Position numbers and translations under genes: made by a program. A DNA stretch of 55,372 bases from Bacteroidota bacterium (GTDB lineage Bacteria; Bacteroidota; Ignavibacteria; Ignavibacteriales; Ignavibacteriaceae): positions 1 to 55,372 of the forward strand of contig JAKAJV010000118.1 of the NCBI GenBank assembly GCA_021813585.1, read 5' to 3'. Positions 1 to 55,372 of the stretch are shown here, piece by piece. The notes under the pieces were generated by a model, which saw nothing but the letters and a program-made list of their open reading frames with translations, did not search any database and was not told the DNA's origin. Positions within the stretch are counted from its first letter, which is position 1, and each line of letters starts with the position of its first letter.

Positions 1-1848
1 CGATATAAAATTAAATTTCCCGGCTTCAGGACGGTTGGTAATAATTAGCGGCTGGATGGGGTAGTACAGCGGGGCATAGTTAAAATCCTTTATCTCTCCG
101 ATAACCGGATGAGCCTCGCCGTTTCTTGTTATCAGTTTGCCTAACGGCTCGTTCCAGTTAAGCAGACTTGCCAACTTGCGATTTATGATATATGCCTGCC
201 GGTCCGACTTTATTTCGTCGTTAAAGTTACGCCCTTTGGTCAACTTGATTCCATAGGTGCTAAGGAAATCATTATCGCTTTCAACTACATGTATCATAAG
301 CGGTGTCTTATACCCTTCAGGGAAATAACCGTTGCTCGTAAAGCCGTAACCGGGAATTTCGGTAGACGCTGATGCGTTAAGAATACCCGGGATTGTTTTT
401 AGCTCATTTTTCAGAGTCTCATATTTTTCTTTCAGTACGTTATTATCCAAAGATAGAACGAGAATTTTTTTCTCATTTATTCCAAGGTCTTTTTCCCTCA
501 TAAAACTTATTTGACTATTAATTATAAAAGTTGAAATGATCAATATGGTTGATATCGAAAACTGCAGGATGACCAGAGATTTTCTAAGCAGTAACTTGCC
601 GACGCTTTTCGTTAAATTTCCTTTTAAGGTGTTTGCCGGCTGATAAGATGTAAGAAAGACCGCCGGGTAAAATCCCGCTACAATTCCGGTAAAAAGTAGA
701 ACCGATAACAATAGAAGTGCTAATTTTAAATCAAGGAGTTTTGAGAAAGCAAGCTGTTTGCCGATAAGATTTCCGTACCACGGAAGGAGAATTTCAACAA
801 GCATTAAAGACAAGATAAATGCCAGCAGTGCTAATAAGAAGGACTCGGATAAGAACTGGAAGATTAATGATCTTTTATTTGCACCCAGCACTTTTCTCAT
901 TCCGACTTCTTTTGCCTTGCCCGAGGCCCGGGCGGTAGAAAGATTAATAAAATTCGCACAGGCTATCAACAGGATAAACAATGCAATTATTGAAAATGTA
1001 TTTAAGTTCCTGCGCAGCGCCGGCGAATTATCGTTGTAGTGCATGTGAATATCTTCCAGAGGCTCCAGGTGCGCATAAAACTTGATGTTCATCTTTGCCA
1101 GCTCACTAAACTTTAATAGCAAAAAGGCGGAAAATGATTTATTGATGTTATTAGGCGAAGCGTTCTTCTTAAGCTCCAAATAAGTTATAAATTGATTTCC
1201 GCCGTACCATCCGAGAAAGTGTTCGCTGTTTGTTCTGTAGCTTAATGTGGAAAATGAAACGAGCCCACTGAATTGTATATCGGAATTAGCCGGGGGATCT
1301 TCTGCAACTCCGGTTATTAAATAAGGCTTACCTTCTATTGTTATAAATTTTCCAACGGCATCGCCGTTTCCAAAAATAATTCCTGCCGTGCTCTGCGTAA
1401 GCACAACCGAATACGGATTGTGTAAAACGTTGCTCAAGTTACCTTGAATGAGCCGGAACGAAAATATTTTAAGAAAGTCGGAATCGGCGTACGAAATGTT
1501 ATCAATCATAAAAGATTTGTCGCCGTTTATAAATTCCATGGAGCGGGGAGTTGACATCCTTACAAAATTTTCTACTTCCGGAAATTCTTTTAGCATAGCG
1601 GGCCCAAGTGCAGCCACAAACTCAGGCGAATTATAAATTACTTTCCCTTCTCTCTGGAATACCGTTCCAACCCGATAGATTCGGTCGGCTTTCTTATTAA
1701 AGGAATTGAAGCTGTACTCAAATTTTATATTTAAGACAATCAGTATTACAGCCGTCAGCCCGACTGTTAGTCCGAATATGTTTATGAATGAAAATATTTT
1801 TTGATGCTTCAAACTGCGGAATGAGACCTTAAAATTGTTTTTAATCAT
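1..1848 (-). CDS. MacB/FtsX-like ABC transporter permease (partial)
   Basis: The reading frame opens with ATG at 1848 (MIKNNFKVSFRSLKHQKIFS) and stays open to base 1, so 616 codons are visible and the C-terminus lies outside. The N-terminus holds one membrane segment (FSFINIFGLTVGLTAVILI). A long periplasmic region follows, with the EFVAALGPAMLKEFPEVENF pattern typical of the MacB periplasmic core domain. A middle membrane block (LLLLSVLLFTGIVAGFYPAVF) and a second periplasmic core domain (KDFNYAPLY, near base 110) come after. This duplicated MacB_PCD/FtsX layout is usual for about 800-residue Bacteroidota permeases that act in export or stress-response ABC systems. No partner ATPase is visible here. 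The family is clear from the sequence; the substrate is unknown. Confidence 0.88.
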   Translation of the reverse strand, partial: MIKNNFKVSFRSLKHQKIFSFINIFGLTVGLTAVILIVLNIKFEYSFNSFNKKADRIYRVGTVFQREGKVIYNSPEFVAALGPAMLKEFPEVENFVRMSTPRSMEFINGDKSFMIDNISYADSDFLKIFSFRLIQGNLSNVLHNPYSVVLTQSTAGIIFGNGDAVGKFITIEGKPYLITGVAEDPPANSDIQFSGLVSFSTLSYRTNSEHFLGWYGGNQFITYLELKKNASPNNINKSFSAFLLLKFSELAKMNIKFYAHLEPLEDIHMHYNDNSPALRRNLNTFSIIALFILLIACANFINLSTARASGKAKEVGMRKVLGANKRSLIFQFLSESFLLALLAFILSLMLVEILLPWYGNLIGKQLAFSKLLDLKLALLLLSVLLFTGIVAGFYPAVFLTSYQPANTLKGNLTKSVGKLLLRKSLVILQFSISTILIISTFIINSQISFMREKDLGINEKKILVLSLDNNVLKEKYETLKNELKTIPGILNASASTEIPGYGFTSNGYFPEGYKTPLMIHVVESDNDFLSTYGIKLTKGRNFNDEIKSDRQAYIINRKLASLLNWNEPLGKLITRNGEAHPVIGEIKDFNYAPLYYPIQPLIITNRPEAGKFNFIS

Positions 1849-2179
1849 TATGCACCCTAAGCCTAGTAATTTAACTGAGACCGATGTTAAAGTGTATCTT
1901 AAAAATATTTAAAGAGAATTAATAAGTCACCCCTTACGCAGGATTTATCTGTTTGAAGAGAAACTCAACCTCCCGTCCCCCTTCTCTTGCCAAGAGAAGG
2001 GGGAGAGGAGGATGAGTTCTGATTTTTTGCGTAAGGTGACTAAATAAAAACAATAACCTCCTGCAGTAGACAACAATAATGCCATTCGAAAGCATCAAAA
2101 GCATTTCAAATTAAAAACCGGCAAAATATTTATTGAACGAATTCGGACGCATGCGCACGAAAACGGACGAAATAAAGTT
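1849..2179. other. 331-base intergenic region with a MITE-like inverted-repeat element
   Basis: There is no plausible gene. The region holds the inverted-repeat element at 1925-2041, annotated separately. Further on is a stretch rich in CG steps (cgaattcg, cgcatgcg and gcacgaaaacggacg at about 2138-2172) just downstream of the GH28 stop. I see no T-rich terminator hairpin for the GH28 gene. Confidence 0.6.
1925..2041. repeat. Miniature inverted-repeat element with a nested palindrome
   Basis: The outer arms are AGTCACCCCTTACGCA (1925-1940) and TGCGTAAGGTGACT (2028-2041). They are inverse complements apart from two extra C bases in the left arm. Inside, 1964-2016 forms an imperfect palindrome of about 25 bp arms centred on CTTGCCAAG near 1990 (CCCCCTTCTCTTG / CAAGAGAAGGGGG). 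The 117-base size, terminal inverted repeats and absence of coding capacity resemble a MITE or a REP/BIME-type element. The flanks (aata / aaat) do not show a clean target-site duplication, so mobility is only inferred. Confidence 0.6.
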
Positions 2180-3784
2180 TTAAAATCCGAAATTATCAAG
2201 CGTCTCTACCTGACCGTCAATTATTTGAGTATAAGGGTGCCGGAACTTTCTCAGATCATTTCCGTATAACAAAATATTTTTCGATTCGGAGTCTCCGACT
2301 TCAATGAATGATTTCGATTTTCCGGCTACATTTGAATTCGAAATTAAAATATTTTGGCATTTAATTATTTTAATCAGGCTGTTCGATTCGGGAACTGCCG
2401 ATGCGGTCAATCCTGTAATTTTTAGTTCCTTCACTTCATTCATAACTAAGGCAGGCCGCGGGTCTTTGTCGGCAAGGTGAAATTGAATATCACTAAAGGA
2501 TATTCCTTTTGCATGACGTATGTAAAACCCGTACGCAGGTAATTTCCCCCACATCGTGCTTTCGGGATAATTGTCCGCGAGTTCAGGCAAAGGATTTTCC
2601 GGTTCTTTAATTGTGCCGTCACCTTTAAATGAAATTGAGATATTGCTCAGAGAAACATTCTCCATGTCGTGTCCGGGTATTCCGGTTATCGAGCAGCCCG
2701 TAGTTCCAGCGTTTGAGGCGCTTACATTGCTGATCTTAATATCGCTGAAAGTTCCAACTCCGGGAGAAGGAATATCCACTTTATACTTTCTGGCTCTGTT
2801 GCCCAGCCGTAAAAATATCGGGACTTCCGCTCCGTCAATCCTAATGTTGGAGATAGTTATCCCTTCCAGAATTCCACCGTCTACATTAGTAAGCGTAATA
2901 CCTCCGATTCCACCTGGCAATCCGAAGATACAATCTTTTACTTCCGAAGGCTTAACAATCATGTTTGATATAACAATATTTTTAAAACCGCCTGTGGATT
3001 CAGTTCCAAGCTTAATAGCATTGCAATGGCTGCTGATTATGCAATTCGTTATCGCCACATTTTCGGTAATTGCAGGCGAAGTGCTTTTCAGAGTTATACC
3101 GTCGTCATCCGTATCGCCAATGCAGTCGGAGATAATTACGTTCTTGCAGCCGTCAATATCCATCATATCGTTATTTTGGTTTGCATGGTTATAAACTTTA
3201 ACGCCGTGTATCGTCAAATCTTTGCACGCCAGATACTGCTGCATCCACATAGCAGAATTTTTAAGAGTAACATTTTCCACCTTAACATTTTCACAATCGA
3301 CAAAGCGAATAACGAATGGTCTGTTTTTATAACGCACAGGCTTTTCTTTTGTCTTAACTTTAAAATAGCTGCCCTGTCCGTCAATTGTACCCTCGCCGCG
3401 GATGTAAATATTTTTTACTCCTTCGGCATAAAGGAGACTGTAACGAAGGAAGGTATCGTTATAAGATTTCATTTTAGGCTTATGCTCAGTGTAATCTTTT
3501 ATATCCGTACTTCCCAAAATAACTGCGCCGTTATCAATGTATATATCAACATTATCTTTAAGTTCCAGCGAGCCGGTTAAATACTTTCCCGGAGAAAAGT
3601 AAACAGTTCCTCCGTTACTAGAACATTCATCTATGGCGCTTTGAATTGCTTTTGTATCAAGAATAACTCCATCGCCTTTGGCGCCGAAGTCCTTTACATC
3701 GTAGGAATATTTTGATTGAGCGTGCATTCCGGCTATCAATAGCAGGCTAATTGCCAGAGCATAAATGCAATTAAAAGTTTTCAT
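2180..3784 (-). CDS. Glycoside hydrolase family 28 (polygalacturonase-like), secreted
   Basis: The gene encodes 534 residues of right-handed beta-helix. GH28 enzymes hydrolyse galacturonosyl linkages in pectin. Motifs seen are NNDMMDIDG (about residue 205), DTDDDGITLKS (about 221, the paired catalytic aspartates) and HCNAIKLGTESTGG (about 257), matching the order of the GH28 signature blocks. The N-terminus MKTFNCIYALAISLLLIAGMHAQS is a signal peptide. The longest frame begins with GTG at 3796, but AAGGAT lies just upstream of the ATG at 3784, so that start is preferred. There is no T9SS sorting domain, so the product is probably periplasmic. It sits at the end of a minus-strand glycan region together with GH105 and GH20. 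Family sure; exact substrate (homogalacturonan or rhamnogalacturonan) not determined. Confidence 0.9.
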   Translation of the reverse strand: MKTFNCIYALAISLLLIAGMHAQSKYSYDVKDFGAKGDGVILDTKAIQSAIDECSSNGGTVYFSPGKYLTGSLELKDNVDIYIDNGAVILGSTDIKDYTEHKPKMKSYNDTFLRYSLLYAEGVKNIYIRGEGTIDGQGSYFKVKTKEKPVRYKNRPFVIRFVDCENVKVENVTLKNSAMWMQQYLACKDLTIHGVKVYNHANQNNDMMDIDGCKNVIISDCIGDTDDDGITLKSTSPAITENVAITNCIISSHCNAIKLGTESTGGFKNIVISNMIVKPSEVKDCIFGLPGGIGGITLTNVDGGILEGITISNIRIDGAEVPIFLRLGNRARKYKVDIPSPGVGTFSDIKISNVSASNAGTTGCSITGIPGHDMENVSLSNISISFKGDGTIKEPENPLPELADNYPESTMWGKLPAYGFYIRHAKGISFSDIQFHLADKDPRPALVMNEVKELKITGLTASAVPESNSLIKIIKCQNILISNSNVAGKSKSFIEVGDSESKNILLYGNDLRKFRHPYTQIIDGQVETLDNFGF

Positions 3785-3832
3785 CTTATCCTTCACAAAA
3801 AATTAATAAATTATCTTACGGAAACTACAAAC

Positions 3833-3911
3833 TTGGAATAGTGGAGTAATGGAATAATGAGACTTATAATTTATTCCACTACTCCAACACTCCATTATTC
3901 CACTACTCCAA
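3833..3911. repeat. TGGARTARTGGA-type inverted repeat (copy 1)
   Basis: The left arm is made of TGGAATAGTGGAGTAATGGA-like units (3833-3862). The right arm carries the inverse complement, TTATTCCACTACTCCAAC and onwards (3871-3911). Arms consist of quasi-tandem 8-9 base units (TGGARTAR) and could fold into a long imperfect hairpin. It lies between the NagB-family gene and GH28, both minus strand. Similar sequence occurs at 12093-12303, 20650-20691 and 48059-48144. Confidence 0.75.
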
Positions 3912-3970
3912 TTTTTCTCCGCTGCTTCAAACAGTAAGGATTGCATAAACTGAATTAATAATTTCACTCC

Positions 3971-4744
3971 TCATATCATCGATGCAGATTCTTTATCCAG
4001 GAATAGCACTGCGTTAGGATGAGTGCGGAGTATAGTAGCCGGGCACCTTGTGGTTATGCTTGAGTAAAGCGTATTCTTAACAGCTTCCGCTTTCCGGATA
4101 CCGGGAACTACAACATTTAAGTATGTCCCTGCCATCAATGCAGGCACAGTTAAGCTGTACGCAGTAGACGGTACTTCCTCAATCGTCTTAAAACCCGCAT
4201 CGTTAACCTGCTGTGCTTTATCTTTCTCATCAAGCTCGATTATCTTTACAAAGTACGGATCGTTAAAATCAGCTACCGGCGGATCGTTGAATGCTATGTG
4301 CCCGTTCTCGCCTATGCCCATGCAGACGATATCGATCGCATATTCTTTTAATAGTGATTCGTAGCGTTTGCACTCAGCGGTTTTGTCATTTGCCTGCGAA
4401 TTAATAAAATGCACCTGCTTAAAATTAACTTTTGAAAATATATGATCCGTCAGGTATTTTGAGAACAGTTCGGTTGAATCTGCTGGCAGCCCGATATATT
4501 CATCCATATGGAATGCTGTTATTCTTGACCAATCTATTTCCCTATCCATTGTTAGCTCTTCCAGAAATTCATTCTGTGAGGGAGCGGCGGCAAAGACCAT
4601 TCTGATTTCTTCCTTCTCATTCAATAATTTATTAATAAGTCCGCTTACATGCTCTGCCGAAAGCCTTGCCATCTCATTTCTGTTTTCAGCAGCAACCACG
4701 TGAAGCTTTTCAACATCGAACGACCGCACTATATTATTTTCCAT
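3971..4744 (-). CDS. Glucosamine/galactosamine-6-phosphate deaminase family (NagB-like)
   Basis: The product has 257 residues, the usual NagB length. It contains AFHMDEYIGLP (the Asp-containing sugar-phosphate block, about residue 92), CMGIGENGHIAFNDPP (about 148) and a C-terminal CPATILRTHPNAVLFLD block. NagB-family enzymes convert hexosamine-6-phosphate to fructose- or tagatose-6-phosphate plus ammonia in the cytoplasm; no signal peptide is seen. The second catalytic block reads ENGH where E. coli NagB has NDGH, a variant common in a carbohydrate-cluster subfamily. Precise substrate is therefore uncertain. ATG at 4744 follows AGAGGAAAAGGTGAA. Its place between GH28 and the GH105/GH20 pair suggests use of amino sugars released by the GH20 enzyme. 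Confidence 0.85.
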   Translation of the reverse strand: MENNIVRSFDVEKLHVVAAENRNEMARLSAEHVSGLINKLLNEKEEIRMVFAAAPSQNEFLEELTMDREIDWSRITAFHMDEYIGLPADSTELFSKYLTDHIFSKVNFKQVHFINSQANDKTAECKRYESLLKEYAIDIVCMGIGENGHIAFNDPPVADFNDPYFVKIIELDEKDKAQQVNDAGFKTIEEVPSTAYSLTVPALMAGTYLNVVVPGIRKAEAVKNTLYSSITTRCPATILRTHPNAVLFLDKESASMI

Positions 4745-4957
4745 TTCACCTTTTCCTCTTTAATTATTTTGAATTTACTTATGATGAAACTATCAATTAC
4801 TAACCATACTAAACAAATAAGTAGAATCATCCTGCCTGCCGGCTGGCTGTATCATTAACCTTATAATCAATCAGATGCCACTAGCAAAAAAAGCTTTCGG
4901 CTCAGGCTGCTCGTTATGTTGCGTCCAATAATTCTATTGTATCTATCATAATAATGA

Positions 4958-4963
4958 TATAAT
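4958..4963 (+). promoter_or_regulatory. Possible -10 element (TATAAT) for the phd/parE pair
   Basis: TATAAT lies 28 bases before the antitoxin ATG at 4992. The upstream hexamer at 17-base spacing (TATTGT, 4935-4940) is a poor -35 match. Antitoxins of this kind usually autoregulate such a promoter. This is a weak call from the base pattern alone. Confidence 0.3.
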
Positions 4964-4991
4964 TTTGACACAAATAAAAAGGAATCAATCA

Positions 4992-5264
4992 ATGCCGATT
5001 ATTAAGCCAATATCTGATTTAAGAAACAAGTCAAACGAAATATCAGAGCTTGCCCACAATTCTAATGAGCCAATATTCATAACAAAAAATGGCGAAGGTG
5101 ATTTAGTTGTTATGTCAATGTCTCATTATTCTAAACTACAATTAAAACTTGATTTACTTGGCAAACTATCTGTTGCGCAGAATCAAAAAGCGGATGGAGA
5201 CAAGGGACGAACGCTAAAACAAGTTATGTCAGATATCCGGAATCTGATTAATGCCAACAGATAA
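4992..5264 (+). CDS. Phd/YefM-family antitoxin
   Basis: The product has 90 residues. The N-terminal MPIIKPISDLRNKSNEISEL followed by NEPIFITKNGEGDLVVMS is the DNA-binding Phd/YefM fold, and the C-terminal LKQVMSDIRNLINANR would be the toxin-binding tail. An upstream TTG at 4965 keeps the frame open, but AAGGA at 4980-4984 before the ATG at 4992 supports the shorter form. The gene overlaps the toxin start by 14 bases, as is usual for type II pairs. It is expected to repress its own promoter and neutralise the ParE/RelE-like partner. Confidence 0.88.
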   Translation: MPIIKPISDLRNKSNEISELAHNSNEPIFITKNGEGDLVVMSMSHYSKLQLKLDLLGKLSVAQNQKADGDKGRTLKQVMSDIRNLINANR

Positions 5265-5559
5265 ATACCAAATCCGGTTACTAAAAATTGCCGAAGAAGA
5301 CTTTGCCGGGATAATATCTTTTATTGCGTCTGATAATCCGGATGCTGCTGAAGCATTAGTTAACAAAATTGAAAAGAACATAGAACTTCTCTCCGGGAAT
5401 CCTATGCTTGGCAGAATACCAAGAGATGAGGATATTAAAAATCTCGGATACAGATATATAATTGTTCAAAATTATATTGTGTTCTATACAATTGAAGAAA
5501 GAACAATTTTCATTCATAGAATTTTGCACGGCGCTAGAGATTATAAAACTCTTCTATAA
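5251..5559 (+). CDS. ParE/RelE-superfamily toxin
   Basis: The product has 102 residues. YQIRLLKIAEEDFAGIISFIA (helix near the N-terminus), LLSGNPMLGRIPR, LGYRYIIVQNYIVFYTIEERTIFIHRILHGARDY are the standard ParE/RelE blocks, with the closing H-x-x-R-D-Y. It overlaps the antitoxin by 14 bases. ParE members poison gyrase and RelE members cut ribosome-bound mRNA; the sequence looks closer to ParE but activity cannot be settled by eye. The pair is oriented against the surrounding minus-strand glycan genes, suggesting insertion as an independent cassette. Confidence 0.88.
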   Translation: MPTDKYQIRLLKIAEEDFAGIISFIASDNPDAAEALVNKIEKNIELLSGNPMLGRIPRDEDIKNLGYRYIIVQNYIVFYTIEERTIFIHRILHGARDYKTLL

Positions 5560-5600
5560 TTATTAAACAATAATACTTTAAGAAGTAAAACTCAAAGCAT

Positions 5601-5632
5601 CCTTCGAGGTCTAAAAGCATTGTCCTCGAAAG
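5601..5632. repeat. Small inverted repeat between parE and the GH105 gene
   Basis: CCTTCGAGG (5601-5609) and CCTCGAAAG (5624-5632) are inverse complements at 8 of 9 positions with a 14-base loop. It lies between the convergent toxin and GH105 genes. There is no T-run on either side, so a terminator role is possible but not supported. Confidence 0.35.
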
Positions 5633-5643
5633 ATAAGCTGCCT

Positions 5644-7386
5644 TCATTTTTCTAAAAACTTTTTTAAAGCCGATACTTCTATCCCCGCATTTATAACTGC
5701 GCCCAAACCGCGCAGGTCGTTGTCGTATCTTTCCCGCAAATTATAAAATTCAGCATTCATACCGATACCCGTGCCGCAGCAGATATCTTTAACAACTCCG
5801 TCTCTGCTGATCTTTTTCTGCAGTGCACTCCAGGCTTTTAATACATTATCAGAATAACCTTTATCAATAATTCCGTTTCTAATCCCGTACGATAGTCCGG
5901 CTATAAACATTGCCGAGCATGAAGTTTCTTCAAACGAGCTGCTGTCGTCCAGCACTTGATGCCACATGCCGGATTCATCCTGGCAAGTCAAAATTCCTTC
6001 GAGATGCTCTTTGAAAATATTTTTGATTTCCTTGCAGCGCCGATCTTCCGCTGGAAAAAATTTCAGCGCTTCTGTTTCAGCCCAAACAACCCAGCCGTTT
6101 GCCCTTCCCCAAAAAACTTTCGATCTTTGCTTAGCCCTGCTAAACCAGCCGTGCTTATATAACTTCTTTCCAGGATCAAAAAGATATTTGTTAAAGTTTA
6201 TGATTTGCTTTGTGGCTTCATTGAAATAAATATTTTTGCCGGTTATTACTCCCATCCTAACAAGAAGCGGGACGGACATAAAAAGATCGTCAGCCCATAT
6301 CGTCCACTCTTCCGGCTCGGGTCTGCATAATGTACCGTCGGCTAAGCGTGATTGACCTTTCAAAATAAAATCCGACATTGCTGTAAGCAGCGAGTCGTAA
6401 TTATGTATATGGTCTTGCATGCTTAATTCTGCAAACGGCAGCGATGCGGCTCCGACATCGTCAAGCATGCTCTTTCTAAAGATTCTGTAAAAACTGACTC
6501 GAAGATCGTGATCTTTAAAATACTGCTTCCTGAACAAAGGTATATTATCATTTATAAACGCACAATATTTCTCAACATACTTATGATATTTTTCATCTCC
6601 GGTAGCTTTCCACAAATTCAGCATTGTCATCATCAAGGCACCGTTGGGATAGCTCCAGTCGGCAAAGGATTCTTTCTTAAATGTCCTGCCCGGATTTTCC
6701 GCAAGCTTTTTCAGCACTGCAGGCTTTATAAAAATAATGGAGTCCTTCAAACTCTCATCGCAGTTATAAATTCTTTTTAAAGAAGAATTAGGCGGATATG
6801 AATTTGCACCCTTTTTATAGATGCTTTCCGAGCCGGTAAAACACCACTGCCATGTTGATGCAGGCTCCTTGAATACCGGTAGAAATTCGGATACAGGCTT
6901 CTCTTCAGCGCCGGTAATTTCGCGGAGAAAAATTACAGGCTCCCCGTGAAGCGAAGAAAAAATGACAAGCCTATTGAGTCCTTTGTTAAGGCTGAATGTA
7001 ACTGTGTCCTGAAATTTAAATATCGAGTAAGCGGCTTCCTTAAAATAGAACTTCGCCTGCTTGTTATTTTGAAATATAAGCTTACCGTTTAGCCAGACTT
7101 TTATAGGGGCGGAATAGCTTATCCCGAATTTCAACTTAATATTTTTTTTAACCGAAAGAGTTGAGAAGGCATAAGCATACTTCTCATTCGACCTACAGAA
7201 AGCTTTGCTGAAATCTATAACCTGCAAGTCCAGCGCAGACTTTTGTTCTGCCGTCGTCAGTTCAAAAGTTGTCTCGCTCATTATTCTTTCAGCAATCCTG
7301 CATGCAATAGTAAAAGGATTTGAATCCTGAACCTGGGCAGAAATTTGCGAAGCAAATAAGACTATAGTTAGGAATAGATTTTTCAT
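5644..7386 (-). CDS. GH105-family unsaturated uronyl hydrolase with N-terminal jelly-roll module
   Basis: The product has 580 residues. After a signal peptide (MKNLFLTIVLFASQISAQ) comes a beta-sandwich-like region with IKVWLNGKLIFQNN (about residue 105-150). The C-terminal two thirds form the (alpha/alpha)6 hydrolase: WTIWADDLFMSVPLLVRMG (about 365), VFWGRANGWVVWAE (about 429), SCSAMFIAGLSYGI (about 493), CCGTGIG (about 540). GH105 enzymes remove delta-4,5-unsaturated uronic acid left by pectate or rhamnogalacturonan lyases. The frame extends to 7467, but the ATG at 7386 has AGGCAGGA upstream and overlaps the GH20 stop by four bases (ATGA), so the genes are translationally coupled. No sorting domain; likely periplasmic. 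Confidence 0.9.
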   Translation of the reverse strand: MKNLFLTIVLFASQISAQVQDSNPFTIACRIAERIMSETTFELTTAEQKSALDLQVIDFSKAFCRSNEKYAYAFSTLSVKKNIKLKFGISYSAPIKVWLNGKLIFQNNKQAKFYFKEAAYSIFKFQDTVTFSLNKGLNRLVIFSSLHGEPVIFLREITGAEEKPVSEFLPVFKEPASTWQWCFTGSESIYKKGANSYPPNSSLKRIYNCDESLKDSIIFIKPAVLKKLAENPGRTFKKESFADWSYPNGALMMTMLNLWKATGDEKYHKYVEKYCAFINDNIPLFRKQYFKDHDLRVSFYRIFRKSMLDDVGAASLPFAELSMQDHIHNYDSLLTAMSDFILKGQSRLADGTLCRPEPEEWTIWADDLFMSVPLLVRMGVITGKNIYFNEATKQIINFNKYLFDPGKKLYKHGWFSRAKQRSKVFWGRANGWVVWAETEALKFFPAEDRRCKEIKNIFKEHLEGILTCQDESGMWHQVLDDSSSFEETSCSAMFIAGLSYGIRNGIIDKGYSDNVLKAWSALQKKISRDGVVKDICCGTGIGMNAEFYNLRERYDNDLRGLGAVINAGIEVSALKKFLEK

Positions 7387-9998
7387 AATTCCTGCCTTGT
7401 TAAAATTTTGTAGCGGTTCTTCCGGCTCCTTACTTCGCAACCAGGAAGCCTGAAAGAGAATCCCCAATTGTTTTTTATACGGGTTATTTTTAACAGCAAA
7501 TTGTTTGCGCCTTTTTGCAGCGGAAGCTTAATTGAAAATTCATCCGGTAATAATTTATCCGGATGTACTTTTGAAAAAGCTGTCTTCCCGTTGATAAACA
7601 ATTCGATACCGCCTGAGACCCCCAACTCAGCAGTTACGACTGTGTCTGTTTCAGATTCAATATTGGCAAATGCATATGTTACCGAACTTGAATCAGCTTC
7701 CGGGAAGAGCCGGGATAGATCAATAACATCTTGATACCCGGACTCTGTTCTAAACCATCTATGCTTTTCCGAGCCGGAATATAACTCTTGAGTTACTTTC
7801 GGAGCGGCATTTTTCTCACCGCCCATAGCCGAAAGATAATCGGTCTGTGAAGCCAGCTTTCCATCTTTATTCGGAAATGGATTTATCATGAGCCATTCCC
7901 TAAAGTACTTTCCCGGAAGCAATGAGACAGAAAGCCGCACGGCATCTTGCGATAACATTGAGCCATGTTCATTTAACATGGAAAGAGATTTCATCAGCCC
8001 GGTTTTTACATCGTCAAAGTCATTTATCTTTTCATCGAATTTATCAGTTACCCTGTCTAATGCATAATCCGTGTTTTCATTCTTCCACAGATTAACAAAT
8101 TCATTGTTCAGTACTTTCTCCCGTCTGATTATTCCATCGATTAGCCCGCGGACTTTTTTAATTGAATTTCTTTTCGCATAAATCCGGTTAGCAGGCAGTG
8201 AATCGGCATGAGCATATAAGTTGGCTGCTTTTATTAAATCAAGTCTTTCGAGAGCAAGAGCTTGATATAAGATGCAGACAAAGTCAATATATTCTCGATC
8301 CTCCTTGTAAAAATTAATTCTAATTCGAGAGAGAGTTTTTTCGGCTTCTATTGAAACTTTAAGAACCCTATCCCAATCCTTTACTGAAATCCGGATCTGC
8401 ATTCCTGAATCCGGAAGCAGCTTCTCAAAAAGGATTTTATCGTTCATCCCGTCTGCCGGCTCTAGAGAAGAAATCTTTTCCAGTTCGCGGATTGACTTAG
8501 TATAGCCGATGCCTGCGCTTCCGTAAATACTTCTGTTAAATCTTCTATCGAATTCAGTTGAATCATTTGATTCTGGATTCCAGCTTTTATCAGCAGCATA
8601 TGCAATGCCGTACCAATCGTTTGAGAACATTGCTTTGCCGCCATCATCCCAGGTAGTTAAAAGCATTCCATCTGCACCCGCCTTAATTCCCGCTCTAACA
8701 AATCCTTTTATGTTGCCAAATGTTTGAATGTAATCCGGGAAAATCCGGTTCGAGTTTAGTACGCCGGGCGAAACAAAAAATTTAACGCCCGCATCTTTTA
8801 ACGGCTGAATATGTTTTGAATAAGATTCGAGATTGTCGTACGCCCATGTTGCAACAATAACATCTTTGGGAAGCCTGGTAAGAAGCTGCGGGTATTCCAG
8901 CAGAACATCTCCCCACATAATAATTCCGGTATTAAAATTCTTTGCAATGTTGTAGAGCTTCATTATATGCCGGAAGTAAACGTTCGCATAGCCGATACTA
9001 TCTACAAGCTTTTTCGATGCGCTTTTCCCGAGATCGAAGGTTTCATCGCAGTTGATGTTGAAGTACGGCGCATTGAATGCCGGTATCATTTCGGAATAAA
9101 TATCTTCTAAAAATTTATAGCTCTCCGGAAGCACCGGCGAGATTAGTGTGCCGCTTTCGCCTAGATGAGCATACTCAGGCGTCTTTAAAATATTATTGAA
9201 ATGACCGAACGATTGGAATCCGCCAACCAGGGTGATGTTATACTTAGTTGCGTACTGCGCCAGTTCTTTCCACTGATCGATCGTAATTGAGCCGCTGTCG
9301 GGTGAAAACTCAGGATGGCTTTTCGTCTTCACAACATTCTCAACGTAATGATTGAGCATGTTTATTTTCATTTCAGCTAGTCTTCTAATCTGGTATTTTA
9401 TGAACTCAATCTTCGGTACGGGTCCGCGGGAAATATCGTCCATTACTCCGCGGATCTTAAGTGAAGGATAATCTGTAATCCGAAGTCCGGGCAAAAAAGT
9501 TTTATTAGATAAGCCGCGAACAATTTGCTTTAATGTCTGCAGCCCGTAGAACAATCCCTTTTGATCCTTCGCTGAAATGAATATTGTATCGGTACTGATT
9601 AAAAGCTTGTAGCCTTCGTCGCCAAGCTTTGCTTCCGGGAGAATGTTATACTTGCTGCAAACAGCTTTGTAAATTTCATCCTCATCCGGTAAGCCAATTA
9701 AGATATGCTTTGTGGAATTTATTCCTTCTTTAATTGAAATGTGCAGGTTGGATCTTAATTCTTCGTCCAGTTCGTTAATTGCATTTCTTAGCGGTTCAAA
9801 GCTTCGGCAGAATTGTTCAAGATTTACGGCTTTGATGTTTAGAAGAAATTTATCATCCGTAAACAGGAATTCTTTCGGCTGCGGCACTACTGTAAGTATC
9901 TTTTGCTGCGAAAAGACAGAATGCGAAAATGCCAGACCCGTTATAGCTGCAAGCTTGAACAGTATCTGGAAAATATTTTTTAAAGACGGATTCAGCAT
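7383..9998 (-). CDS. GH20-family beta-N-acetylhexosaminidase-like protein
   Basis: The product has 871 residues with an N-terminal signal/anchor (LAAITGLAFSHSVFSQQ). Domain order: GH20 zincin-like N-domain (KILTVVPQPKEF to GLFYGLQTLKQIV), then a TIM-barrel beginning RITDYPSLKIRGVMDDISRG, with INCDETFDLG (about residue 318, the catalytic Asp-Glu pair) and LLTTWDDGG (about 449). A helical stretch follows, then a C-terminal jelly-roll-like module with IELFINGKTAFS and QKGANNLLLKI. GH20 enzymes cleave terminal GlcNAc or GalNAc by substrate-assisted catalysis. ATG overlaps the upstream stop (TAATG at 9998) and its own stop overlaps the GH105 start. The CDET form instead of GGDE is seen in some GH20-like proteins, so the exact sugar is uncertain. 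Confidence 0.85.
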   Translation of the reverse strand: MLNPSLKNIFQILFKLAAITGLAFSHSVFSQQKILTVVPQPKEFLFTDDKFLLNIKAVNLEQFCRSFEPLRNAINELDEELRSNLHISIKEGINSTKHILIGLPDEDEIYKAVCSKYNILPEAKLGDEGYKLLISTDTIFISAKDQKGLFYGLQTLKQIVRGLSNKTFLPGLRITDYPSLKIRGVMDDISRGPVPKIEFIKYQIRRLAEMKINMLNHYVENVVKTKSHPEFSPDSGSITIDQWKELAQYATKYNITLVGGFQSFGHFNNILKTPEYAHLGESGTLISPVLPESYKFLEDIYSEMIPAFNAPYFNINCDETFDLGKSASKKLVDSIGYANVYFRHIMKLYNIAKNFNTGIIMWGDVLLEYPQLLTRLPKDVIVATWAYDNLESYSKHIQPLKDAGVKFFVSPGVLNSNRIFPDYIQTFGNIKGFVRAGIKAGADGMLLTTWDDGGKAMFSNDWYGIAYAADKSWNPESNDSTEFDRRFNRSIYGSAGIGYTKSIRELEKISSLEPADGMNDKILFEKLLPDSGMQIRISVKDWDRVLKVSIEAEKTLSRIRINFYKEDREYIDFVCILYQALALERLDLIKAANLYAHADSLPANRIYAKRNSIKKVRGLIDGIIRREKVLNNEFVNLWKNENTDYALDRVTDKFDEKINDFDDVKTGLMKSLSMLNEHGSMLSQDAVRLSVSLLPGKYFREWLMINPFPNKDGKLASQTDYLSAMGGEKNAAPKVTQELYSGSEKHRWFRTESGYQDVIDLSRLFPEADSSSVTYAFANIESETDTVVTAELGVSGGIELFINGKTAFSKVHPDKLLPDEFSIKLPLQKGANNLLLKITRIKNNWGFSFRLPGCEVRSRKNRYKILTRQEL

Positions 9999-12049
9999 TA
10001 TTTTAGTAAAATTATTTTCTTTGAAATAAATTGGCTGCCGAAATTTAGTACGGCAAAGTACACTCCGCTAGGTAATTCGTTGCCGTTCAGTGCATATTCC
10101 AGTCTGCCGCCGGACGGGAAGAATTTTATTTCCTTTATTTCTCTGCCGAGTATATCATAAATTTTAAGATATATATTTTTGATACCGGATAGTGAAGCCG
10201 GAAGCTCCACGGAAATTTTTGCCTGGCTGTTAAACGGATTCGGATAAATATTTAACGCAGGTAGATCCTCAGCTTTAGTATTAGCTCCGGATAATTTAAC
10301 GCCCGTTACTACCCTGCTCCTGTCAACATTCAAAGCCGCTGCCCATAAGGTTGCGTCTTCACCGTTCATTCCTTTTGGAAGATGAAAAAATCCGAGAGTT
10401 AATAGGCTGTCTGAGATCTGGCTTTGCGTTTCAATGTCCATCTCGTAATTTTCATTGAGTAAAGAGACGTCAATAATTTTTAACAAGCTGTCTCTTTCAT
10501 AAAGCATTATGTTCAATGCGGAAATACTTGATGGATCTACCGGCGCCGAAAAATAAAGCCTAAGCATACTGCCCGCTGCATTCTCTCTTACGATCCTCGG
10601 CTTTTCTTTGTAAGATATTTTCAGTTCTGCTGAATCTATAAATCTGAACGCCGGACCTTCTACCAGCCGGTCTCCTTCATAAGCGCCAATATCCGGTGCT
10701 GCACCATCGAATGACTGCGTCCATCCGAACTCGGGAAAGCTTATAAGTTTTCCTGCGTCAACGGCAGGACTGTTTGCCTGTAATCTTAAATCGAAATTTT
10801 GAACATCGGCAAACATCACATCGGTATATTTACCATGAATCTCTTGCGAGTTGTTCTTTAGGTTCGATGCCCAGTCCTTGTTTGAAATATCATAGTCGAA
10901 CTCGTTTGAAGAATCCCAGTAATCCAGCATCCATCCTCTGTTCCCCGTAAAATAATAAGCGTTGTTAAAGTGCTTTAAATTTTTGGCTGTGGTGTTTTGG
11001 TCCATTGCAAACGCTTTGCCTACGCCGCAAAAGCTGTTGTTGAAAGCATACATGGGGTAAGAAAGGTTTCCGCTTGCATCACCGTAAACTTTCCAGAACG
11101 AAGTCGCAATTGAGTTCGACCAGGAATCTTTATCCGAGGTAATTAGATTTCCATAGTAATAAATATAACCGCCGTTCACATGATCGACCGACAATGTCTT
11201 ATGGATATTGTGCGAACGGTTATGATAAATGTGAAGGTTGTATGTGTAGTACTCCGGTTCAAAATCGTTGTCGCGAATATTTCTGATTACGTTGCCGTAA
11301 ATTTCAACGTTGGAGTCGTAACCTTTTTGTGCAGTCCATCTTATTCCGTTAAATGCATTTTCAATAGTATTGTTTCTAATAACGATAGAGCCGCCGGTGC
11401 CCGAAAAATTAATCAAGCTGCCGTTGTAATACTGCATTAAGCCTTCGTGCATCGATGTCCATGCATCGGTTCCGTTGGCGTCTGTAACAAGCTTCCAGAG
11501 ATAATCTCCTCCCTGGTCCCAAAAACATTTTTCAACAAGCAGATGATGTGTGCCTGAGCCGGAAGCGTTTATTACTCGTTTGCCGCCGTAAAAAGTGCAG
11601 CCGGTAAAAGTAAGGTAAGATGAATTACTAATCTGAATAGGATTTGTCCACCCGTTCTGAAAAATAATATTTCCTATCTCAATCCAGCTTGAATTTTGAA
11701 TCTGGATCCAGTAATTTGAAGCTAAATTGGAAGGCACCGCAGCACCTCCGTCTATTACCGGCTGCTGACCGGCACCATTAAAATAGCCGTACAAACAAAT
11801 TGCCTTTTCCGGCAGACCGTTTCTGCTTATGAATTTTATTATTTCCTTATAGGTACCGGGCAGCAGGTAAACGGTATCTCCTGCTGCCGCAGAATTAATA
11901 GCTGAATTAATAGACTGCTTAGGACTGCCGGCAGTCAATCCATCATTGCTATCTTTACCAGACGGAGACACAAAAATATTTTTAGCTTGAGCTTTCGCCA
12001 GCCCGGAAAATAAAAGACAGAATAAAATAATTTTATAAGCTAATCTCAT
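9998..12049 (-). CDS. T9SS-exported right-handed beta-helix (pectate-lyase-like) protein
   Basis: The product has 683 residues. A signal peptide (MRLAYKIILFCLLFSGLAKAQA) precedes an opening typical of secreted beta-helix proteins (NIFVSPSGKDSNDGLTAGSP, AAAGDTVYLLPGTYKE). Asn-rich helix rungs such as HHLLVEKCFWDQGG and DFEPEYYTYNLHIYHN follow, then a beta-sandwich linker. The C-terminus from about residue 600 (YPNPFNSQ to FISKKIILLK) is a T9SS type A sorting domain. The fold suggests a polysaccharide lyase or hydrolase; no family-specific catalytic motif is certain. It is coupled to the downstream GH20 gene by a one-base overlap. A close paralogue lies upstream at 12364-14106. No clear Shine-Dalgarno sequence precedes the ATG. 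Confidence 0.82.
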   Translation of the reverse strand: MRLAYKIILFCLLFSGLAKAQAKNIFVSPSGKDSNDGLTAGSPKQSINSAINSAAAGDTVYLLPGTYKEIIKFISRNGLPEKAICLYGYFNGAGQQPVIDGGAAVPSNLASNYWIQIQNSSWIEIGNIIFQNGWTNPIQISNSSYLTFTGCTFYGGKRVINASGSGTHHLLVEKCFWDQGGDYLWKLVTDANGTDAWTSMHEGLMQYYNGSLINFSGTGGSIVIRNNTIENAFNGIRWTAQKGYDSNVEIYGNVIRNIRDNDFEPEYYTYNLHIYHNRSHNIHKTLSVDHVNGGYIYYYGNLITSDKDSWSNSIATSFWKVYGDASGNLSYPMYAFNNSFCGVGKAFAMDQNTTAKNLKHFNNAYYFTGNRGWMLDYWDSSNEFDYDISNKDWASNLKNNSQEIHGKYTDVMFADVQNFDLRLQANSPAVDAGKLISFPEFGWTQSFDGAAPDIGAYEGDRLVEGPAFRFIDSAELKISYKEKPRIVRENAAGSMLRLYFSAPVDPSSISALNIMLYERDSLLKIIDVSLLNENYEMDIETQSQISDSLLTLGFFHLPKGMNGEDATLWAAALNVDRSRVVTGVKLSGANTKAEDLPALNIYPNPFNSQAKISVELPASLSGIKNIYLKIYDILGREIKEIKFFPSGGRLEYALNGNELPSGVYFAVLNFGSQFISKKIILLK

Positions 12050-12092
12050 TAGTATGCGTAATCTTTCAAATTAAATTTATACTTCTCATTCG

Positions 12093-12303
12093 TTGGAATA
12101 ATGGAGTATTGGAGTGATGGAGTGTTGATTCTTGTTCAATATTCCAGCCAAGTGTATTTGAAATTCTTTTTAACGATGCTTGATACAGGATTCTTGATAC
12201 TCGATTTTCTGTACGGCATCGAGAATCAAGTATCGAGTATCCAGAATCTACAAGATAAATTCTCAGATTTTAGTATAGAGGTATCCAATACTCCATTATT
12301 CCA
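12093..12303. repeat. TGGARTARTGGA-type inverted repeat (copy 2), long loop
   Basis: TGGAATAATGGAGTATTGGA at 12094-12113 is exactly inverse-complementary to 12284-12303. The left arm continues with two more units (GTGATGGAGTGTTG). The arms enclose about 170 bases that include the GATACTCGAT-type repeat. Same family as 3833-3911, 20650-20691 and 48059-48144. Confidence 0.8.
12180..12252. repeat. GATACTCGATTCTCGAT-type inverted repeat (copy 1)
   Basis: The left arm reads TTGATACAGGATTCTTGATACTCGAT in quasi-repeated units (GATTCTTGATACTCGAT core, 12190-12206). The right arm reads ATCGAGAATCAAGTATCGAG and onward to 12252. Units of about 8-9 bases alternate between GATACTCGAT and GATTCTTGAT forms. 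A second copy lies at 20556-20601. Confidence 0.7.
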
Positions 12304-12363
12304 TTTTTACCACTTTGCTATAAAACAATTTGTTGAGTAATCTCGTTATAAAATTTTCAATAT

Positions 12364-14106
12364 TTAATGCTTTCTGATTGTCGAAGCCCAGAATGTTGCA
12401 GCCTCGCCGTTTATTCCTTTAGGCATTTGATTAAATGAAATAGAAAACTCTCCTTCACCCAGCAACATCCCGGCTTCAATTACCATTTGATATTCATTCT
12501 CAGGGAATGAAACCGAAGCGATCTTCATTTTTTTGCCTCCTTTGTATATCGAGATAAATTCTTTCCTAACAGATGAAGCGTCTATCTTATCTGAAAAATA
12601 AATTACTATTTTATTTCCTTTGATATAATTCCTGACTATGCGCGGCTTTTCCTTTAAATTTATTTTACTCCCCGGCGGCACAAGATATCTGAACGGCGGA
12701 CCTTCAACTAATTTATTATTTTCATAAGCGCCTATATCTGGCGCCTTCCCTTCAAAGGACTGAATCCAATTAAATTCCTTTAGCGAAATAATTTTCCCGG
12801 CATCAATCCCGGCGCTTCCCGGCTGAAGCTTTAATTTTTCTTTTGATGGATCTTTAAATTTTATATCGCAAATCTTTCCATGCATTTCCTGCCTGTGGTT
12901 AAAAAGGTTTTTAGGGAACGGTTTGTTTGAAATATCGTAATCGAATTCGTCCGAAGAATCCCATTCATTTAGATCCCATGCATAATCCGTTTTGAAATAG
13001 TAAGCGTTGTTGTAATGCTTAAGATACATTGCTTTGCCGTGCATATTCAAGAAAGCCGTTCCGAAAGTATAGAAGCTGTTGTTGAATGCATAAAGCGGAT
13101 AGCTCAATTTTCGCTCGGTACCGTAAAGCTTCCATATACCGTTGCAGATTTTAACTGTCCAGGAATCCGAATCTGATGTAACCACATTACCGTAGTATAA
13201 AATCAGACCGCCTTCAACATTGTCCACCGAAAAAGTTTTGTGTACATTGTGCGAGCGGTTGTGGTAGATGTGAAGGTTGTAAGTGTAGTACTCCGGTTCA
13301 AAGTCGTTGTCGCGTATGTTTGAAATATCATTGCCGTAAATTTCTATATTTGCATCGTAACCCTTCTCGCCTCTAAACCGGATGGCGTTATATGCGTTGG
13401 TAATTATATTGTCTCTTATTACAATTGAACCGCCGGTTTTATGGAAGTCGATAAGCGAGCCGTTAAAGTATCCCATGCTCATGTGGTGCATCGAAAGCCA
13501 TGCATCAACGCCCAGTGAATCCTTTTCAGCCTTCCACAAAAAATTCCCGCCCTGATCCCAAACGCATCCTTCGACTAAGATATGATGAGTATGAATTCCT
13601 TCGGCATTAATTACTCTTCTCCCCCCGTAAAATTCACATTGCCGGAAAGTAAGGTAAGATGAATTCTCAACTTTAATCGGGTAAGTCCATCCGTTAATAA
13701 ATTTTAAATTTGATACCGTAATCCAACTTGAATTAGTAATGCGCATCCAATCATCTTGTGCATCGTTGGAAGGAGTCTCAAGCCCGCCGTCAATTTGCGG
13801 GTAATTACCCCGGTTGTCGGGTACGCCGCAAAGGTAAATAGGCTTGTCGGGCAAACCGCTTTTGCCGTTAAAAATTATTATTCCTTTATAGGATCCGGGC
13901 AGAATATAAATCGTATCTCCGGCAGATGCTTTTTTAATTGCAGTGCTTATATCATTAAGCGAGCTTTCAATTGTTAAACCTGAATTCTGATCGCTGCCGT
14001 CCATAGAGACATAAATGATTTTGCTCTGCCCATAAATTGAAAATAAACACCCGATTATTGCAAGAAGTCGGATAAGGAAGATTTTACTTATTAAATTCAA
14101 ATTCAT
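12364..14106 (-). CDS. Right-handed beta-helix protein, paralogue without sorting domain
   Basis: The product has 580 residues and is closely related along its length to the neighbour at 9998-12049. It shares YGGxRVINA, HHxLVExCxWDQGG, DFEPEYYTYNLHIYHN, PDIGAYE and KGxNGExATxWA. A signal peptide (LLAIIGCLFSIYGQS) is present. Unlike the neighbour it stops directly after the beta-sandwich linker (ATFWASTIRKH), so it lacks the YPNPFN sorting domain of about 80 residues. It should therefore stay in the periplasm or leave by another route. ATG at 14106 has no evident Shine-Dalgarno sequence. The fold suggests a polysaccharide lyase or hydrolase; activity is unproven. Confidence 0.8.
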   Translation of the reverse strand: MNLNLISKIFLIRLLAIIGCLFSIYGQSKIIYVSMDGSDQNSGLTIESSLNDISTAIKKASAGDTIYILPGSYKGIIIFNGKSGLPDKPIYLCGVPDNRGNYPQIDGGLETPSNDAQDDWMRITNSSWITVSNLKFINGWTYPIKVENSSYLTFRQCEFYGGRRVINAEGIHTHHILVEGCVWDQGGNFLWKAEKDSLGVDAWLSMHHMSMGYFNGSLIDFHKTGGSIVIRDNIITNAYNAIRFRGEKGYDANIEIYGNDISNIRDNDFEPEYYTYNLHIYHNRSHNVHKTFSVDNVEGGLILYYGNVVTSDSDSWTVKICNGIWKLYGTERKLSYPLYAFNNSFYTFGTAFLNMHGKAMYLKHYNNAYYFKTDYAWDLNEWDSSDEFDYDISNKPFPKNLFNHRQEMHGKICDIKFKDPSKEKLKLQPGSAGIDAGKIISLKEFNWIQSFEGKAPDIGAYENNKLVEGPPFRYLVPPGSKINLKEKPRIVRNYIKGNKIVIYFSDKIDASSVRKEFISIYKGGKKMKIASVSFPENEYQMVIEAGMLLGEGEFSISFNQMPKGINGEAATFWASTIRKH

Positions 14107-14232
14107 TTTAAGGGGTCACACTTTTTAGTCAAAGAATTATTTATAATTTCTCAGCGTACTCTGTGTTACTGCAATTAAACCTAAATTTGTCATTAGATTT
14201 TTATGTAATATCGTAAGTTATTATTATTCATT

Positions 14233-14282
14233 ACCTCACCCATGCCCCTCTCCTGGCAGGAGAGGGGATTGAGGGGTGAGGT
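14233..14282. repeat. CCCCTCTCC/GGAGAGGGG palindrome
   Basis: ACCTCACCCATGCCCCTCTC pairs with GAGAGGGGATTGAGGGGTGAGGT around a CTGGCAG centre. The core resembles the inner palindrome of the element at 1925-2041 (CCCCCTTCTCTTG / CAAGAGAAGGGGG), but the outer AGTCACC arms are missing here. It is a REP-like or MITE-like intergenic element. Confidence 0.7.
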
Positions 14283-14422
14283 TAGAAATAATTACTGATT
14301 ATATATTTAAGACCGATTTATTATTTCTAATGAATTATTTGGGCTAAAATTTTTGCCTTTTGTGTTAAGATATTTTTGATGTTTCCAATTTTTAATTTTT
14401 AATTGCGGCTTGCCGCTTTGTG

Positions 14423-14496
14423 TTTTCTCAGCGCTCTCTGTGGTTAATGGTTTTTTTACCACAGTGAACACAGAGGAAACGCAGAGGGAACGGAGA
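14423..14496. repeat. CACAGAGAACACAGAG-type inverted repeat
   Basis: TTCTCAGCGCTCTCTGTGGT on the left and ACCACAGTGAACACAGAGG plus AAACGCAGAGGGAACGGAG on the right form an imperfect inverted repeat around TAATGGTTTTTTT. The right arm is itself a run of ACACAGAG-like units. A partial copy (CTCAGCGTACTCTGTG) sits at 14150-14165. Confidence 0.65.
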
Positions 14497-14510
14497 CCTT
14501 AATTTTATTT

Positions 14511-15782
14511 TCACTCTTTTTTCCCGAACTTATAATTGTAATAGTCCGATAAAAATCTTAACCCGAATGAAGTAGAAATATCTACTCTTGCCGTAAACCA
14601 GATATGCCCGTGCTTCTCTCTCATTCTTGTTTCAAAAAAAGCGCCGGCTAAATTTTTATCCGGATGATTAAGCGGATAGCGGTTCTTCAAAACAAAGTTT
14701 AACGAGCGCTCTACGTTTATCTTGAACTCATCTCCTGCGCCCTCTTCGATAAGTTTTAGCCAGAGAATTCCGGCAAACGATGTTGCCGAACCGCAAACGG
14801 AATTCTGATTCTTCTTACCGTTAACATAATTGATATAGAAGATTGTCCCGTCCTTAGATTGCATCTTCGCATAAGCTTCTGCTGTCTTCTTTGCCGCATC
14901 AAGATACTTCTTATTACCCGTAATCTTATATCCTTCGATTAAAGATTCAGCATACCATATAGGGAAGCGCGGATGTATTCTGCCTTCGGCTTTGTTGTTC
15001 GGCATAAAGTCCATCCAAACTCCCTCCGGTCCCTGCTTCTCAACAAGGCTTTCGCAGAGATCGATAAATACCTTTTTGTATTTCTCATCCTTTGTGTAAT
15101 CGTACATGTCTTTGAAGATATATCCCTCGTTATTCGGACGGGCAACATCATACAGCGTTTGATTTTTTTTACCTTTCCAGAACGGGCTGTTTTCCTTCAG
15201 CACTTCGCCGGAATTCGGATCGACATTATCGTAAAAGATTTTTTGTTCCGGCACGTACATATGCTCAAGCATCCATTCGCCCGCTTGTGTTGGTACTTCG
15301 GCATACTTTTTAATTCCGGTAGCGCGCCACAAATTAAATAGCCCGTTTGTTCCATCCGATATAGTTGCAAACACGATATAATCTATCCCATCGCCGTGGA
15401 TTGCGTTCAACATGCCGTTCAGTTTTGGATTGTCTTTTATTTGAAGGCTGCACCACCAGTCGCCTGCCCGCTCCGCATTTTTAAGAAATTTTTTATTGCC
15501 TGTAATTTTATATGCATCAACCAAGGCAAAGATAATCTGCCCGGTATGCCAGGCGGGTTCATACGGGTGCCACTTGCCTTCAATCCAGTTATAGTCGCAG
15601 CGCGATTTACCTTCCTTATCGAGAAGAACATTGCAAGCATAATTAGCGCCGTTGTTAATAGCCTTTAATATTTCCGTCTTCAGTGAATCCTGACCCTCAG
15701 CCGGAAAAATTCTTATTGGCAGCAATATAGTTAGGACAATGAGAAAATAAAATTTTGTAAAAGGTTTTTTAAATGTGTTCAT
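14511..15782 (-). CDS. (alpha/alpha)-barrel carbohydrate-active protein, function not assigned
   Basis: The product has 423 residues. From a signal peptide (FYFLIVLTILLPIRIFPAEG) the protein runs through repeated helical hairpins of the pattern VDAYKITGNKKFLKNAERAGDWW, FNLWRATGIKKYAEVP and IEGYKITGNKKYLDAAKKTAEAYAK. This pattern belongs to (alpha/alpha)6 toroids shared by GH88/GH105-like hydrolases, some polysaccharide lyases and uronyl epimerases. PAWHTGQIIFAL and the closing GHIWFTARVDISTSFGL are distinctive, but I cannot name the family. The frame extends to 15884; ATG at 15782 or 15794 fits the signal peptide better. It lies among secreted uronate-active genes, so a role on the same glycan is inferred. 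Confidence 0.72.
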   Translation of the reverse strand: MNTFKKPFTKFYFLIVLTILLPIRIFPAEGQDSLKTEILKAINNGANYACNVLLDKEGKSRCDYNWIEGKWHPYEPAWHTGQIIFALVDAYKITGNKKFLKNAERAGDWWCSLQIKDNPKLNGMLNAIHGDGIDYIVFATISDGTNGLFNLWRATGIKKYAEVPTQAGEWMLEHMYVPEQKIFYDNVDPNSGEVLKENSPFWKGKKNQTLYDVARPNNEGYIFKDMYDYTKDEKYKKVFIDLCESLVEKQGPEGVWMDFMPNNKAEGRIHPRFPIWYAESLIEGYKITGNKKYLDAAKKTAEAYAKMQSKDGTIFYINYVNGKKNQNSVCGSATSFAGILWLKLIEEGAGDEFKINVERSLNFVLKNRYPLNHPDKNLAGAFFETRMREKHGHIWFTARVDISTSFGLRFLSDYYNYKFGKKE

Positions 15783-15880
15783 TTTTAATTCCATTCTTTT
15801 AACTAAATAGCATAAAGATAACTTACCTGCCTGTCGGTAGCTTGCTAAGGAGAAGGTATTACGGGGTGAGGTTGCTAGTC

Positions 15881-18460
15881 TCATTTAATGATTATCATTT
15901 TTTTTATTTGACTGAATTCTCCTGCATTTATTCTGTAGAAATACACGCCCGAAGGCAAATCTCTTGCGTCAAATTTTATTTTATATTCACCTTCTTCTTT
16001 TGTTTCATTTATAAGTGTTTTAATATTTTGACCTAAGGAGTTAAATATCCTTAATGTAACAAGACTTTTATTTGGTATTGAATAATTAATAATGGTTGAA
16101 GAATTAAAAGGATTGGGATAGTTCTGGAGTAATTCACCGCGTATGGAAGTTGTTAATGAGACTTTCAAAATATTTGAGTATTCATAATTACCATTATAGT
16201 CAACCTGTTTTAATTTATAATACTGAATCCCACTTTCAGTTTTTTCGTCCGCATATGAGTAACTATTAAATTCTGTTGTAGTACCCTTGCCTACTACATA
16301 ACCGATATTGAACCATGTCTTTTTATCACTTGATTTTTCAATATAGAATCCCTTATTATTTAGTTCAGAGGCTGTTTGCCAAGTTAAAATTATATTGTTG
16401 TTTTCAATTTTACTTTTAAAAAAAATTAATTCTACAGGCACATAAGCTGTATCTGTAAATTCTAGTATTAATCCCTTATCACCGACAGCATAACCTATAA
16501 ATTCATTAGGAGCAAAAAACCTATTTATATGCTGCCCAGTTAATTCTTTGATTTCAAACCAAGATTCTCCCCCATTAATTGATTCATAAACATGATTTCC
16601 TGTTATGATTCCCCTTTGTAAGTTTAACCAGCCGAAATAACTCCAGGGATCAAGATTGTTCACGTTACTTATTACTTTCCAATCTTTTCCTGCATTTGTT
16701 GTATAATATAAATAATCACTTCCTACAAACCATCCTTCTTCAATATTCTTAAAGTATAAATCATGGTTATTATCATTTTGCGGCAATGAGAATTGTTCCC
16801 ATGAATACCCTCCATCTGAAGTTCTGTTGAAATAGCCAGTTAAAGAATATCCATTTAGCGTATCTAAAAACTGAATTGCATTTCCCCCGATCTTTGCAGT
16901 AAGAATTATCCAGCTATCGCCGTAATCGGTTGTTTTTAATATTTTCCCAAAAATAGATGATGCCCATCCCATATTACGAATAAAATAAAAATCCTTTATG
17001 AAAAATGATGAATCGGAGTTGACGGGATCTTTACGTACCCAAGTTTCTCCACCATCGTATGTTTTAAATATTTTCGATCCCCATGTTCCTGCAAATCCTG
17101 TTAAGCTGTCAAGAAAATAAAGTGATTCTATTCCCCCATATCCTGTACCGGTCTGTTCATAAGGGAAATTTAATAATGTCCAATTCTCTCCTCCGTTGGT
17201 TGTTTTATATATTCCATCGCCTACTATCCAGCCTGTATTTTCACTCGCGAACCATACGTCTTTAAAATTGTCGTTTAATATAGTCTTAAACCAGCTTTTA
17301 CCGCTGTCTGTAGTTTTAAGAACCTTTAACCCGTTACCAACAGTATAGCCGGTTGTAGCATTTACAAACATAAGATTCCATTCACCCAAAGGCGGAGTAG
17401 GAAATTCTGCAATCCAATCTTTCCCCTTATTTGTTGTTTTGTATTTACTTGACATTAAGCCGGTGGCGTAACCTACACTATCGTTAATGAATGCCATTTT
17501 ATTAGCCGGAGCGTCTTGTGAAAGAAGCTGCTGTGTCCATGTTATTCCTCCATCTGATGAATAAACAAACTTTACGAGAGCGCCTCCCGCAGTTATGTTC
17601 ATACTGTCAACCGCTACGATTGTATATAATGAATTACTATCTCCAGCTTGTAACACTTGCCAGCTATTTCCGCCATCTGTGGTCTTAATTACCTTTCCGT
17701 CGCTGGAACATATATATCCTAATTGTTCATTAATGAAAGAAACATCCCAACAAGGCAAAGTGCCTAAAGGTGTTGTAATATTCTGCCAATTAAATCCGCC
17801 GTCTGTAGTCTTAAAGCAGCATCCTCCTTCTCCAACTAACCAGCCAATCTGTTCTGTTATAAACTTTAAATTCCATAAATTGTTTGTTGTACCGATATTT
17901 ATTTGCTGCCAGCTTTTGCCCAAATCGGTTGAGGTCAAAACTGTCCCTGCATCTCCGGCAGCAATAACTACCCTTCCACTAAAGCTGCCGATTGTCTTTA
18001 ATACAACCGATACACCGCTTTCTTCCGTTATCCAATTATTTCCACCATCTGTTGTCTTAATTATCGCTCCTAAATTGCCAACTGCCCAGCCCGTATCCGG
18101 ATTTATAAAGTGTATTCCCAGGTAATCTACTCTAGGTACTTTGGGGTTTAATTCTGTCCATGTTCCTGTTCCCGTTGTTACTTTGTTCAAATGGTTAGTT
18201 CCACTTGTCCCAACATTGTCGGGAAAACCTAACGGATATAATCTTTGCTTTTCTTCAAGTAGATTCTTGCCTTCATATTTTTTCTCATAGGTTTGGTAAC
18301 CTTTTTGTCCCTCTAAAGACGGGATCTTCAAAAGTCCTATTCCACGGCGGTATTGGGTGAGAGGTGTATTGGTTGTATCTTGAATTATTGATTGGGAAAA
18401 AATTAATGAGGGAAATATGATAAAACTAATCAATACTGCGAAAATGTTTATTGCCTTCAT
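15881..18460 (-). CDS. T9SS-exported Ycf48-like beta-propeller protein
   Basis: The product has 859 residues with signal peptide MKAINIFAVLISFIIFPSLIFSQS. From about residue 100 to 680 there are a dozen or so repeats of the form GW..G..G.I.KTTDGG.NW, the BNR/Ycf48-like propeller blade. A fibronectin-like domain follows (IILTWQTASELNNKGFYIEKS to YYKLKQVDYNGNYEYSN), then a T9SS type A sorting domain (LQNYPNPFNSSTIINYS, about residue 783, to the end). Such proteins are secreted and probably bind or scaffold at the surface; no catalytic role is evident. GGAAGGG lies before the ATG. It is the most upstream gene of the minus-strand run. Confidence 0.85.
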   Translation of the reverse strand: MKAINIFAVLISFIIFPSLIFSQSIIQDTTNTPLTQYRRGIGLLKIPSLEGQKGYQTYEKKYEGKNLLEEKQRLYPLGFPDNVGTSGTNHLNKVTTGTGTWTELNPKVPRVDYLGIHFINPDTGWAVGNLGAIIKTTDGGNNWITEESGVSVVLKTIGSFSGRVVIAAGDAGTVLTSTDLGKSWQQINIGTTNNLWNLKFITEQIGWLVGEGGCCFKTTDGGFNWQNITTPLGTLPCWDVSFINEQLGYICSSDGKVIKTTDGGNSWQVLQAGDSNSLYTIVAVDSMNITAGGALVKFVYSSDGGITWTQQLLSQDAPANKMAFINDSVGYATGLMSSKYKTTNKGKDWIAEFPTPPLGEWNLMFVNATTGYTVGNGLKVLKTTDSGKSWFKTILNDNFKDVWFASENTGWIVGDGIYKTTNGGENWTLLNFPYEQTGTGYGGIESLYFLDSLTGFAGTWGSKIFKTYDGGETWVRKDPVNSDSSFFIKDFYFIRNMGWASSIFGKILKTTDYGDSWIILTAKIGGNAIQFLDTLNGYSLTGYFNRTSDGGYSWEQFSLPQNDNNHDLYFKNIEEGWFVGSDYLYYTTNAGKDWKVISNVNNLDPWSYFGWLNLQRGIITGNHVYESINGGESWFEIKELTGQHINRFFAPNEFIGYAVGDKGLILEFTDTAYVPVELIFFKSKIENNNIILTWQTASELNNKGFYIEKSSDKKTWFNIGYVVGKGTTTEFNSYSYADEKTESGIQYYKLKQVDYNGNYEYSNILKVSLTTSIRGELLQNYPNPFNSSTIINYSIPNKSLVTLRIFNSLGQNIKTLINETKEEGEYKIKFDARDLPSGVYFYRINAGEFSQIKKMIIIK

Positions 18461-18570
18461 TTTTTACCCTTCCATATTGTCTATTCAAAACACATTTTAC
18501 TAATGAAAATTATAATAAACGATATAATGTTAATATGTTTTATAAGTTACTCCCATTATAATTTAATAGT

Positions 18571-18630
18571 ACGCTTATCAACGCAGATAAAAACAATTCG
18601 TGCAAATCAGTTTAATCTGCGTCATCCGTA
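18571..18630. repeat. ACGCAGAT/ATCTGCGT-type inverted repeat
   Basis: ACGCAGAT (18581-18588) is inverse-complementary to ATCTGCGT (18615-18622), and the flanks read ACGCTTATCA on the left and CATCCGTAAT on the right. The wording resembles intergenic repeats of the form ATCTGCGTCATCCGT known from many environmental bacterial genomes. Confidence 0.5.
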
Positions 18631-18702
18631 ATATTTACTAAAAGGTTCTCCAGGTACTTAAATTTATAGCGAAAAAAGCACAAATAAAAGTAAGGAGAAC
18701 TT

Positions 18703-18744
18703 ATGGAACCGGCAAACATAAAAATAAATATTATTGTTCCATAG
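18703..18744 (+). pseudogene. Strong Shine-Dalgarno with a 13-codon frame, possibly a frameshifted small gene
   Basis: TAAGGAGAACTT precedes ATG at 18703, one of the best ribosome-binding sites in the window. The frame MEPANIKINIIVP then stops at TAG. A one-base shift continues as HRLARQENVRALIRGYVPER and ends IILKRSA at 18823, one base before the ATG at 18825. This could be a broken small gene, a leader peptide, or chance. I do not recognise the peptide. Confidence 0.3.
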
Positions 18745-18785
18745 ACTTGCAAGACAAGAGAATGTTCGTGCTCTAATACGCGGAT

Positions 18786-18905
18786 ATGTGCCGGAAAGAA
18801 TCATACTTAAAAGAAGTGCTTAAGATGGTGTTAATTATTATTTTTGTAAATGTGGTTGCTGCCGGAATTATCATAGTCAGATATTTGTTTAACTTGATTT
18901 ATTGA
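18786..18905 (+). CDS. Possible hydrophobic microprotein
   Basis: A frame of 39 codons from ATG at 18786, or 26 codons from ATG at 18825, encodes a charged start (MCRKESYLKEVLK) followed by one membrane-spanning stretch (MVLIIIFVNVVAAGIIIVRY) and LFNLIY. The single transmembrane helix with flanking basic residues is the usual look of bacterial small membrane proteins. There is no good Shine-Dalgarno sequence before either ATG, so the call is weak. Confidence 0.3.
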   Translation: MCRKESYLKEVLKMVLIIIFVNVVAAGIIIVRYLFNLIY

Positions 18906-19042
18906 GTACTCGATTGTTGGATGTCCGATTTTTACAGGCTGATAACTATTGATCCAGTTATTTTTAGTAATAAGTAAAATTGAGATCAAAATTTGAATTA
19001 AAGGCATAATCGGGACATCGGGAAAAAATTAAAAGGGTAAAT

Positions 19043-20542
19043 ATGAAAAAATTAATTTCGGTTATTCTTGTTTCATTTTTAATTCTATTCTTTTATTCGT
19101 GTGCATCGGTACTTAATTCGGACAGATCATATGAAGGATACAGTGAAAGAAATTTCGGCAAAGAATTCTCTTCTTCCGAATTGAAAGAAGATTTGAATTT
19201 GCTTGTAACAAATATAGAGCAGGTGCACCCCGATCCGTTTTATAATGTCAATGAAAAAGTCTTTCGAGATGAAGTGAATAAAGTCGAGAATTCAATATCG
19301 GTTCCGATGAACAGGTTTGAGTTCTATAAGAAGATTGCGCCTCTGGTTGCTTTGTTTAAAAACGGTCATACCGCTGTTATGCCTCCGTTCGATGAGTGGA
19401 ACTTCTTTGTAAATCATAACGGAAGATATTTCCCATTTGTTATAAACCACGACAGCTTGAGCGGCGTATCAGTAAGAAAGGAATTGGACAGTGCTCAATT
19501 GTTTAAGCCCGGTACAAGAATTTTAAGAATAAATCATCTTGCTGCCGACTCGTTATTTTCAGTCTTTAAAACTAATGCAGGCGGAGAAAGAGATATTTTT
19601 GTGGAGAATATTACCCGTAATAGATTTCAATATTTTCTCTGGATGTACGGGATATATTCGCCATACAATATTAGCTGCATCGCACCAAACAGTACCGATA
19701 CGGAAACAGTTATTGTTGAGGGAAAGACCTATGTTAGCGATACAAGCATATCGGAGAAGAATATGAATGATGTGCCGTACGCTTTTAAGTTTTTACCAGA
19801 CAGCATAGGGTACATCGATTACCGCAGTATGTATGATGAAAAATCCAACCCGTTCGAAGGATTCTTAAATAAGGTTTTTACAGAGCTAAAAACCAAGCCC
19901 GCCAAAGGCTTGATAATTGATCTAAGGAGAAACGGCGGCGGTAATTCTTATTACGGCGAAATTCTATTATCCTACATTACCGGCAAACCCTACAAAATGG
20001 CTGATAAAAAAATCTGGAAGGTAAGTGCGCAATACCGATCCTACATGCGCTCAAGAATTACATGGTGGCTTAGATGGGTTTCTTATCCTCCTGCAATCTG
20101 GCTAATGGGATTATTTTTTGATGAAGCTAGGATGTTTATGGCAAGCAACGGAGAACCGGTGGAACTTAGAGGTGATATTACCGAGCCTTCAAAAAATCCG
20201 TTAAGGTACAACGGTAAAGTATGTTTTTTAATAGGCTCCGGAACCTATTCAAGCGCTATGATGCTGGCTAATGCAGTTGGGGATTTTAAACTCGCAACCT
20301 TAATTGGAGAGGAGACCGCCGGTATTCCGAACGACTTCGGGGAAGTGTATCCTTTCCAGCTGCCTAATACGAAGCTTCAAATTTATATTCCCTCCGCGCT
20401 TTTTGTAAGAGCTAATGGCAACGTTTCAGATAAACGGGGAGTTTTGCCGGACATAGAAGTCAAACAAAATTCCGGTGACACCGATAAGAAAATTGATACT
20501 GTCCTGGAAGCTGCGAAGAAGTGGATATTAAGTGCCAAATGA
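19043..20542 (+). CDS. S41-family peptidase, lipoprotein
   Basis: The product has 499 residues. The N-terminus ends in a lipobox (FFYSCAS, Cys20), so the mature protein is a lipoprotein. An N-terminal helical region (LKEDLNLLVTNIEQVHPDPFYNV) with LFKNGHTAVMPP is typical of this S41 subgroup. The peptidase core has IGYIDYRSMYDE, GLIIDLRRNGGGNSYYG, FLIGSGTYSSAMMLANAVGD (nucleophile Ser403 or Ser404) and LIGEETAGIPNDFGE. S41 enzymes are tail-specific or tricorn-like serine proteases. There is no obvious operon partner. ATG has AGGG eight bases upstream. Confidence 0.88.
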   Translation: MKKLISVILVSFLILFFYSCASVLNSDRSYEGYSERNFGKEFSSSELKEDLNLLVTNIEQVHPDPFYNVNEKVFRDEVNKVENSISVPMNRFEFYKKIAPLVALFKNGHTAVMPPFDEWNFFVNHNGRYFPFVINHDSLSGVSVRKELDSAQLFKPGTRILRINHLAADSLFSVFKTNAGGERDIFVENITRNRFQYFLWMYGIYSPYNISCIAPNSTDTETVIVEGKTYVSDTSISEKNMNDVPYAFKFLPDSIGYIDYRSMYDEKSNPFEGFLNKVFTELKTKPAKGLIIDLRRNGGGNSYYGEILLSYITGKPYKMADKKIWKVSAQYRSYMRSRITWWLRWVSYPPAIWLMGLFFDEARMFMASNGEPVELRGDITEPSKNPLRYNGKVCFLIGSGTYSSAMMLANAVGDFKLATLIGEETAGIPNDFGEVYPFQLPNTKLQIYIPSALFVRANGNVSDKRGVLPDIEVKQNSGDTDKKIDTVLEAAKKWILSAK

Positions 20543-20555
20543 AATTATTATTAGC

Positions 20556-20601
20556 GATACTCGATTCTCGATTTCTTATCCAGTATCGAGGATCGGGTAT
20601 C
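20556..20601. repeat. GATACTCGATTCTCGAT-type inverted repeat (copy 2)
   Basis: GATACTCGATTCTCGAT (20556-20572) pairs with ATCGAGGATCGGGTATC (20585-20601) at 15 of 17 positions with a 12-base loop. It lies just after the S41 peptidase stop and may serve as a stem-loop at that 3' end. It is the same family as 12180-12252, and again sits next to a TGGARTARTGGA-type repeat. Confidence 0.75.
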
Positions 20602-20649
20602 CGGAATCCAGAAAGCATTCGGGTAATTTCTTAGATTAAGTGCGCAGGA

Positions 20650-20691
20650 TTCCAACACTCCATTACTCCACTTCTCCAACACTCCACTATC
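20650..20691. repeat. TGGARTARTGGA-type repeat (copy 3), single arm
   Basis: TCCAACACTCCATTACTCC followed by ACTTCTCCAACACTCCACTA is a run of units of this family, in the orientation of the right arm of the other copies. No matching opposite arm is evident nearby. Confidence 0.7.
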
Positions 20692-20699
20692 TCTCTCAG

Positions 20700-21248
20700 T
20701 TACTTATTTTCCAACTTCAGCCAGTCCTCTTTAATAATCGCCATCAGCAGAAAATCGATATAATGATTATCGAAATACATGGCTTGTCTTAATCTGCCTT
20801 CTTTAACAAATCCCGTCTTTTCGTAAACACTAACAGCTCTCTCATTCTCAACGCTAACATGCAGTTGAACGCGGTTTAGGTTTAAAGAAGCGAAAGCGTA
20901 ATCTACCATAAGCTTTGTTGCTTCCTTGCCGTAGCCTTTCGACCAATTTTTCTTTTCCGCTATCGCTATGTAAAAGGTTGCCATTCTTCCCGCCCAGTCG
21001 ATACGTACGAAGGAAGTGCAGCCGACCGGTTCGTCGGGCTCAATCGTGCATATCGTAAAAAAGATTGTCGAATGGTCCTGGCTTTTTTGTTTTATCCTGC
21101 CTGCCTGTGTTTCAGGCGAAGAAGGCAAGGCATAGTATAAAAAGCTGCGTGCATCGGGGTGATTCTCGGATGCGGCAATGACATTTTCGTCTCCGGGTTC
21201 CGGTGCTCTTAAATAAATTTTCTCTCCGATCAAAAAAGGATTAGGCAT
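20700..21248 (-). CDS. GNAT-family N-acetyltransferase (RimJ/RimL-like)
   Basis: The product has 182 residues. IYLRAPEPGDENVIAASENH at the start, EPVGCTSFVRIDW, ATFYIAIAEKKNWSKGYGKEATKLMVDYAFASLNLNRVQLHV (acetyl-CoA pyrophosphate loop W.KGYG.EA) and NERAVSVYEKTGFVKEGRLR are the RimJ/RimL-type GNAT blocks. Such enzymes acetylate ribosomal protein N-termini or small amines using acetyl-CoA in the cytoplasm; the substrate here is not predictable. ATG at 21248 follows GGAGATAG. It stands alone between repeats and the purine permease gene. Confidence 0.87.
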   Translation of the reverse strand: MPNPFLIGEKIYLRAPEPGDENVIAASENHPDARSFLYYALPSSPETQAGRIKQKSQDHSTIFFTICTIEPDEPVGCTSFVRIDWAGRMATFYIAIAEKKNWSKGYGKEATKLMVDYAFASLNLNRVQLHVSVENERAVSVYEKTGFVKEGRLRQAMYFDNHYIDFLLMAIIKEDWLKLENK

Positions 21249-21367
21249 TTTTCTATCTCCGATTTTTCTTTCCCCAATTTTTAATTTTTTATAGAATGAA
21301 CATAAAATTTATTATCTATTTTTTCAAATGTTTTAACCATTACAATCCCTATATGCCTGTTAAGATA

Positions 21368-22702
21368 TTAGATTATTAACGCCAGAATTGCAAAGACGTC
21401 GATCGCAATAAGCATAGGCGATACTTCATTCTTCTTTCCGGTTAAAAGTTTTAATACTGTCCAGCTTAAAAATCCCCAAATTATTCCTTGAGTGATGGAA
21501 TAGGTAAACGGTATAAGTATGAGAGCGAGGAATGACGGGATTGCGTCGTCTAGCTTAGACCAGTTTATTTTAAGTACCGGCTTCATCATAAATACTCCGA
21601 CTAGAATTAAAGCGGGCGCAGTTGCAATTTCCGGCACTACTGAAAGAAGGGGAGAGATGAACATAAAAGGAATAAACAGCAGCCCGGATACGACGGCTGT
21701 AAGCCCGGTTCTTCCGCCTTCTTCAATGCCGGTTGCGGATTCTATATATGCCGTACCGGAGCTAGTGCCTAACAGCCCGGATATTGTTGTTGAAAATGCA
21801 TCGGCTATTAAAGATTCCTTTACATTTCTCGGCTCACCATCCGGGTCAATTAAATCCGCAGCTTCAGCCACCCCTACAAAAGTAGAAAGGCTGTCGAACA
21901 TATCCGTAAATAAAAATGAAAATGTAACCGGCCAGACCGCGAATTTTAAGGAATCGATTAAATCCAGCCTGAATAATAAGCTGAAATCCGGCTGCGCAAA
22001 AATTCCTTTCCATGTTACTAATGTAGGAATCCCGAAATTAATCGGCGAAGCATCTCCGTATAACCTTCCGATGGGAATTGCAAGAATTGTAGTTAAGGCA
22101 ATTCCGATTATTAAAGCGCCTTTAACCTTTTTTATTATCAGCAATGCTGTAATCAGCATTCCCCCGATAAAGGTGAGAGTTATAATATTCATCTCGCCCA
22201 GCTTTATTAAAGTTGCCGGAGAGGCAACAATAAATTTTGCGTTTACAAAGCCTATCAATGCGATGAATAAACCTATTCCCGCAGAGACCGCAAATCTTAT
22301 TTGTTTGGGAATTGCTTTAACTATATACGTCCTTACATTAAAGATTGATAAAATTAAAAACACAACGCCCGACCAAAACACTGTGCCCAGCGCGGTTTCC
22401 CATTTTATTCCCATTCCCAATACAACCGAGAAAGTGAAGAAGGCATTTATACCCATACCCGGCGCTATTAAAATGGGGTTCTTAGCATACAGCCCCATCA
22501 TTATTGTACTGAACGCCGATACAATTACAGTTGCGGTTAAAACTCCGTTAAACGGCATACCGGTTTTACTAATGATAGCCGGGTTTACAACTATAATGTA
22601 CATTGCAGCTAGAAATGTCGTAAGGCCTGCAAGAATTTCCGTCCTGATGTCTGTCTGATTTTTTCTTAATTGGAATAGATTCTCAATCATCTTGTAACTC
22701 AT
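21368..22702 (-). CDS. NCS2-family purine permease (AzgA/GhxP-like)
   Basis: The product has 444 residues and a dozen or more hydrophobic segments. The opening EILAGLTTFLAAMYIIVVNPAIIS, the block LIAPGMGINAFFTFSVVLGMG, and FLFTDMFDSLSTFVGVAEAADLID with GTSSGTAYIESATGIEEGGRTGLTA later on are hallmark sequences of the AzgA-type hypoxanthine/guanine/adenine:proton symporters. It would import purines across the inner membrane. ATG at 22702 or 22690 could start the protein; the difference is four residues. No purine gene or riboswitch is seen nearby. Confidence 0.92.
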   Translation of the reverse strand: MSYKMIENLFQLRKNQTDIRTEILAGLTTFLAAMYIIVVNPAIISKTGMPFNGVLTATVIVSAFSTIMMGLYAKNPILIAPGMGINAFFTFSVVLGMGIKWETALGTVFWSGVVFLILSIFNVRTYIVKAIPKQIRFAVSAGIGLFIALIGFVNAKFIVASPATLIKLGEMNIITLTFIGGMLITALLIIKKVKGALIIGIALTTILAIPIGRLYGDASPINFGIPTLVTWKGIFAQPDFSLLFRLDLIDSLKFAVWPVTFSFLFTDMFDSLSTFVGVAEAADLIDPDGEPRNVKESLIADAFSTTISGLLGTSSGTAYIESATGIEEGGRTGLTAVVSGLLFIPFMFISPLLSVVPEIATAPALILVGVFMMKPVLKINWSKLDDAIPSFLALILIPFTYSITQGIIWGFLSWTVLKLLTGKKNEVSPMLIAIDVFAILALII

Positions 22703-22713
22703 TTTTATTAGGC

Positions 22714-23982
22714 CTAGTATTTATAGCTTATCCATTTAATTACTTCGGACCACTGCGGCTTCTTGCCGGTTCTTAAAACGCCTACCCTGTAAATTTTACC
22801 CGCAACAGGGAATATAGCAATCATAGTTCCTAACGTTACGATAATAGAAACTACCATCTGCCAGGTAGGAATTTCCACCAGCACCAATCTTGCCGGCATA
22901 ACTATGATGGAGGCGAAAGGCAGCATAGAAGCTATCTTCGCAATTTGATTCTCAGGGTTCGAAACCATTGAGATACCGATAAAGAACGGGATCATTATAA
23001 GCAGTGTTATAGGCCATACACCCGACTGCGCATCCTGGTCGTTATCGAATATTGCACCAACCGAGGCGAACAACCCTAAGAATGTAATCAGTCCCACAAA
23101 ATAATTTAGAAGGAAATAAATGACCTGAGCAAAATTCATGTCCGGCATGTATTCGTTCGGTATCATAAAAAAGCTGGATGAAATTACCACCATTAAAGGA
23201 ATAAGCCAGATGGCCATTTGCATCAGACCGGTAATGCCTACACCTAGAATTTTCCCGGTCATCAGCTCGCTGCTGTTAACCGAAGACAGAAGCACTTCCA
23301 CAATGCGGTTATTCTTTTCCTGTACTACCGAGCGCATCATCATTGTGCCCAGAAAAAGAAGGCTGAAGTAAAGCAGAAACGTGAAGAGAAAAGCTACTAT
23401 CGAGTTGCCGGCGCCTTCTTCTTTTATTTTCTGATCCTTCGACACTCTGAAGCTGTTAATGTCCACGCTCGATCTTGCAAAATTTATCTCTGCTTCGGAT
23501 AGTTTCATGTCTGTAAAATGGATATCGACGAGCGCCTTATTTATCGGGTCCTTCAGCTTGTTGAAAAGGGAATTGTTGTTCGGATTCTTTGAATAATATT
23601 CCACGCTCTTATTGTTAACGGCGGAATCCGGTATGTAAAAGACGCCTGTTAATTTTTCACTCAGGATATTTCCCTTTAAGCTGTTCAGCGTTTGTGTAAA
23701 CTGTGCCTTTGTTTGTGTCGAAAATTCTATCTTCAGTTTATTGTTTTTAACATCTTTCATTTGAGAAAGGGTTTTCTGCAAAGCACCGGTAATTTGCTGC
23801 GATCCGGAAATGATTTCTATTTTGGCTTTTTCATCCGAGCCTGCGGAGTATAGGTAGGTTTGTATTCCCAGTATCCCGAATAAAAAAACCGGGATCAAAA
23901 CAGTCATCAGAATAAAGGTCCTGCTAAGAAGCTTTTCTCTTAGTTCACGCTTCAATACCGCCAAAGTTCTTTTATTAAGCAT
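22714..23982 (-). CDS. ABC-2 type exporter permease (NatB-like)
   Basis: The product has 422 residues. One N-terminal membrane helix (TFILMTVLIPVFLFGILGIQ) is followed by a periplasmic domain of about 150 residues and then five or so helices in the C-terminal half (FLFTFLLYFSLLFLGTMMM, VVQEKNNRIVEVLLSSVNS, MAIWLIPLMVVISSSFFMI). The EVLLSSV.SSELM.GKI block is characteristic of NatB/YhaP-like ABC-2 permeases that export sodium or drugs. The start overlaps the ATPase gene by eight bases, and the two form one unit. Confidence 0.88.
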   Translation of the reverse strand: MLNKRTLAVLKRELREKLLSRTFILMTVLIPVFLFGILGIQTYLYSAGSDEKAKIEIISGSQQITGALQKTLSQMKDVKNNKLKIEFSTQTKAQFTQTLNSLKGNILSEKLTGVFYIPDSAVNNKSVEYYSKNPNNNSLFNKLKDPINKALVDIHFTDMKLSEAEINFARSSVDINSFRVSKDQKIKEEGAGNSIVAFLFTFLLYFSLLFLGTMMMRSVVQEKNNRIVEVLLSSVNSSELMTGKILGVGITGLMQMAIWLIPLMVVISSSFFMIPNEYMPDMNFAQVIYFLLNYFVGLITFLGLFASVGAIFDNDQDAQSGVWPITLLIMIPFFIGISMVSNPENQIAKIASMLPFASIIVMPARLVLVEIPTWQMVVSIIVTLGTMIAIFPVAGKIYRVGVLRTGKKPQWSEVIKWISYKY

Positions 23983-24910
23983 GCCTTACCTCCTGATAAA
24001 AATTATTCACGCCGTTGCTGCCGGCGAGTTCTACAAATATCTCTTGTAATGAAATTTCGTTTGCATTAAACTTTCTTATTGTTATGTTCTTTTCCAAAAG
24101 CAGCTTCAGCAGTTCCTGTATCTGAGATGCATTCTTCACTCTTATGCCGGCGGAATTACCGAAGTCTTCGAAGTGTTCGATCATCGGATTATTCTTTATG
24201 AAAGATATATCCCCCTGGTAATTAATGCTGATATTATTTTGTTCGTACTTGGCTTTAATATCTTTCAGCGATCCGTTCAAAATAACTTTTCCTTTATCTA
24301 TCATGGTAATATGGTCGCACATTTTTTCGGCAAAGTCCATTAGGTGCGTCGAAAAGATTATAACCTTTCCTTTTTGTTTCAGCTCCATAATTATTTCCCT
24401 TAGTATGTCGATGTTTATCGGGTCGAGGCCGGAGAACGGTTCATCCAAAATGATGAACTCAGGATCGTGAAGGATGGTGGTGATAAATTGAATCTTCTGT
24501 TGGTTGCCTTTCGATAGGTCTTCGAGCTTCGAATTTTTTCTATCGATTAACTGGAACCGCTCGAGGTATTCGTTGGCTTTTTTTATGATTTGCTTTCCTG
24601 TTTTACCTTTAAGCTCGGCAAAGTAAAGAAGCGTATCGATGATCTTCATCTTCTGGTACAGGCCCCGTTCTTCCGGCAGATATCCTACCATTGCACGGAA
24701 TTCATGCCCGATCTTTGATCCTTGCAGAACAACTTCACCGCTGTCGGGAAGATAAATATTCATCATCATCCTTATAGTTGTTGTTTTGCCGGCGCCGTTT
24801 CTGCCTATCAAGCCGAAGACCGAACCTTCCGGTACGGCAAATGAAACGTCGTTTACCGCACGTATACCATCGAAAGTTTTTACAAGGTTGCGCGCTTCAA
24901 GAACATACAT
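23975..24910 (-). CDS. ABC transporter ATPase (NatA-like)
   Basis: The product has 311 residues. Walker A GRNGAGKTTT, the signature LSKGNQQK, Walker B EFIILDEPFSGLD and the switch His (IIFSTHL) are all present and intact. A C-terminal extension of about 90 residues (DUF4162-like: ISINYQGDISFIKNNP to EISLQEIFVELAG) is usual in NatA/YhaQ-type exporters. The frame runs to 24922, but GAGGG before ATG at 24910 marks the start. It energises the permease encoded immediately downstream. Confidence 0.92.
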   Translation of the reverse strand: MYVLEARNLVKTFDGIRAVNDVSFAVPEGSVFGLIGRNGAGKTTTIRMMMNIYLPDSGEVVLQGSKIGHEFRAMVGYLPEERGLYQKMKIIDTLLYFAELKGKTGKQIIKKANEYLERFQLIDRKNSKLEDLSKGNQQKIQFITTILHDPEFIILDEPFSGLDPINIDILREIIMELKQKGKVIIFSTHLMDFAEKMCDHITMIDKGKVILNGSLKDIKAKYEQNNISINYQGDISFIKNNPMIEHFEDFGNSAGIRVKNASQIQELLKLLLEKNITIRKFNANEISLQEIFVELAGSNGVNNFYQEVRHA

Positions 24911-24991
24911 ATTTTCCCTCAATGTTTATGAGTACGAAATGAATCTTGAATATTAAAATAAGTTATTTGCCCCAAATTAGAAAAATTTTTT

Positions 24992-25021
24992 TTGACAGAT
25001 TGTTTTTATCGGCTGTTTAAT
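24992..25021 (+). promoter_or_regulatory. Sigma70-like promoter candidate ahead of the DUF2892 gene
   Basis: TTGACA (24992-24997) and TTTAAT (25016-25021) are separated by 18 bases. They read toward the small membrane protein gene that starts 152 bases further on. Motif match only; promoters in this group of bacteria often deviate from the E. coli pattern. Confidence 0.35.
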
Positions 25022-25172
25022 CGATACAAAATCTGATAGATGGAAAAGAACCTGAAACCCAATCATGGTACGAATGCATCATACATAATTACCCGGAATC
25101 TTTTAAATAATCTTTGTATCTAATTGTTAGGATAATTAAATTAAATATAGATAACTAAAGCTGGAGTATAAA

Positions 25173-25367
25173 ATGAAAAAAAACATGGGCGGCGTTGACA
25201 AAGTTATCCGGGTAATTGTAGGGCTTGCAATTGTTCTGTGGGGAATTTTCGATAAAAGCTGGTGGGGTTTAATAGGGCTCGTTCCGTTGTTTACTGCTTT
25301 ATCCGGAACGTGCTTGCTGTATTTACCTTTCGGAATTTCAACTATTAAAAAAACTGCCGGTAAATAG
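25173..25367 (+). CDS. DUF2892 (YgaP-like transmembrane) protein
   Basis: The product has 64 residues. MKKNMGGVDKVIRVIVGLAIVLWGIF and then WWGLIGLVPLFTALSGTCLLYLPFGIST give two membrane helices with the N-terminal MKxNMGxxDRxIR pattern and the GxCPLYxPFGIxT-like end that define DUF2892. Here the end reads GTCLLYLPFGIST, keeping the single cysteine. In other bacteria the domain is fused to a rhodanese in YgaP; alone its function is unknown. GGAG precedes the ATG. A terminator follows at 25404. Confidence 0.88.
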   Translation: MKKNMGGVDKVIRVIVGLAIVLWGIFDKSWWGLIGLVPLFTALSGTCLLYLPFGISTIKKTAGK

Positions 25368-25403
25368 CTGTCTTTAATTTTCCGGATGGAAAAGACAAAA
25401 TTA

Positions 25404-25429
25404 AAAAAGCCGCTTACAAGAGCGGCTTT
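25404..25429. terminator. Bidirectional intrinsic terminator
   Basis: AAAAGCCGCT (25404-25413) and AGCGGCTTTT (25420-25429) form a 10-bp stem with a six-base loop. Read on the minus strand the stem is followed by T-rich sequence (TTTTTTAATTTT), ending the cytochrome operon. On the plus strand a shorter T-run ends the DUF2892 gene. Confidence 0.85.
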
Positions 25430-25454
25430 TAATTATCGATAATCCGAATTTGGG

Positions 25455-26336
25455 TTATTTTCCTCGAACATTCACTTTCCCATTTATGTGTCTGTTTTTA
25501 TCAATAATATTCCCCTGTTCATCAACAACTCCCTGATGGCACACTACACATTCGGTAATCGGGATTTGCTGATATCCTATATGGCCTTTGGGAGGTAAGT
25601 CATGACAAGAACCGCATGCCGCCTGGCTGCCGTCTACTATATTCCAAGTAACCGTTACATTGTTTCCAACCATCTTATCGGAAGTAAATGCCCATTGATC
25701 TTCCGATGCGGCAGAATCTTTAGAGAAAGCAAAATTACCGTGGCAATATGTGTTTGAACATGTTGCATTTGAGCTATTAAAAGAAGCATTCGAAGCTATG
25801 TTAGCAGTTGCCAGCCCGGATAGCGTTACTTCCGCGGGTAATTTCGAATCGAGATGACCCGGTGAAAAAACGCTTTGAGGTACGTTATGGCAGTTCTGGC
25901 AGGCAACGTTGTTTGTAAGCGAGTTGTTATATAAATGATTTGTATGAGCACCGACTCCGACTGCACTGGTAGCGGTATCGCCGTTTATATCGTTTGGCGG
26001 AGCTATTCTAGTCGGGTCGTTCGGATTTCCGTGACAGGTATTGCATGCCAGAGGGCCGCCGGGTTCTTTATGGCACGTAAAACAACTAGCACCGGTTGTT
26101 CCGCCCGAAAAATCGGCAGCATGGCATGACTGGCATTCCTGCAAATTCCAGTTATTATTTTTTATATAAGTACCGTGAAAATTTGCCGACGAAGGTTTGC
26201 TGAATCCTTCCTGGTGAACATCTATCTTCGGCTCAACAGGAATGTTGTCCTTCAAATTGCTGCAGCTGTAAAATAAAATTCCGGTAGCAAAAATCAACAA
26301 TATAATGAGTAAGCGATATTTCATTTTTGTTTCCAT
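25455..26336 (-). CDS. Heptahaem c-type cytochrome lipoprotein (CxxxxCH/CxxCH family)
   Basis: The product has 293 residues (289 if the second ATG at 26324 is used, which follows GGAAACAAAA). A lipobox (ILFYSCSN) makes it a lipoprotein. Six CxxCH motifs (CQSCH, CFTCH, CNTCH, CQNCH, CGSCH, CVVCH) and one CSNTYCH (CX4CH) give seven likely haem sites. The alternation of CX4CH and CXXCH with short GNF/ADF spacers is the pattern of the Geobacter-type CxxxxCH cytochrome repeat. It is the last gene of the cytochrome operon, 6-18 bases after its neighbour. Probable role: electron transfer at the outer membrane. Confidence 0.88.
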   Translation of the reverse strand: METKMKYRLLIILLIFATGILFYSCSNLKDNIPVEPKIDVHQEGFSKPSSANFHGTYIKNNNWNLQECQSCHAADFSGGTTGASCFTCHKEPGGPLACNTCHGNPNDPTRIAPPNDINGDTATSAVGVGAHTNHLYNNSLTNNVACQNCHNVPQSVFSPGHLDSKLPAEVTLSGLATANIASNASFNSSNATCSNTYCHGNFAFSKDSAASEDQWAFTSDKMVGNNVTVTWNIVDGSQAACGSCHDLPPKGHIGYQQIPITECVVCHQGVVDEQGNIIDKNRHINGKVNVRGK

Positions 26337-26342
26337 AAATTA

Positions 26343-27554
26343 TCAATGTGGATTCGATCCATGGCAATAACCGCAGAAGCCTACACCGGCAGGTGACGAC
26401 GGGGAAGAGCCGGTATGGCAGTTAAAGCAAATTGAGCTTTGGCTGTTATGCCAATCTCCGTGAACATCCTTCATATAATTTGCCGGATGGGTCTTAGGAT
26501 TGGTTCCTTGTATGCCGTCCGGGTCAATATGGCATTTTATACAAACCGGGTCGCCGCCTTGAACATCGTGGCAGGCTGCGCAGCTTTCAATATCCCGTCT
26601 GGCTAATTTAGCATGTTCGCCGCCTCCGGTGCCGACACCGATAATCATAAAATCGGGTTTAAGATGGGATAAAGGAGCTATCCCTCCCATTGAGTAATCG
26701 GCGTTCTTTCCCTGGTGGCAATTTGCGCAGAATGTATCTATCTGATGGCATGATTGACACTCGGTAATTTTACCCATTGCATCAATGCCGTGGGTAAACT
26801 GGTAGTTTAAACCGTGTACTCTGGTAATCTTTTGCTGCTTGGCGCCGGTGGTCGGCTGGCTTGGCGAATAGGGCGCAAAGAAATTTTTAGATGTATTGTT
26901 TTCAGTAATTACGTTAGTGGAGGTATGACAGTCCTGGCATGTGGTATTATCATGGCACATCGCACAGTTCGAATTAATTTCTCTTGCTGCAAATTTATGA
27001 GTATGTATGAACGATGCACTCTTGTGAGACTGCGGTAAAAGATCGGCTGTTGAAGTATGGCAAGCTGAGCATGTGTTTGTTGCCGTCGATTTGTTGTTAT
27101 GGCACGAGTAACAAGTTTCCATCGAGGGAAAGCCGTTCGGCGCATCTTCTGCATAATCAACTTCGTTTATTCCTTTATGACAGTCGTTGCATTTAAGTTT
27201 TTGCTGTTTTAAGTGGAAGCTGTGATCGAAAATTAGTTCTGATTTTTTCTGAACCAGCGGTTCAAATTCATCCTGGTAGTGGCAGGTAGTGCATTTCTTG
27301 TCGTCGTTAACATCGTGGCAGTTCTGGCAAACATCGTGGTTAGGTAGTACTTTATCTTTAAGTGATTTACTGGTTTGTACTGCATCATGGCAGGTTGTAC
27401 AGTCGCCCACATCGGCATGAGTCTTATGAGAAAATTTAATAATAGCTTTGTTGCCCTTAGCATCGCCGGTCTCTTTTGTTAAAGAGAATGCCGTAATAAA
27501 AATTACTCCAATGATTATTGTAAGCAGCGAGAAGTAAATGTGTTTTAATTTCAT
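26343..27554 (-). CDS. Tetradecahaem c-type cytochrome
   Basis: The product has 403 residues with an N-terminal signal/anchor (YFSLLTIIIGVIFITAFS). Fourteen CxxCH motifs are present: CTTCH, CQNCH, CTTCH, CNDCH, CYSCH, CSACH, CAMCH, CQDCH, CQSCH, CANCH, CAACH, CIKCH, CFNCH, CGYCH. Many extra His residues (FSHKTHADVGDC, FDHSFHLKQQKLKC) suit bis-His ligation of the c3/c7 type. About one haem per 28 residues is the density of wire-like periplasmic cytochromes. It lies ten bases after the outer-membrane barrel gene, so a partner role in electron transfer through the barrel is inferred. Confidence 0.9.
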   Translation of the reverse strand: MKLKHIYFSLLTIIIGVIFITAFSLTKETGDAKGNKAIIKFSHKTHADVGDCTTCHDAVQTSKSLKDKVLPNHDVCQNCHDVNDDKKCTTCHYQDEFEPLVQKKSELIFDHSFHLKQQKLKCNDCHKGINEVDYAEDAPNGFPSMETCYSCHNNKSTATNTCSACHTSTADLLPQSHKSASFIHTHKFAAREINSNCAMCHDNTTCQDCHTSTNVITENNTSKNFFAPYSPSQPTTGAKQQKITRVHGLNYQFTHGIDAMGKITECQSCHQIDTFCANCHQGKNADYSMGGIAPLSHLKPDFMIIGVGTGGGEHAKLARRDIESCAACHDVQGGDPVCIKCHIDPDGIQGTNPKTHPANYMKDVHGDWHNSQSSICFNCHTGSSPSSPAGVGFCGYCHGSNPH

Positions 27555-27564
27555 GTTACATCAG

Positions 27565-28836
27565 TTAAAAATTAGTATTAAACCAGTAATCGAGCTTTAG
27601 GAAAAACCTGTAGTCGTTCTTATAGATCTTATTATTCATATATTGTCCCTGAAGATCGATTGAAACCAAGCCGAACGGACGGACGTTAATCCCTGCCAGC
27701 AGGGCTGCCAGGTCGTTAACATCGGAGGATTCCGACAGTTTATATTTTGTGTACGTCAAGCCTACCGACGGCGTAATCAAACCGTTCAGCAGAGTATAGG
27801 CAGAATATAACGACAGCGCATCGAGCTCGCCGGCGTACCCGAAAGTTTTTCTGTATGTAAAGCTTCCGTAGTTGGATGTAAGACCTACGGTTACTCTTTG
27901 CGAATTATCGTCCTGATAAATCACATTTCCGTACCTTCCGGTAATTGTAAATATTTTATTAAGAATATAATTCGCGCCCACTTCAACTTCCTGCGTATTG
28001 CCGTAATCGAAGACGGAGAATATCGAATTATACCGGATGAGAGGCGATCTGAAGTTATAATAAAAATCCAAGTTTAGCTTTTTGCTTGCGGCAAGGTTTC
28101 CGTCCAGCTCGAACTTTGAAGTCCGGTCAAAATTCAGGTCGTAATCGTACCTTGTATTAATAGAAAATATTTTGCCGGGGTCGTAATTAACTTCCGCGGA
28201 GGCGAACTTAAACTGGTTTGAATTATTTTCAATTAATACTTTAATAGGATTCAGCTCAGCATCAAGTCTGGTGGCCCAATAAGCTTCCGGTTTAAAGTTC
28301 TTATTGATATAGCTTAAGGATATTTGAAAGTTCTTTAGTGCGTCGGTAGAAAATTTGCCGCCCAGTATATAATTTTCGTTCCAGTTGTCAATCAAGCGGA
28401 ATTTATCGTATGCCGGGGCGTTCCCGCCGTAGTAAGCAGTCAGGTTATAATTGTCTTTTTTAAGGTTTAAGTTGAGGCCGTCGAACACGCCGCCGGCCAC
28501 ACTGTTAAATAAAGGTTGTCTGCCAAGTTTAATAGTAGCAACTTTAAAAATATCCCTTACTTCTAAATATAGGTTATAGAATCCCAGCACAGGATCGTTT
28601 TCCAGCTTGTTTGCAAGATCTGTTTCCAGGTTCATATAGGATCTAAGAGAAACATTGTCCTTATTAAAATTAAGGTTAAGCATCTGATAGGACCGTACGT
28701 AATTTCCTGAAACGTTTGCCGTATCGAACCGCTGGAAGGTATAAATGGAAGAAGATATTCTGCCGTTTATATTTTGCGGAAACACCGCGGCCGGGATAAG
28801 CAGTAAACCGGATAAAAGGGAAATAAGTTTTTTCAT
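27565..28836 (-). CDS. Outer-membrane beta-barrel porin in the cytochrome operon
   Basis: The product has 423 residues. Signal peptide MKKLISLLSGLLLIPAAVFPQ; the rest is alternating aromatic/polar strands (NGRISSSIYTFQRFD, ATIKLGRQPLFNSVAGG, FQISLSYINKNFKPE, KLNLDFYYNFRSPLI) and ends KLDYWFNTNF with the terminal Phe of barrel proteins. LGRQ and GGVFDGLNL resemble porins of the DcaP/MtrB-like class. The frame extends to 28875, but the signal peptide begins at ATG 28836. Position between two cytochrome genes suggests it could form the barrel of a porin-cytochrome conduit. That role is inference; a plain porin is the alternative. Confidence 0.75.
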   Translation of the reverse strand: MKKLISLLSGLLLIPAAVFPQNINGRISSSIYTFQRFDTANVSGNYVRSYQMLNLNFNKDNVSLRSYMNLETDLANKLENDPVLGFYNLYLEVRDIFKVATIKLGRQPLFNSVAGGVFDGLNLNLKKDNYNLTAYYGGNAPAYDKFRLIDNWNENYILGGKFSTDALKNFQISLSYINKNFKPEAYWATRLDAELNPIKVLIENNSNQFKFASAEVNYDPGKIFSINTRYDYDLNFDRTSKFELDGNLAASKKLNLDFYYNFRSPLIRYNSIFSVFDYGNTQEVEVGANYILNKIFTITGRYGNVIYQDDNSQRVTVGLTSNYGSFTYRKTFGYAGELDALSLYSAYTLLNGLITPSVGLTYTKYKLSESSDVNDLAALLAGINVRPFGLVSIDLQGQYMNNKIYKNDYRFFLKLDYWFNTNF

Positions 28837-28887
28837 TTTAGTTCTTCTGTTATTCAACAAGAATAAGCCTGGCATTATTAATAAGAA

Positions 28888-29466
28888 TTATTTATCTGCC
28901 GGGATAGTATGTTTGATTTTAGACCACATGGCTTCTGTATCGAACTTACTGTCTTTTGTCCATGTCGGGCTTTCAGAATTATGGCAAGTAACGCAGAATG
29001 CATTCATATCCTCATGAATCTGAAGGCCTTTTTCCATAGCTTCTTTTTTATTCTTCATAACCGACAGAGTCTTATAATCGCCGCCGCCGCCATGGCATGT
29101 TTCGCACTGTACGCCGTCTTCTACTTTAAATTTTGGACCTAGCAGAGACGCTTCTACATTATAGCCAGTAGCATGGCATTTTAAGCAGGCTTCAGTCTTT
29201 GCTGCAGGAGTATCGAATCCTTTTTCCTTAGCTATTTTGTTTGCTTCATCGGTTTCTAGGGTTTTATAAGCTTGTGCATGCTTGCTTTCTTTCCATATAT
29301 CAAGCTGCTTTCCCTGTTTGTCTGTATGATGGCACATCCCGCAGACGGCTGTTCCTACAAAACCGTGCAGAGGAGCTTTGGTATCTGTTTTTGTCGTATC
29401 GCTGTTTGCAGCCCACAATAAGGGAGTAGAAATAAATAAAACTGAGAGAATGAGTTTCTTGAACAT
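28888..29466 (-). CDS. Tetrahaem cytochrome c-554-like protein
   Basis: The product has 192 residues with signal peptide MFKKLILSVLFISTPLLWAAN. Four CxxCH motifs (CGMCH, CLKCH, CETCH, CVTCH) and the block LDIWKESKHAQAYKTLE match the cytochrome c-554 fold, also found in the first half of the T9SS cytochrome at 29567. It is periplasmic and soluble. GAGGAGGT stands before the ATG, the strongest ribosome-binding site in this operon, so it is probably the first and best-expressed gene of the run that ends at 25455. Confidence 0.9.
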   Translation of the reverse strand: MFKKLILSVLFISTPLLWAANSDTTKTDTKAPLHGFVGTAVCGMCHHTDKQGKQLDIWKESKHAQAYKTLETDEANKIAKEKGFDTPAAKTEACLKCHATGYNVEASLLGPKFKVEDGVQCETCHGGGGDYKTLSVMKNKKEAMEKGLQIHEDMNAFCVTCHNSESPTWTKDSKFDTEAMWSKIKHTIPADK

Positions 29467-29513
29467 TGTACCTCCTCGTTTGAGTTTACATTATTTTATA
29501 GTTTAAGTGAATA

Positions 29514-29558
29514 AAAAAACGAGAGCTCATCCCGCCTATTAAACGGCAATGAGCTCTC
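29514..29558 (-). terminator. Intrinsic terminator after the T9SS cytochrome gene
   Basis: GAGAGCTCAT (29521-29530) pairs with ATGAGCTCTC (29549-29558). Read on the minus strand it is followed by CGTTTTTTTATT. It separates the T9SS cytochrome gene (29567-31147) from the downstream cytochrome operon, which therefore needs its own promoter in the short space 29467-29513. Confidence 0.85.
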
Positions 29559-29566
29559 TACGGGAA

Positions 29567-31147
29567 TTATTTAATTAATACCATTTTCTTAACCATGTTA
29601 AAGTTCTTCGCTTCTATTCTGTAGAAATATACGCCGGATGCAAACGAGTTCGCATTCCAATCAACAGAATAACTGCCCTGAGAATAATAACCGTTAACAA
29701 GCGTGGCAACCTGTTTACCAACAATATCATAAATTACTATCTTTACATTGCTGCCTTCGGGTACGGAGAATTTGATTGTTGTAACCGGGTTGAACGGATT
29801 AGGATAATTTTGGCTTAAGCTGTATGTCTCGGGCATATTGTTTTCTTTTGCTATGCCTGTTGTGGTATAGCTGGCAATAGCATCCCGTAACAATTTTTGA
29901 ATAAGCCTGGTATTGTGAACGCCATGACTGCCGTCCGATTCAACAGCCAGCAGGTTGTAGTTAGCTTCCTTGAATTTTAGCGTAGCTGAATCTGCGGAAG
30001 AAGCGTTCTTAAGCAGTGCCTGCAGTGCATTTATTAAACTGTCGGTGGTAGTTTGTACGCCGCGGTAGTCGAACATCTTTGTAGAATCTGAAGTGTTAAC
30101 CGAACTGGCGTAATCGCTGTGGCAGCCCTCGCAAGCCTGTACTCTGGGTTCGAAGGTATGGCCGGTATTGGTACTTCCATCAGGATTCGGACTCATGTTT
30201 ACATGGCAGTTGATGCATCTTTCTGTAGCTGCATATGTATGAGCAGAATTAATATAAGTTTGGTTCGGATACCTGTAACCGAAATTCTTGTCGCCGCTTA
30301 ATGCCAGGCCGGATTGCTCGTGGGGTGTAGCATTAAGATTTACCGTATCAATTTCTGCATAATGGCATTCATCGCAAATAACTTTTTTATATGTAACATC
30401 TTCCCTTAATTGAGCCGGGAATTTTGCATCGTGAGGATTATGGCAGGCAACGCAAGTAATAGGCTGAATATCGCTTCCTGTAACTAAAATAGTATCCTTA
30501 TACGCTGCCGGGTTATTCATGTAGGAAATAAAGTTCTGCGCAACATGGCATTTTACGCACGATTTATTCTTCACTACGAAAGATAGCGAAGGAGCTGTAG
30601 ACAGTGCATGCTTAGACATTGACCATTGCTCAAGAAAAGGTGAATGGCCTGAATGGCACTTACCGCAAAGCTGGGAAGAATAATCAGGTTTGTTTGGCGA
30701 ATTGGTTACGAACGGCCAGTGGTTCGGATTTAAGAATCCGTCCTGTCCGCCGAGAGGTCCATGGCAGTCTTCGCACTGTACATTTGCTTTTTTGTAAAAG
30801 TTTACCGAATCGGTTATAACATAACCAAGCTTAGCTGTAGGATCGGCCTTTACATATTCATCGGCTCCATAATTTGCAACGGTAGTATCCCAGCCGGTGG
30901 TATGGCATTGCAAGCAGCTGTATTTAAGTATGGTTTTTAACGAATCATATGCTTGTGCATGTTTTGTCAGTTTCCAAGTATCGTAATAAGGAACATCGGA
31001 GGCAATATTTGTAGCTGTATGGCACGATGCGCAAGATGTTCCCTGGGCATCACTGGAAGTGCCGACGCCCAAATAAAAATTTTGGCTGAAGGCAATCGTG
31101 GAAGTCAGTATAATTGTTAATGCTGTAATTAGTAATTTTATTTTCAT
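29567..31147 (-). CDS. Nonahaem cytochrome c with T9SS sorting domain
   Basis: The product has 526 residues. Signal peptide MKIKLLITALTIILTSTIAFSQ. Nine CxxCH motifs follow: CASCH, CLQCH, CEDCH, CGKCH, CVKCH, CVACH, CDECH, CINCH, CEGCH. WKLTKHAQAYDSLKT early on links it to cytochrome c-554-type domains, and SGHSPFLEQWSMSKHA to other multihaem reductase-like proteins. From about residue 440 the end (YPNPFNPVTTIKFSVP to NFNMVKKMVLIK) is a complete T9SS type A sorting domain. It should therefore receive haems in the periplasm and then be exported to the surface. GGGGTTAAG stands before ATG 31147; the frame extends to 31162. Confidence 0.9.
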   Translation of the reverse strand: MKIKLLITALTIILTSTIAFSQNFYLGVGTSSDAQGTSCASCHTATNIASDVPYYDTWKLTKHAQAYDSLKTILKYSCLQCHTTGWDTTVANYGADEYVKADPTAKLGYVITDSVNFYKKANVQCEDCHGPLGGQDGFLNPNHWPFVTNSPNKPDYSSQLCGKCHSGHSPFLEQWSMSKHALSTAPSLSFVVKNKSCVKCHVAQNFISYMNNPAAYKDTILVTGSDIQPITCVACHNPHDAKFPAQLREDVTYKKVICDECHYAEIDTVNLNATPHEQSGLALSGDKNFGYRYPNQTYINSAHTYAATERCINCHVNMSPNPDGSTNTGHTFEPRVQACEGCHSDYASSVNTSDSTKMFDYRGVQTTTDSLINALQALLKNASSADSATLKFKEANYNLLAVESDGSHGVHNTRLIQKLLRDAIASYTTTGIAKENNMPETYSLSQNYPNPFNPVTTIKFSVPEGSNVKIVIYDIVGKQVATLVNGYYSQGSYSVDWNANSFASGVYFYRIEAKNFNMVKKMVLIK

Positions 31148-31574
31148 CTTAACCCCGGACATATTTTGTTTACTTAAACAACCAGTTAAATTTTATTTTT
31201 GTTGTTTCTACAAAAAGCAAACCAAAGTATTGTAAGTAAATTCATCAATAATAAAATATCAGCTTTTCATAGCTGAGAAAATGAATGTTCGCTTCTCGTT
31301 TTAGAGAAATAGCTTTTTTATTCACTTAATTCGAAGTTTTGTCTGCACATAAACTTTTAGTAGGGATAAGAAAGTAAATCCGGATATTTTTTTTATGGTT
31401 ATGGAAGCGTTATAGAAAGACGGGATAAAAAAAGCGGCATCTTATTTAAGACGCCGCCAAATTGTGTTTAAGAAGTATTGTGTTAGAGTAAATAATTTTT
31501 ATATGCGGTACAAATGAACTTAAAAAACTCTAACCGGGGCTAAGTGAAATTGTGTAACTAAACTTCCAAAAAAT
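31148..31574. other. 427-base intergenic region
   Basis: It holds the terminator at 31427-31457 and otherwise AT-rich sequence. TTTTTTATTCACTTAA at about 31316 also occurs, inverted, in the leader of the 28888-29466 cytochrome gene (29502-29518), but in the wrong orientation to be a shared upstream element. No gene is visible. Confidence 0.5.
31427..31457 (-). terminator. Intrinsic terminator after the first sulfotransferase-like gene
   Basis: GCGGCATCTTA (31434-31444) and TAAGACGCCGC (31447-31457) form a stem with one mismatch, and on the minus strand it is followed by TTTTTTTATCC. It ends transcription of the gene at 31575-33701. Confidence 0.85.
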
Positions 31575-33701
31575 TCACTTTAAAAGAATCATCTTCCTTA
31601 CGCTAAAATAATTCTTACCGGAATTACTATTCGTGGTTATCGAATAGAAATATATTCCTGACGACAAATTATTTGCGCTCCAATTTATTTGATGACTGCC
31701 TGCATTCTTAACTGCGTTTACTAACGTGGCTATCTTTTGACCGATTGAATTGAAAATCTCTATCCTTACATGGCTTTCTTCAGGCAATGAGTATTTAATT
31801 GTTGTGGAAGGATTAAAAGGATTAGGATAATTCTGGTCTAAGAAAAATTTTCCCGGTAGCTTAGCTCCTTGGTTTATTGCTGAAACATTATCCGAAGTAC
31901 CCGATAAGATTACCTGTCTTGCAATCATCTGTTGGAAGCCATTGTAATCTCCTATATTCCGAATATTAAATGAAGCAGTAAAGGTGCCGTTCCTTTCCGG
32001 TTTGAACAAAACAGGGACAACAATTGAATCGTTAGGTTGAATAGTTACCGGAACCTTAAGGCTTGTTGAGAAAGACGGATTAGTGCAGTAAAATTCGTTA
32101 ATAGTAACAGCAGAGTCATTAGGATTGAAAACAGTGATCTGTTTTATTAGAGAATCACCGACAATCACTTTCCCGAAATTAACCGAATCAATATTGGTTG
32201 TAAACAGATTGGTCTGCCAGTTATATTTGAAAGCCCTGTAAGTATCGTAATACTCTAAATAGCTTAGGTCGTAAACAACAGAATCACTCTGGGTAACTTC
32301 GGTTACTACAGGGTCATAGCTATGTCCCCACGAAATAAATCTGTTACCATTCGGCAGTTCTTCAACCGAGCCTTCGGTATCGGTAAAAATATTATCGTGA
32401 CTGATTCGGTAGATTAACGTAGCGGTTTTATTTACCTCGTCCAGTTTATATTCCAACGCGCTGGATATCTGTTGCGGATGATATACTCCATTGTCGAACA
32501 GGCTTATATCGCCGTTTGAAAAGCGCCTTATATCATGCTGGCGCGAGAAGCCCAGGTTATCGTTTATAAACGTGAATTGATTGTTCTTCCCGCCAAGACG
32601 CCAGATGATATTTCCTGTTTTCAAATCGACTTTGGTAATCTCGTCAAGGTTCCTCGCGGATATAAGTAGATTACCGTCGCTGTCAAACTCCATAGAATTA
32701 AAATGAGAGAAATCGATTGTCGGCTGCGTCAGGTCTAACTCGGAATCTACATCCGTTATTTTATAATGATCGAGAGCGTCCCATTCGAATATTAGATTCC
32801 CTGACGAATCAAATTCCTGCAAAGCCCCGTCAATAATATCCGCATTTGTAGAGCCGCCATCCACTATCGTGCTCATATCCATGGTAACGTTCCGTTTGCC
32901 GAAAATAAAATAATTCCCGTTCGGCAGAACCCGCAGTTCATGCACATCTGGAGTAAAGCCATCGGCAGTATTAAAAGTACGGTTAATATTTAGAGAACTA
33001 TCCATTCCAAAACAGCTAACAGGATAAATAAAGTACGTTAGCTCTCCGTTTGGCTGCATGTCGAAATCATAAATTTCTCCCTGCACATCACGGTAGAAAA
33101 CCGGCGTGCCTTGGTTATCTATAATCATTAAATAAGGAGAAGGGCATAAAAACATGTAGCCCGGCGAGGGATTATGGGACTGATCAATTATAACCGGCGG
33201 CAGATCTGCCGGCAGTGAAGTGTCTTCCACTGATATTGATCTATGCGGATAACTTTTGGGATTGAAGTTTGCATCAGCGGATTCCGATTGATTATTATTT
33301 AAATTACCGCAAGTATGAAATTGAAATGTTAAGCCGTTTAGTAGTGTTCCGTCATTCGTTTGAATTCCGCCTTTAAATATTACTTTAACGTCTTCGTTAA
33401 CAGCAAAAGGCTCGCTGGGGGTAAACACAATAGTTTTGGCATCTTCAGCCAAAACGAGGTTCCCGCCGTGAATCCCGCTTTTAGTGCCAATTACTTGAAT
33501 AAGACCGGCGCTTAAAGTCGTATTTTCTATCTTGCTTCCTTGTCTAATTATAATTTTGCTGTCTACAGACACATAATTTGAATTCGGTATTGGATTTAAA
33601 TATTGATAGCCGGAATAACTTTGTGCCGAAAGCCTGTTTAATCCGAATACGATTATCCCGGCCAGCATAAGAGCACAGTATTTTTTCTGCAGAATTTTCA
33701 C
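31575..33701 (-). CDS. T9SS-exported arylsulfotransferase (ASST)-family protein
   Basis: The product has 708 residues. A signal peptide (MLAGIIVFGLNRLSAQS) is followed by an SbsA/Big-like domain (VNEDVKVIFKGGIQTNDGT), then an ASST-type beta-propeller (about 155-470) with HELRVLPNGNYFIFGKRN, ALDHYKITDVDSELDL, SHFNSMEFDSDGNLLISARN, IIWRLGGKNNQFTF and QHDIRRFSNGDISLFDNG. A Hydin/ASPM-like domain (SVNFGKVIVGDSLIKQITVFN) and a sorting domain (NYPNPFNPSTTIKYSLP, from about 627) close it. Known ASSTs transfer sulfate between phenols; the conserved histidines look present, but activity is unproven. The start is GTG with AAGGA eight bases upstream. Confidence 0.85.
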   Translation of the reverse strand: MKILQKKYCALMLAGIIVFGLNRLSAQSYSGYQYLNPIPNSNYVSVDSKIIIRQGSKIENTTLSAGLIQVIGTKSGIHGGNLVLAEDAKTIVFTPSEPFAVNEDVKVIFKGGIQTNDGTLLNGLTFQFHTCGNLNNNQSESADANFNPKSYPHRSISVEDTSLPADLPPVIIDQSHNPSPGYMFLCPSPYLMIIDNQGTPVFYRDVQGEIYDFDMQPNGELTYFIYPVSCFGMDSSLNINRTFNTADGFTPDVHELRVLPNGNYFIFGKRNVTMDMSTIVDGGSTNADIIDGALQEFDSSGNLIFEWDALDHYKITDVDSELDLTQPTIDFSHFNSMEFDSDGNLLISARNLDEITKVDLKTGNIIWRLGGKNNQFTFINDNLGFSRQHDIRRFSNGDISLFDNGVYHPQQISSALEYKLDEVNKTATLIYRISHDNIFTDTEGSVEELPNGNRFISWGHSYDPVVTEVTQSDSVVYDLSYLEYYDTYRAFKYNWQTNLFTTNIDSVNFGKVIVGDSLIKQITVFNPNDSAVTINEFYCTNPSFSTSLKVPVTIQPNDSIVVPVLFKPERNGTFTASFNIRNIGDYNGFQQMIARQVILSGTSDNVSAINQGAKLPGKFFLDQNYPNPFNPSTTIKYSLPEESHVRIEIFNSIGQKIATLVNAVKNAGSHQINWSANNLSSGIYFYSITTNSNSGKNYFSVRKMILLK

Positions 33702-33763
33702 TGGATATTTCCTTACAATTTTTTTAATTCATAAAACGGTGTTATTCACATTACTGCTTATGC

Positions 33764-36658
33764 TTATTTCAAAACGATCATCTTCTTTACCATGAAGAAA
33801 TTCCTGCCGGACTTACCTTCTGCACGGATTGAATAGAAATAAACTCCCGAAGATGAATTTTCTGCGTTCCACTTTACTTCGTAGCTGCCGGACGTAATTT
33901 CAGAATTAACAAGAGTTGTTATCCTTTGTCCTATTGCGTTGAATACATCAATCCTAACATGGCTTTCTTCCGGTACCGAATATTCTATTGCCGTAGAGGG
34001 ATTGAAAGGGTTGGGATAATTCTGATATAGCTGGAAACTTTTTACTTCATTACTAAAATCTTTAATCCCCGTAACTGGTGTTGCTACCGTAAAAGTGCTG
34101 TCGCTAACCGCCTTCAAATTAGAATTACTAATGCTGGCCACTTCAATCTTATATAACGAATCCTGTTCCAGCGAAGCCGGAACAACCCACCGGTATGCAT
34201 GAGTTTTTGAAATTATAGTATCGCCGATTACTGAGACAATATTGTTTCCTCTTAGTAATTCTATCTTTACCGTGTCGTTTATGTTGGCCTGCCATCGGAT
34301 TATATAAGTAGAATCGGTATATACTTCCTCGCCTCCGTTTGGATCTTCTATTTTTATATACGGCGAAGCAGTATAAAACCTATTTGCACTGGACCAGTCG
34401 CTGGTACCTGCAGGATTAGTGCTGTTTAACCTCCAATAATAAGTTGAATTATTCTTAACAGTATTTATCGTATAAGTTGTAGAAGTTACACCGGGGTTAT
34501 CGATAACCAAATTATTAAACAGTGAATCTGTTGCAACTTGAAGATGGAATGAATGAGCGACACCCTGTGTACCCCAAACAAGATTTACCGGTTTCAGTCC
34601 GTCCACAATCTCACTGTCCTTTGGAAAAATTTCATCCGGAGGATATGAAACTATAGTCTGTGGAATACCCAGTGTATAATCGCCGAATTCCGAAGTTGTA
34701 AATGTTATTGAATTCTTTGCTGCATCGTAACTGGTAGGCAAAGGTAAAAATAAACTGTCGGAATTTTGACGTGCATAAACTATAATTTTGGAAGGATCGT
34801 TTATTCCTGGGAACTGATTCAGGTTAACACGAACTTCTCCCGTATATGAAGAAATACCCGCGCCTTTTATTGTAAAATAATAGGGCATAATTATGGGAGC
34901 GTTAGTGTTAAACTTTGGGGCCAGGGGAGCGTAATTATATTTTGAAACTATAGCATTCGCATAAAGAAATGAATTCAGCTGGCTGAAAGTAATGGTAATG
35001 CCGGTTGTATCTTTACCGGAATTAAATGTATAAGTATTCCCTTGAAGCACTTCATATGTTGTTACGGTAGCAAACGGTGTTTCGCTAGTCCAAGGGAATT
35101 TATAAGCCCGGTAAGATGTTTGTCCTTTAGGCAGGTAAAGTTCCAATGCAATTGAATTATCCGGGTGCACCTCAGTTATAGCAGGTGAGCCGTTTGCACT
35201 TGCAAATCCCCAGCCGATAAAGGAATTTCCGTTTGCTAATCTTTGCACAGACCCCATTGCAAAGTTATAAATATCCGGATTGTTCCTGTATTCCCAAACC
35301 ATTGTAGCCGTCTTGTTAACAGTATCCAATTTATATTCTACCGCACGGGAGTAAGGCGGGGAATGCTGGTTGCCGTTATCGAATAATGTTAAATCCCCGT
35401 TTGGAAGTATACGGGCATCATGCTGGTACGAAAAATAATTAGGACTGTTTGCCTCATTCTCATTTATAAAAGTAAATTGGTTTTCCTTACCGCCCAAGAC
35501 CCAGTCGATATTTCCTGTTGAGCGGTCAATTTTTATTATGCTCGAAAGATGCCTCATTGAAAAAATAATATTGCCGTCCTTGTCTACATCCAGCGCATTG
35601 CCGTGTATTAGGTCTACGGTTTTGGAAGTGAGATTGAAATAAGAGTCGGTAAAAGGCAGATAGTCCCATGAGCGCCATTGGAAGACTACATTTTTAGAGG
35701 CATCAAGTTCCTGTATTACTGCGCCGATTACCGTTGCATTGGGATTGCCGCTGGGAACCACCTGGCTCATATCCACCGGTTCGGGATCTGAGGAAAACAA
35801 CAAATAATGTCCGTTCGGCAATATCAGAAAGTCGTGCGTATCTGCCGTGTAGCCGTTTCCGCACTGAACGGTATCTATTGGAGTTAAATTTGTATCAAGG
35901 ACAATCCACCTGACTGCGAAAATTCCGTTTGCCAGACTGATTATATCGGCATATGAGAGTTCTCCGTTCGGCTGAACCTTAAAATCCAGCGCCGGCTCGG
36001 TTGTCCTTCGGTATTTAACAACGCTGCCGTCATTATTTAATATCATAATAAAGTTGCCGATTGAGTCGCTTCCGCTAAATGCCGAATTATCGTTTGCTAA
36101 AAATATTTTTCCGTCGGAAGGATTATTTGAAACTCCAACTGTAATTTTGGGAAAGTCCGGCGGAAGAGAATCGCTTGCTTGTACCTGGCTGCCGGTTTTG
36201 TACATCCCGGTGGGAATAAAATTTTTCTTTAGGCTGCCGTCCGCAACAAAATCCAAAGGATTCAAATTTATTTTTTGCGTTAACGGAGTTGTTTTAAATT
36301 TGAAGCTAAATTCAGAAAATCCGTAACCAGAGGTCGTTTTAATTCCCGGCAGTACGGAAACGCTGACCTCTTCTCCGGCGTCGAAAGGTTTATCAGGATT
36401 GAAAAGGATTGTTTTATTGTCGTCGGATAATTTAACCACGCCGGGATGGCTGCCGCTTTCGCTTCCAACGACTCGGAATTCCTGCGGGGATAAGCTCTGC
36501 GTGCTAATATAATCTGTGGATTTTAAAATAATATTCGTCGTTAACGAAACTAAGATAGAATTATTTTTCGGCGAGTAATATTCAATTGATTGCGGAAGTA
36601 CTATGCCGTTCCACACCATAATAATTAAAAAAATCAAAAAGTAGTTTAATCTTTTCAT
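33764..36658 (-). CDS. T9SS-exported arylsulfotransferase-family protein, large paralogue
   Basis: The product has 964 residues. Signal peptide YFLIFLIIMVWNGIVLPQS; SbsA/Big-like domain; ASST propeller with HDFLILPNGHYLLFSSD, IHGNALDVDKDGNIIFSMRH, IDWVLGGKENQFTF and QHDARILPNGDLTLFDNG. It then adds a domain absent from its neighbour, a fibronectin-like domain (VNLVWGTQGVAHSFHLQVA), a PNGGEEVYTDSTYIIRW domain and a sorting domain (NYPNPFNPSTAIEYSVPEES). The two genes are 62 bases apart and clearly related over the propeller and tail. AAAGGAAAACAG precedes ATG 36658; the frame runs to 36682. Confidence 0.85.
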   Translation of the reverse strand: MKRLNYFLIFLIIMVWNGIVLPQSIEYYSPKNNSILVSLTTNIILKSTDYISTQSLSPQEFRVVGSESGSHPGVVKLSDDNKTILFNPDKPFDAGEEVSVSVLPGIKTTSGYGFSEFSFKFKTTPLTQKINLNPLDFVADGSLKKNFIPTGMYKTGSQVQASDSLPPDFPKITVGVSNNPSDGKIFLANDNSAFSGSDSIGNFIMILNNDGSVVKYRRTTEPALDFKVQPNGELSYADIISLANGIFAVRWIVLDTNLTPIDTVQCGNGYTADTHDFLILPNGHYLLFSSDPEPVDMSQVVPSGNPNATVIGAVIQELDASKNVVFQWRSWDYLPFTDSYFNLTSKTVDLIHGNALDVDKDGNIIFSMRHLSSIIKIDRSTGNIDWVLGGKENQFTFINENEANSPNYFSYQHDARILPNGDLTLFDNGNQHSPPYSRAVEYKLDTVNKTATMVWEYRNNPDIYNFAMGSVQRLANGNSFIGWGFASANGSPAITEVHPDNSIALELYLPKGQTSYRAYKFPWTSETPFATVTTYEVLQGNTYTFNSGKDTTGITITFSQLNSFLYANAIVSKYNYAPLAPKFNTNAPIIMPYYFTIKGAGISSYTGEVRVNLNQFPGINDPSKIIVYARQNSDSLFLPLPTSYDAAKNSITFTTSEFGDYTLGIPQTIVSYPPDEIFPKDSEIVDGLKPVNLVWGTQGVAHSFHLQVATDSLFNNLVIDNPGVTSTTYTINTVKNNSTYYWRLNSTNPAGTSDWSSANRFYTASPYIKIEDPNGGEEVYTDSTYIIRWQANINDTVKIELLRGNNIVSVIGDTIISKTHAYRWVVPASLEQDSLYKIEVASISNSNLKAVSDSTFTVATPVTGIKDFSNEVKSFQLYQNYPNPFNPSTAIEYSVPEESHVRIDVFNAIGQRITTLVNSEITSGSYEVKWNAENSSSGVYFYSIRAEGKSGRNFFMVKKMIVLK

Positions 36659-37035
36659 CTGTTTTCCTTTACATTTTTCCATATGAATTTTTAGATTCCA
36701 TTACCCAAAGAGGCAAAATAATAACCCTGGTTTAAATGAGGCCAAAATTTTTAAACCTGCTACACTGACAATTATTTAACCGTAATGGTTTAAAGTTATT
36801 TTTAGAATTTAAATTGGGATTTGACGGTTAAAAAATAATTTTTGCCTGGAAATTTTTTTCTTATGCCTGGGCATTACCGGCGTAGATGGATTTTCTTTAT
36901 GATATAATAATTTTTAGATGGATTTGTTATGAATGAAAGAAGAACGGTTATCAAAAAAATGGAGTGATATAAAACAAGTAAGAATGACAAGTAGGCAATG
37001 ATAATTAGTCAGATAGAAAATTTTCAGAATACAAT
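36659..37035. other. 377-base intergenic region
   Basis: AT-rich sequence between the sulfotransferase-like genes and the EamA gene, both minus strand. It contains a weakly repeated TTTAAACC/GGTTTAAA pair (about 36731-36800) that could pair. No gene, terminator or recognised repeat was found. Confidence 0.5.
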
Positions 37036-37905
37036 CTAGCTTATCATACTATCTTTGTAATTTTTCATTCTGTCGGCTTCGACTAAAAAAGTTCTTACTG
37101 AAATAGCTGCTATGATAATTATTCCGCCAGCTATGGCCATTACGGAAGGGACCTCGCCGTATCCGAGAAATACCCATACGGGATTAAGTGTCGGCTCAAT
37201 CATTGAAATTAAAGAAGCTTCTATTGCAAGTACTCTCTTTAGTCCGTAGCTGAATATTGCGTATGCAATTCCGATTTGAAAAATCCCGAGGAATGTAACC
37301 ATTAAAATGTTAGTTGCCGTTATATTCGAAAGATGAAAAACAGACGGGAGGCAAATAAGACTTACTATTATATTACCGTAAAAGATGGAGCTGAACTGGT
37401 ATTCTTTTTTATTCTTCCTCATACCTAGCAAAAATGCTGCAAAGGCCACACCGGATAACAGTGCGAGAATATTGCCGGTAACGTAGCCGGGAGAAAATCT
37501 TCCCATAAAAAATAACAGCATACCGGCAAAGCATACAATAATCGTTATTATGTTTATCTTTTCGTACCGGGTCTTGTTTATAATCGGCTCAAAGATTAAA
37601 ACATAAATCGGTGCCGTGTACTGAAGGAATATCGCGTTTGCAGCGGTAGTAGTTTTTGTTGCTATAACAAAAAGAATTAATATTGCCGAATAAAGCAGCG
37701 CATTGATAATAGTAAATCCGTTTGCATAGAAAATATCTTTTTTAAAGAGAGCTATAAAAACAATTGCGGCAAAAAAGCTGCGGAAAAACGATATCTGCAA
37801 TGCATCGAAGGTAACAAGCTTAATAAACAATCCGCCCGTACTCCACAATAATGCCGCTGCAAGAACAGCTAGTATCCCTTTCTGGTGCTCGTGTAAGTGT
37901 TTCAT
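37036..37905 (-). CDS. EamA/DMT-family transporter
   Basis: The product has 289 residues and ten hydrophobic segments in two halves, the EamA duplication. GILAVLAAALLWSTGGLFIKL at the start, ANAIFLQYTAPIYVLIFEPII in the first half and LAIEASLISMIEPTLNPVWVFLGYGEVPS in the second are the family blocks. DMT carriers move metabolites or drugs across the inner membrane; the substrate is unknown. ATG 37905 is preferred over the TTG at 37908. It stands alone, divergent from archease. Confidence 0.9.
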   Translation of the reverse strand: MKHLHEHQKGILAVLAAALLWSTGGLFIKLVTFDALQISFFRSFFAAIVFIALFKKDIFYANGFTIINALLYSAILILFVIATKTTTAANAIFLQYTAPIYVLIFEPIINKTRYEKINIITIIVCFAGMLLFFMGRFSPGYVTGNILALLSGVAFAAFLLGMRKNKKEYQFSSIFYGNIIVSLICLPSVFHLSNITATNILMVTFLGIFQIGIAYAIFSYGLKRVLAIEASLISMIEPTLNPVWVFLGYGEVPSVMAIAGGIIIIAAISVRTFLVEADRMKNYKDSMIS

Positions 37906-38020
37906 CAATATTTCAAATGCTTTTAAAAATGGATTGTAAATTTAGGAATAGTTGCGGAAATTTTATCATCTCTTGCTAAGATTAATTAAATTATGTAAGA
38001 GTTTATTTAAAGATTATTAA

Positions 38021-38452
38021 ATGCCTGGTAATTATAAATATATTGATCATACGGCTGATATAGCCTTTGAGGTTTCTGCCGATAATTATAAGGACCTTAT
38101 AATCGCTTCTGCCGATGCTTGGAAAGAAGCCGTGGTCAAGTCGGTTAATATGTATTCCAATGAGACTAAAAGAATCAGTCTTGAAGAATCTTCCGTTGAA
38201 GAAATACTTGTCGGGTTATTATCGGAATTTAATTACCTGCTTTATACCAGGAAATGGGTGTTTGAGAAAATAAAAGATATTGAAGTCGACAATAAAAATA
38301 ATCTTTGGAACGTAACGGTCGAGGTTTCAGGCGCCAAGTTCGATATACAAAAGCATTCATTTAAAACTGAAGTTAAAGCCGTAACATTTCACCAGATGGA
38401 TGTTAAGTATATCGACGGTAAATATACTACGCGGATTGTATTTGATATTTGA
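38021..38452 (+). CDS. Archease
   Basis: The product has 143 residues, the usual length. YKYIDHTADIAFEVSADNYKDL at the start and KTEVKAVTFHQMDVKYIDGKYTTRIVFDI at the end are signature archease blocks, including the metal-binding Asp of DHTAD and the terminal Asp-Ile. Archease helps RtcB take up GMP and turn over repeatedly. RtcB follows 141 bases downstream on the same strand, with a hexamer repeat in between. Cytoplasmic. Confidence 0.93.
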   Translation: MPGNYKYIDHTADIAFEVSADNYKDLIIASADAWKEAVVKSVNMYSNETKRISLEESSVEEILVGLLSEFNYLLYTRKWVFEKIKDIEVDNKNNLWNVTVEVSGAKFDIQKHSFKTEVKAVTFHQMDVKYIDGKYTTRIVFDI

Positions 38453-38464
38453 AATTGGAAGTAT

Positions 38465-38507
38465 AAGATCAAGATCAAGTTCAAGATCAAGTTCAAGTTT
38501 AAGATTG
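38465..38507. repeat. AAGATCAAGTTC tandem repeat
   Basis: About seven tandem copies of the six-base unit AAGWTC (AAGATCAAGATCAAGTTC and on to AAGTTTAAGATTG) lie between archease and rtcB. The array is short and imperfect and has no known function. Confidence 0.8.
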
Positions 38508-38593
38508 TAACGGCATATTTAACCTTTATAAAGTGAAGCTTAAGATTAATGAAATACGAGTGATGGATTTATAATGACAGGCATAAAGAAGGC

Positions 38594-40048
38594 ATGAAAT
38601 TAAATAACGTTGAGTTAAACCGGATAAGAGAAAATTTATGGGAGATTCCCGCAACCGGCGGAATGCGCGTTCCGGGAAGGATATATATTTCGCCGGAGAT
38701 GCTTCATCAGACAGTAAAAGGCGAAGATGCTTTGCAGCAGGTAATAAATGTAGCTCATCTGCCGGGAATTCAAAAATACAGCCTTGCTATGCCGGATATC
38801 CATTGGGGATACGGTTTCCCTATTGGCGGAGTAGCCGCAACCGATTTACATGATGGAGTAATTTCACCTGGGGGAGTCGGGTACGATATAAATTGCGGTG
38901 TACGGCTTGCTGTAACTTCGCTTGAATATGAAAGAGTGAAAGATAAAATTGAAAAATTGATCGGCGTTCTATTCGGCAATATTCCCACCGGCGTTGGCGC
39001 AGGCGGAGCTATAAAAAAACTTACGGTTAAGGAATTGAAAAGTGTATTGCAGAAAGGCTCGGCCTGGGCGCTTGAAAATGATCTCGGCAATCCTGACGAT
39101 GTTGAATACACCGAAGAGAGCGGTACATTAAAAAATGCCGACACCGCGGCGGTTAGCCAGAGAGCATTAGAGAGGGGAGTAGACCAGGCAGGCACACTCG
39201 GTTCCGGCAACCATTTTTTAGAAGTAGACGTTGTTGATGAAATATTCTTGCCGGATGCTGCCGAAATTTTCGGATTATTTCTAAATCAGGTTGTTGTTTT
39301 AATTCATACCGGTTCCAGGGGATTAGGTTACCAGGTTTGCGATGATTATTTAAAGATGCTTGTAAAAGCGAGTTTGAAATACGGCTTTACTTTACCCGAC
39401 AGGCAGCTAGCCTGCGCGCCGATTGATTCGCAAGAAGGGAAGGACTACCTTTCCGCTATGCAGGCAGCCGCAAATTTTGCATGGAACAACCGCCAGGTAA
39501 TAATGCATCTTGCCAAGAAAAGTTTTTTAAACACCTTTAACATAACTGAATCGGAATTGGGCTTTAATCTTGTTTACGATGTATGCCATAATATTGCCAA
39601 GATTGAAGAACATGACATTGACGGAAGCCGGATGCGAGTGTGCGTGCACAGGAAGGGAGCCACCAGAGCATTTCCGCCCGGCAGCGAGTTGATCCCGAAG
39701 AAATACAAAAAGATTGGGCAGCCGGTTTTAATTCCCGGCGATATGGGAAGATATTCGTACATAGCAGTGGGAACAGAAAAGGCGATGGAAGAAACTTTCG
39801 GAAGCTCATGTCACGGTGCCGGAAGAAATCTAAGCAGGAATAAAGCGCTTAAAGAAGCTAAAGGAAGAGACCTTGTTCAGGAGCTAAGGAATAAAGGAAT
39901 AACAATTCAAGCTAAGGGATATAAGACGATTGCTGAAGAAATGTCCGGCGCTTATAAGGATGTTTCCGACGTTGTAAATGTAATGCATAATGAAGGCATA
40001 ACAAAAAAAGTTGCCAGGCTTCGTCCCATTGGAGTAATAAAAGGCTGA
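38594..40048 (+). CDS. rtcB: RtcB RNA ligase
   Basis: The product has 484 residues. Motifs: MPDIHWGYGFPIGGVAA, GVGYDINCGVRL (metal-binding Asp and Cys), GTLGSGNHFLEVDVV, VLIHTGSRGLGYQV, YDVCHNIAKIEEH and SCHGAGRNLSR, where His407 corresponds to the guanylylated histidine. RtcB joins 2',3'-cyclic phosphate and 5'-OH RNA ends using GTP and Mn. The full-length intact protein and the archease partner upstream fit RNA repair or tRNA ligation. AAGAAGGC precedes ATG 38594. Its stop overlaps the next start (TGATG). Confidence 0.95.
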   Translation: MKLNNVELNRIRENLWEIPATGGMRVPGRIYISPEMLHQTVKGEDALQQVINVAHLPGIQKYSLAMPDIHWGYGFPIGGVAATDLHDGVISPGGVGYDINCGVRLAVTSLEYERVKDKIEKLIGVLFGNIPTGVGAGGAIKKLTVKELKSVLQKGSAWALENDLGNPDDVEYTEESGTLKNADTAAVSQRALERGVDQAGTLGSGNHFLEVDVVDEIFLPDAAEIFGLFLNQVVVLIHTGSRGLGYQVCDDYLKMLVKASLKYGFTLPDRQLACAPIDSQEGKDYLSAMQAAANFAWNNRQVIMHLAKKSFLNTFNITESELGFNLVYDVCHNIAKIEEHDIDGSRMRVCVHRKGATRAFPPGSELIPKKYKKIGQPVLIPGDMGRYSYIAVGTEKAMEETFGSSCHGAGRNLSRNKALKEAKGRDLVQELRNKGITIQAKGYKTIAEEMSGAYKDVSDVVNVMHNEGITKKVARLRPIGVIKG

Positions 40049-40683
40049 TGAGATATTTATACGACCCTCCCGGCTTATTAAAAAATATTTTCAAAGAATT
40101 TAACTGGAATACGGTAAACGGTAAAATCCTTTTAACGTTTGACGACGGTCCGCTGCCTGAGACTACGCAATCTATCTTAAAAATATTAAATAAAAATAAT
40201 ATTAGAGCTGTCTTTTTCTGTGTGGGCGGAAATGTCCAAAAATATCCGGAACTAGTTAATGAGATTTTGGCAGATGGCCACACTCTGGGCAATCATACCT
40301 TTCATCATAAAATATTAACTAAGTTAACGCGTGATGGAATAAAGAAAGAGATTTCGTCTTTTAACGACTTAGTAAGAGAAAAGTTTAATTACAGCGCTGA
40401 ATATTTCCGCCCGCCTCACGGGAAATTTAACTTTACCGTGAAGAGAATTTTAAAAGAAAAGAATATGAGGCCGGTTATGTGGTCGCTGTTAACGGCAGAT
40501 TATAAAAATGATTTAAATCTAGTTAAATTTGCCGTGGATAATTATTTAAAACATAATTCTATTGTGGTGCTTCACGATAGCCTAAAGTCGAAAGATATTA
40601 TTTTAAATTCAATTGAATATATTATTGATAAAGCAGGAAAAATGAATTTCGAAATCGGAGAACCGTCGGGATGTTTGAGGTAA
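40048..40683 (+). CDS. Polysaccharide deacetylase (NodB domain, CE4)
   Basis: The product has 211 residues and is essentially one NodB domain: ILLTFDDGPLPETTQSIL (catalytic and metal Asp), DGHTLGNHTFHHKILTKL (two metal His), FRPPHGKFN and SIVVLHDSLKS. CE4 enzymes remove N-acetyl groups from chitin-like or peptidoglycan glycans using a metal. No signal peptide is visible, so it may act on a cytoplasmic or membrane-linked precursor. It overlaps rtcB by one base and the glycosyltransferase gene by 13 bases, and belongs to the coupled envelope run. Confidence 0.92.
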   Translation: MRYLYDPPGLLKNIFKEFNWNTVNGKILLTFDDGPLPETTQSILKILNKNNIRAVFFCVGGNVQKYPELVNEILADGHTLGNHTFHHKILTKLTRDGIKKEISSFNDLVREKFNYSAEYFRPPHGKFNFTVKRILKEKNMRPVMWSLLTADYKNDLNLVKFAVDNYLKHNSIVVLHDSLKSKDIILNSIEYIIDKAGKMNFEIGEPSGCLR

Positions 40684-41762
40684 TTTTCCTTATAGTATTA
40701 AGCGGATATTTTGTACAGTCGGTTATCTTCCTTATCGGGGCGGCAATCAAATTTCCGAAATTGAGCGAGGAAGAACTGCCGAGCGCTACCGTAGTAGTTG
40801 CGGCAAGGAACGAGGAAGAAAATATTGAGAGGTGCCTAGCCTCGCTGGATAGGCTTGAATATCCCGAAGGTAAACTGGAAATAATTTTAGTGGACGATAA
40901 ATCTACCGACAGCACAGGCAAGCTTATAGACGGTTTTATTGCCGGTAAGGAAAAGTTCAAAAAGATTGTTACCAAGAAAGAGATAGGCATGCTTAAGGGC
41001 AAGACCAATGCGCTTGCAAATGCAATTGAGATAGCCCGGGGCGAAATTATTTTAACTACCGATGCCGACTGTGAAGTTCATCCAATGTGGGCTAAAACTA
41101 CTGCTTCTTATTATCAGCATGATATAGGAGCGGTAAACGGGTTTACTACTCAAGAGGCTTACAACGGGTTCAGCGGGATGCAGGCAATCGACTTTATATA
41201 TTTGCTAACCGTCGCCTCCGGTACTATAAATCTTAAACAGCCTATAAGCTGCATCGGCAATAATATGTCCTACAGAAAAAAAGCATACGAGGAAGTAGGC
41301 GGCTATCAGAATCTTCCTTTCAGCGTTACCGAAGATTTTAATCTGCTGTTTGCAATTTACAAACTCGATAAGTATAAAATAATACTGCCGGTCAACCGGG
41401 ATGCATTAATAACCTCGAAGCCGTGCACGGAATTAAAAAGTTTATTCCGGCAAAAGAAGAGATGGTCAGTAGGAGGATTAGGCGTACCATTAAGGGGATA
41501 CCTGGTTATGACGTGGGGATTTTTAACCAACCTAGCCATTTTACTTACGCCTTTTTTTTACACTCCGGTATGGTTATATTTGGCGGTCTTTAAAATAGCT
41601 ATAGATTTTTTTGTGTTGTACCCGGTTCATAAGCAATTAGGGATTACAAAGAATCTCAAATATTTTTTATACTTTCAAATTTATTATACCCTTTACGTAA
41701 TAGCTATCCCGTTCGTGTTAGCTGCTAACCGCAAGGTAGTGTGGAAGGGAAGAGAATATTAA
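40671..41762 (+). CDS. GT2-family glycosyltransferase, membrane-bound
   Basis: The product has 363 residues. An N-terminal membrane helix (FEVIFLIVLSGYFVQSVIFLIG) precedes the GT-A fold: ATVVVAARNEEENIERCLASL, LVDDKSTDSTGKLI (nucleotide site), ILTTDADCEVHPMWA (DxD), VTEDFNL and RQKKRWSVGG. Three helices follow (FLTNLAILLTPFFYTPVWLY and on). Ending RQKKRW is the Q/RXXRW-type block of processive synthases and related enzymes. It probably extends or transfers sugars to a lipid-linked glycan at the inner membrane, close in function to the deacetylase encoded just before it. Confidence 0.9.
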   Translation: MFEVIFLIVLSGYFVQSVIFLIGAAIKFPKLSEEELPSATVVVAARNEEENIERCLASLDRLEYPEGKLEIILVDDKSTDSTGKLIDGFIAGKEKFKKIVTKKEIGMLKGKTNALANAIEIARGEIILTTDADCEVHPMWAKTTASYYQHDIGAVNGFTTQEAYNGFSGMQAIDFIYLLTVASGTINLKQPISCIGNNMSYRKKAYEEVGGYQNLPFSVTEDFNLLFAIYKLDKYKIILPVNRDALITSKPCTELKSLFRQKKRWSVGGLGVPLRGYLVMTWGFLTNLAILLTPFFYTPVWLYLAVFKIAIDFFVLYPVHKQLGITKNLKYFLYFQIYYTLYVIAIPFVLAANRKVVWKGREY

Positions 41763-42757
41763 TGCTTCTCTTAAGTAATTACTATGTAACATACAGGTGC
41801 AATGCTTACTGCGAATTCTGTCATTTTGCAGACCACAAGAATTTTAACTCGACTCCGTTTGCAAGCATTGAAGACTATAAGGCCAACGTATTGCAGCTTG
41901 CAGAGCTCGGCGTTAAGTTTATCGATCTTACCGGCGGTGAGCCGCTTCTGCACAAGGATATTCATCTGATGGCTGAGTTCGCAAAAAATCTTAATATGCA
42001 GACTAGCATTACAACCAACGCCTTGCTGTATCCGAAGTTTGCAGACAGACTGGCCGGTAACGTAAGCCTTCTTCATTTTTCGCTGGATTCCCCGGATGAA
42101 GATGAGCATAATGCGATTAGAAAGGTGAATTGTTTCGGCCACGTGTTTAAGAGTATCAAAGTTGCTAAATCGCTTGGAGAATTTCCGGATATTTTATTTA
42201 CTGTTACTAACGAAACTTATAAGAAGCTTCCGCGCATGCACGAGATTGCAGCAAAATACGATCTGGTATTGATCGTCAACCCGGTGTTTTCGTATTTCGG
42301 GAACCCGGGATTGAACAACGAAGCGCTGGACTTTATAGACGAGTACTCGGAAGGCAGGATGGACGTTTATCTTAACAAAGCGTACACCATGCTTAGAAGG
42401 AACGGCGGGAATGATGTTAACAATCCGTTGTGCAGAGCTGTTTCGCGCGTAATTGTTATTTCACCTTATAACGAAATTATTCTGCCATGCTATCACTTCG
42501 GAAACGAGAGGATTAAGATCGACCGGCCGATAAAAGAAATAAGGGAATCTGAAAAAATAAAATATTTCAAAAAGATGGAAGGAAGATTTGAATTTTGCAG
42601 GGGCTGTGCCGTCAACTGCTATTTCGAGCCTTCTTTTGCATTCCCTACAAACTATTATGCAATAGCCAGTCTCTCATCCAAATTTAAATACGGATATAAT
42701 AAACTGGTTAAGCAGAAAATTAAAAAATCATTATTGACTAAACCGGAACTAAACTAA
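41762..42757 (+). CDS. Radical SAM protein with C-terminal SPASM-like cysteines
   Basis: The product has 331 residues from ATG 41762, which overlaps the preceding stop by one base (TAATG); a longer frame from 41741 is also open. The radical SAM motif is CNAYCEFC (Cys13, 17, 20). GVKFIDLTGGEPLLHKDI and LHFSLDSPDEDEHNAIRKV are further family blocks. Later cysteines (LCRAVSRVIV, LPCYHFGN, FCRGCAVNCYFEP) would bind an auxiliary cluster as in SPASM/twitch proteins. The substrate is unknown; the genes around it suggest modification of a sugar, lipid or small peptide of the envelope. No precursor peptide gene is visible nearby. Confidence 0.87.
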   Translation: MLLLSNYYVTYRCNAYCEFCHFADHKNFNSTPFASIEDYKANVLQLAELGVKFIDLTGGEPLLHKDIHLMAEFAKNLNMQTSITTNALLYPKFADRLAGNVSLLHFSLDSPDEDEHNAIRKVNCFGHVFKSIKVAKSLGEFPDILFTVTNETYKKLPRMHEIAAKYDLVLIVNPVFSYFGNPGLNNEALDFIDEYSEGRMDVYLNKAYTMLRRNGGNDVNNPLCRAVSRVIVISPYNEIILPCYHFGNERIKIDRPIKEIRESEKIKYFKKMEGRFEFCRGCAVNCYFEPSFAFPTNYYAIASLSSKFKYGYNKLVKQKIKKSLLTKPELN

Positions 42758-43585
42758 ATGCGGAAATTTTCTCTAGTCGCTGCTTTAATAATTCTAAGTA
42801 TTTCTGTACCTGCCCAGACAAAAGTGGAATGGTTCCCTGCCGGTTTGAACATACAGCCTTTTACAGCTAACTTTTTAGAGCCTAGAGCGGGTACTTCCTA
42901 CCTATTTAATGAAAAAAGATTAAGACTGGACATTGGAACCTCTTCCGACATTTACAGAATCGAGTCGGGGAACTCTGTTTTGTCTTTCGGCGGCGACCTT
43001 TTTACTTTTACAAGATTAAGAAGCGAGAACAACTTTAGGTTCCCTGTTGAAACTATTGACTATTTTTTCGGATTGAACAGCGGATACAAAATTACCGAAG
43101 GCGACAGACAGTACGGTTTCCGCTTCAGGCTAAGCCACATCAGCGCTCATCTTGTAGACGGCAGGTACGACAGCCCTTCCAACAGCTGGCGGGAGAATTT
43201 GAAGCCGTTTGTTTACAGCAGAGAGTTCATAGAGGTCTTTCCTTTCTATAAAATAGGCGGGTTTAGAACGTACGCCGGGCTCACTTATCTGTTCCATGTT
43301 ATTCCTAATAATATTGGCAGTGGTATTTACCAACTGGGATTTGATTATTATTTCCCGTCATTAATCAGCAAGAACATTTCTCCCTTCTTTGCAGACGATT
43401 TCAAGGTTTCTTCCGCAGGAAAATTTTACGGGAACAACATCCTTTGCGGCGGAATTAAATTCGGAAAGTACGATTCCAAAGGCTTCAGCATCTTGCTGTC
43501 CTATTATTCCGGCAAAAGCGTTCACGGAGAGTATTATGATATTAATGAAAGATATGCTTCATTCGGTATAAATCTGGATTTATAA
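42758..43585 (+). CDS. Putative outer-membrane barrel protein (DUF1207-like)
   Basis: The product has 275 residues. Signal peptide MRKFSLVAALIILSISVPAQT. VEWFPAGLNIQPFTANFLEPRAGTS near the start is the pattern of the DUF1207 family, followed by beta-strand-rich sequence (YGFRFRLSHISAHLVDGRYD, FRTYAGLTYLFHVIP, FGINLDL at the end). Function of the family is not known. The start abuts the radical SAM stop with no gap, and the protease gene follows one base after the stop, so it is embedded in the coupled run. Family call is moderate. Confidence 0.6.
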   Translation: MRKFSLVAALIILSISVPAQTKVEWFPAGLNIQPFTANFLEPRAGTSYLFNEKRLRLDIGTSSDIYRIESGNSVLSFGGDLFTFTRLRSENNFRFPVETIDYFFGLNSGYKITEGDRQYGFRFRLSHISAHLVDGRYDSPSNSWRENLKPFVYSREFIEVFPFYKIGGFRTYAGLTYLFHVIPNNIGSGIYQLGFDYYFPSLISKNISPFFADDFKVSSAGKFYGNNILCGGIKFGKYDSKGFSILLSYYSGKSVHGEYYDINERYASFGINLDL

Positions 43586-43586
43586 A

Positions 43587-44597
43587 ATGCCTGACTATTA
43601 CAGCGACATATATCAAGATCAAAACAGGGCGGAGGCTATTAAGAAAGATAGAAAAAATTATCTTCTGCACAGTTTACTTTTTTTGGCAACGTTCGTTACT
43701 ACAACACTCGCCGGTGCGCAATGGATAAGCGGGATGCCGGGTCCTTATCAAATATCTTTCGTGTTGAAAGGTTTGCCTTATTCCATCTCAATTATGTTCA
43801 TCATTTCATGTCATGAATTCGGGCATTACTTTGCTGCGGTGTACCATAAGGTAAAAGCCACGCTTCCTTTTTATATTCCGTTCCCGCCCGTGCCCATTTT
43901 CTTAAACTTCGGCACAATGGGAGCCGTAATAAAAACTAAGTCGCCTATTTACACTAAGAAGGCAATGTTCGACATCGGCGTCTCCGGCCCGGTCGCCGGA
44001 TTTATCGCTTGCCTTATAGTACTTGTTTACGGGTTTACCCACGTTCCGGGAATAAATTATCTTCTGGCAATACATCCGGATTATTTTTCTCCCGACTATG
44101 GAAAAAACGCGATCGATCTGGCTTTCGGGAATACACTCTTGTTTGCATTCTTCAAGCTGGTTTTTATTCACGGCTCACAGTTCTTTCCCCCGATGTCCGA
44201 AATTTATCACTACCCGTATTTGTGTGTGGGGTGGTTCGGGTTGTTTGTAACTGCAATGAATATGATTCCCGTAGGGCAGTTGGACGGCGGGCATATCTCT
44301 TATACTATGTTCGGCGAGGAAACGCATTATAAGATTGCAGTTGTCTTTTTCGCATCGTTAATGGTGTTGGGCGTTACCGGCCTGGTGGAATCAATAATGG
44401 ATTTAAGCACTAGCTTCGGATGGGCAGGCTGGCTGCTGTGGGCTTTGCTGCTGTTCTTCGTTATTAGGCTAAGGCACCCTGTTGTTCCGGATACTGCCGA
44501 GTTGGATACCAAAAGAAAAGTGCTCGGCTATTTCAGCTTCTTTATTTTTATTATATCTTTTTCACCAACCCCATTTATGGTTTCGATGGGTAAATAG
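43587..44597 (+). CDS. Site-2 protease (M50 family) membrane metallopeptidase
   Basis: The product has 336 residues with about seven membrane segments. HEFGH (from His76) is the zinc motif and MNMIPVGQLDGGHISY (Asp233) the third zinc ligand block. FLNFGTMGAVIKTKSPIYTKKAMFDIGVSGPVAGFIACLIV is the conserved central block of the plant EGY / bacterial YwhC-type group; no PDZ domain is present. Site-2 proteases cut membrane helices, often in anti-sigma factor or signal-peptide processing. Substrate unknown. It is one base downstream of the DUF1207-like gene. Confidence 0.92.
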   Translation: MPDYYSDIYQDQNRAEAIKKDRKNYLLHSLLFLATFVTTTLAGAQWISGMPGPYQISFVLKGLPYSISIMFIISCHEFGHYFAAVYHKVKATLPFYIPFPPVPIFLNFGTMGAVIKTKSPIYTKKAMFDIGVSGPVAGFIACLIVLVYGFTHVPGINYLLAIHPDYFSPDYGKNAIDLAFGNTLLFAFFKLVFIHGSQFFPPMSEIYHYPYLCVGWFGLFVTAMNMIPVGQLDGGHISYTMFGEETHYKIAVVFFASLMVLGVTGLVESIMDLSTSFGWAGWLLWALLLFFVIRLRHPVVPDTAELDTKRKVLGYFSFFIFIISFSPTPFMVSMGK

Positions 44598-44655
44598 TAA
44601 TAAGTGATAATTTTTTACCTTGAGACAAGTAATTGAAACAGAAATATTTAGACCA

Positions 44656-45450
44656 ATGAAAAAAATATTTATTATTTTGTTACCCATCCTTCTAGGGGGA
44701 TGCCAAAAAGATTTTAACAACGTTGTTGATCCTCAGACGATGAGCTATCAGGTAAGTGGAATTAAAACACCCGGTCAGTTTGTTTATAATCCGGGAGACT
44801 CTCTGGTTACGATTAGCATCGCTCTTAATTCATCGGTGTTTGTTAAAAGCGTTTCTTTTGTTGTTTACTCGCCGGATCAAATTCAACTTAACCTTGATGC
44901 TGTGCAGATGTTTGATAACGGTAATATCACCTCTAACGGCGATTCTGTAAAGGGCGATAATGTCTTTTCAAACAAGTTTCCTTTAAGCCATTATTATCCT
45001 AAAGGCACATACCAGGTGGATTATTATATAACCGATAATTCCGGTACGACCAAGCTTGCCGCAATAAATTATTTTAATTTTGATAACGGACAGACAAACG
45101 TTGCGCCCGTTATTTCAAATCTTGCCGCTCCGGATACGGTATCTTTGGGCGCTTCTACAACGCCTATACTTCTAACGGTGCAGGTAGACGACGGCAACGG
45201 ATTAAGCGATATACAATCCGTTTTCTTTAATTCGTATCTTCCACCGGACGGACATCCGTCTTCGAGCAATCCTTTTGTAATGTACGACGACGGTACAAAC
45301 GGAGATAAAGTTGCAGGCGACGGAATTTATTCTCTAACCATCGGGCTGCCGCCAAGCGCTTCCAAGGGAACATACCGTTTCGAGTTTCAAGCAAAAGACA
45401 GAAGCGGCGCGCTAAGTAATAAAATCATCCACAATTTAGTAGTTAAATGA
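44656..45450 (+). CDS. Lipoprotein with beta-sandwich (choice-of-anchor X-like) domains
   Basis: The product has 264 residues. MKKIFIILLPILLGGCQKD ends in a lipobox. Two similar halves follow: VFVKSVSFVVYSPDQIQL with SVKGDNVFSNKFPLSHYYPKG, and LSDIQSVFFNSYLPPDG with NGDKVAGDGIYSLTIGLPP. The D(G/S)VxGDxxxS pattern occurs in secreted repeats of Ignavibacteria and other bacteria and likely gives Ig-like folds. The frame extends to a TTG at 44620, but the signal begins at ATG 44656. It overlaps the propeller gene by four bases (ATGA). Confidence 0.78.
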   Translation: MKKIFIILLPILLGGCQKDFNNVVDPQTMSYQVSGIKTPGQFVYNPGDSLVTISIALNSSVFVKSVSFVVYSPDQIQLNLDAVQMFDNGNITSNGDSVKGDNVFSNKFPLSHYYPKGTYQVDYYITDNSGTTKLAAINYFNFDNGQTNVAPVISNLAAPDTVSLGASTTPILLTVQVDDGNGLSDIQSVFFNSYLPPDGHPSSSNPFVMYDDGTNGDKVAGDGIYSLTIGLPPSASKGTYRFEFQAKDRSGALSNKIIHNLVVK

Positions 45451-47024
45451 AACTAAAAATTATTTATCTGATTTTAATTGTTATTTCTTTCTGCTCGGTT
45501 TCTTTCCCGCAGTATTCGCCGCAGTCGTATTACATGCTGCATGATAGAAGAATGGAAAAAGCAAATGCCAATCCTACTATTTCCAGCAGCAATGTAAGCG
45601 ATATAATTACAATCGGCGATACAATATGGATCGGGACTGGACAAGGCTTAAGCCTTTCAACCGACAACGGAAATACCTGGAAGAAATTTACCAACGATAA
45701 TACTTTCGGTACAGAGAGCATTTCGGCTATAGGTTATTATAAAGGAACTTTCTGGGCGGCTACTGCCCACTCGGTTGTAAAAGACAATCAATCGTTACCC
45801 GAGGGCAGCGGATTAAAATATACAACGGATAACGGCAGCACATGGACTTCAATTCCGCAGCCGCAAGATAGTCTATCCGACAGCGTTGTTATTTACGGGA
45901 ACAATCATCTTAGAGCCGTGCCGGTAACTGTCGCGGTTCAAAATCTGGTTTACGATATTGCTTTTACTCCCGGTACAATTTGGATTGCAACGTTTGCAGG
46001 CGGTTTAAGAAAAAGTACCGACATGGGAAAGACCTGGCAGCGAGTAGTTCTTCCTCCGGATTACCTAGACGAAGTTAAGCCTTCGGATACTCTTAATTTT
46101 TGTATGCAGCCCGTCTCCGGTAATTTCTGCAGCGAAAATAATTTGAACTACAGAGTGTTTTCGGTTATTTCCACAAACGATTCAACGCTATATGTAGGTA
46201 CCGCCGACGGAATAAATAAATCCACAGATAACGGTATTAGCTGGCGGAAGTTTACTCACTCGAATGAAGTAAACCCGATTAGCGGAAATTTTGTTGTTGC
46301 CTTAGGGTACAATAACTCGAACAATACCGTATGGGCGGCCACGTGGCAGGCAGAAAACGCTTCCGAGTTTTACGGCGTAAGCTTTTCCACCGACGGAGGT
46401 GAAAACTGGCAGACTACCCTTGATGGCGAAAGAGTTCATAATTTTGCTTTCCAGAATAACAATGTAATTGCACCTTCCGATGACGGCGCTTTCAGAACAA
46501 CGGACGAAGGCTCCAACTGGATTTTGCCGTCTTCAATTGCTGATGCTAATTCTGGCGTGCAAATTGTCTCCACTACTTTTTATGCCGCAGGATTTAACAT
46601 GAATTTCGTATGGCTTGGCGCCGATGACGGACTGGCGAGGCTCGAAGAAAATCCCGGCTCGGTTTGGAGCGGCAGGTGGACTGTTTATTTTGCTTCGCAG
46701 CCTCTTAGCTCTGCCAGCAGCACATATGCCTACCCGAATCCGTTTAATCCAAGGACAGACATCTTAAAAATAAAATATTCAACGGGCGGTAATAATGTTC
46801 CAGTAACAATAAGAATATTCGATTTCGGGATGCATGTTGTAAGGACGGTTGTTCAGAATGCCGAAAGAGGCACAGTTCATTCTATCGATCAGTCCGGCGG
46901 CGTAGTGGATTATTGGAACGGCCTTGATGATGCAGGCAACATGGTGCCGAACGGAGTATATTTCTACAACGTCGATACCGGTTCAGGGAAACCGCTTTAC
47001 GGAAAAATTTTAGTAATACATTAA
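45447..47024 (+). CDS. Secreted beta-propeller protein with FlgD/T9SS-type tail
   Basis: The product has 525 residues. A signal peptide (YLILIVISFCSVSFPQ) leads into propeller blades of the form TIWIGTGQGLSLSTDNGNTWKKF, FWAAT and GVSFSTDGGENWQ. The tail (YAYPNPFNPRTDILKIKYS, IRIFDFGMHVVRTV, WNGLDDAGNMVPNGVYFY, KILVIH) is a FlgD-Ig/T9SS-type sorting domain, longer than the classic type A form. It is coupled to the lipoprotein gene and nine bases before a PorV-like gene. A surface-exposed binding or scaffold role is inferred. Confidence 0.85.
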   Translation: MKLKIIYLILIVISFCSVSFPQYSPQSYYMLHDRRMEKANANPTISSSNVSDIITIGDTIWIGTGQGLSLSTDNGNTWKKFTNDNTFGTESISAIGYYKGTFWAATAHSVVKDNQSLPEGSGLKYTTDNGSTWTSIPQPQDSLSDSVVIYGNNHLRAVPVTVAVQNLVYDIAFTPGTIWIATFAGGLRKSTDMGKTWQRVVLPPDYLDEVKPSDTLNFCMQPVSGNFCSENNLNYRVFSVISTNDSTLYVGTADGINKSTDNGISWRKFTHSNEVNPISGNFVVALGYNNSNNTVWAATWQAENASEFYGVSFSTDGGENWQTTLDGERVHNFAFQNNNVIAPSDDGAFRTTDEGSNWILPSSIADANSGVQIVSTTFYAAGFNMNFVWLGADDGLARLEENPGSVWSGRWTVYFASQPLSSASSTYAYPNPFNPRTDILKIKYSTGGNNVPVTIRIFDFGMHVVRTVVQNAERGTVHSIDQSGGVVDYWNGLDDAGNMVPNGVYFYNVDTGSGKPLYGKILVIH

Positions 47025-47033
47025 GAGGGTAAT

Positions 47034-48029
47034 TTGAAAAGGTTTTTCGCAGTTTCAATTTTATTTTTTACTACCGCATTGTATGCGCAGCCCAAGTTCA
47101 GTGCAATAAGCAGCATGCCGGGCGCTTTTTCAAGAATGGGTTTCGGCGCCAGAGGTATGGGTATGGGAAACGCAATGTCTGCCGTTACGGAAGGTAATCT
47201 TGTTTCTTATTATAATCCTGCGTTGTCGGCATTTCAGCAGGACAACTCATTCCAGACCTCTTATTCCTTTTTATCTCTGGACAGATCCCTGAACTTTTTA
47301 AGTTTCACAAGGCGGTTCGATTTTTTCTCTAAAGATTCTCCCAGCGACGAACCCAGAACAAGCGCCGGATTAAGCATCGGAATTATAAACTCAGGAGTAA
47401 GTAAGATTGATGGAAGGGACAACGACGGCAACAAAACCGGAGATTTATCTACTTCGGAAAACCAGTTCTTCGTGGGACTCGCAAACAGGTTCTCAAAAAA
47501 ATTTGCAATAGGCCTCTCGGTTAAATTTTATTACTACAGGCTTTACGATCAAATTAATACTACAGGCGTAGGACTGGATTTGGGTGCTTTATACAGGATA
47601 AACAACATCTGGAATGTTTCTTTTATGATATCCGATTTGAACAGCAAGTACAAATGGGATACAACCCCGATCTACCAGGAACAGGGTTCGACATCTATAG
47701 ATAATTTTCCCGTTTTGAAAAAGGTCGGCGTTAGTTATTACAATAAGGAATATAAAATTATCGCATCGGCGGAATTTGAAAACAGCAATGCAGGCACAAA
47801 TATTTTGCGCGCCGGAGTAGAATATAATATCTATGATTCGTTCTTTTTACGGGGCGGCATAGACCAGTTTAACCTGAGCAATGCTGATTATTCTCCAAAT
47901 CCGTCATTGGGATTTTCATATTCAAAGAAGTTCGGAGAATGGAACATCGGAGTTGATTACGCGTTCGTAGTTGAACAAAATTCACCTCAGGATAGACATA
48001 TAGTCGGATTAAGTGTTAATTTTAAATAA
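47034..48029 (+). CDS. PorV/PorQ-family outer-membrane protein
   Basis: The product has 331 residues, starting with TTG after AAGAGGGTAA. Signal peptide FAVSILFFTTALYAQ; then FSRMGFGARGMGMGNAMSAVTEGNLVSYYNPAL, the family's opening block, and barrel strands to the end (GLSVNFK). PorV-type barrels of the FadL fold shuttle T9SS substrates between translocon and sortase. Adjacent to a T9SS-type propeller gene, it may serve that substrate. A second family member follows. Confidence 0.85.
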   Translation: MKRFFAVSILFFTTALYAQPKFSAISSMPGAFSRMGFGARGMGMGNAMSAVTEGNLVSYYNPALSAFQQDNSFQTSYSFLSLDRSLNFLSFTRRFDFFSKDSPSDEPRTSAGLSIGIINSGVSKIDGRDNDGNKTGDLSTSENQFFVGLANRFSKKFAIGLSVKFYYYRLYDQINTTGVGLDLGALYRINNIWNVSFMISDLNSKYKWDTTPIYQEQGSTSIDNFPVLKKVGVSYYNKEYKIIASAEFENSNAGTNILRAGVEYNIYDSFFLRGGIDQFNLSNADYSPNPSLGFSYSKKFGEWNIGVDYAFVVEQNSPQDRHIVGLSVNFK

Positions 48030-48058
48030 ATGAATTTTCAAAATTTTTCTTTTGATGA

Positions 48059-48144
48059 GTAGGAGTAATGGAATGATGGAGTAATGGAATATTGGAATAA
48101 ATTTTCGGTCAGGTTATTCCAATCCTCCATTATTCCACTACTCC
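48059..48144. repeat. TGGARTARTGGA-type inverted repeat (copy 4)
   Basis: Left arm GGAATGATGGAGTAATGGAA and on to ATTGGAATAA (48070-48100), right arm TTATTCCAATCCTCCATTATTCC and on (48114-48144). The arms pair imperfectly over about 31 bases with a 13-base loop. It sits in the 151-base gap between the two PorV-like genes and breaks the otherwise tight spacing of the run. Confidence 0.8.
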
Positions 48145-48180
48145 GTTGTTCTAAGTTTGTAAATTATTTTCAGGTTATAT

Positions 48181-49080
48181 ATGACTAAGACACTTTTGGT
48201 TTTTATTTTAGCGGCCGCATCGGTGTTTGCCCAGTCGGCGGGCAACAGCGGACTGGCATTTCTAAAGATGGGATTCGGTGCGAGGAACATTGCGATGGGC
48301 GACGCAGGAGCCGCCGCTGCCAACGACGTTACCGCTTTGTTCTATAACCCGGCCAGGCTTTCCGGGCAAACCGGCAACGAAATTTTGTTGATGCATAATG
48401 AATGGATCCAGGGAGTTAAGAGTGAGATCCTCGGTATAAGAACTACTGTTTGGAGCCTGCCGCTTGCTTTCGGATTTGATGTGACTTCGATAAACGATAT
48501 TCAGGTAAGGACAATTGCCTCGGCCGAACCGATTTCTACTTTTAATGCAAACTATTTTTTCGGCAGTGTATCCACCGGATTTAATATATACGACAACGTA
48601 TCTGCCGGCGTAACTGCCAGGTATCTTTATGAAGGCTTGTACACCGACGAAGCAGCGGGGTGGGGATTCGATTTCGGATTTAATTATGATTCCCCTGTGC
48701 AAGGTTTAACTGCTTCGGCAGTAATTAAAAACCTCGGCACAATGAGCAAGTTGAAGAATGAAAAAACCAAACTGCCCTCCGAGCTTAGGATTGGGCCCGC
48801 TTACAATTTTAATTTTTACGGCGATAAATTCTCAATTACTGCAGCCGCCGAGTTTCAGAAATACCTTCCTACAAACGATTCGCATTTAAATTTGGGTATT
48901 GAATTACTGTATGACCGTCTAATTGCGCTGCGCGGCGGCTACCAATCAGGCTACCAGACCAAAGGCTTTACAGGCGGCTTCGGGTTAATGTGGGGCAAGT
49001 TCGATCTGGATTATGCTTTCCAGCCGTTCTCTCTAGGTTTGGGGAATGCAAACATGTTTTCTATTCAATTTAAATTTTGA
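48181..49080 (+). CDS. PorV/PorQ-family outer-membrane protein (second copy)
   Basis: The product has 299 residues. Signal peptide MTKTLLVFILAAASVFAQ, then SGLAFLKMGFGARNIAMGDAG and DVTALFYNPARLSG, the PorV-family opening, followed by LLMHNEWIQGVKSEILGI and further barrel strands to MFSIQFKF. It is clearly closer to typical PorV than the copy at 47034. The FemAB-like gene starts four bases after its stop. Confidence 0.87.
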   Translation: MTKTLLVFILAAASVFAQSAGNSGLAFLKMGFGARNIAMGDAGAAAANDVTALFYNPARLSGQTGNEILLMHNEWIQGVKSEILGIRTTVWSLPLAFGFDVTSINDIQVRTIASAEPISTFNANYFFGSVSTGFNIYDNVSAGVTARYLYEGLYTDEAAGWGFDFGFNYDSPVQGLTASAVIKNLGTMSKLKNEKTKLPSELRIGPAYNFNFYGDKFSITAAAEFQKYLPTNDSHLNLGIELLYDRLIALRGGYQSGYQTKGFTGGFGLMWGKFDLDYAFQPFSLGLGNANMFSIQFKF

Positions 49081-49084
49081 GTGT

Positions 49085-50044
49085 ATGGAAATAGTAGAGT
49101 ATACCGAAAAGTGGAAAAAGAAATGGGATGACTTTGTTCTGAAATCGAACAACGGGACAATGTTTCATATGCAAAAGTTTTTTGATTATCATTTACCCGG
49201 CAAATTTGAATTTAATCATCTCATTTTCCTGGAAAAGGGAGAGATAGCCGCCCTTCTGCCCGGCCAGCTTAAAAACGGATTGTTCGAATCGCCTATCGGC
49301 GCAAGCTACGGCTCAATTGTAACCAATGATGTAAAATTTTCTTTTGCGATGAAACTTATTGCGACACTGCTGGACTACGGGAGGAATACCGGCATAAAAG
49401 AATTCATGCTTACGCCGGCGCCTTTAATTTATGAGGATGTTCAAAACCAGAATATGGATTTTGCTTTTCTCTGGTCAGGCTTTAAGTACGATTTACATTA
49501 TATCTCCAGCGCCATAAAACTCGATAGCCGGACGGATATAATATCGAGATTCCAGCCGACGATTAGAAGAAATGTAAGAAAGTCTCTGAAGGATCCGGAT
49601 ATTAGAGTTGAGATAAACGAGCGCTACGAAGAGTTCTATCCAATCCTTCTTGCAAACAAAGCCCGGCATAATGTAAAGCCTACACATACATACGAGGACC
49701 TAATAATGCTGAAGACTTTGCTGCCCGATAACCTGAAGCTTTTTATGGTATATTATAAGGATAAGCCGATTGCAGGCTCCTCAATGTTCTTTTGCAACAA
49801 AAATGTTGCTCTCTGCTTTTACAATATGCTGCTTTACGAGTATGAGCACTTAAAGCCTATACAGCGAGTTATGTACGAGGTTGTTAAATGGTCGACCGAG
49901 AACGGCTATAAATATGTCGATATAGGAGTCTCCCAGGATACCAAAGCGGAAAACCCGATGACGCCGAGTATGAGCCTGATTGAGTTCAAAGAAAAATTTG
50001 ATGCTAAAACGACTATGAGGAACACGTTCTATATTAAATTGTGA
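49085..50044 (+). CDS. FemAB-like (GNAT-fold) peptidyl- or acyltransferase
   Basis: The product has 319 residues. Two GNAT-type halves: NNGTMFHMQKFFDYHLPGKF with FLEKGEIAALLPG at the start, and LLANKARHNVKPTHTYEDLIML, LKLFMVYYKDKPIAGSSMFF, RVMYEVVKWSTENGYKYVDIGVSQ in the second half. This is the FemAB/BioF2-like layout; relatives add amino acids to peptidoglycan or acyl groups to envelope glycans. The true substrate is unknown. The frame overlaps the PorV gene from 49046, but the ATG at 49085 fits the family start. Confidence 0.83.
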   Translation: MEIVEYTEKWKKKWDDFVLKSNNGTMFHMQKFFDYHLPGKFEFNHLIFLEKGEIAALLPGQLKNGLFESPIGASYGSIVTNDVKFSFAMKLIATLLDYGRNTGIKEFMLTPAPLIYEDVQNQNMDFAFLWSGFKYDLHYISSAIKLDSRTDIISRFQPTIRRNVRKSLKDPDIRVEINERYEEFYPILLANKARHNVKPTHTYEDLIMLKTLLPDNLKLFMVYYKDKPIAGSSMFFCNKNVALCFYNMLLYEYEHLKPIQRVMYEVVKWSTENGYKYVDIGVSQDTKAENPMTPSMSLIEFKEKFDAKTTMRNTFYIKL

Positions 50045-50165
50045 ACCGCGGACCGAATATTTCAAAAAAATAAAATCGAGAGCCGGCTTAGCACCGCAAG
50101 CAGAAACGGCAGTCGATTTAATTTAAAAGCGTTGTAGACTGACGAACTAAAACAAGAACTTATCT

Positions 50166-51275
50166 ATGAGTAAATCCGCATTAATAATTTTTTTGGGAAA
50201 TATCGATTATGATTCGCGCACGTCAAATTTATATAAATCTCTTACCGCCTGCGGCTATAAAGTAAGGGTAGTTTCGTTTGATTGGCTTACTAAAGACTTT
50301 AATACAAGGACCGGGGAAATATCGGTTTATAAGCTTACCAAAGGAGCCTTTTCAATTTCATTTTACTTGAAGTTCCTTTTTATCCTTTCGATTAATCTTA
50401 TTAAGCATAGAGCCGATGTTATTTTTGCAGAAGATATCTATACGCTACCTTTCGCAGTCTTGTTCGGTAAAATTAAAAAAGCGAAAGTATTTTATGATTC
50501 GAGAGAGCTGTACGGTTATCTTGCTGGATTAAGGAAAAGAAGAATCATTCAATGGATACTAAGATGGATTGAGAATAACTTCATTCACAAAGTTTATAGG
50601 ATAATAACAACCGGGGAAATGGATGCTGAGTTTCTTAAAAAGGAATATGGTGTTGATAATACGCTAGTCATCCGCAATCTGCCGGTATTTAAACATATTG
50701 ATGAACCGTTTGACTTTAGAAAAAAATATAACCTTAACCCGGCGATAAAAATCATTCTATACCAGGGTGTAATTTTGCATGGAAGAGGATTGAGGTTGTT
50801 GTTTGATGTTCTTGACGGAATAGAAAATGCTGCTGCGGTAATTATCGGCGGTGGAGAGCATAAAGCATATTATGAACAATTGGCGGTTGAAAAGGGAGTG
50901 GATAAGAAGGTGTTTTTTATGGGAAAGGTTAACCAGAAAGATTTGTTAAGCTACACTGCCGGAGCTGATGTAGGTCTGGCATTGATAGAAAATATCAGTC
51001 TAAGCTATTACTATGCTTTGCCGAATAAGATGTTTGAATATATACTGGCCGGTGTTCCGGTTTTTGCCAGCAGCTTTCCGCAGATGAAGAATATAATTGA
51101 TAAGTACAGCGTAGGAGTTTATGCCGACCCGGAAGATAAAGCAGAGCTGACGGCTGCACTGAAGGAACTGCTAAATAATGATGAGAAAAGAAAAATATTA
51201 AGAGAGAACTGTAAGGCAGCATCTTTAGAGCTTAACTGGGATATTGAGGCCGAGAAGTTGTTCTCCGCAGTGTAG
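50166..51275 (+). CDS. GT4-family glycosyltransferase
   Basis: The product has 369 residues with a GT-B fold. The N-terminal domain includes SALIIFLGNIDYDSRTSNL and DVIFAEDIYTLPFAVLFG. The C-terminal domain has KIILYQGVILHGRGLRLLFD, VFFMGKVNQKDLLSYTAGADVGLALIE and YALPNKMFEYILAGVPVFASS (the glutamate-containing nucleotide-sugar block). It uses a nucleotide-sugar donor in the cytoplasm for surface glycan assembly. It is 121 bases after the FemAB-like gene and ends three bases from the convergent NUDIX gene. Confidence 0.9.
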   Translation: MSKSALIIFLGNIDYDSRTSNLYKSLTACGYKVRVVSFDWLTKDFNTRTGEISVYKLTKGAFSISFYLKFLFILSINLIKHRADVIFAEDIYTLPFAVLFGKIKKAKVFYDSRELYGYLAGLRKRRIIQWILRWIENNFIHKVYRIITTGEMDAEFLKKEYGVDNTLVIRNLPVFKHIDEPFDFRKKYNLNPAIKIILYQGVILHGRGLRLLFDVLDGIENAAAVIIGGGEHKAYYEQLAVEKGVDKKVFFMGKVNQKDLLSYTAGADVGLALIENISLSYYYALPNKMFEYILAGVPVFASSFPQMKNIIDKYSVGVYADPEDKAELTAALKELLNNDEKRKILRENCKAASLELNWDIEAEKLFSAV

Positions 51276-51278
51276 TTT

Positions 51279-51941
51279 TTATTTTATCAACTTCTTCGTC
51301 ACTTCATAAATAAGAGCGGCGGTTATTCCCCAGATTACACCTTCGCCGGTTTTATAGACCAGCACACTGTGCTTTCTTCCGCGCCAGGGTTTTGAATATC
51401 TATCCGGAAGCATTAATTCTTTTACCGGCAGAGTCTCTATCTTTTCACCATTCTTATCTATTTCAGTAGGATGAATTTCGAGCCTTACAAAATATTTTTC
51501 CGGCTGGTTTTTTAAAAAGAATGAAACAGGTAGCGTAAAAATCTTTTCAACTTCGTTCTTATCGAATGCGAGCGAGTTAATATCGTTTATCAATACCGTG
51601 CCGATTACGGAATCTACAATTACTCCCATGGGTCCGATTAAAGTATCTAACATGCCGATAACTGAGATTTGTTCCCGTTTGATTCCAATTTCTTCCACCG
51701 TCTCTCGTACGGCGGTGTCTTCATAAGACTTGTCGATTTCAGGGTCGAACTCACCGCCGGGAAAACAAATCTCACCGCCTTGCCTAATTTGTGCAGCCCG
51801 TTTTTCAAATAGGAAATAGTATTCACCGTCTTTTAATATCAGCGGTATAAGTACGGCCGAATTAAGGTATTCATCTTTGCGAAGTATGCCGGGTACTGAA
51901 GGAAGGTTTCTTTTTAACAACTCAAGTTCATCTTTTCTCAT
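51279..51941 (-). CDS. CoA pyrophosphatase-type NUDIX hydrolase (NudL-like)
   Basis: The product has 220 residues. The NUDIX box GGEFDPEIDKSYEDTAVRETVEEIGI is intact (G-x5-E-x7-REUxEExGU), and RQGGEICFPGGEFDPE immediately before it is the CoA-pyrophosphatase variant (family pattern LRxHxGQVAFPGG). The C-terminal WRGRKHSVLVYKTGEGVIWGITAALI is also typical. The enzyme would hydrolyse CoA or acyl-CoA derivatives. Convergent with the GT4 gene, three bases apart, with no visible terminator between them. Confidence 0.9.
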   Translation of the reverse strand: MRKDELELLKRNLPSVPGILRKDEYLNSAVLIPLILKDGEYYFLFEKRAAQIRQGGEICFPGGEFDPEIDKSYEDTAVRETVEEIGIKREQISVIGMLDTLIGPMGVIVDSVIGTVLINDINSLAFDKNEVEKIFTLPVSFFLKNQPEKYFVRLEIHPTEIDKNGEKIETLPVKELMLPDRYSKPWRGRKHSVLVYKTGEGVIWGITAALIYEVTKKLIK

Positions 51942-52015
51942 TACAAATTTATTTCCATAAGATTTTTAATATTGGTAAATTTAATAAACAAAAATAAACA
52001 TTTAGGGGTTCTAAT

Positions 52016-53338
52016 ATGAGCACGACGCACAAACTATTATCTATATCACCGAACGAATTAATTGAGTTCTTAAAGACAATAGGTATAACGCGATTTTATT
52101 TTATTTATGATAAGAAGGACAAAAGAGTTATCCCTTCACACAAAGAATTAAAGCCGATTGCGGATTTTTTAAATTTGGACAAACGTGATTTTAATTTTCA
52201 CGAAGGTTTGTTCTTCCGGATCTCAAAAAAATATGATACTCTTCTCGGAGCCTTTATACACCGGACTAACCGTGGACAGGCGGCGGGCGGAGTACGTTAT
52301 TGGGATTATGAAAGCATGGAAGACTACCTGCGCGACGGCTTGCGGCTTTCAAAAGGGATGACGCACAAAAATGCTCTTGCCGGACTTTGGTGGGGCGGCG
52401 GAAAAGGAGTTATGGCCCATAACCCTGAAATCGATAAAAACGATCCTGAAATACGCTCCGGGATTTATCGTGAGTACGGTGAGTTAATTACATCTCTGCG
52501 AGGCTGTTATGTAACTGCCGAAGATGTCGGTACGAATGTAGACGATATGTCTAATATTTTTTCCCGCACAAGATTTACCACATGCATTCCTCCATCGCTT
52601 GGAGGCAGCGGCAATCCTTCTATACCAACTGCAAGAGGAGTTGTTGCCGGAATGAAAGCCGCACTAAAATTTTCTGCCGGTGCTGCTCTTAAAGGTAAGA
52701 CCATCGCTATCCAGGGAATGGGAAATGTAGGCTCGCCGCTGATCAAATTTTTGTTTGAAGAGAAAGTTAAAAAGATAATTGCATGCGATATTTTCCCGGA
52801 GGTTGTAGAAAGGGCGAAGCATGAATTCGCCGGAGAGAATCTAGAAGCTTACATTGCCGAAAGAATAGATGCTTCAATCTTCGGAGCTGATTGCGATATA
52901 CTTTCTCCTTGTGCTACCGGTGCTGTAATAAATCCACAGACAATTCCGTTAATCAAAGCGAAAATAATTTGCGGCGCCGCCAATAATCAGCTGGAAGATT
53001 CCGAGCGGGACGGCAAAGAGCTGCACAAAAGAGGCATAATTTATATACCCGATTTTCTAACTAACAGAATGGGCATAGTAAATTGTGCAAACGAACAGTA
53101 CGGTTATGTTAATGACGACCCTTTTATTGAAAGACATTTACTGCTCGACTGGAAACATTCGGTCTATCAGACAGCATTACATGTATTAAATGAATCTAAG
53201 AAAACAAATCAGCCTTCTGCTAAGGTAGCTGTTCGCTTAGCCGATAAGATTTCAAAAGAAAATCATCCGGTCTTCGGCCACCGCGGGCAGCAGATTATTG
53301 ATTCGCTGGTTGCAGATAAATGGCATGAGCAAATTTAA
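52016..53338 (+). CDS. Glu/Leu/Phe/Val dehydrogenase family
   Basis: The product has 440 residues. LGAFIHRTNRGQAAGGVRYWDY, RLSKGMTHKNALAGLWWGGGKGVMAHNP (catalytic Lys), TAEDVGTNVDDM and a Rossmann fold GKTIAIQGMGNVGSPLIKFL are all present; ICGAANNQL and NRMGIVNCANEQYG follow. These match the amino-acid dehydrogenase family, closer in the first domain to leucine dehydrogenase than to hexameric glutamate dehydrogenase. It oxidatively deaminates an amino acid with NAD(P). The N-terminal 60 residues are less typical. AGGGG precedes the ATG. Confidence 0.9.
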   Translation: MSTTHKLLSISPNELIEFLKTIGITRFYFIYDKKDKRVIPSHKELKPIADFLNLDKRDFNFHEGLFFRISKKYDTLLGAFIHRTNRGQAAGGVRYWDYESMEDYLRDGLRLSKGMTHKNALAGLWWGGGKGVMAHNPEIDKNDPEIRSGIYREYGELITSLRGCYVTAEDVGTNVDDMSNIFSRTRFTTCIPPSLGGSGNPSIPTARGVVAGMKAALKFSAGAALKGKTIAIQGMGNVGSPLIKFLFEEKVKKIIACDIFPEVVERAKHEFAGENLEAYIAERIDASIFGADCDILSPCATGAVINPQTIPLIKAKIICGAANNQLEDSERDGKELHKRGIIYIPDFLTNRMGIVNCANEQYGYVNDDPFIERHLLLDWKHSVYQTALHVLNESKKTNQPSAKVAVRLADKISKENHPVFGHRGQQIIDSLVADKWHEQI

Positions 53339-53341
53339 TAA

Positions 53342-53608
53342 TTAGTCCGATGCACTTTCTACCTGTTCGGGTTTAAACGGGAATTTAAAGAAGAAATGAT
53401 TTGCATCCTCCGATATGATTTTATCCTTTGTTAAGAAATATTTTTCAACTTGGTTTGAGTTTTTATCGGGGTGGAAAAGCAGATAAAGCGAGTCTTCATA
53501 ATATGTTTTAGGCAAACGGATTTTTTTATGCGTAACCAGATATGCCATATCTATTAATATTTTTCTGATATTGTTATCGTATTCTTTTCTCAGATATATT
53601 GTTCTCAT
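53342..53608 (-). CDS. Hypothetical protein (88 residues)
   Basis: I do not recognise the product. It has no signal peptide or membrane segment, is rich in Lys, Tyr and Phe (YLVTHKKIRLPKTYYEDSLYLLFHPDK), and ends FFFKFPFKPEQVESASD. It is convergent with the dehydrogenase gene, three bases from its stop. It may be a small cytoplasmic protein of this lineage. Confidence 0.6.
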   Translation of the reverse strand: MRTIYLRKEYDNNIRKILIDMAYLVTHKKIRLPKTYYEDSLYLLFHPDKNSNQVEKYFLTKDKIISEDANHFFFKFPFKPEQVESASD

Positions 53609-53677
53609 TTCTATTTGTTTAGTTTGTTAAAATATGGGCGGAAAAATACGAAAAAAAAATTACCCAGAAAACGAAAT

Positions 53678-54760
53678 CTAAAAGTCGTAAGATAAGTCTA
53701 AGCCGATTCTGTTTGAGCCTATGCTCGGGGTGAGAAGCAGCTTCGAATTCCCGTTATCCTTCGTTAGTCTATCCGAAGAAGATTGAACGGGAGAAATAAT
53801 GTTTCCGAAAGTATATCCGATAAAGAAGCCCAGGGGAAGATCGCTGTACCAATGCATTCCCTCGCTTACCAGGCTAAATCCCAGTATTCCTAAAAAGGTA
53901 TAGCCTACAGGTTTTATCCATTTAATTTGAGGATAGTTATTCGCAATAACAGTTAAAGTTGCGGTTGCAGAAGCAAGGTGGCCGGATGGGAATGAATAAT
54001 ATTTTGCCTGCTGCTTTTGGTACTCTTTTATGCTGGGGAAAAACTTAAAATCGCCGGGTGACCAATCGGAAGCCGCGGGACTTTCCCTGCCGGTCATTCG
54101 TTTTAAGACCTGCACAAACAGCCCAGCAGATAAAACTGATTCTACAATATTACCAGCAGTCTTTAATGCTACTTCGTTGTTCTCTATTAGTCCGAATGAA
54201 GCAAATAAGCCGGATAAAATGAAATGAAATTCACCATTGCCCATAAATACGGCTACATCTGAAGTCTTGTGGAAGAATTTGTTATTAACATAGAGCGAAT
54301 GGTTATATCTCCAACCGGACTTATCTACCATTGCTAATGATCCGCTAAGAAGCGTTAGTCCAATAAATACGGGAATCTTATCCGTCCGGAATATATTCTT
54401 TAAAAATAAATAATCGTCCTTGGGGACGTTAGTGAACATATTATACCACTTATAATCTTCATTAATTTCTCGGCTAATATTTCCTTTGGGCTCTTCAATC
54501 TTACTATTAAAGGCCGAGTCTGCTGTAATTGTAGAGAGATAAATAAATGAAAGGTCGGCATCTTGAAATAAAAGATAATCTGTCCCGCTTTCCGATCCGG
54601 CAAATTTTCTATCAGTCGAACTTGAAAAGTTGTAATTATTCAATCTATTAGCTGCAGGGGATGACAAAGCAAATCCGAAGTGGAACTTATTCATGCCGGC
54701 GGTTAAACTTGCATGCATAAAAAATAGTAATAAAGCTGCCGACAGATTTTTATATTTCAT
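53678..54760 (-). CDS. PAP2-family phosphatase
   Basis: The product has 360 residues. A signal peptide or anchor (YKNLSAALLLFFMHASLTAG) is followed by about 120 residues of unassigned sequence and then the PAP2 domain: KRMTGRESP, YYSFPSGHLASATATLTV (motif 2, PSGH) and SEGMHWYSDLPLGFFIGY (motif 3 with catalytic His and Asp). PAP2 enzymes dephosphorylate lipid phosphates such as undecaprenyl pyrophosphate or phosphatidate at the membrane's outer face. The closing SNRIGLDLSYDF looks like an outer-membrane strand, so a periplasmic or outer-membrane location is possible. Confidence 0.87.
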   Translation of the reverse strand: MKYKNLSAALLLFFMHASLTAGMNKFHFGFALSSPAANRLNNYNFSSSTDRKFAGSESGTDYLLFQDADLSFIYLSTITADSAFNSKIEEPKGNISREINEDYKWYNMFTNVPKDDYLFLKNIFRTDKIPVFIGLTLLSGSLAMVDKSGWRYNHSLYVNNKFFHKTSDVAVFMGNGEFHFILSGLFASFGLIENNEVALKTAGNIVESVLSAGLFVQVLKRMTGRESPAASDWSPGDFKFFPSIKEYQKQQAKYYSFPSGHLASATATLTVIANNYPQIKWIKPVGYTFLGILGFSLVSEGMHWYSDLPLGFFIGYTFGNIISPVQSSSDRLTKDNGNSKLLLTPSIGSNRIGLDLSYDF

Positions 54761-55055
54761 ACTGGTTTAAATTAGGTGAGATAATATAATGTAAATTAGT
54801 AATATCTGAATGTGATGCAAAATGCATAAAGTTGTTTTGTATAAATAGGATATAGTCTGCAAGAATTAGAGCTCCAAGGTTATAAAATTTTTGTTTAGAG
54901 TATCATTAAACTTTCGTTAGAAAAAAGTCCCGCTTGTTAACAAACTTAAATAATGTCTTACTATTTTCTATTTTATATTTTTAGAAGCAGGTTATGAAGT
55001 TTGATTTTGCTTTTCATTATGATTAGGTTTTAAAAACAAAATTTCGGGATCATAG

Positions 55056-55372
55056 ATGAAAATTCAATCATACCGGATGAGTAAATCCGGTTCGCTGAAC
55101 AATTTAAAATTAATTAATGAAGAACTGCCCGAGCCTGCATCAAACGAAGTCTGTATAAATGTTAAAGCAATAGGATTAAACTTTGCCGATGTCTTTACAA
55201 TCCTGGGGCTTTATAAGGCTGCGCCTAAAAGAGATTTTATTCCCGGGCTGGAGTTCTCAGGCACAATTTTAAAAAAAGGAAATGAAGTTCATGATTATCA
55301 GATAAACGATAACATAATGGGTGTTATTCGTTTTGGTTCATTTACAAGCCATCTTAATATAGATTACAGGTA
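55056..55372 (+). CDS. Zinc-independent medium-chain dehydrogenase/quinone oxidoreductase (partial)
   Basis: The frame opens with ATG 55056 and is still open at the end, with 105 codons visible. MKIQSYRMSKSGSLNNLKLIN, EVCINVKAIGLNFADVFTILGLY and FIPGLEFSGTILKKGNEV match the GroES-like N-terminal domain of quinone oxidoreductases (MDR superfamily). The absence of a zinc-cysteine cluster fits the QOR class. The coenzyme domain lies outside the window. A weak CGGGAT lies upstream. The 295 bases before it (54761-55055) are AT-rich with nothing recognised. Confidence 0.83.
   Translation, partial: MKIQSYRMSKSGSLNNLKLINEELPEPASNEVCINVKAIGLNFADVFTILGLYKAAPKRDFIPGLEFSGTILKKGNEVHDYQINDNIMGVIRFGSFTSHLNIDYR

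Follow-up and report, generated by a model that had tools for sequence, protein, structure and literature searches.

A 55,372-nucleotide stretch of DNA from a bacterium of the family Ignavibacteriaceae (Bacteroidota; contig JAKAJV010000118.1), here called the window, carries a gene for a predicted c-type cytochrome in which nine haem-binding motifs and a sorting tail of the type IX secretion system (T9SS) occur in the same polypeptide. The gene heads a cluster encoding a putative porin-cytochrome conduit (Table 1). The reading that we favour, with moderate confidence, is that this nonahaem protein is a terminal reductase delivered to the cell surface by the T9SS and served with electrons by the conduit.

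Several parts of this picture are already in print, as described in portions of the papers cited: porin-cytochrome (PCC) clusters have been reported for Ignavibacteria (PMC7399161; PMC4245776), the cytochrome OcwA has been characterized (PMC6703420), Por sorting domains are found on carbohydrate enzymes of Melioribacter (PMC3534657), and a 2024 survey predicted secreted multihaem cytochromes in Bacteroidota genomes and linked them to extracellular electron transfer (PMC11495043). The available text of that survey does not contain the terms T9SS, type IX or sorting domain. In a full-text search joining T9SS with multihaem or cytochrome terms, made with one set of spellings over mostly open-access literature without preprints, we found no T9SS-tailed multihaem cytochrome; the one paper that a related search listed deals with a regulator of a duck pathogen. 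The parts are known; it is the combination of a T9SS tail with a multihaem cytochrome that appears to be new.

If the reading is true, the T9SS would be a further route to the surface for a respiratory multihaem cytochrome, beside lipoprotein export and display on the Gram-positive wall, and one that must let through a large protein bearing nine covalent haems. Respiration onto minerals or other acceptors outside the cell would then have a little-noticed route. A hot-spring study, in the part available, classed an Ignavibacteriales system as 'mto-like' because it had no extracellular cytochrome near the porin (PMC6137239); T9SS-tailed cytochromes are one place to seek the missing extracellular parts of such systems. 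Cultured relatives would allow the reading to be tested clearly; one of them is Melioribacter, for which a passage in PMC3534657 names Fe(III) as a possible acceptor.

Table 1. Coordinates in the window of the nonahaem gene, its parts, the cluster genes and the hairpins.
Feature	Coordinates	Strand	Basis or remarks
Terminator-like hairpin upstream of the cluster	31433..31458	(-)	11 pairs, then TTTTTT
T9SS-tailed nonahaem c-type cytochrome (predicted)	29567..31147	(-)	526 aa from the MKIK start
Putative Sec-type signal peptide, residues 1-22	31082..31147	(-)	By eye
Predicted nine-haem core, residues 39-343	30119..31033	(-)	First part c554-like, second part NrfA/OcwA-like
Predicted helical region, residues 361-426	29870..30067	(-)	GxHN stretch common to OcwA
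Predicted T9SS type A C-terminal sorting domain, residues 442-526	29570..29824	(-)	TIGR04183 and AF2
Stem-loop with T-run between the nonahaem and c554-like genes	29517..29558	(-)	Terminator scan (29537-29517), folding
Tetrahaem cytochrome c554-like protein, probably periplasmic	28888..29466	(-)	192 aa; four CxxCH; PF13435 8.1e-20; c554 1bvb 2.2e-6
Putative outer-membrane beta-barrel	27565..28875	(-)	423-436 aa; start at 28836 gives 423 aa
Putative 14-haem cytochrome	26343..27554	(-)	403 aa; 14 CxxCH; PF14522 1.3e-17; TIGR04257 4.2e-9
Putative haem lipoprotein	25455..26336	(-)	TIGR01904 48.1 bits, cut-off 27; six CxxCH and one longer-spaced motif
Terminator-like hairpin at the cluster end	25405..25430	(-)	10 pairs, then T-rich tail

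The nine-haem core

The MKIK start of the nonahaem gene aligns with the earliest possible start in two orthologues (L031, L033); the list of open reading frames also holds an alternative in-frame ATG at 31162, which would give 531 residues. The CxxCH motifs are at residues 39, 78, 125, 161, 197, 232, 258, 311 and 339, and all 18 cysteines of the protein lie within them. Among 2000 shuffled copies of the protein the mean number of CxxCH motifs was 0.019 and the maximum 1. The first-pass annotation had described nine such motifs and a sorting tail in one 526-residue protein, and this is borne out by the motif count, the shuffles and the matches to PF18962 and TIGR04183 given below. The N terminus (MKIKLLITALTIILTSTIAFSQ) has the look of a Sec signal and, by eye, no lipobox Cys. 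Pfam places a match to PF13435 (Cytochrome_C554) over residues 39-130. Near-full-length orthologues (L002-L020, L022, L023) are 41-72% identical to the protein.

An AF2 model built on seven sequences is poor (pLDDT 38.4), so that what we say of the fold draws on the sequence. The low-confidence model places helices at 361-380, 390-404 and 410-426, in a block with pLDDT 42-61 that aligns to the C terminus of OcwA, and six strands at 455-525.

Searching the PDB with phmmer, we obtained matches of the nonahaem protein to OcwA of Thermincola potens (6i5b, 1.9e-10), to 6qvm (3.5e-9) and to an octahaem nitrite reductase (8rv0, 6.6e-4). Repeating the search with a seven-orthologue profile, we again had OcwA as the best match (1.5e-15) and 6qvm as the second (2.5e-12), followed by 8rv0 (3.3e-6) and two NrfA chains at 1.9e-4 (2j7a) and 2.1e-4. 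The profile match to OcwA spans residues 164-439, that is, haems 5-9 and the C-terminal helices. The second-best match, 6qvm, which we take to be a multihaem cytochrome of Carboxydothermus, differs in having 681 residues and no T9SS host. These matches place the haem part of the nonahaem protein in the NrfA/OcwA superfamily.

OcwA is itself described, in the portion of the paper available, as a c554-like four-haem set joined to an NrfA-like five-haem set and a three-helix bundle; its haems 2 and 5 each have one open face, beneath His-His pairs (PMC6703420). The likeness extends to the number of haems, a similar length, the alignable haems 5-9, the C-terminal helices and a surface role, which the same text proposes for OcwA. 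The two differ in that OcwA comes from a Gram-positive host and has no T9SS tail, and in that its His-His pairs align with single residues of the nonahaem protein, H168 and H276. No His-His pair over haems 2 and 5 was found in the alignment of the nonahaem protein with OcwA or across the 37 aligned rows (31 of them distinct, since six pairs are one sequence under two identifiers). Because aligned His-His pairs are absent, we do not file the protein as OcwA proper.

Eight histidines outside the motifs are conserved in at least 34 of the 37 rows (63, 143, 180, 239, 276, 303, 330 and 411). H276 is present in all 37; H168 occurs in 29, with Tyr in some relatives. Setting H276 aside leaves seven conserved histidines (63, 143, 180, 239, 303, 330, 411) for seven six-coordinate haems, and therefore haems 2 and 5 may be open, possibly five-coordinate as in OcwA. 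With two open haems, the nonahaem protein could reduce solids as well as small molecules.

The sorting tail

Residues 448-523 match PF18962 (Por_Secre_tail) at 1.6e-11 (44.7 bits, cut-off 27) and TIGR04183 at 6.8e-11 (42.0 bits, cut-off 23). A search with a TIGR04183-type profile had been set beforehand as the check on the tail, and the protein passes it well above the cut-off. The same genome encodes the translocon protein SprA (1044.9 bits, together with its neighbours), two PorU-type sortases, 21 PorV-family matches above cut-off and at least 150 T9SS tails. The earlier proposal that haem motifs and a T9SS tail coexist in one protein has the support of the sequence, and a translocon, sortases and a PorV family are encoded in the same genome. 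With type A substrates of the T9SS such as the gingipains, RemA and HBP35 the protein shares a TIGR04183-type tail, the presence of PorU and the PorV family and, judged by eye, a typical-looking Sec signal peptide; it differs in its cargo, here a predicted covalent multihaem electron carrier. Exported proteins take a route through SprA with PorV that needs the proton-motive force, according to passages in PMC10994853, a T9SS paper from which the word cytochrome is absent. The word is likewise absent from the available text of a 2023 review of T9SS effectors, which lists the haem-binding HBP35 (PMC10202324).

We asked how general the tail is with a query limited to the haem part (residues 22-430, tail excluded), run against 296 genomes of the phylum, own included, at 1e-12 or better. 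Matches fell in 27 of the 296 genomes (own included) and at 34 places, 30 of which have loci; the four without a locus lie outside the tail count. To recognize tails we made a profile from those of the own genome; of 30 tail loci 29 went into it, the remaining one being omitted because the ORF chosen has no NP motif. This profile matches the C terminus of 29 of the 30 ORFs, that of the window included. The sole ORF without a tail (L184:1309-2910, (+)) has eight CxxCH motifs and belongs to a distant family of the phylum. The families with matches are seven from the same class or order (f1, f2, f4, f8, f10, f14 and, through L017, f3) and, elsewhere in the phylum, f38, in which the tail is present on one of two. 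In the own genome the tail is found on 2 of the 11 ORFs seen with at least four CxxCH motifs, a number that is not a full census. These results indicate that the fusion of cytochrome and tail is a family trait.

The second tailed ORF of the own genome is a nonahaem paralogue on contig C115 (L227:6061-8454, 797 aa), which shares 26% identity in the core and has additional segments ahead of both core and tail. It scores slightly better against NrfA (8.8e-5) than against OcwA (1.3e-4), and no other multihaem ORF was found near it in the 14 kb fetched.

The tails can also be compared by identity, with the partial L021 left aside. Orthologues whose core identity is 51% or higher have tails with 55-76% identity to that of the nonahaem protein; for 29 other tails encoded by the own genome, identity to it averages 49.1% and reaches 56.2% at most. 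Where the cores are 45-47% identical the tails are at 44-58%, no better than unrelated tails, and where the cores are 33-36% identical they are at 52-61%, about the level of unrelated tails; because tails on distant cores resemble unrelated ones, the comparison speaks only for the close group. For that group we reject a tail present by chance or through recent shuffling, given its presence in 29 of 30 ORFs and the identities among close orthologues. The same two results argue, within the limit just stated for distant cores, against a reading in which the tail has no export function and the protein remains periplasmic, where it would help to feed the conduit. In favour of a periplasmic place, the product of the next gene is probably periplasmic, and T9SS export of a folded multihaem protein goes unmentioned in the available text of PMC10994853 and PMC10202324. 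We consider such a periplasmic role quite improbable.

The conduit cluster and a proposed electron route

Behind the nonahaem gene and on the same strand lie, in order, genes for the c554-like protein, the barrel, the 14-haem cytochrome and the haem lipoprotein. An AF2 model of the barrel (pLDDT 69.8, pTM 0.59) has about 22 strands, and Foldseek returns an usher and other outer-membrane barrels, with low TM-scores (TMq 0.29-0.48 among the matches listed); the modelled fold points to a barrel, not to a particular conduit family. The barrel sequence has no match in Pfam or NCBIfam, libraries that presumably include MtrB models, and none to an MtrB or PioB model among them. The 14-haem cytochrome has a wire-like 29 residues per haem, and its TIGR04257 score is just under the cut-off. 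The haem lipoprotein has a lipobox, FYSC, by eye and a predicted outer location. A barrel, a multihaem wire and a haem lipoprotein in a row are what this cluster shares with the porin-cytochrome complexes of Geobacter (Omb/Oma/Omc) and Shewanella (MtrCAB); it differs in the T9SS-tailed cytochrome at its head and in a barrel without a Pfam or NCBIfam match.

We then looked at the arrangement in relatives. The nonahaem gene heads the cluster in 12 of 20 fetched loci (L039-L049, L053), as far as the contig reaches, and the order is the same in L035, from an Ignavibacteriales bacterium; in G002 and G003 the nonahaem gene and the barrel are on the same contig and strand. It stands apart in the remaining eight loci (L050-L052, L054-L058), so that the link with the cluster is not obligatory, and in all eight of these genomes the barrel is on another contig. 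In L124, from another genus, a divergent (26%) nonahaem protein with a tail ends about 100 bases before the barrel.

The conduit itself is common. A homologue of the barrel is present in 53 of 59 genomes, own included, and 39 fetched barrel loci hold homologues of the 14-haem cytochrome in 38 cases (some incomplete), of the lipoprotein in 34 and of the c554-like protein in 30. A close orthologue of the nonahaem protein is missing from many of the genomes with the barrel cluster, so that the protein appears to be an addition to a conduit that is independent of it. A protein of more than 600 residues with 15-18 haems occurs in 16 of the 39 barrel loci; all 16 come from families f2 and f3, which account for 21 of the loci, and there the protein is encoded upstream of c554. 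We rejected the idea that a 16-18-haem protein in this position is the same part as the nonahaem protein, since both proteins checked in Pfam (L138, L143) carry a cytochrome b561 domain at the C terminus, a feature that one would expect in a quinol oxidase of the inner membrane. Contig C35 of the own genome encodes a relative of this b561-multihaem protein at 47% identity.

Taken with its place in the cluster, the presence of a barrel elsewhere in the eight genomes with a stand-alone gene makes the nonahaem protein look like an outer partner of the barrel conduit. The first-pass annotation had instead presented surface display by the T9SS as an alternative to barrel-embedded cytochromes, a claim that finds no support, since a barrel and multihaem cluster follows the gene both here and in 12 of 20 fetched loci. 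A free-standing route in which the T9SS replaces the conduit could draw on the tail, the T9SS genes and the existence of stand-alone orthologues; against it, a haem protein outside the cell needs re-reduction from inside, and a barrel is either adjacent or, for every stand-alone locus, elsewhere in the genome. It is the least probable of the readings given here.

A further alternative is an enzyme of the NrfA/HAO family, displayed on the surface or secreted, that acts on nitrite, hydroxylamine or sulfur species and takes no part in respiration of solids. The matches to octahaem nitrite reductase and NrfA besides OcwA are in keeping with such an enzyme, as is the separation of the gene from the conduit genes in 8 of 20 loci, and OcwA is a slow nitrite reductase that acts on hydroxylamine in both directions, reducing and oxidising it (passages in PMC6703420). 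Yet all nine motifs are CxxCH, the CxxCK of the NrfA active site being absent, and among close orthologues the gene comes first in a cluster that includes an outer-membrane barrel. We regard this enzyme as unlikely, if less so than a periplasmic or free-standing protein.

For the favoured terminal reductase, the route would run as follows. The signal peptide and the motifs suggest Sec export, with nine haems covalently loaded in the periplasm. The folded holoprotein would then pass through SprA, PorU would remove the tail, and the protein would be anchored at the surface, steps to which the tail and the SprA, PorU and PorV-family genes point. Gene order suggests that its electrons would come from the conduit of barrel, 14-haem cytochrome and haem lipoprotein encoded directly downstream, fed in turn by the periplasmic c554-like tetrahaem protein and by an inner-membrane b561-multihaem quinol oxidase encoded elsewhere. 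Kinship with OcwA would make minerals, humics, electrodes or small molecules the acceptors. The chain would thus lead from the quinol oxidase to the c554-like protein, on to the barrel, 14-haem cytochrome and lipoprotein, and from there to the surface nonahaem protein and an outside acceptor. Its ends are known families; we infer its middle order from gene order and the T9SS step from the tail and the T9SS genes.

Counting against a terminal place for the nonahaem protein, the haem lipoprotein could already be the conduit's outer end. The nonahaem protein could move on the surface or be shed from it, since it is not a lipoprotein. Evenly balanced, in our judgement, is the broader proposal that T9SS-sorted nonahaem reductases form a family that gives the extracellular electron chain a distinct finish, with periplasmic haem loading, export through SprA, anchoring or release by the sortase and recharging by a barrel conduit.

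Intergenic hairpins and neighbouring genes

The nonahaem gene had also been thought to have its own terminator and to be separate from the neighbouring cytochrome operon. A hairpin with a T-run does lie behind the gene (Table 1), though the terminator scan finds 8 such sites in 7 kb, as against 6.8 (sd 2.4) in shuffles. We folded the gap between the nonahaem and c554-like genes in 14 loci, these folds having no shuffle control, unlike the scan. A strong stem appears in 12 of the 14, window included (absent in L042 and L035), and in L048 it takes the form of a large branched fold. A T-run directly behind the stem is seen by eye in only four, the window, L044, L045 and L047, and the other ten have none. 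The hairpin with its T-run is thus present in the window, but to call it the gene's own terminator is misleading, given that the gene keeps its place before the cluster and T-runs directly behind a stem are confined to 4 of 14 loci. The hairpin may be an intercistronic stem-loop, maybe one that favours the first gene, rather than a boundary, and in the source species the stem-loop with its T-run could part the nonahaem gene from the cluster.

Among relatives of the cluster genes, the haem lipoprotein varies, mostly with 5-12 CxxCH motifs but with 26 in L127 and 28 in L146, unlike the barrel and the 14-haem cytochrome, whose sizes are near constant. Short extra ORFs behind the haem lipoprotein (L031:6606-6926, L032:12751-13050) repeat its C-terminal part. 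Upstream of the c554-like gene, L123 (8405-10051, (-); another genus) has a haem-free T9SS-tailed protein, and the first 340 bases of L132 hold a T9SS tail in an ORF near the contig end.

Directly upstream of the cluster in the window are two arylsulfotransferase-like proteins with T9SS tails (31575-33701 and 33764-36682, (-)), the first with a Pfam ASST match. Full-length relatives of these (59% and 61%) follow the cluster in L041, of the same genus; the ASST-like proteins that L127 and L129 have close to the barrel were rejected as relatives, the match lying in the tail only. Elsewhere in the window (45447-49080, (+)), two PorV/PorQ-family proteins, of which one exceeds the family cut-off and the other narrowly misses it, come after a protein with BNR repeats and a weak tail of the T9SS type.
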